Source of the DNA: a virus
DNA length: 22,139 nucleotides
IMG/VR virus record: IMGVR_UViG_3300046535_000517
Location: 1 to 22,139 of that record
Reading direction: 5' to 3' (one strand)
Shown: piece by piece, positions 1-22,139 of the stretch
How the letters are laid out: every line of letters starts with the position of its first letter
How positions within the stretch are numbered: position 1 is the first letter of the stretch
Program-made: the position numbers and the translations under genes
Notes under the pieces: model-generated
What the model was told of the DNA's origin: nothing
Seen by the model: only the letters and a program-made list of their open reading frames with translations
Databases searched by the model: none

Positions 1-15
1 CCCTGGAGGCTGGAA

Positions 16-291
16 ATGAACGATGCCGACGACGAGACGCTGGTCCGCGAGGGCGCCGCCGAGCTCGCCGAGCTGCTCGAGCACCAAGGCCCTATTGAGT
101 TCGTGCTCCGTCCGCAGACCGCGTTTCAGCTCTGCGCGCTGCTGCAGTTGGCCCTGCGCCATCCCGGGACGACCGGCGACACGCGCCGCACGGCGATCAC
201 GGTCATCGAGCACGTGCGCGCGTACTTCACCGACGCGCCGGCCGTCCTCGAGATGATGCGCCGCGGCGATGATCCGGCTTACGACCGATGA
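16..291 (+). CDS. Small conserved phage-type protein, function unknown
   Basis: A 91-residue protein beginning MNDADDETL, with a GGAGG ribosome binding site at 5-9 at good spacing before the ATG. The middle (residues 33-55, RPQTAFQLCALLQLALRHPG) is a leucine-rich helix, and the end carries an acidic DDPAYDR. I recall similar short proteins (RP.TA.QL..LLQLALRHP) from other phage genomes, none with a known function. It is the only credible plus-strand gene: it converges on the structural operon with a 19-base gap, so it belongs to a different transcription unit that probably extends beyond the left edge. No terminator hairpin with a U-tract is visible in the gap. The normal amino-acid composition and the ribosome binding site argue against it being a shadow frame. 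Confidence 0.72.
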   Translation: MNDADDETLVREGAAELAELLEHQGPIEFVLRPQTAFQLCALLQLALRHPGTTGDTRRTAITVIEHVRAYFTDAPAVLEMMRRGDDPAYDR

Positions 292-310
292 CGCTCGACA
301 AGATCCTCGC

Positions 311-1441
311 CTAGAGCGGCATCCCGTCGGGCCGCCGCCCGCCGTTGCCGTAGCCGCGGGCGACGAGCAACCCCGGGGCATTCCCGCACTCGAACCCTTT
401 CAAATTGCCGATGTCCTCGTTGGCGGTGCGGTCGTCGCCGTCATCGTCGTTGTTAAACTGACACGTCGCGATCGTCTCCCACACGACGTAGTCGATCGGG
501 TGGCCGCGCCCGCTGTCGCCGAGCCCCCACAGCCCGCCCGGTGCGAGCCGGTCGAGGCCGTCGGTGACGCGCGCCGCCATCATCCCCGCCGTCCAGTACG
601 GATCGCACTGATAGCAGATGCCGTCCACCTTGCCGTAGTTCGCCTGCCAGAAGTCGGTCGGCGTCTCGTGGTTCTCCTGCCACGAAATGTAGTGCGGATA
701 GAAGTGCAGCATGATCAGGCAGCGCGTGCCGATGAGCGCGGCGTCGTGGTCGATCATCTGGCGGCAGACGGTCGGGCTCCAGTAGTTCATCTCCCACGCC
801 GGCGTCTCGATCTGCATCGCGCCTTCTGACAGCAGCCGCTCGATCAGCGCATCGGGCGTGCTGAGCTCGGGCGGCGCGCTGCGCTGCTTCGGGAGTGGCG
901 GCCGGCGGAAGCGGTCGCGCAGGCGATTGGGCGTCGGGTCGCGCGACACCGCCTTCCCCATCGCCGGGGTGTAGTACTTCGACCGCATCAAGTGATGCAC
1001 GAAGAGGCCCGCCTCGCGGCAGCGCAGCGCCATCCGCACATAGTCGTCTTCGCTCTGGCCGGCGGCGAATGAATCCTGCGGCGACAGCGAAATGTGCGTG
1101 TAGCCATACGACGTGTAGCGCGCGAGGATTTCCTGCTCCCAGCCCTGGCCGTAGCGATCGAGAAAGTAGGTCAGGACGCGCGACTGCGCCGGCCCCTCGG
1201 CGCCTCCCGGCACGCGCGGCAGTCCCGGCACCGTCAGCCCCCAGGCATCGCCGCGCCACCAGCGCACGTCCGCCGTCGCCGGCGGTTCCTCGCGGAGCTC
1301 GGTGTAGACCGGCAGCGGCGCGCCCGTCTCCGGGTCGGTCGTATCCGGATCAAACGGCGGCAGCGGCGGCCGCACGACGATCACGGGTGGCGGCGGCAGG
1401 GGCGCCGACAGTAGCGGCCAGCTCTGCGCGTAGCCGGTCAT
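311..1441 (-). CDS. TIM-barrel-like tail protein, possible glycosidase or receptor-binding protein
   Basis: A 376-residue protein whose ATG overlaps the preceding stop as ATGA. Residues 1-55 are a proline-rich leader. From residue 61 (WWRGDAWGL) the pattern fits an alpha/beta barrel: the helix-like FLDRYGQGWEQEILARY is followed by strands YTHISLSP (114-121), GLFVHHLM (145-152), LIMLHFYPHY (242-251) and GLWGLGD (303-309). The C-terminus is GNGGRRPDGMPL, a tail I associate with a family of uncharacterised phage proteins of this fold. Acidic residues at barrel-strand ends that could be catalytic are E217 (AWEMNYW), D309 and E322 (VWETIA); this assignment is inference. Residues 160-200 are a basic, proline-rich insertion. 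As the last gene of the structural operon it sits where receptor-binding or depolymerase proteins are often found. No tailspike beta-helix is seen anywhere in the window, which makes this the leading host-recognition candidate. Confidence 0.6.
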   Translation of the reverse strand: MTGYAQSWPLLSAPLPPPPVIVVRPPLPPFDPDTTDPETGAPLPVYTELREEPPATADVRWWRGDAWGLTVPGLPRVPGGAEGPAQSRVLTYFLDRYGQGWEQEILARYTSYGYTHISLSPQDSFAAGQSEDDYVRMALRCREAGLFVHHLMRSKYYTPAMGKAVSRDPTPNRLRDRFRRPPLPKQRSAPPELSTPDALIERLLSEGAMQIETPAWEMNYWSPTVCRQMIDHDAALIGTRCLIMLHFYPHYISWQENHETPTDFWQANYGKVDGICYQCDPYWTAGMMAARVTDGLDRLAPGGLWGLGDSGRGHPIDYVVWETIATCQFNNDDDGDDRTANEDIGNLKGFECGNAPGLLVARGYGNGGRRPDGMPL

Positions 1442-1740
1442 ACGTTCGGAATCTCGTCGCTGTAGGGCATCAGGAAGACGGGGCCGGCATCGCCGATGGG
1501 CGCGTAGACCAGCCGGTCCACCTTCAGCAGCGCGAGCTCGTACGGCCCTTGCGCGCCCGCCGGCCGCGTCTCGAGCGTGCCATCCGGCTGCACGGAGAGC
1601 ACCGTGGTCTGGCCGGCGGGATAGGTCACCGTGACCAGCGCCTCCGTAATGCGATTGAGTTGATGCGGGCCGATCGCGGTCACCGCGGCGGCGCCGGTCG
1701 TGAGGCTGGTGCGGCTCGCCGCCCTGTTCGAATCACTCAT
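1438..1740 (-). CDS. Small beta-rich virion-type protein, function unknown
   Basis: A 100-residue protein with a strong AAGGAG ribosome binding site immediately upstream, the best Shine-Dalgarno in this part of the operon, which suggests it is made in quantity. After a polar N-terminus, residues 20-100 alternate short strands (LVTVTYPAG, TTVLSVQPDG, YELALLKVDRLVYAP), so a small beta-barrel is likely. The stop overlaps the start of the downstream TIM-barrel-like gene as ATGA, so the two are translationally coupled and may act together, for example as adaptor or assembly partner. It lies 9 bases after the proline-rich ejection-type gene. I do not recognise the family. Confidence 0.7.
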   Translation of the reverse strand: MSDSNRAASRTSLTTGAAAVTAIGPHQLNRITEALVTVTYPAGQTTVLSVQPDGTLETRPAGAQGPYELALLKVDRLVYAPIGDAGPVFLMPYSDEIPNV

Positions 1741-1749
1741 AAGACTCCT

Positions 1750-3003
1750 TCAGTCGCGCTCCGACGCGGCCATCGCGTCGACACTCTTCTTGTAGGCGGC
1801 GTCGCTCCGATAGAGCGCGGCCCGCTGCGCCCGATTGCGCATGATGCGGGTGATCAGGTCTGGCGTCAGCTTCTTGATCGGCAGGTCGGGATTGAGCCCC
1901 AGGTCTTGCACGTCCGATTTCGTGAGGCCCGGTGTCGCGGACATCTCGCGGCGGCTGCGCGAGGGGGTGACATTCCCGGCCACGTCGACTTGCGCGGGCC
2001 GGGCTGCCGCGCCCTCGGCCGCCGGGGAGGCGACGGGGGCCTGCCGCAGTTTCACGAGCGCCGCGAGCACGTCGTCCGGCGTGTTCCCGGCCACGACGTG
2101 CGGCACCATCGCCTCGAGCTCCGCCTTCGTGAGGGGGATCTTCGCGCGGGCCGCTGCCATCACCAAGGCGCCTTGCGCGGCCTGCGGTGTGACGGGCGCC
2201 GGCGGTGCCGCGGGAGCCGGTGCAGGCTGAACGGGCGGCGGCGCGCTCTGAACGGGCGCAGGGGGCGCGGGCGGTGGCTCTGCGGGCGGTGCCGCGCCGG
2301 GTGTCCAGCTCGTGCCGGTCGCCGTCTGGGGACGAGCCGGTGGCGGCGCCGCCGGCGGCGGGGGCTCGACGACGCGATAGCTTGTCTGCATCGGCGGCGT
2401 GGGGCCCGGTGTCGCGCCGGTCGTCGTCGGAGGCGGCGGTTCAGGACCAGCCGGCGGGCGCACGACGCGATACGTCGCGTTGATCGGCGGCGTCTCGCCC
2501 GGGGTCCACGCGGTGCCCGTGCCAGGGACCGTGGCAGCCTCCGCGGCGGCCGGGGTGGCCGTCGTGGTCTTGGCGCCGCGGCCGGTATAGCCGGAGACGC
2601 CCATCGCGGCGACGGCGGCGAGCGGTCCGGGCACCCCCATCGCGGTCAACGCGCTTTTCGCCAGTTCATATTTCACGACGGGCGAGGCCTGCGCCACGGC
2701 CGCGCGGGCGCCCGCGACCACGCCCCCCGCGCTCGCCGCCCCCACGATCGCCCGCCCCGCCTGGCCGACGCCCAACGCCATCTCGGGAGACACGCCCACC
2801 CCGCCGACCGTGAGCATATTGCTATCGCGGCGCTGCTCGAGGTCGGGTTTGTTCACCGTATGTTGGAAGTCAAAAAACTGCTGCGCTTCCTCTGGTGTCA
2901 GCTTCGCCGACATCTTCAGGCCGGCGGCCCGGACCGCCGCATCGTTCGCGGTCAGCATCTGATACAACTGCCCGTAATCGTCAGCGGTCAAAGTCTCGGG
3001 CAT
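1750..3003 (-). CDS. Proline-rich putative ejection (internal virion) protein
   Basis: A 417-residue protein with three parts. Residues 1-60 are helical and charged. Residues 62-140 are Gly/Ala-rich and hydrophobic (GVGQAGRAIVGAASAGGVVAG), as in membrane-interacting internal virion proteins. Residues 160-275 form a long Pro/Ala linker containing two copies each of a TPG motif (GTAWTPGETPP at 163, GTSWTPGAAPP at 230) and a YRVV motif (ATYRVVRPP at 176, TSYRVVEPP at 207). The C-terminal 140 residues are helical again and basic. It is the fourth in a row of large low-complexity genes after the gp10-like gene, where P22 has its ejection proteins. The ejection role comes from position and composition only; there is no sequence match I can name. 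Confidence 0.55.
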   Translation of the reverse strand: MPETLTADDYGQLYQMLTANDAAVRAAGLKMSAKLTPEEAQQFFDFQHTVNKPDLEQRRDSNMLTVGGVGVSPEMALGVGQAGRAIVGAASAGGVVAGARAAVAQASPVVKYELAKSALTAMGVPGPLAAVAAMGVSGYTGRGAKTTTATPAAAEAATVPGTGTAWTPGETPPINATYRVVRPPAGPEPPPPTTTGATPGPTPPMQTSYRVVEPPPPAAPPPARPQTATGTSWTPGAAPPAEPPPAPPAPVQSAPPPVQPAPAPAAPPAPVTPQAAQGALVMAAARAKIPLTKAELEAMVPHVVAGNTPDDVLAALVKLRQAPVASPAAEGAAARPAQVDVAGNVTPSRSRREMSATPGLTKSDVQDLGLNPDLPIKKLTPDLITRIMRNRAQRAALYRSDAAYKKSVDAMAASERD

Positions 3004-3007
3004 GGGC

Positions 3008-4642
3008 TCACCTGTTCATCAGGCCTTGGAGGCCTGGCGATAACCCGGGCGCGGCTGGCGCCGCCGGAGTCCCGCCCGTGGGCGGCGCGGCGGGCGCGAC
3101 GGCGCGATTGCGCACGACAATCGAATTTTCCACGTTGTTGAGGAGCGTGGTGATGTTCGCCACTTTCTGGCGTGCGACGCCGAGCGTATCGGTCAGCTTC
3201 GGAATGTCATTCTCGATCGCCTGCGAAATTTCGGCTTGATTGATCCGTAAGCCCTTGGCGCCGGCCGTCGCGCGCAACGTGTTGATCGCCGCTGTGCGCC
3301 ACGATCCGAAGGCCGCTTTCTGGTCGTCCGTTTGAAAGACGTCGGCCAGCTTCTTCGAAATCCACGCCCCCGGTCGACCGGCCGCACTTTCCGGCACGAC
3401 CGATTCGATCTGCGACAGGATGTCGCGCTGATTGGCGCGGGCGTTGTCCACCTGGGAGAGCGCGTCGGCCTGCTCCTTGTTGACGATCGGGACGCCGGCG
3501 GCCCCGGCAGCCGCGACCGCCTTTTCATGCGCGCTGCCCGTGTAGGTCGAGCCGTCCAGATATTGCTTGCCGGTCACGGTCGTCTGAATATTCGGCGTGA
3601 TGTCAAGCGGCTTGGCGTCCTCGCGCAGCTTGTCGAGCCGCGCCTGCGCTTCGTTGACGCTCAGATTCTTCAACTGCAACGCGAGCGCCGCGGCAGCCGG
3701 ATCCTGCCTCGCGAGCGCGCTCGTCCGCATCGCCGTGCTGATGTTGTTGATCGCCTGCCGATCACCTTTCGTCACGGCCTCGAGGAGTTGTTCGTCAATC
3801 GGCCGGGGCGGGGGGGGCGGCTTCAGCAGGCTCATCGCCTTGACGGGATCACCGCCTGCCGCAGTCAAGGCGAGTTCGGTTTCTGTCGGGGCGCCCTTCG
3901 GCCCCGCGAGGATCGGCGCGGCGGTCGGCTTCTCAGGGTTCACGAGGACCGTGTCTTTTTCGAGCTTGACCGGCTTCATCTCAGCCGAGGTGCCCGCCCG
4001 CCAGCCGTTGACGATGGACTCGATCTGGGCCGGGTCGTCGGTCTGGAGATATTGATTCGCCTGGTCCGCTGGAATCAGCGCCCCACCAGGCCGTTTCGGA
4101 TTCGCATAGAAGGTGACGGCGGTATGGAACGATCCCGGATCGTAGCCGCCCGCCGCGAGTTTTTTGCCGGTCTGCCCGAAGCCTTCGAGATCGCGTTTTC
4201 GGTCGGCATCGGCACGGGCCTCGGCGTCGTCGATGCTCTTGTTGAGATGATCGGTCAGGTCCGCGATTTGCCCGAGTTGATGGCCATGTCCCGCCTCTTG
4301 CGCCCGTTGCATCAACGCCGCTTGATTGGGCCGTCCGCTATTCGGATCGATCACGGTCGGATCGTTCAGCAGCGAGCCGAGATAATCACGGTCCTGTTGC
4401 TGCCGTCGTGCCTCGTCGATCTTCAGGCCGCCCAGTTGGAGGTTCTGCTGGCCGACTTGCAGGTTCTGCTGCAGCTCCTGCCGCTTGAGTTGATCCTGCT
4501 CGAGCTGCCGCTGCTGCTGAATCGCCTGCCCTGGAATCGAGGACAGATTGCGGATCAGGTCCGCATAGATGTTGCCGCGTTGCAGCGTGCCGGCGGCGGC
4601 GGCGTTGCCCTTCGCGATGAGAATATCTGCGATCGAGGCCAT
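3008..4642 (-). CDS. Putative ejection (internal virion) protein, coiled-coil rich
   Basis: A 544-residue protein. The start chosen is MASIADIL, 4 bases after the upstream stop; a reading frame upstream of it only adds an Arg-rich extension inside the previous gene. Residues 38-95 are a Gln/Leu coiled coil (QQQRQLEQDQLKRQELQQN). The centre is mixed helical with a run of prolines (KPPPPPRP), and residues 400-505 form a second long helical region (DNARANQRDILSQIESVV, then QKVANITTLLNNVENSIV). The C-terminus is Pro/Ala-rich and ends GLQGLMNR. No enzyme motif such as a lytic transglycosylase is visible. Length, helicity and position match internal proteins that are ejected with DNA in P22-like phages, but family membership is not shown. 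Confidence 0.55.
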   Translation of the reverse strand: MASIADILIAKGNAAAAGTLQRGNIYADLIRNLSSIPGQAIQQQRQLEQDQLKRQELQQNLQVGQQNLQLGGLKIDEARRQQQDRDYLGSLLNDPTVIDPNSGRPNQAALMQRAQEAGHGHQLGQIADLTDHLNKSIDDAEARADADRKRDLEGFGQTGKKLAAGGYDPGSFHTAVTFYANPKRPGGALIPADQANQYLQTDDPAQIESIVNGWRAGTSAEMKPVKLEKDTVLVNPEKPTAAPILAGPKGAPTETELALTAAGGDPVKAMSLLKPPPPPRPIDEQLLEAVTKGDRQAINNISTAMRTSALARQDPAAAALALQLKNLSVNEAQARLDKLREDAKPLDITPNIQTTVTGKQYLDGSTYTGSAHEKAVAAAGAAGVPIVNKEQADALSQVDNARANQRDILSQIESVVPESAAGRPGAWISKKLADVFQTDDQKAAFGSWRTAAINTLRATAGAKGLRINQAEISQAIENDIPKLTDTLGVARQKVANITTLLNNVENSIVVRNRAVAPAAPPTGGTPAAPAAPGLSPGLQGLMNR

Positions 4643-4646
4643 GTCG

Positions 4647-6326
4647 TTACCCCGTATACCGCGTGCCGAGCGCCGCACTCAGGCCGCGATTCGCCACGGC
4701 ATTGTTTTGATTGAAGAAATCCTGTACGCCCGTGCGGTTAATGCCGTAGTTCGTCAGGTAATCGTTCAGCCCCTGCTGCTGGCCCTGCAAGTACTGCGCG
4801 TACTGATTCTGGTAGCTCGTCAGCGACGGATTCACTTGGTTGTTGAGATATTCGTTTTGGTTCTGCTGCCGCCCCAATAAGTCGAGGTTGGCCTGCCCCA
4901 GATAGTTGCCGTAGTTCGCCTGGTAGCCGGCCAACGCCTGGTTAAAGTTCTGCCCCTGCGCGCCGAGGGCATTGTTGAATTGATTCTGATATTCGCCGAC
5001 GTTCTGCTGCCGTGCCGAGAGCGCGCGGTTGTAGACGTTCTGGTATTCGTTGCTGGCGTAGTCCTGTGCGGCGCGTCCGAGCGCGAGCTGCGTGCCCCCG
5101 CTCAGCACCGAACCTTGCGCCGCCGCGCTGCGTTGCCGCGCCTGCTGATCGAGATCGAGCCGCGCCTGATAGCCAGGGTCGTTCTGCTCATCAATCTGCG
5201 ACGGCGCATAGAAGGAACCCCACGCGGGCGCGGCGGCACTGCCTGCGGCGCCGCTGCCCGCCGCCTGCGCGGTTCCTTGCGCTGGCTGATAGGGCGAGCC
5301 GTCTTCGTTGAATCCTTGTTTCGCCAGGCCGCCGCCCGCGGCTTGGGCATAGGCATTCGCCTGCTGTTGCTGTTGCTGTCGTTGCTGATTGGCCTGCCAG
5401 TTCTGGTAGGTCCCTTGTGGGATATTCGCCAGTGCCTGTTGTTGCTCTGGTGTCGCGTTGGGCGTGACGCTGCTCCCAGGCGGCAGCGTGACCGTCTCCG
5501 GTCCCTGCTCCCCTACGACCGCTTGGCCGCCGCTGAAATCCTGCACGCCGCGGGCGAAGTGCGGCAACTTGGCGGGGTCGTATGTATTGCCGGTTCTCAG
5601 CGCATCGCCCACCGTCGGCGCGACGAACGCGCCCGGTGACGTGAACTGGCCGCCGGTCCACGTCGGCGGCACATACGGCGTCTGGAGCACCGAGGGGAGC
5701 GGCGGCTGTTTCCAATCGCCGCCGGTCCACGGCTGCGACTGGTAGGGCGTGGTGGGCACGCCGTAGGCTTGCAGCGACCCTGGCGCCGCCCCACCGCTCG
5801 CGCCGGCGAGGCCCGCGCTCGATCCGCTGCCCGTGCTGCCGCTGTCCTGAAACTTCTGCACGGTCCCATTGCGAACCGCCAGCGCGCCATCGCCGCGGGC
5901 GATGCGGTCCTTCCAGTAGGCAATCGCGGAGGCATCGCCGGCGGCGACCTTCGGATCTTTGCTGATGACGTCGCGCCAGTAGGCCGGATCGTCGGTGGAC
6001 TGCGCCGTCTTCAGCGCATCGTCAATCCAGCCGAGGCCGCTGCTGGCGCCGCCGCCCGTGCCGCCCTGCTTGGCGGCGTAGGCCTGCGCTTCGCCGCTGC
6101 CCTTGATCTGCGCTTCGATGCCGGCGAGGTCCGTGGCGCCGTAGGTGCCGTTCTGCCACTTGATCGCATCATCTGGCAAGGCGTTGCGGCCGAGATATTT
6201 CTGGTAGAGCGCGTTGATGCTGTCAGACCACGCCGGATCCGTGGCTGGCGGCGGATTCTTGTCGAAAAAGTTATCGCCCGATGACGTGGGATTGCCCTGA
6301 TCGTCGGTGAGGGTAGGCGCGGCCAT
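4647..6326 (-). CDS. Putative DNA transfer/ejection protein with Gln/Asn-rich C-terminal half
   Basis: A 559-residue mosaic. Residues 35-85 (ALYQKYLGRNALPDDAIKW, then GSGEAQAY) resemble a DUF4214-like helical unit. Residues 256-290 (HFARGVQDFSGG, then VVGEQGPETVTLPPG) carry the GE.GPE motif well known near the C-termini of long-tail tape-measure proteins. Residues 310-325 are almost pure Gln. From residue 383 (DPGYQARLDLDQQARQRSAA) the sequence follows a pattern I associate with phage DNA-transfer proteins (.PGY..RLD.....ALQ.SAAARG..LSGG), then continues to the end as an Asn/Gln/Tyr-rich helical array. It starts with ATG, its stop is 4 bases from the next start, and it is the second of four consecutive ejection-type genes. 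A role in genome delivery is inferred. Confidence 0.62.
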   Translation of the reverse strand: MAAPTLTDDQGNPTSSGDNFFDKNPPPATDPAWSDSINALYQKYLGRNALPDDAIKWQNGTYGATDLAGIEAQIKGSGEAQAYAAKQGGTGGGASSGLGWIDDALKTAQSTDDPAYWRDVISKDPKVAAGDASAIAYWKDRIARGDGALAVRNGTVQKFQDSGSTGSGSSAGLAGASGGAAPGSLQAYGVPTTPYQSQPWTGGDWKQPPLPSVLQTPYVPPTWTGGQFTSPGAFVAPTVGDALRTGNTYDPAKLPHFARGVQDFSGGQAVVGEQGPETVTLPPGSSVTPNATPEQQQALANIPQGTYQNWQANQQRQQQQQQANAYAQAAGGGLAKQGFNEDGSPYQPAQGTAQAAGSGAAGSAAAPAWGSFYAPSQIDEQNDPGYQARLDLDQQARQRSAAAQGSVLSGGTQLALGRAAQDYASNEYQNVYNRALSARQQNVGEYQNQFNNALGAQGQNFNQALAGYQANYGNYLGQANLDLLGRQQNQNEYLNNQVNPSLTSYQNQYAQYLQGQQQGLNDYLTNYGINRTGVQDFFNQNNAVANRGLSAALGTRYTG

Positions 6327-7462
6327 TACTGTTGCCCCATCGTGGTGTAGCGGTTGCCGATGACGGTGGCGCCGAGATCTTTGTAATGCTGCACGTAGGC
6401 GGCCGGGACGTCCTGCTCGCTGCCATCAGGCCCGCGCATCCGCACGGTCGCCCCGCTGGTGGTCGGCGCCACGGTGGCCGGCGGCGCGCTCGCTGGCGCG
6501 CTTGGAGGAGGCCCCACCGAGGCCGCCGGACCGCTGCCTGGTGGCGGCGGCGGCGCGGACACGGTGGACGGGACGTTCGTCCCGCCCGAGGCGTTCGGCG
6601 TGCCCATGTATTGCGACAGGCGAGCATTCGCTTCGCCGCCCGTCGCCTCGTACGGGGCGAGGCGCCCGAGATAGTCGCCGTATTGGTTTCGGTTGTAGGT
6701 CTGCTCTTCCTTCGCGACCGCGAGCGCGGCATCGAACTGCTTCTGCTGCTGCGCGAGGGCAGCGTCGGACGCGCCGGCCTGCTTGTTGGCCGCATAGATG
6801 TTGCCGAAGACGTTCGCGAGGGCGGCGATACCGGGACCGCTGCCGAACGTCTTCGTCAGCCAGGACGTGATTCCGCCGCTCCCACCGCTGTTCGCCGCGA
6901 TGTCTGCGAGGGTATTTCCTGGCGCACCCACGTTCGCGATGGCATCGCCACTGGCGAGTAAGTCACTGGCGGTCGCGGCCGGCGCGGCTGCGGTCGGCAC
7001 GGTCGAGGCACCAGCCGCCGGCAGGCCCGCGAACGAAGACGCACCGCCGGCCCCGAGTTCAGGCACCGTCGTCGAGGCGCCCACGTCAGCGCCCGCGTTC
7101 GCCGCGCCACTCCCGCTCCCGAACGCGCCCGCCGCGCCAGCCGTCGCAATCCCGCCGACCACATACGGCGCAATCTGCACCACAAACGGCGTCCCGGTGT
7201 TCGTCGGCGCCCAGTTGTTCGTCGCATCCAGGCCGCTGTCGTTGATGCCTTTGTCCGACGCGATGGTATGCGCCATCACGGCGTTCCGGATTTGCGGCGG
7301 CCACGCGGCCGGCAGTTGCTGCGCCGCCGCGGCATACTTGCCCGTGAACACGCCCCGCATCGCATTCTGAATATCGGGATCGCTCCGCATGCGTTGCGAC
7401 GCCTGTTGCTGCTGCGTCTGCTGCGCGTGATCGACCGGTGTGTCGACGTCGTAGAACGCCAT
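6326..7462 (-). CDS. Putative ejection (internal virion) protein with hydrophobic Ala/Gly segment
   Basis: A 378-residue protein starting 3 bases after the stop of the fibre-like gene. The N-terminus is Gln-rich (QQTQQQQASQRM). Residues 92-130 are hydrophobic and small (FVVQIAPYVVGGIATAGAAG), followed by a long Ala/Gly/Thr low-complexity region, as expected for a protein that enters or crosses the host envelope during ejection. Residues 215-275 are a helical segment (AALANVFGNIYAANKQAG, then QQKQFDAALAVAKEEQ). After a proline-rich linker the C-terminal 40 residues form a compact unit (VRMRGPDGSEQDVPAAYVQH, then LGATVI). It corresponds in position to P22 gp7/gp20-type genes. The function is inferred from position and composition. 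Confidence 0.58.
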   Translation of the reverse strand: MAFYDVDTPVDHAQQTQQQQASQRMRSDPDIQNAMRGVFTGKYAAAAQQLPAAWPPQIRNAVMAHTIASDKGINDSGLDATNNWAPTNTGTPFVVQIAPYVVGGIATAGAAGAFGSGSGAANAGADVGASTTVPELGAGGASSFAGLPAAGASTVPTAAAPAATASDLLASGDAIANVGAPGNTLADIAANSGGSGGITSWLTKTFGSGPGIAALANVFGNIYAANKQAGASDAALAQQQKQFDAALAVAKEEQTYNRNQYGDYLGRLAPYEATGGEANARLSQYMGTPNASGGTNVPSTVSAPPPPPGSGPAASVGPPPSAPASAPPATVAPTTSGATVRMRGPDGSEQDVPAAYVQHYKDLGATVIGNRYTTMGQQ

Positions 7463-7465
7463 GGC

Positions 7466-7969
7466 TTATACCTGTGACAGATAGCTGAGCGTGACGACGA
7501 TCCCCGTGCTGTTGCCGATATCGGCCGTGGTCAGAAACGCCTGCGACGTCGCGCCGCCGGCCGGCGTGCCATAGAGAAACGCCGCGACCATGTCCGGCGT
7601 CAGCAGCACCGCCAACGATGACCAACTGGTGGCCAGATTGGAATACAGCGCCGTGCCCAGCCAATAGGGAATGCCGCTCGTATGCTTTTCCGACCGAAAC
7701 GGCAGCGGGCTGATGACGATATTCCCGCCGAGCGTGCCTTTCGCCGACAGGCCGATTTGCGCCGTCAGCGTGACCTGGCGGCCGACCTTGATATAGCGGC
7801 CCGCCTGGGCGGTGTAGGTTTGCCCCGACGTGCTAGAACTGCCGCCGAGGATCGGCGTCCATAATCCTTCGGCGTAGAGATTGGTAAAGTATTTCTGCCA
7901 CGGATCCGCCCGGACGAGGCCATCCTGCCCGACAATCGGCGTCACGAACGGCGGGACCGGCTTGCCCAT
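7466..7969 (-). CDS. Small fibre-like virion protein in tail-needle position
   Basis: A 167-residue protein whose ATG overlaps the gp10-like stop as TGATG; an in-frame extension further upstream lies inside that gene and is Arg-rich, so it was discarded. The first 30 residues (GKPVPPFVTPIVGQDGLVRA, then DPWQKYFTNLY) look like an attachment peptide of phage tail proteins. The rest is a beta-rich domain (TYTAQAGRYIKVGRQVTLTA, then IGLSAKGTLGGNIVISPLPF), a pattern seen in phage fibre or appendage tips. In P22 the gene after gp10 is the tail needle gp26, but this protein lacks the long heptad-repeat coiled coil of gp26. It could be a short replacement plug or an appendage; the sequence does not decide. 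Confidence 0.6.
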   Translation of the reverse strand: MGKPVPPFVTPIVGQDGLVRADPWQKYFTNLYAEGLWTPILGGSSSTSGQTYTAQAGRYIKVGRQVTLTAQIGLSAKGTLGGNIVISPLPFRSEKHTSGIPYWLGTALYSNLATSWSSLAVLLTPDMVAAFLYGTPAGGATSQAFLTTADIGNSTGIVVTLSYLSQV

Positions 7970-9456
7970 CAGAGGAGGCCCGTACCTGGTTGTGCTCGGA
8001 TGAACAACCCAGGCCCCCACACACACACCGGATCCCCGGCCTGGCGCACGATGATCAGCAACCGATCGGCCCGAAAGCGGCCGAGTTGAAACCACTGCGC
8101 GACGGCCGTCCCATCCATCTGCAGGGTCGCCGCCGCGACGGCTGAGGGCGAGACCGTATTGCCGTTGTCACCACTCACGAATAACACGACCTGTCCGGGC
8201 GGCATCCCGCCCGTCTGCGCCGCGATCCCGAGTTCAATTTGCTGAATGAAGATCCACTGGTTCTCGGCGCTGAGATAGGGCGCGATGCGCTGCCGGACAA
8301 TCGGGATCGGCGTCGCGCCGACCTCCGCATCGTAGTTGTAACTCAAATCCAATTGACAGAGCCGGGCCGTCGCCCACTGGCCGACCAACACCGTGGGCTG
8401 ACTGCCGCCCGCCTGCAAAAACGTACAACAGGTCCGCGCCGGCCAGCGCGTGAAGGTGTACGCGTCCAAGCCCGATGCGAGGGCTTTCGCCCGCTGGTGC
8501 CAGACCTGTTCGGTCAGGTCATAGCACCACGTCTGCTCCAAGGATGGCCAGGTCCAACAGATGAAGTCGTGGCCGTTTTGCGTATAAGCCAACGCTTCCG
8601 CTTCCGTCGCATCCGTGGAGCTGCCGATCTGGAAACTAATCGCCGGCGTCGAAATCGTGCGCGGCTGTAAGGACGAGGCGGCAAAGATTTGCGAGGCGCC
8701 GAATTCATTCGTGCTGCCGGCCCAGAGCACATTGTCGGCCACGCAGACGATCGAGGCGTAGGCATTCGTGCCTTCGTTGATCACCGTGCCGGGATAGGGA
8801 ATAAACGGCGTCGTCGGGTCGCCGCTGTCCTGAAAGATTTCTGTCGTCTTACTGCCCATCACCCAGACGCGCCGGTTGTTGACGGCAAAGCCGGTGATGT
8901 TGTCGGATGTCGAGGAGCGCGCAAAGAAATCGGTCGCGGACCAGACCAGCCCATTCTCCAGATTCGAGAACCACATCTTGATGGTGTTCTTCTCGTTCGC
9001 CAAGAAGTAGCCGTCCATGAAGCCGACCATCACCGGCACAAACGGCAACGCGACCGCCCCCGACAAGACGTTGGTCGTCAGGTTGAAGATGTAGAGATTG
9101 TTGGCGGAACAGACCGCGAGTTGATTCCCGCCCTGTCCATTCGACGCGAAGGTGACCCGTTTGGTGTCGTTCGCGACGGGCCCCGTGTGTGGCAGGTTGC
9201 CGGTGATCGGATCGAATTCAAAGAACTGCCCCGCCGCCACGCCGAAGACGCGACCATCCTGCGAGAACAAGCCGCGCGTGGCGCCGAATAAGAGATCGAC
9301 ACGGAACCGCTGCCCCGGTGTGCCATAGAGCACGGCTTTTTTCGGATCCGCCTCATTGCGCGTCGTTTCCAGATAGAGATTGAGGCACTGATCGGCCGCG
9401 ATCGTGGCCGACTGCGCGCGATAGGCGGGTCCGCAGAAGTTGGGCCAGAGCGGCAT
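7969..9456 (-). CDS. P22 gp10-like packaged-DNA stabilisation / tail protein
   Basis: A 495-residue protein, close to the roughly 470 residues of P22 gp10. In that family the protein forms a hexameric collar under the gp4 ring and helps hold DNA in the head. Hallmarks seen here are an N-terminal CLNLYLET in the place of the usual NL/VNMY segment, the strand-rich repeat region, KMWFSNLENGLVWSATDF at 160-177, VWVMGSKTTEIFQDSGDP at 197-214, and PGTVINEG at 222-229. This order (W.S......W...DF, then ..G..T.E....SG) is typical of the phage stabilisation protein family. Its start overlaps the previous stop as TGATG. It follows the gp4-like gene after an insertion of six genes not found in P22. Confidence 0.83.
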   Translation of the reverse strand: MPLWPNFCGPAYRAQSATIAADQCLNLYLETTRNEADPKKAVLYGTPGQRFRVDLLFGATRGLFSQDGRVFGVAAGQFFEFDPITGNLPHTGPVANDTKRVTFASNGQGGNQLAVCSANNLYIFNLTTNVLSGAVALPFVPVMVGFMDGYFLANEKNTIKMWFSNLENGLVWSATDFFARSSTSDNITGFAVNNRRVWVMGSKTTEIFQDSGDPTTPFIPYPGTVINEGTNAYASIVCVADNVLWAGSTNEFGASQIFAASSLQPRTISTPAISFQIGSSTDATEAEALAYTQNGHDFICWTWPSLEQTWCYDLTEQVWHQRAKALASGLDAYTFTRWPARTCCTFLQAGGSQPTVLVGQWATARLCQLDLSYNYDAEVGATPIPIVRQRIAPYLSAENQWIFIQQIELGIAAQTGGMPPGQVVLFVSGDNGNTVSPSAVAAATLQMDGTAVAQWFQLGRFRADRLLIIVRQAGDPVCVWGPGLFIRAQPGTGLL

Positions 9457-9752
9457 CAGCGCCCCTCCGGGACGTGCGGAAACGGCAGGACAGGCGGCAC
9501 CGGCAGGCCCGTGACATCGACCGCCGTGCCGACCAGCGCCTGCGCCTCGGCCAGCGCCGTCAGCGTCGCATTGAGCCGATCGAGGAGGGCCTTCGCGGCC
9601 TGCCGCACGACCAGGAGATCGAACGGGACGCCGGTCAGCGCGACGACCTCGGGCACATCCGGCACGTCGGGCCCGCGGGCGACCAGAATCACGTCGATCC
9701 CGGTCGTGCCCGGTTCCGGTTTCACCGACTGGATCCGCACGCCGGTATACAT
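9456..9752 (-). CDS. Small protein of unknown function upstream of gp10-like gene
   Basis: A 98-residue protein. The start chosen is MYTGVRIQ, which overlaps the upstream stop as TGATG; an earlier in-frame ATG 24 bases upstream would create a longer overlap and is less likely. The N-terminal half has strands (YTGVRIQSVK, GIDVILVARG), the middle is a helix (RQAAKALLDRLNATLTALAE) and the end is rich in Pro and Val. It has no Cys. I do not recognise it. Its place in a run of overlapping small genes between fibre-like and tail genes suggests an assembly or accessory virion role, which is inference. Confidence 0.6.
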   Translation of the reverse strand: MYTGVRIQSVKPEPGTTGIDVILVARGPDVPDVPEVVALTGVPFDLLVVRQAAKALLDRLNATLTALAEAQALVGTAVDVTGLPVPPVLPFPHVPEGR

Positions 9753-10066
9753 CAGCGTTGCGCCTTCATCGCCCAATCGAGAAAGACGACGACATCCCCG
9801 ACCGTGTGCAGCCCGTGATCGATCCGCAGAAACCGCGCCGCATAGTGCAGGACGCCCTGGAGCTTGCCCGTCTCCTCGAGATCGAAGTCATCGGCGAACT
9901 GGTCGACGGGCAGGCCCACCGCCGCGCAGGCCCGATGCACCGCCCGCCGAATCGCCGGGTCGATGGGCCAGTCCTCGTCTGGCGCCGGCTCCGTCGCCGG
10001 CTCCGCGCCCCACGCGAGCAGGATCGCCCCGAGCCACCGGCACAGGCGCCGCCAGCGCGCCGTCAT
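9752..10066 (-). CDS. Small protein with N-terminal hydrophobic segment and ACP-like C-terminal pattern
   Basis: A 104-residue protein starting MTARWRRLCRWLGAILLAWG; the ATG overlaps the previous stop as ATGA, which fixes the start against a longer in-frame option. Residues 4-20 could be a weak signal anchor (Arg-rich, then AILLAW). The last 60 residues (DDFDLEETGKLQGVLHYAAR, then GLHTVGDVVVFLDWAMK) resemble the end of an acyl-carrier-type helical bundle, mainly the TVGDVV helix. The DSL serine motif that would carry phosphopantetheine is absent, so carrier activity is not supported. Otherwise unknown. It sits between two small virion-type genes. Confidence 0.58.
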   Translation of the reverse strand: MTARWRRLCRWLGAILLAWGAEPATEPAPDEDWPIDPAIRRAVHRACAAVGLPVDQFADDFDLEETGKLQGVLHYAARFLRIDHGLHTVGDVVVFLDWAMKAQR

Positions 10067-10764
10067 GCGCCCGCTCCGAGCAACGACAGCCCTTTCACGC
10101 CAGCCACGGCCGCCGGCGCCGGGATGAAATTCACGAGGCAGGACGCGAGGCCGATCGTGGACGTCGTGCAGCTCCACACGGGCGTCGCGCTCGCGATCGC
10201 CGTGTCGAGCCGATACGCGACCGCGCCCGCGAGGTTCGTGCCCCCGATGAAGTCGTAGCCGCCAATCTTCACGAAGCCATCCGCGGCGCTCAACGTCATG
10301 TCGGTATTCAGGGCGGCGCCGCCCGCGAGGCCGCTCAGGATCAGCGTCCCCGTGACGCCCGGCGTGATCGTCGGGCCGATCGTCGTGCCGGAGCCTTGCT
10401 CGACAATCGCCGTGGCAGATTGATCTTTCGGATTCGAGGAGGTGCGACAGCCCTGCATCCCGACCACAATGACGCCGGGATAGACGGACGTGCCCGTCAC
10501 CGTGAAGTTGTGGTTGGTGCCGCGTTTCGTGCTATCCCACGCCCAGTAGATGTTCGACGTGTCGAAGGATGCCGTCGTGCCCGAGCGCACACTCTGCCAC
10601 GTCGCATCGCCTTTGCTATCGCTGACCGTCAGCGCGCCGACCGTATAGTTCGCAATGATGAGCGCCAGGCCGTCGTAGCCCGTTGTGTTGAAGTTGTTCG
10701 TGGACGTCCCGCCATTCTGACCGGGGCTGAACACGCCGAGGACGACCGGGACGGCAAACGCCAT
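10063..10764 (-). CDS. Beta-rich virion-type protein, possible jelly-roll appendage
   Basis: A 233-residue protein whose start directly abuts the stop of the 502-residue fibre-like gene. The sequence is strand-rich throughout: NFNTTGYDGLALIIANYTVG, then ALTVSDSKGDATW, then FTVTGTSVYPGVIVVGMQGC, then GTLILSGLAG. The order N.TG...L......DS.G...W...GT....T.......YP.I.V is a pattern I know from many uncharacterised phage and metagenome proteins. Cys residues occur at three places (GCRTSS, WSCTTS, ASCLVN). There is no catalytic signature. It is coupled to the fibre-like gene, so a fibre-cap or decoration role is plausible but unproven. Confidence 0.62.
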   Translation of the reverse strand: MAFAVPVVLGVFSPGQNGGTSTNNFNTTGYDGLALIIANYTVGALTVSDSKGDATWQSVRSGTTASFDTSNIYWAWDSTKRGTNHNFTVTGTSVYPGVIVVGMQGCRTSSNPKDQSATAIVEQGSGTTIGPTITPGVTGTLILSGLAGGAALNTDMTLSAADGFVKIGGYDFIGGTNLAGAVAYRLDTAIASATPVWSCTTSTIGLASCLVNFIPAPAAVAGVKGLSLLGAGA

Positions 10765-12273
10765 CTACGCGCCCTTGTAGCCCGAGGCCGAGACTTTCGT
10801 ACTCGCGCCGGTCGTCACGTTCGCACAGAACAGCGCCGTCGCCGTGGTGGGTTGCCGCAACGGCACGGGAAAGGTGAGCGTGGCACCACCATAGCCCGCG
10901 GCGGCCGGAATCGTGTAGAGCGTCGCGCCGCCACTGCCATCTTGAATCACGATGTCGGTGCCGACCGTCGCGTGCGCGTTCGACACCGTGATCTGCGTGA
11001 TGTAGTTCCGCAGGCCCGCGGCCGGCGCCGCCACGAGCGAGGTGGACGTCGTCGCCGTCATGGCCGTCGTAATCGCGCCGGCGACGAAGTTCTCCGGATT
11101 CGCGTACGGCAGCACGATCAGTTTGCCGACCAGGTCGGCGACGAGCTGCACCATGCGGCCGGTCGTGACCGCGCTGTTCTCCGCGGAGACGGCTTGCGCG
11201 CCGGTGTTCAGGGGATTGGTGCCGATGGCGACGTTGGTCGCCGCGTTGCCGCCGACCGCCAGCGTGCCCGCGAGGCCGGCCGTGACGGTGTTCGTGCCCC
11301 CGACTTGCGCCACGTTGACGCTCTGATTCGCCGGCAGGGCGACACTGTCGGGCGTGACGAGCAGCTTCGTCATGCTCGCGGCGCCTTGCACCGTCACGAC
11401 GCCGCCCGTGGGCGTGCCCGCACTGCCGGCGCCGACCACCGTCGCGTTCAACGCGGACGCCGTCGCCTGCGTGGCCGTGACGACGCCCGTCCCGTCCGTG
11501 GGGAGCTCCACCCGCAGCGCGCCCGCGGCCGGGCCGTGTCCCGTGACGACCGTCGCCCCATTCACCGAGGCGACATCCATCTGTTGGGCGTAGACCGTGC
11601 CCGACGGGTTGACCGCCGTCACGCCGCGCAACGTGCCCCCGATGTTGACGCCCCCGTAGTCGGCTTGCGTCGGCACGGCGGCGCCCGTATTCGAGGCCGC
11701 GCCGTTCCCCGTGCTCCCGCCCGTGATGGTGACCGGGATCGACGCGGTATTGTCCACGACGACATGCAACCGATGGTTGAGGCTGTCCCAGACATCCGCG
11801 AGAATCTTGTTGATCCCGCGCAGCTTCGAGCTGACGGTGCCGGCGTTGTCGCCCACCACGGCGGCATCCGTGGTCGAGCCCGTCGCCGCGTCCGCGCCGT
11901 CGGCAATCGTCACGGCGCCGCCCCCCCCGCCGCCGCCGCCGGCCGCCGCGCCACCGGTCGCCGCTTCCACCGCATTGAGCGTCACGACCGCCAGGCCCGA
12001 CGTCCACGCCGACAGCCGCACTTGCATCGACACGAGCGGCGAGGCCGCCTGCCACAAGCCATTCACCGTGGCACTGACGACCGGCACCGTCCCGTTGATG
12101 AGCGTGGCACTCAACGGCTGGAACGTCACGCCATCCAGTGAGCCCTCGAACTGGACGGTGCCCGCCCAGGTGCCGGTGATCTGGATGCCGAACCCGGCGA
12201 GCCCGGGCGGCGTCAGGCGTACCGTCGCGCCGACGGCGCCGAGCAACCCGGTATTCTGCGCGGAGGGCGCCAT
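10765..12273 (-). CDS. Putative fibre-like structural protein with polyglycine hinge
   Basis: A 502-residue protein whose ATG overlaps the stop of the second spike-base-like gene as TGATG. Residues 15-105 form a beta domain (FGIQITGTWAGTVQFEGSLD, then GVTFQPL) with the TVQFEGSLDG pattern seen in other phage structural proteins. Residues 106-120 are an Ala/Gly hinge that includes eight consecutive glycines encoded around a G8 run. Residues 120-410 are low-complexity and beta-repetitive (Thr/Val/Gly/Asn), consistent with an elongated shaft. The last 80 residues (NYITQITVSNAHATVGTDIV, then ATLYTIPAAAGYGGATLTFP) form a compact beta domain common in phage appendages. It probably builds a fibre or spike on the spike-base-like proteins encoded just upstream. 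No enzyme motif is visible. Confidence 0.68.
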   Translation of the reverse strand: MAPSAQNTGLLGAVGATVRLTPPGLAGFGIQITGTWAGTVQFEGSLDGVTFQPLSATLINGTVPVVSATVNGLWQAASPLVSMQVRLSAWTSGLAVVTLNAVEAATGGAAAGGGGGGGGAVTIADGADAATGSTTDAAVVGDNAGTVSSKLRGINKILADVWDSLNHRLHVVVDNTASIPVTITGGSTGNGAASNTGAAVPTQADYGGVNIGGTLRGVTAVNPSGTVYAQQMDVASVNGATVVTGHGPAAGALRVELPTDGTGVVTATQATASALNATVVGAGSAGTPTGGVVTVQGAASMTKLLVTPDSVALPANQSVNVAQVGGTNTVTAGLAGTLAVGGNAATNVAIGTNPLNTGAQAVSAENSAVTTGRMVQLVADLVGKLIVLPYANPENFVAGAITTAMTATTSTSLVAAPAAGLRNYITQITVSNAHATVGTDIVIQDGSGGATLYTIPAAAGYGGATLTFPVPLRQPTTATALFCANVTTGASTKVSASGYKGA

Positions 12274-12530
12274 CAGATTTGATAGACCGCGACGAGGTTC
12301 GTCGCCGAGGTCGACGTCGCATTAATGCGGCGCACCCCAATCGGCAGGATGCGGCCGGTGATGGCGCCCGCGAAGGTGCAGATCGTGTTGTCCGCCATGA
12401 CCGCCACGAGGACGCCGGCCCCGCCGCCGACGTAGATGCCATCGGTCAATTGTTTCGTTTGGCTGTAGCGCGGCAGATCAACCGTATCGGACGGCGTGAT
12501 CGCCTCGAATTTATTCAGCGGGCCGTTCAT
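12273..12530 (-). CDS. Spike-base-like protein, second tandem copy
   Basis: An 85-residue protein, MNGPLNKFEAITPSDTVDLP at the N-terminus, that matches its upstream neighbour along its whole length (about 60 identical residues in 82 aligned, counted by eye). The pattern ITPSDTVDLP...DGIY.GG....V..MAD.T..TF.......ILPI.V.R.NAT.T.A....AVY is typical of the small spike-base proteins named after the Rhodobacter gene-transfer-agent protein Rcc01079, which form the platform for head spikes. It ends with TGA overlapping the ATG of the fibre-like gene, consistent with a base-plus-fibre pair. Compared with the first copy it has a one-residue insertion in the GG loop and a different residue pattern in the central strand (NTICTFAGAITGR). 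Confidence 0.68.
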   Translation of the reverse strand: MNGPLNKFEAITPSDTVDLPRYSQTKQLTDGIYVGGGAGVLVAVMADNTICTFAGAITGRILPIGVRRINATSTSATNLVAVYQI

Positions 12531-12540
12531 GGCTGCTGCC

Positions 12541-12807
12541 TCAGATCTGGTAGACCGCGATCAAGCCGGTCGCCGTGGTATTAGTGGCGTTGACGCGGCG
12601 CACGCCGATCGGGAGGATCGTGCCATTCAGCGCGGCTTGAAACGTCGCGGTGGTCCCATCGGCCATCAGCGCGACGATTGACCCGGACCCCCCGATGTAG
12701 ATGCCGTCCGTGAGTTGTTTGGTTTGGGTATAGCGGGGCAGATCGACCGTATCGGACGGGGTGATCAACTCGAAGCGATTGAGTGGGCCGCGTGTCGTGC
12801 TGATCAC
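12541..12807 (-). CDS. Spike-base-like protein, first tandem copy
   Basis: An 88-residue protein, MISTTRGPLNRFELITPSDT at the N-terminus, overlapping the stop of the gp4-like gene as ATGA. It has the same spike-base pattern as the next gene (DTVDLPRYTQTKQLTDGIY, then MADGTTATF, then ILPIGVRRVNATNTTAT). The fold is expected to be a small beta-barrel; the family is known from Rhodobacter gene transfer agents and many phages. Ten bases separate it from its paralogue, so the pair arose by local tandem duplication. Both reading frames are intact, so both copies are probably made. They may form a heteromeric base or serve two different appendages. Confidence 0.68.
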   Translation of the reverse strand: MISTTRGPLNRFELITPSDTVDLPRYTQTKQLTDGIYIGGSGSIVALMADGTTATFQAALNGTILPIGVRRVNATNTTATGLIAVYQI

Positions 12808-13553
12808 GAGCCGCCTCCGGTCCCGCTCTCGATGTTGTAGCCGTGCCGATGGCGCGACCCGAATGCCGTCGCGAAATCACTCGGCAGATCCGACAGCCGC
12901 ACATTGGATCGGAAGATGTTCGCGAACGTCTCGCGCGCCAGCAGCGCATCGTCCGGCGGCAGCTCGCGCCCATACGGCCCCGCCAGGCGGCGCTCGAGGT
13001 TGTAGACGATGGCCTCATCGTAGCCATCGGGAAACGTGTAGATGGTCGTGTTCAGGTCCGCGAACGGCCCGAAGGTGGTTTCGAAGAAGATGACGAGGGT
13101 GTGCAGGCTGTTATTCGGGACCGGCCAGAGGGTCACGAACGCCAAGGGGACCAGGGGGCTGTAGTACACCGCCGTGGGCTGCATACTCGGCAAGGTTTTG
13201 ACCTGGATGGCGGCATACATATCGTCGGTCAAGATCGCCAATGGCACTTCCACCACGGGCGTCGTGCCCCCCAACTGGAGCGTCGCCTGCTGCAGACTGT
13301 TCTGATTGGACGGTTTCGGCGTGGCGATGTCGCCCCCGGGCAGGCCCCAGGTGTAGACCCGTTTATTGGCGACGAGCGGCACCGCCTGCGTGATGATCGC
13401 GTAGGCCTCCAGTTGCTGCGACCAGGTGCTCATCATCAGATTCAGGCGCGTCAGCGCATCCGCCGCGATCGCCGGCGGGAGCGTGATCCCCGGCTGGAAC
13501 ACGTTGAGATTTTGAAACGCCTGGGTGATGTAGGTCTGCGCCGTGCCGCTCAT
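12804..13553 (-). CDS. P22 gp4-like head-tail connector (head completion) protein
   Basis: A 249-residue protein; P22 gp4 is shorter (166 residues), but related proteins in other phages are of this size. In this family the protein forms the ring directly under the portal to which the gp10-like protein binds. The N-terminal helices (ITQAFQNLNVFQPGITLPP, then ADALTRLNLMMSTWSQQLEA) match the family pattern ..I..AL..LGV...GE.......A...LN.M...W. Aromatic strands follow (RVYTWGLPGG, TLWPVPN, HTLVIFFETTFGPF), then the late motif FPDGYDEAIVYNLERRLAGPYG. It lies downstream of the coat gene as in P22 (portal, scaffold, coat, gp4, gp10). The start is 4 bases after the previous stop. Confidence 0.8.
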   Translation of the reverse strand: MSGTAQTYITQAFQNLNVFQPGITLPPAIAADALTRLNLMMSTWSQQLEAYAIITQAVPLVANKRVYTWGLPGGDIATPKPSNQNSLQQATLQLGGTTPVVEVPLAILTDDMYAAIQVKTLPSMQPTAVYYSPLVPLAFVTLWPVPNNSLHTLVIFFETTFGPFADLNTTIYTFPDGYDEAIVYNLERRLAGPYGRELPPDDALLARETFANIFRSNVRLSDLPSDFATAFGSRHRHGYNIESGTGGGS

Positions 13554-13557
13554 CGCG

Positions 13558-13785
13558 TCACACCGGGCACCGGGTCGTCAGCAGCGCCGTCACCGCCGCC
13601 AGGGCCTCCAGTTCCGACCCGATCCCGCTGGCGCGCGCGGGCGGCTTCGGCGGATTGCCGGGATAGGGGACCGCACTCCAGTTCCCCCGATCGGGCAGCG
13701 CATTCAGCGCCGTGACCGTCTGCACGACCAGTTCTGGCCGTGTGGGATGGTAGACCCACGACGGGTAGCCGTCAGGCGCGGGCAT
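13558..13785 (-). CDS. YPxWxY-domain small protein, third copy
   Basis: A 75-residue protein with the domain GYPSWVYHPTRPELVVQ, then NALPDRGNWSAVPYPGNPP. This aligns with the start of the preceding 136-residue gene: (Y/F)PSW.Y.PT.P..VV......N.LP..G.WSA.PY.GNPP. A helix follows (LEALAAVTALLTTR). Related short proteins with YP.W.YHPT are scattered in phage genomes and have no established role. It starts 3 bases after the previous stop and ends 4 bases before the gp4-like gene, so it is a full operon member made together with capsid and connector genes. Confidence 0.65.
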   Translation of the reverse strand: MPAPDGYPSWVYHPTRPELVVQTVTALNALPDRGNWSAVPYPGNPPKPPARASGIGSELEALAAVTALLTTRCPV

Positions 13786-13788
13786 GCC

Positions 13789-14199
13789 TCACTCCTTCCC
13801 GCGATGGTTGCGCGGTTTCGGCGTGGGCTCGGACTCCGCGGGCTCTTCGATCTCCGCGTGCCGGCGGTGGCCGTGCTCCTTGTCGGCCGCGTCCTTCTCC
13901 GCGGCCTCTTTCTCGGCATGCTCCTTCTCCGCATGCGTGCGCTCATCGGCGGCCGTGGCGCGCACCGCCGCGGGCGGTTCCGGCAACCGCTGCGTCAACA
14001 GCAGCAGGATCGCCAGCATCGCGGCCAGCGGCGTCCCAGGCGGATCGATCTCCGGCAGTTGCGGCGGATTGCCGTCGTAGGGCGTGGCGCTCCAGCGGCC
14101 CGGGGGCGGCAGGATGTTGAAGACGTCGAGACTCTTCACCACCACGGCCGGTTGCGTGGGGTTGTAGGCCCACGAGGGGAAGGCAGTCGGTGTCGCCAT
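13789..14199 (-). CDS. YPxWxY-domain protein with charged AEKE-repeat tail, second copy
   Basis: A 136-residue protein. Residues 7-50 carry the same domain as its neighbours (FPSWAYNPTQPAVVVKSL, then GRWSATPYDGNPP). A hydrophobic helix follows (TPLAAMLAILLLLTQRL), then a highly charged tail of short repeats (THAEKEHAEKEAAEKDAADK) with His-rich and basic residues to the end. The upstream stop overlaps its ATG (TAATG), with a GGAG ribosome binding site before it. The tail could be a coiled coil or an RNA- or DNA-contacting arm. It may form a tail-to-head fitting or scaffold-type contact, which is speculative. Confidence 0.62.
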   Translation of the reverse strand: MATPTAFPSWAYNPTQPAVVVKSLDVFNILPPPGRWSATPYDGNPPQLPEIDPPGTPLAAMLAILLLLTQRLPEPPAAVRATAADERTHAEKEHAEKEAAEKDAADKEHGHRRHAEIEEPAESEPTPKPRNHRGKE

Positions 14200-14636
14200 T
14201 ACTTCTCCTTTTTGCCGCCGGCCCAGGCCGCCAGCCCGCTCTTCGGCGGCATCGGCGTCACGGGCACACTCGGCATGTGACCGGAGTACTCGGCTTCCGC
14301 CGCCCGCACTTCGGCCGTGGCTTTCTCGGATAGTTTGTATTTGATCTCATGCTCGCGTTCGGCGGCGAGCTTGGCGTATTCGAGGGCCTGCTGCTCGTGC
14401 GCCGCGAGCGCCGCCAGCGGCGTCGGCATGAACCCGCGGCCTTTCAGTAACGCCGCCTGCTGTTCATCGTCGGCGATTTCACTAGCCTCGATGGTCGTCG
14501 GACTGTTCGCGCGATACATCCACGTTGGATATTCGCGAAACACCCACGGCTTTTCACCGGGCCCCAGCTCGGAGTGCTGGGCCTCCCACTTGCGGCGCTC
14601 TTTGGCGTACGTGCTCTCAGGCGAGTGCAGGATCAT
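14199..14636 (-). CDS. YPxWxY-domain protein, first and most divergent copy
   Basis: A 145-residue protein, MILHSPESTYAKERRKWEAQ at the N-terminus, preceded by a GGAG ribosome binding site that abuts the hairpin at 14648-14678. Residues 30-75 (VFREYPTWMYRANSPTTIEA, then EQQAALLKGRGFMPTP) match the YPxWxY domain of the next two genes less closely. Residues 80-118 form a charged helix (EQQALEYAKLAAEREHEIKY), followed by a Pro-rich segment and a Lys-rich end. It follows a 74-base gap, so it may begin a translation block of its own. Function is unknown. Confidence 0.62.
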   Translation of the reverse strand: MILHSPESTYAKERRKWEAQHSELGPGEKPWVFREYPTWMYRANSPTTIEASEIADDEQQAALLKGRGFMPTPLAALAAHEQQALEYAKLAAEREHEIKYKLSEKATAEVRAAEAEYSGHMPSVPVTPMPPKSGLAAWAGGKKEK

Positions 14637-14647
14637 GTGTTAGCTCC

Positions 14648-14678
14648 GACCGCCCACGCTGAACGAGCGCAGGCGGTC
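14648..14678 (-). promoter_or_regulatory. RNA hairpin adjacent to ribosome binding site
   Basis: In the 74-base gap after the 210-residue gene, GACCGCC (14648-14654) pairs perfectly with GGCGGTC (14672-14678), with an inner GCT/AGC pairing around a GAACG loop. In the transcript the 3' side of the stem is directly followed by the GGAG Shine-Dalgarno of the next gene. There is no U-tract, so it is not a standard terminator. A 9-base direct repeat (CGCTGAACG at 14657-14665 and 14700-14708) spans the gap. It may tune translation of the downstream gene or act as an RNA-processing or stability element after the abundant coat transcript. Confidence 0.4.
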
Positions 14679-14710
14679 TACAAGACACCTCAAATACCGC
14701 GCTGAACGGA

Positions 14711-15343
14711 CTACGTGACGACGACGCCCACCGCACTGGTCACGTGCCACAGGCCGTTCTCGGCGAACAGCGTGATCGACGCGCCCTTGAACGCCGCGAA
14801 CGTCGCGGTTGTATGCGGCGATCCCGTCACGGCATCGGCCAGCAGCGTCGTCGCCGTGATGACGTGCGCCGCCGCCGTCTGCGACGTAATCACGACGCGC
14901 GTGCCGTTCAAGGTGAACGCGGGCGCCGCCAGTGTCAGCGCCGCTGCGGTCGCCTTGTTGATGTTGTAGACCACCGGGCCATTTGGCTGCGGGATCACAC
15001 CGTCCTGGCCGATCGTGACCGGATTGTCGATGCTCTGATCGATCAAGACCAGATCTCCCGGCGGAATCGCCCCGAAGTCATTCGGGTTGGACGACGTGAT
15101 CACGGGTGCCAGCACATCGTGCGCGACGGCGGCGGTGCCTTCGGCGCCGCGGCAGCGCACGGTGATGGTGTTCGCGACCGGGACGCCGGTCACGTACATG
15201 AATTCGCCATCGATCTGGACCGGCTGCGGCGGCTGCGCGTTCTGCGTGCCGACGACCGGGAAGCCCGTCGACGTCGAGGTGACGCCGAAGGTGATCTGCG
15301 AGGCGCTGATGGCGCTGGTGAGAGTGGTTTGTGTCAGGGCCAT
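14711..15343 (-). CDS. Small beta-rich structural protein next to coat, possible capsid decoration
   Basis: A 210-residue protein. The start chosen is MALTQTTLTSAI at 15343, 4 bases after the coat stop with GGAG upstream; a longer frame runs into the coat gene and is discarded. The sequence is strand-rich: QITFGVTSTSTGFPVVG, then VQIDGEFMYVTGVPVANTIT, VRCRGAEGTAAVAHDVLAPV, and near the end ATFAAFKGASITLFAENGLW followed by HVTSAVGVVVT. The region after residue 120 (GPVVYNINKATAAALTLAAP) looks like a repeated beta unit. Its position right after the coat gene is where decoration or head-stabilising proteins are often encoded. No family is recognised with certainty. Confidence 0.65.
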   Translation of the reverse strand: MALTQTTLTSAISASQITFGVTSTSTGFPVVGTQNAQPPQPVQIDGEFMYVTGVPVANTITVRCRGAEGTAAVAHDVLAPVITSSNPNDFGAIPPGDLVLIDQSIDNPVTIGQDGVIPQPNGPVVYNINKATAAALTLAAPAFTLNGTRVVITSQTAAAHVITATTLLADAVTGSPHTTATFAAFKGASITLFAENGLWHVTSAVGVVVT

Positions 15344-15347
15344 GATG

Positions 15348-16574
15348 TCAGCTCCACATTCTGATGGCGAAGTACGGCAACACCGAGGCGACGCCGCCAA
15401 TGGTGTCGATTCTGCTCGGCATCTGATCCGTCTGAATGTTGTACTGCTCGACCCAGCGCATCGAGACGCCCGTCTCCTTGTCGTTCTTGCGCGCGGCGTT
15501 CGCGCCGGGCAGCTTCGACGGCAGATCCACCATGACGAACGCGAACGCGGCCGGGTTGAAGATCAGCGACTGCTTGCTGGTCTGCGCCGACATCGTGCCG
15601 CCCACGGCGCCCGTCGAGCCGAGAAACAGGATGCTCGCGTTGTTGGCCGGTGAGGCGGTGACGGTCTGCAGGCCGCCCGAGGTGATGATCGGCGGGCTGA
15701 TCGTGAGCGTGGCTGTGGAGGTGCCCGCGACATCCGCCACCAGCACAAACTGCTGGAGGTCGCCCGTGTCGATGTAGCTGACCGGGTTCACGGCGTTGAC
15801 GCCGGCAATCGTGAACACGTCGCCCGCTTTCAAGGCATACGTGCCCCAGCCGCTCGTCGTGATCGTGCTGCCGGTCTGGCCGGCGCTGTTCACCAGTGGC
15901 GTCGAGGCGGTAAACGTGCCGGTCGTGTGCGTCGGGATGTTCGGATCCCAGTACCACTCGTCGACGCCGAGCGCGGCGCCGGAGAACTGGCCCGTCTTCC
16001 AGTACGTGGTGATCTGGTTCTGCGGATTGAACTGCGTGAACGCCGTTTTCAGGATGGCGCTCTGGCTCTTCGGGTCGAGCACCGCGCAGAATTCATCCGG
16101 CACCCCGACGTTGCGGAGCTTCGCGACCGCATCGGTGTAGGTGCCTTCCGCACTCAGCGGCGTGCCCGGGGAGCCGGCCGAGTAATAGACCGACTTGTAG
16201 ACCTCGGCGCCGGCGACGACGTCCCACTTGTTCGCCTGCGCCATGCCGGCCGGCTTCGTGTAGCGGTCCTGCACCTCTTCGACCAGTAGGCGGTCGTCGG
16301 CGCTCGACCAGCCGCAGCCCACCTGAAATTGGTGGTTCACGGTGATCGGGACGGTCTGGTTGTAGATGGCCTGCTGGACGAGCGCCTGGCCTTCGGTGAC
16401 GACCCAGCGCTGTTGAATGCGGGCCTGCACCGTGTAGCCGATTTTCGCGCCGCCGGGATCGTTTTCCCAGGTGCGATCCCACGAGCGGTCGAACTGGCCG
16501 ATCAGCTTGAGATTGTTCTTGAAATTGACGGCGACATCCGTCGTGACCCACGACGGGCTGATAAATGTATTCAC
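15348..16574 (-). CDS. P22 gp5-like major coat protein
   Basis: A 408-residue protein (P22 coat is 430). It starts at GTG with an AAGAGG ribosome binding site about 7 bases upstream, and the N-terminus is MNTFISPSW. Family hallmarks are the N-terminal NNLKLIGQFDRSWD and GAKIGYTVQARIQQRW (42-57), the insertion-domain segment YALKAGDVFTIAGVNAVNP (246-264) with its following strands, and the C-terminal block PAAFAFVMVDLPSK (341-354), AARKNDKETGVSMRWVEQYN (360-379) and SRIDTIGGVASVLPYFAIRM (387-406). These match the P22 coat family pattern, in which HK97-fold subunits build the icosahedral head. It lies directly downstream of the scaffold gene, as expected. Confidence 0.92.
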   Translation of the reverse strand: MNTFISPSWVTTDVAVNFKNNLKLIGQFDRSWDRTWENDPGGAKIGYTVQARIQQRWVVTEGQALVQQAIYNQTVPITVNHQFQVGCGWSSADDRLLVEEVQDRYTKPAGMAQANKWDVVAGAEVYKSVYYSAGSPGTPLSAEGTYTDAVAKLRNVGVPDEFCAVLDPKSQSAILKTAFTQFNPQNQITTYWKTGQFSGAALGVDEWYWDPNIPTHTTGTFTASTPLVNSAGQTGSTITTSGWGTYALKAGDVFTIAGVNAVNPVSYIDTGDLQQFVLVADVAGTSTATLTISPPIITSGGLQTVTASPANNASILFLGSTGAVGGTMSAQTSKQSLIFNPAAFAFVMVDLPSKLPGANAARKNDKETGVSMRWVEQYNIQTDQMPSRIDTIGGVASVLPYFAIRMWS

Positions 16575-16600
16575 GTCCGCCTCTTCGGCGGGACGACCGA

Positions 16601-17569
16601 TCAGGCCCGGCGGCGCTTGCTCCCGTAGTAGAACTGTTCGTGGGCGGAGAGCGAGGCGTCGGCGCCCGGCGGTTCGTCACCACCGCGCATCGGACCTGTC
16701 CGCACCGGATTAGGCGGGCGTGGTACCTGAGAGTTCACGGGCGCGGCGGTCGATCCGGTGGCGACGGCCTTTCCGCGCGGGGACGCAGAGACTCGCTGCG
16801 CGAGCAGCGCCAAGGTTTCCAGTTGGTCGAGCGGCGGCAAGGCGAGGACCTGCGGCAGCTCGTCCGGGTGCTTTTGAAAATGATAGAGCACATCGGCGCC
16901 GGTTTTGTGCTCCCAGATCCAGCGGTCGACCAGACTGCCCGGCGGGATGGTCGAGGGCGCCTGGAGCGCGACCTCATCGAAGTCCTGATACCGCTCGCGG
17001 GCGCCTTGTACTTTCTGCGAGAACGTCTGCGCGAACTGGCGCTCGGCCTGCTGCTGCTGGAGGGCCTGCTCGCGCCGCCAGATCGTGTAATCCGCCATCG
17101 CTTCGGCGTGGCGTTCGACGGCGAGGTTGTAATCTTCCTCGGGCTTCAGCTGGTCGATGAAGGCCTGCAGGCGGGGGGCCTGCGCCGTCGCCGCGGGCGG
17201 GGCTGGTGCCGGCGCTGGAGCGGCGCGCGGCGGGGCCGCGGCGGGGCGGCGCAGGGATTCGAGTTCGGCGTCGCGCTCGCGGAGCTTCCGCGTCAGTTCC
17301 TGAATGCGCGGGACGTCGGCGGGCGTCGCCTGGGCGCTCTTCGCGCGCTTGTTCGGGAGAAACTTGCCGTCGTCGCCGCGGGTGCGCTCGCCGGCGGCGG
17401 GCTCGGTTGCGTTGGGCGGGGCGGACGGGTCCGACGTGTCATCCGCGGCGGGCGGTTCCCGGTCGGTCCGGGCTTTCGCGGAAAATTGCTGTTCGTGATC
17501 GGCGAGCGATAGTTCCGGCGTCTCAGCCGGCGGCGTCTCGGCGCTTGGAACAGGCAGTTCGTCGGCCAC
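16601..17569 (-). CDS. Putative scaffold (head assembly) protein
   Basis: A 322-residue protein with a GTG start, placed between portal and coat, where P22 has scaffold gp8 (303 residues). The N-terminal 70 residues are acidic and disordered. Residues 86-106 are a charged helix (RIQELTRKLRERDAELESLR), and a Pro/Ala linker follows. Residues 135-200 form long helices (EEDYNLAVERHAEAMADYTI, then EQALQQQQAERQFAQTF), then RYQDFDEVALQAP and a segment typical of this family (LYHFQKHPDELPQVLALPP). The C-terminus is basic (YGSKRRRA), fitting the coat-binding ends of scaffolds. No catalytic motif is present. It is expressed from its own promoter-like element in the 93-base gap upstream. Confidence 0.75.
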   Translation of the reverse strand: MADELPVPSAETPPAETPELSLADHEQQFSAKARTDREPPAADDTSDPSAPPNATEPAAGERTRGDDGKFLPNKRAKSAQATPADVPRIQELTRKLRERDAELESLRRPAAAPPRAAPAPAPAPPAATAQAPRLQAFIDQLKPEEDYNLAVERHAEAMADYTIWRREQALQQQQAERQFAQTFSQKVQGARERYQDFDEVALQAPSTIPPGSLVDRWIWEHKTGADVLYHFQKHPDELPQVLALPPLDQLETLALLAQRVSASPRGKAVATGSTAAPVNSQVPRPPNPVRTGPMRGGDEPPGADASLSAHEQFYYGSKRRRA

Positions 17570-17580
17570 GGATGGCCTGT

Positions 17581-17610
17581 AGTGTGCCCCCGCCTCCCCG
17601 GCAGTGTCAA
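17581..17610 (-). promoter_or_regulatory. Sigma-70-type promoter candidate for scaffold/coat genes
   Basis: On the minus strand TTGACA (17605-17610) is followed after 18 bases by CACACT (17581-17586), which keeps the key A and T of the -10 box. The GTG start of the scaffold gene is 11 bases further on. The -35 core is the right arm of the palindrome at 17606-17619. The same -35/-10 pair (TTGACG, 17 bases, CACACT) stands before the 67-residue gene at 21804, and this independent repetition is the main support. Confidence 0.55.
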
Positions 17611-17640
17611 GAATTTGACTGGTCGCGTCAAGGATTTGAC
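17606..17640. promoter_or_regulatory. Two tandem GTCAA-N4-TTGAC palindromes, candidate operator
   Basis: Two near-identical 14-base palindromes, 17606-17619 and 17627-17640, have arms GTCAA and TTGAC around 4 bases. Their start-to-start distance is 21 bases, two helical turns, so bound dimers would lie on the same DNA face. The one nearer the gene contains the -35 core of the scaffold promoter, a placement typical for repression. They lie in non-coding DNA between portal and scaffold genes. The binding protein is not known; the HigA-like protein encoded at 21231-21623 is a candidate. Confidence 0.55.
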
Positions 17641-17662
17641 GGTCTCGGCGGCGGGCGACGCC

Positions 17663-20029
17663 TTACGCGCCGGTCGGCGCCACGGTCGGTGGTTCAGCCA
17701 TCGGGGCGGCCTGCGCGGCTTGCTGACCCGCCTGCAGACCCTGCCCATGCTCCTGGGCGGAGATCGCGCTGTCATGCGCGCGGTCCATCGCCGCCTGCTG
17801 CGCGTCCTGTTGCTGCGCGCCGATGCGCGCCCGCTCCTCGAGGAACAGCGACAGCCGATCGACCTTCGCCCCGAGCTCGGCGACGGTGATTTTCGTCTCG
17901 CGGTCGAGCGCGGCGATGCGTTCCTTCGACTCGAGCTCCATCTGCGTCTTGCGCAGCTCGGTCTGATACTTCGCGCTATCCGACTGCAGTTCCTGCGACG
18001 CGTGCTGCAGCAGTTTCTCGGCGTCCTGCAGGCGCTGCTGCAGTTGCTGCATCTGCGCGGCGATCGGCGGCGGAATCGCGCCGTGGCCCTGCGCCTGCTG
18101 CGTCAGCATCTGCTGAATCGGCGGCGCCAACATCACCTTCGCGCGCTCGGCCATCTCGAGATGCCCAGGCCCGTCCTGGTTCTTGAGGAACAAATCGCCG
18201 AACCAGGTGATCAGCTGCGGATTCGCTTGAATCAAATCCGCCATCATCGACGCTTCTTCCTGGCGGCGGCTATCGAAAGCTTTCGTGACGCGGACCACCA
18301 CGTTGAACGTGGCATCGGGGCTCAATGTGTAGACGGGCGGCGACGGCGGCGGCAGCGCCGGGCGCATCATCCCACCCGGTGGCGGCGGGGCGCCCATCGG
18401 CCCCGGCAGGCCCGCGGGACTCATGGGCGGCAGCAGTCCCGGCTGACCCGGCATCGGCCCCGTGGGCGCCCCCATCGGCGCGGCGAATGGCGGCTGTCCA
18501 ATCTGCACGGTTTCGGGTTCGCCCTGGCCGTTGATGATCCGCGCCAGGCGGCCGGGCCGCTTCCCGTAGATCGGATAGAGCAGGTTGTTGACGATCTGGC
18601 CTTCGTAGCGCATCGACCGGCGCAGGTTGTTGAGAAAATGCCCCGTGCCGTGTTGCGACTGCGCGATGAGCACCTGGGCCATCTTGCCGCTGCGGATGCT
18701 GCTGTCCTGACGCCCGATATTGGCATCCGGCACGCCCGTCGTGCTCTTGATCGCCTGATCAAACATCTGCACCGAGACCGCCAGGTCGTTGATCGGCGTG
18801 TCGACCGGCGTGCGGAACGGCGGCGGCGCCGGATTCCCCATCAGATCCGTGGTCTTGTACGGCAGCGCCGGCAACGTGCGCGTCGTCGCCGCCTGATACC
18901 ACGCGCGATAGACTTCCCACGTCCCCTCGGCCACCATCCACGGCGGAATCGGCGTCAGCCCGATCGTCTCGACGAGTTTCGAGACCATCGAGTTGAAGCC
19001 CATATTGGAATCGCGCGCCGGCCGCACCATGCCTTCGGCCCGCCGCTCCTGGTCGTACGGATGGAGCTCTTCACCGAGCACCTTCACGATCGGAATATCG
19101 GGACTTTCCCAGTCTGTCTCGTCTAATTTTTGAATCCCGTCGATCTTCGCGAATTTGATGTGTTTCTCGGTGACGCGGCGCGTGTCGAGCGGCGGCGGCG
19201 CGTCGGCCGGCAGTTCGTCCTGCCACGCGAACGTGCCGTCGAGCAGCGTGCAGAGCGTGCGGTCCTCGCGCTCGGTATACCAGTAATCCACCACGCGCAC
19301 CGACTTCGTGAGCTCGTTCGTATTCGAAAACCAGCCCGGGGCTTCGTCGCCGAGCGCGCGCCACTCCATGTCGCTCGCGGTCGCCGCGCGCGTCACGCGG
19401 TTCGTGCCGAATTCCGCCTCGTACTGCGCGATCGGCATATCGATGCCGACGAAGCCCCACTCGGCATCGCTGCCGTCCGGTTGTTCGTGCGCCGGATCGA
19501 GGCTGACGCTCGCCTGGTTGTAATAGCGATGGATGTAGACCTCCTGATCCATCGTTTTCCCCGCGAGATACCGCGTCATCACGCCGTAGTAGCCGCGGCC
19601 GGCGATGGCCGCGCGCGACGCCGCCCAGAGCCGCGCATCCGTCGCCTCGGGCGCGCGCTGAATCCCACGCACGAGCCCTTCGCGCACGTCAATCTCGCGA
19701 TCGCGATCGGGATTCGGCGTGGCCAGCGGCCCGAAATCTTCCGCCGCCGCAATCGTGATCGTGAATTCCGCGCCCTCTTCCTGATTGAGCACCTGGCGCA
19801 CGGGTTCACGGACTTTGTTGATGGTGAGCGTCGGCCGTTCCGGGGTCGGCGGGAGCCCCCCGACGGCTTGCTGGCCTTCGCGCTGCATCTTCGCTTCGCG
19901 CGACCATTGATCCCCGGCATAGAAGCGCAGATCGTCGAGCTCGCGCTTGCGCTGTTCGAGATCCGCGTCCTCCGCTTGCTTGAAGCGGTCGCGCGCGAGC
20001 TTGATGAAGTCGTCGTCGGCTTGACTCAT
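17663..20029 (-). CDS. P22 gp1-like portal protein with proline-rich insertion
   Basis: A 788-residue protein (P22 gp1 is 725). The start chosen is MSQADDDFIK, overlapping the upstream stop as ATGA; an in-frame ATG 18 bases earlier is less likely. The N-terminal part has the family's RELDDLRFYAGDQW (29-42), RPTLTINKVREPVRQVLNQE (65-84), a GYYGV segment (146-150) and the NQASVSLDPAHE segment (171-182). The middle has YKTTDLMGNPAPPPFRTP (391-408) and STTGVPDANIG (429-439). Residues about 510-567 are a Pro/Gly/Met-rich insertion. The family pattern then resumes (FNVVVRVTKAFDSRRQEEAS at 575-594, LFLKNQDGPGHLEMAERAKV at 613-632), and a Gln-rich coiled coil (660-770) would form the barrel. The portal is the dodecameric DNA gateway and terminase dock at one capsid vertex. 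Confidence 0.92.
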   Translation of the reverse strand: MSQADDDFIKLARDRFKQAEDADLEQRKRELDDLRFYAGDQWSREAKMQREGQQAVGGLPPTPERPTLTINKVREPVRQVLNQEEGAEFTITIAAAEDFGPLATPNPDRDREIDVREGLVRGIQRAPEATDARLWAASRAAIAGRGYYGVMTRYLAGKTMDQEVYIHRYYNQASVSLDPAHEQPDGSDAEWGFVGIDMPIAQYEAEFGTNRVTRAATASDMEWRALGDEAPGWFSNTNELTKSVRVVDYWYTEREDRTLCTLLDGTFAWQDELPADAPPPLDTRRVTEKHIKFAKIDGIQKLDETDWESPDIPIVKVLGEELHPYDQERRAEGMVRPARDSNMGFNSMVSKLVETIGLTPIPPWMVAEGTWEVYRAWYQAATTRTLPALPYKTTDLMGNPAPPPFRTPVDTPINDLAVSVQMFDQAIKSTTGVPDANIGRQDSSIRSGKMAQVLIAQSQHGTGHFLNNLRRSMRYEGQIVNNLLYPIYGKRPGRLARIINGQGEPETVQIGQPPFAAPMGAPTGPMPGQPGLLPPMSPAGLPGPMGAPPPPGGMMRPALPPPSPPVYTLSPDATFNVVVRVTKAFDSRRQEEASMMADLIQANPQLITWFGDLFLKNQDGPGHLEMAERAKVMLAPPIQQMLTQQAQGHGAIPPPIAAQMQQLQQRLQDAEKLLQHASQELQSDSAKYQTELRKTQMELESKERIAALDRETKITVAELGAKVDRLSLFLEERARIGAQQQDAQQAAMDRAHDSAISAQEHGQGLQAGQQAAQAAPMAEPPTVAPTGA

Positions 20030-20412
20030 CGGCCGCACACCAGCCACCGGAGGCGCAGGGACAGGGGCAGGTTTCTCGGCAGCAGGCCGCGCTGGCCGTC
20101 ACGCACCGTCGCTACCTGATCATCGAGCACGACGCATAACCCCTCGAGCAGCGACACCCGCGTCTCCAGCCGCCGCAGGGCTTCGGCGCACTCTTGCCGC
20201 GCCGACGCGATGCGGTCTTCGCTGCCGTGCGCGTGGAGCTCGAGCGCGTGCAGTCGGTCGTCGACGTGCTCGAGTCGGGCCGTCGAGGCGTTGAGATTGG
20301 GGAGGATCTGGTGATTGATCGCGTTGGTCTGCGCGTCGATGATACTGATCGCTTCTTCGCCGACGGTGCGCCGCACGTCACGCCGCAGCGCACGCGCGGC
20401 GCGGCCGTTCAT
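20026..20412 (-). CDS. Small coiled-coil protein upstream of portal
   Basis: A 128-residue protein, MNGRAARALRRDVRRTVGEE at the N-terminus, chosen because its ATG overlaps the previous stop as ATGA; a much longer in-frame option is Arg-rich and overlaps other genes. Residues 20-95 are one helix with regular hydrophobic spacing (IIDAQTNAINHQILPNLNAS, then ARLEHVDDRLHALELHA, then LRRLETRVSLLEGL), which points to a parallel coiled coil. The C-terminus is Arg/Leu-rich (NLPLSLRLRWLVCGR). The stop overlaps the portal ATG (ATGA), so it is tightly coupled to portal synthesis. The family is unknown. Confidence 0.62.
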   Translation of the reverse strand: MNGRAARALRRDVRRTVGEEAISIIDAQTNAINHQILPNLNASTARLEHVDDRLHALELHAHGSEDRIASARQECAEALRRLETRVSLLEGLCVVLDDQVATVRDGQRGLLPRNLPLSLRLRWLVCGR

Positions 20413-20603
20413 CGCGCCTTCGCTTTCAGCCGTGCCGCGTAGCTGGTGACGTGTTCCGGTTTGCTTTTCTCTGAACCGACCGCGAATTCGCGCAACTTCG
20501 CTTTCGGCATCGAGGCGCGCAGCTTCTCGGCTTTCGGAAACGTCGCGCCGTGTTCCGCGGCCTGGAACAAGCGCTGCTGCGCGCGTGATCGGGCCGGACT
20601 CAT
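20409..20603 (-). CDS. Small basic DUF3008-like protein
   Basis: A 64-residue protein starting MSPARSRAQQRLFQAAEHGA. The start is set by the ATGA overlap with the upstream stop. The pattern S.AQQR....A..........A..L...M....L..FA...... KPE.V resembles the small phage and bacterial proteins of the DUF3008 type (MPAKS.AQQRLMG). It is rich in Lys and Arg (KLRASMPKAKLREFA), so it may bind nucleic acid, although the family's role is not known. It sits in an ATGA-linked row of four small genes leading into the portal gene. Confidence 0.6.
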   Translation of the reverse strand: MSPARSRAQQRLFQAAEHGATFPKAEKLRASMPKAKLREFAVGSEKSKPEHVTSYAARLKAKAR

Positions 20604-20902
20604 CGCCGGTTGCCCGTCGTCCAGCCTGCCGCGCTCTGATGCGCGCCCGCGTGCCCCGCCGGCAACGTGCACGGCTCGGCCCCGGGCCCGATCCCCTCCG
20701 CACAGACGATCGTCTGATCGCCCGCCGTGGCGCGCGCGAGTTCGTCGACCCGCGCCTCGAGCTCGCGGATATCCGCCGCGGCGTCCATCACCCCGTGCCA
20801 GTCGCCGCTGTCCACCTTCAAGCGCAGATACGCAATGAGCCCCGCCTTCTGGGTCGTCACCGCGGCCTGACGGTCTGTCCCTGTGTCGCTCATGCGCCGC
20901 AT
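20600..20902 (-). CDS. Small helical protein with Cys/His tail, function unknown
   Basis: A reading frame of up to 100 residues; the real start may be MRRMSDTG or the inner MSDTG at 20893. Neither has a clear Shine-Dalgarno. The frame begins one base after the previous stop, so coupling is likely. Residues 20-58 form a helix (LIAYLRLKVDSGDWHGVMDA, then DIRELEARVDELARA). The C-terminus has CAEGIGPGAEPCTLPAGHAG followed by AHQS, that is two Cys plus the C.LPAGH.G.H pattern seen in high-GC bacterial proteins; a metal site is possible but not shown. Confidence 0.6.
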   Translation of the reverse strand: MRRMSDTGTDRQAAVTTQKAGLIAYLRLKVDSGDWHGVMDAAADIRELEARVDELARATAGDQTIVCAEGIGPGAEPCTLPAGHAGAHQSAAGWTTGNRR

Positions 20903-20903
20903 T

Positions 20904-21224
20904 CTACACCGGGCGTTGACTCGCCATCACGCGCTCCAGTTCGGCGATCTCGCCGCGTGATAAGAGCCGGTGCATCCACTCGGGAGGCGGCAACGCCTCA
21001 GCGGGCAGCTCGGTGACCGCCATCTCACCGCCCGGATTACAGCCCAGCAGCCACGCGCGCCGGATCGCGGCGGCGACCCACTCCGACCCTGGTTTGGCTT
21101 GTGGGGGCAGGTGCGCACGGGCGGCGACCGCGTCGGCCTTCCGCACCTGCACAATCGCCACGCCCAGGAACTGCTGTCCCAGCGGGCGGGCGCCATCCAC
21201 AAACGAGAGCCAATACGTTTTCAT
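20904..21224 (-). CDS. Conserved phage-type small protein (MKTYWLSF family), function unknown
   Basis: A 106-residue protein beginning MKTYWLSFVDGARPLGQQFL. I recall a conserved phage/bacterial pattern MKTYWLSF.D..RP.G..FLG..IV followed later by CNPGGE and RLLS, all present here (CNPGGEMAVTELP, then HRLLSRGEIAELE). The role of the family is not known. It looks like an alpha/beta domain with a central helix (ADAVAARAHL). It starts 6 bases after the HigA-like stop without a strong ribosome binding site, so translation is probably coupled. Confidence 0.68.
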   Translation of the reverse strand: MKTYWLSFVDGARPLGQQFLGVAIVQVRKADAVAARAHLPPQAKPGSEWVAAAIRRAWLLGCNPGGEMAVTELPAEALPPPEWMHRLLSRGEIAELERVMASQRPV

Positions 21225-21230
21225 GCGGGA

Positions 21231-21623
21231 TTAGCGGCGGCGGGGGACATCGACGACCGGTCCCGACTCGGTGCCGAGCAGCGCCCGCGTCGCCTGATAG
21301 GCCTGGTGCCGCCGCCGCGTCGCTGGCCGGTAGCGGCGCACGTGGATCGCCCCCGCCCGCCGGCGCACCGCGGCGATGTCATACGACGCCTGCATCTGCA
21401 GCAACGTCTCCAGGTCGACGCCGAACGCCTTGTCGAGGCGCACCGCCAGATCGCCGGACAGCGCCGCCGCCCCCGTCAGCACGTTCGACAGGGACTGCCG
21501 CGACACGCCGAGCACCGCGGCCGCCGCGGTCACGGTCAAATCCAGGGGGGCAAAGATCTCGGTGCGGATGAACGCGCCCGGGTGCGGCGGCGTGAACAGG
21601 TTAGGGCGTGGGCGCCGGGGCAT
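21231..21623 (-). CDS. higA-like: HigA/VapI-type HTH antitoxin-like regulator
   Basis: A 130-residue protein with the family's order: PPHPGAFIRTEIFAPLDLT (12-30), the helix-turn-helix AAAAVLGVSRQSLSNVLTGA (33-52), then LSGDLAVRLDKAFGVDLETL (55-74) and LQMQASYDIAAVRR (75-88). This matches HigA antidotes (PHPGE...EEFL.PLGLT....A..LGVSR...S.L..G...IS...A.RL..A......WL..Q..YDL). The 40-residue C-terminal extension is basic (RRYRPATRRRHQAYQ) and could contact DNA. No RelE/HigB-like toxin lies next to it; the upstream 67-residue gene is unrelated. Such proteins bind palindromic operators and repress, so this is the best candidate ligand for the GTCAA...TTGAC sites. It overlaps the previous gene by 23 bases. 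Confidence 0.85.
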   Translation of the reverse strand: MPRRPRPNLFTPPHPGAFIRTEIFAPLDLTVTAAAAVLGVSRQSLSNVLTGAAALSGDLAVRLDKAFGVDLETLLQMQASYDIAAVRRRAGAIHVRRYRPATRRRHQAYQATRALLGTESGPVVDVPRRR

Positions 21624-21804
21624 CGAGGCTCGCTAAGGCATGGTCGAACGCGCGCTTCACCAACTCGCGCATGCGCGCGCGAAACTCGGGCTCTTTCAGG
21701 ATTTCCGCCGCCAACTGCTCCGCGATTTTATCCGTCGTCCGACTGAGCGTCGTCACGACGGACGCGTTCACCTGTTGCGTAATCAAGGATTCCAGCAGAT
21801 TCAT
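21601..21804 (-). CDS. Small helical protein preceding HigA-like gene, function unknown
   Basis: A 67-residue protein, MNLLESLITQQVNASVVTTL at the N-terminus, almost fully helical (LSRTTDKIAEQLAAEILKEP, then RMRELVKRAFDHALASL), without Cys or Trp. Its ATG lies only 6 bases from the putative -10 box, and no Shine-Dalgarno is seen, so its mRNA may be leaderless or nearly so. It occupies the toxin position of a HigBA-type pair but shows none of the RelE fold pattern. It may be a partner or small regulator; this is inference. Confidence 0.58.
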   Translation of the reverse strand: MNLLESLITQQVNASVVTTLSRTTDKIAEQLAAEILKEPEFRARMRELVKRAFDHALASLDAPAPTP

Positions 21805-21810
21805 GGACGG

Positions 21811-21839
21811 AGTGTGGCACGCGCGCTGGAGGTCGTCAA
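21811..21839 (-). promoter_or_regulatory. Sigma-70-type promoter candidate for the small-gene block
   Basis: On the minus strand TTGACG (21834-21839) and CACACT (21811-21816) are separated by 17 bases, in the 55-base gap after the terminase gene. The -10 sequence is identical to that before the scaffold gene, and the -35 core is again the right arm of a GTCAA/TTGAC palindrome. The ATG at 21804 is 6 bases downstream, so transcription would start at or near the first codon. Confidence 0.5.
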
Positions 21840-21851
21840 GTCACGCTTGAC
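21835..21851. promoter_or_regulatory. GTCAA-N7-TTGAC palindrome, candidate operator
   Basis: GTCAA (21835-21839) and TTGAC (21847-21851) flank 7 bases and overlap the -35 box of the promoter before the 67-residue and HigA-like genes. The arms are the same as in the two sites upstream of the scaffold gene, but the centre is 3 bases longer, so binding by the same protein needs testing. The site is non-coding, between the terminase stop and the next gene. Confidence 0.45.
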
Positions 21852-21859
21852 ATGGCGCG

Positions 21860-22139
21860 TCACGCCTGCCACGACGCCGCCGGCAACCACCGCCCGCCCC
21901 CCGCCGCCGCCTGGTCCCCCCGCGGCGCCACCGGCAGCGCAAACGTCAGCGCCAGCGCATCCCCGTCATCCGGCGACGCCACCCCCCGCTTCGCCATCGA
22001 CTCCTTCGACTCCAGCACCAACTTGTTGTTCCGCAAATGAAACCCCGGCCCCGCCAAATCCGCCGCCAGCCGCCCCTTCGCGTCCATCCCCCGCGTGTCA
22101 ATCGCCCCCCGCCCCAGCCACTCCTTCAGCCGCCGCCAC
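21860..22139 (-). CDS. terL: Terminase large subunit, C-terminal end (partial, runs off the window)
   Basis: The frame is open from the right edge to a TGA at 21860-21862, about 92 residues. It shows the nuclease-domain end of a phage large terminase: WRRLKEWLGRGAI, then LAADLAGPGFHLRNNKLVLE and SKESMAKRGVASPDDGDALA followed by LTFA. The pattern L.ADL..P.......... LESKE.MKKRG.ASPD..DALALTF is characteristic. The aspartates in SPDDGD include the metal-binding acid of the RNase H-like nuclease. Large terminases power and cut DNA during head filling at the portal. The internal ATG at 22085-22087 is not the start. The N-terminal ATPase lies outside the window. Confidence 0.9.
   Translation of the reverse strand, partial: WRRLKEWLGRGAIDTRGMDAKGRLAADLAGPGFHLRNNKLVLESKESMAKRGVASPDDGDALALTFALPVAPRGDQAAAGGGRWLPAASWQA

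Follow-up and report, generated by a model that had tools for sequence, protein, structure and literature searches.

An operator-like palindrome shares the -35 element of a candidate scaffold-coat promoter in P22-like phages and recurs in a second head lineage

Scaffold and coat proteins must be balanced with one portal ring per phage head, and the best-studied relatives of the phage described here use one late transcript. The question raised by this locus is whether its head-shell genes possess a promoter of their own, which could be switched apart from the portal gene. The DNA analysed, referred to as the window, is the 22,139-base uncultivated phage contig IMGVR_UViG_3300046535_000517 (G000), with a P22-type head module on its minus strand. 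A DNA search with the whole region gave no match among annotated phages. Profile matches identify P22-type portal and coat proteins with a scaffold in between:

17663-20047, minus strand: portal gene, upstream of the proposed switch, 794 amino acids (PF16510 P22_portal, 3.8e-97)
16601-17569, minus strand: scaffold gene, GTG start, 322 amino acids (PHROG 8865 head scaffolding protein, 1.6e-15)
15348-16574, minus strand: coat gene, 408 amino acids (PF11651 P22_CoatProtein, 1.8e-15; PHROG 283)

The portal and scaffold genes are separated by 93 nt with no open reading frame (ORF) inside. This is the widest gap between portal and coat and among most of the listed head-module genes; the initial annotation had called it the largest of the operon, which is inexact, since 235 nt separate 12804-13553 from 13789-14199 in the same hand-made gene list. 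The gap contains the following elements (palindrome centres are counted with the -10 element set at -12 to -7):

17627-17640, no strand assigned: distal palindrome GTCAA-N4-TTGAC, GTCAAGGATTTGAC, centre about -59.5
17606-17619, no strand assigned: proximal palindrome GTCAA-N4-TTGAC, GTCAAGAATTTGAC, centre about -38.5
17605-17610, minus strand: -35 element TTGACA, present in relatives both with and without the palindromes
17581-17586, minus strand: -10 element CACACT, which is CAGACT or CAGAAT in relatives
17570-17580, minus strand: short leader ACAGGCCATCC, 11 of 11 bases invariant in four haplotypes

The two palindromes are indeed found where they had been reported, 21 bases apart from start to start, and the claimed TTGACA-18-CACACT overlapping the nearer one was confirmed on the minus strand (17610-17605, 18-nt spacer, 17586-17581). 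On this strand, the right arm of the proximal palindrome is identical to the first five bases of the -35 TTGACA. No other exact copy exists in the 22,139-base record. In 100 dinucleotide shuffles of the record the mean was 0.01 palindromes, with a maximum of one and never two, and the reversed-pattern control had 0 matches.

A standard TATAAT-consensus scan of positions 12000-22139 did not list the scaffold promoter and reported one promoter elsewhere, with 0.9 expected; the scaffold promoter is missed because CACACT scores below the TATAAT threshold. The support for this candidate promoter is its conservation and not its consensus score. It has the TTGACA, the 16-18 nt spacer, the A at -11 and the T at -7 of a sigma-70 promoter, and its elements are conserved above the spacer. 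When a -35, a -10 and a start codon close by were searched for under strict criteria, G005 (43 kb), G006 (31 kb) and a 40-kb part of G016 yielded only scaffold promoters, and the window yielded the scaffold promoter plus one more just after the right-edge gene:

21811-21839, minus strand: a further promoter of this type, TTGACG-17-CACACT, followed after 6 nt by an ATG, which is a leaderless geometry

Its -35 element is overlapped by GTCAA-N7-TTGAC (21835-21851). The right-edge gene is a putative terminase large subunit, as judged from its position and its translation; it has no family match. The window has a small ORF after this gene (21605-21804) that shares 95% identity over 62 residues with L015:654-856 and is oppositely oriented in L009, L015 and L016, i.e. 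it lies in an inverted segment. In the first 1300 bases of L004, L011 and L015, opposite-strand small ORFs follow the putative terminase, with TAGRCT located 6-8 nt before ATG (by eye), a spacing that is again of leaderless type.

The CACACT ends 11 nt before the scaffold GTG (start at 17569), and the leader ACAGGCCATCC contains no Shine-Dalgarno sequence, at most AGG. The usual distance between -10 and +1 places transcription initiation about 4-6 nt before this GTG, which gives a predicted start at about 17573-17575 and a leader of about 4-6 nt. Such an arrangement is close to that of bacterial leaderless genes, for which the available part of Zheng et al. 2011 (PMC3160421) gives TANNNT about 12 bp before the start, and which it finds in 3 of 3 Acidobacteria genomes, at 13.3% on average. 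In 16 genomes centred on an Acidobacteria MAG, TTGACA-N16..18-TANNNT-N5..9-ATG occurs 87 times versus 2 times for the reversed control. With C at -12 there are 52 versus 6 matches, and with the ATG 20-24 nt away 42 versus 4. Thus a leader this short and a C at position -12 both fit the promoters of such host-like genomes. The Acidobacteria are a weak host lead, which comes from one MAG contig (L182, binned with an Acidobacteria MAG) carrying a partial coat relative (66%); the other genome match for the coat is a Planctomycetota MAG (47%).

The conservation of the palindromes was followed in 59 loci encoding coat relatives. Of 12 loci that extend into the region and have a coat identity of 88% or more, 11 carry the pair; two of these, L009 and L019, are opposite ends of the same contig, and L018 is the sole miss (L005, L007, L013, L014, L017 and L061 end before the region). 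It is also present in four further contigs (L202, L203, L206, L209), found by a promoter pattern free of the palindrome. Conservation in close relatives, a check that had been set beforehand, is thereby borne out. In four diverged haplotypes, the 20 arm bases are all invariant, as opposed to 3 of the 8 bases in the loops and 8 of the 18 in the spacer (the other 10 vary); for arms against loops plus spacer (20/20 vs 11/26) the Fisher p is 1.7e-5, which for four related haplotypes is only indicative. The 60 nt upstream of the palindromes are just 22-38% identical (ungapped) among the same haplotypes and thus represent unrelated DNA. This pattern supports a function of the palindromes. As to the phasing suggested in the initial annotation, the 21-bp spacing holds in the window and in L028, whereas a fixed helical phasing does not, 17 bp being the common spacing, found in all the remaining pairs inspected at scaffold promoters of this clade.

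What is encoded between portal and scaffold is completely variable, but the window, L015, L004, L008 and L011 all have the pair next to the scaffold promoter. In L015 these ORFs are HNH-like, HicA, CopG-like and RNA-polymerase-alpha-CTD-like genes; in L004, L008 and L011 large ORFs of unknown function occupy the region. The junction in L015 (5191-6510) is a cassette site, with the HicA toxin above the Pfam cut-off and both the HNH-like gene and the CopG-like antitoxin below theirs. Directly upstream of the switch, L015:6512-7075 (also in G005) encodes a protein resembling the RNA polymerase alpha C-terminal domain (PF03118, 4.3e-5, 23.6 bits with a cut-off of 23.8), the N-terminal segment of which matches the C-terminus of the window HTH_3 protein. 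G005 (IMGVR_UViG_3300047319_000521) carries two coat/scaffold variants at opposite ends of its 42,973-base contig, which is therefore probably an assembly chimera of strains that occur together.

The position at the edge of a hypervariable region might suggest that the palindromes are neutral remnants at a cassette boundary or, as RNA hairpins, a terminator or processing site. We regard this as very improbable, because the arms are invariant while the loops and the 17/21-bp spacing change, and because the -35 is shared. The RNA hairpin or terminator version was set aside on a fold z-score of -0.28, and there is no T run.

An exact palindrome before the scaffold is missing from L018 (88% coat identity), which has a two-mismatch GTCGT-N4-TTGAC there, a remnant or a precursor, and from those P22-like relatives of greater distance that were covered. 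L044 has a single GTCAA-N4-TTGAC site, which does not precede the scaffold, and in L028 (67%) the 21-bp-spaced pair directly follows a long ORF, a putative terminase, and precedes a TAGACT that lies 9 nt from a TTG start. The promoter itself is kept: within the close clade TTGACA, the -10 element (CACACT or CAGACT) and the 11-nt leader ACAGGCCATCC are retained, and L018, with different upstream DNA and no exact palindrome, still has TTGACA-17-CAGAAT-11-GTG (counted to the second in-frame GTG, homologous to the window start and set by hand). L031, L034 and L059 (66-67% coat identity) have TTGACA-17-CAGACT-9-TTG, and L048 (61%) has TTGACA-17-CACACT-14-ATG; the distance from the end of the -10 element to the start is 9-14 nt in L018, L031, L034, L048 and L059. 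The candidate scaffold promoter is therefore more widespread than the palindromes.

Together with the window, the coat loci make 60, of which 49 could be examined (the remaining 11 begin too near the coat gene); L030, which has no frame, was dropped together with L037, L042 and L045, whose scaffold frames are truncated, leaving 45 P22-like loci. In 19 of these 45, or in 9 of 27 distinct upstream sequences, the scaffold start has a promoter no more than 110 nt away, where first-order Markov resampling predicts 0.04 distinct sequences per lineage; 26 of the 45 loci have no such promoter before the scaffold. Scanning viral contigs for the promoter only (TTGACA-N16..18-CASACT-N1..5-GGCCATCC) gave 20 stretches, 18 of them on contigs with a scaffold, coat or portal match; in the other two, L207 and L217, no such match was found. 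Different arrangements are seen in L053 (2150-2290) and L054, which have TTGACG-17-TAGACT, and in L026 (2300-2490), with a weaker candidate TTGACA-17-GATATT; in all three a strong hairpin and a T run follow just before the scaffold. These relatives may use attenuation or antitermination instead, to go by the arrangement of their DNA.

A scan of viral contigs for GTCAA-N4-TTGACA-N16..18-CASACT revealed that the combination of palindrome and promoter is not restricted to P22-like heads. It returned 38 stretches: 15 from the P22-like clade, five from a second lineage (L219, L228, L237, L238, L240), two others of high GC and 16 of low GC, the last of which may be coding coincidences. Among the 22 stretches with a GC content above 0.6, 20 are located directly upstream of a scaffold or scaffold-position gene. 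The two others, L231:915-952 and L239:5340-5377, are GTCAA-N4-TTGACA-17-CAGACT before other genes on high-GC contigs, and in L239 the -10 element ends 6 nt before an ATG.

The scaffold-, coat- and portal-position proteins of lineage 2 gave no significant match to the window proteins. The gene after the promoter is homologous among the five phages and is called a putative scaffold from its position alone, as family searches do not identify it as one and give one weak holin-family match; the gene that follows in L237 codes for a major head protein from a different family (PHROG 9953; PF17236). Nine of 19 lineage-2 coat relatives carry one or two palindromes before the scaffold, as a 17-bp pair in L219 and L228, and the promoter precedes the scaffold in 16 of the 18 loci that could be used, or 8 of 10 distinct sequences, 1-72 nt from the listed start (L248 was left out, its DNA not reaching the promoter). 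Lineage 2 was found via a pattern containing the palindrome, so that its scaffold matches are partly selected; its other sites are not. Six records were read for these other sites (G047, G049, G051, G052, G062 and part of G050), of which G049, G050 and G062 are alike in the region read. All six lineage-2 records with a scaffold site have a further site at a candidate terminase-side promoter, and G047, G049, G051 and G062 have one at a candidate leftward promoter (TAGCCT, with TTGACA or CTGACA at 17 nt). The terminase is putative, its name being taken from a sub-threshold PF17289 match, and several terminase-side sites fall within mechanically listed ORFs. G054 and G055 (52% coat identity) have a single site, inside an ORF of 175 amino acids. 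Among 20 records tested (coat relatives and pattern matches) the site is found in 17 and the reversed control in none. The two lineages have exchanged genes, because they share several non-head genes, e.g. one for a 5'-3' exonuclease-type protein with 43-44% identity.

The position of the palindromes says something about the kind of regulator. In 15 of 20 hand-listed promoters an operator centre lies at -37.5 or -38.5; the remaining five have their closest copy at -27.5, -28.5 or -41.5, and further copies occur at -20.5, -49.5, -55.5 and -59.5. A repressor suits this better than an activator, because the operator takes several positions and mostly includes a perfect -35. The palindromes could instead be the site of an activator or of antiterminator loading, analogous to a Q-binding element, that turns the promoter on or modifies the polymerase. 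Two copies upstream of a late promoter do resemble the tandem Q-binding repeats of phages 21 and L (in the accessible text of PMC8022706), and the hairpin and T run of L053/L054 and L026 recall antitermination-controlled late promoters. Moreover, three terminase-side promoters of lineage 2, with centres at -27.5/-28.5, have at best CTGTCA at 18-19 nt as -35, and L028 is similarly poor in this element. However, the scaffold promoters have a perfect TTGACA and varying operator positions, and L018, L031, L034, L048 and L059 keep the promoter without an exact site. In the window, no terminator lies between promoter and scaffold, with only 11 nt from the -10 element to the start. We therefore consider a positive role quite unlikely and retain the repressor.

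As to its origin, 44 phage records totalling 1.20 Mb contain the palindrome 58 times (control 0), and nine host-like genomes totalling 38.2 Mb contain it 24 times (control 9). The phage records are not a random sample: they were partly chosen for carrying sites, 24 of the 44 were picked from the window and coat relatives after the site carriers were known, and the 58 sites include near-identical contigs. The sites being dense in phages and sparse in host-like genomes suggests a phage-encoded binder, and on these counts the protein is probably of phage origin. A host-encoded regulator, by comparison, appears decidedly unlikely: an exact site does overlap candidate promoters in 3 of 16 host-like genomes, but the density is low (24 vs 9 control in the nine genomes), no tandem pair occurs in the 16 genomes, and the host assignment itself hangs on that single MAG contig. 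The host-like site of L195-L199 lies between UDP-glucose dehydrogenase-like and glycosyltransferase-like genes, as named from reading the translations.

Integrase and HTH_3 genes are present in both lineages, and at BLAST sensitivity no helix-turn-helix protein common to both was detected. The HTH_3 gene of the window (21231-21623) was rejected as the binder, as only a 26-residue C-terminal piece matched among L003-L061, at four loci. A scan of viral contigs for tandem pairs (at least 119 stretches with gaps of 4-14 only, mostly from lower-GC unrelated phages) was likewise set aside for naming the binder: among the matches listed, the neighbours are not enriched for regulators (HTH_3 in 1 of 75 flanking proteins scanned, 119 having been selected), nor is a -10 element enriched at the expected distance. 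The listed pairs (L062-L180) favour gaps of 5, 7 and 9 (42, 33 and 39 matches) and show 15, 9 and 3 at gaps of 4, 6 and 8.

If the binder is a phage repressor, it could be the CI immunity repressor of a temperate phage, acting at late as well as early promoters. The integrase gene of G005 has an HTH_3 gene in its vicinity, in G047 two such genes are adjacent, lineage 2 carries the site at a leftward promoter too, and a 14-bp palindrome with an A/T-rich centre is like a 434 operator. On the other hand, copies of the site at early promoters flanking a repressor gene were not seen: the near-complete G005 has exact sites only at its scaffold promoters, and its single one-mismatch site (24707) lies 225 bases beyond the integrase within another ORF. 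The cI-cro-like control regions of G047 and G051 contain half-sites and other palindromes and no GTCAA-N4-TTGAC. We hold the CI assignment to be doubtful; it would be one particular form of the favoured reading and does not contradict it.

The reading that we favour, and consider likely, is that of a near-leaderless scaffold-coat promoter blocked by a dimeric, probably phage-encoded repressor. The underlying claim, an operator-like site sharing the -35 of a dedicated scaffold promoter, agrees with the sequence, the position and the conservation in close relatives; from the motif, its position, its conservation and its recurrence we infer transcription, repression, the binder and the timing. 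The sigma-70-type TTGACA-18-CACACT would start a nearly leaderless scaffold and coat mRNA independent of portal. The 14-bp GTCAA-N4-TTGAC would be bound by a dimeric protein, most likely a helix-turn-helix repressor encoded by the phage, which would exclude RNA polymerase, because one palindrome arm is the -35 itself; the second palindrome, located 17-21 bp upstream, would increase occupancy. Once repression is relieved, head-shell production would be released as a separate step. An additional late promoter may exist upstream in the window phage.

A repressible scaffold-coat promoter in two dissimilar head lineages would mean that late transcription has been split at this point repeatedly, and the palindrome provides a short sequence tag for seeking the regulator. 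More tentatively, and rather against the odds in our estimate, an operator-promoter module for the head shell might circulate among temperate phages that are otherwise dissimilar and trade genes, and be read by a late repressor distinct from the immunity repressor. If so, a prophage or a co-infecting phage could silence scaffold and coat synthesis of its relatives, or alternatively a phage could time shell assembly apart from portal.

Several known systems share parts of this arrangement. The operators of phage 434 are 14-bp palindromes with an A/T-rich centre, whose tandem copies stand about two turns apart and overlap the -35. Among lambdoid repressor operators they are the closest parallel, in palindrome length, A/T-rich centre, tandem copies and -35 overlap. 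They differ in that the present sites occur at the promoter of structural genes, have the half-site GTCAA, and in G005 lack an exact copy at an early promoter. The overlap of a repressor operator with the -35 is textbook knowledge. A repressible near-leaderless scaffold-coat promoter in two head lineages was not found described in the titles and abstract openings of the open-licence literature searched. What appears to be new is the use of the -35 overlap at such a promoter, recurring in two head lineages.

The late operon of P22 and phage L resembles the window in its gene order of portal, scaffold and coat and in the protein families. According to the accessible part of PMC8022706, the virion genes of P22 and, by analogy, of L are transcribed from one late promoter with antitermination, whereas here a conserved candidate internal promoter with an operator-like site precedes the scaffold. 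The contrast with the single late promoter of P22, drawn at the outset, holds against this part of the source. With the leaderless bacterial genes, to the extent that they are covered in the available text of PMC3160421, the window-type scaffold promoters share a -10 element ending 9-14 nt before the start, but they have C instead of T at -12, GTG or TTG starts and a -35 that carries an operator-like site. That geometry does not extend to L053/L054 or to several lineage-2 phages, in which the distance is 21-72 nt.

Satellites such as PLE with its helper ICP1 and P4 with P2 repress or tune the capsid genes of the helper phage, as stated in the accessible portion of PMC7567579. The likeness lies in the head-shell genes being a separately tuned target of transcription, and the locus described here bears on a question raised in that portion, namely whether head genes can be repressed on their own by way of internal promoters. 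In contrast to the satellites, which act on a helper, the site is here conserved in the phage itself.
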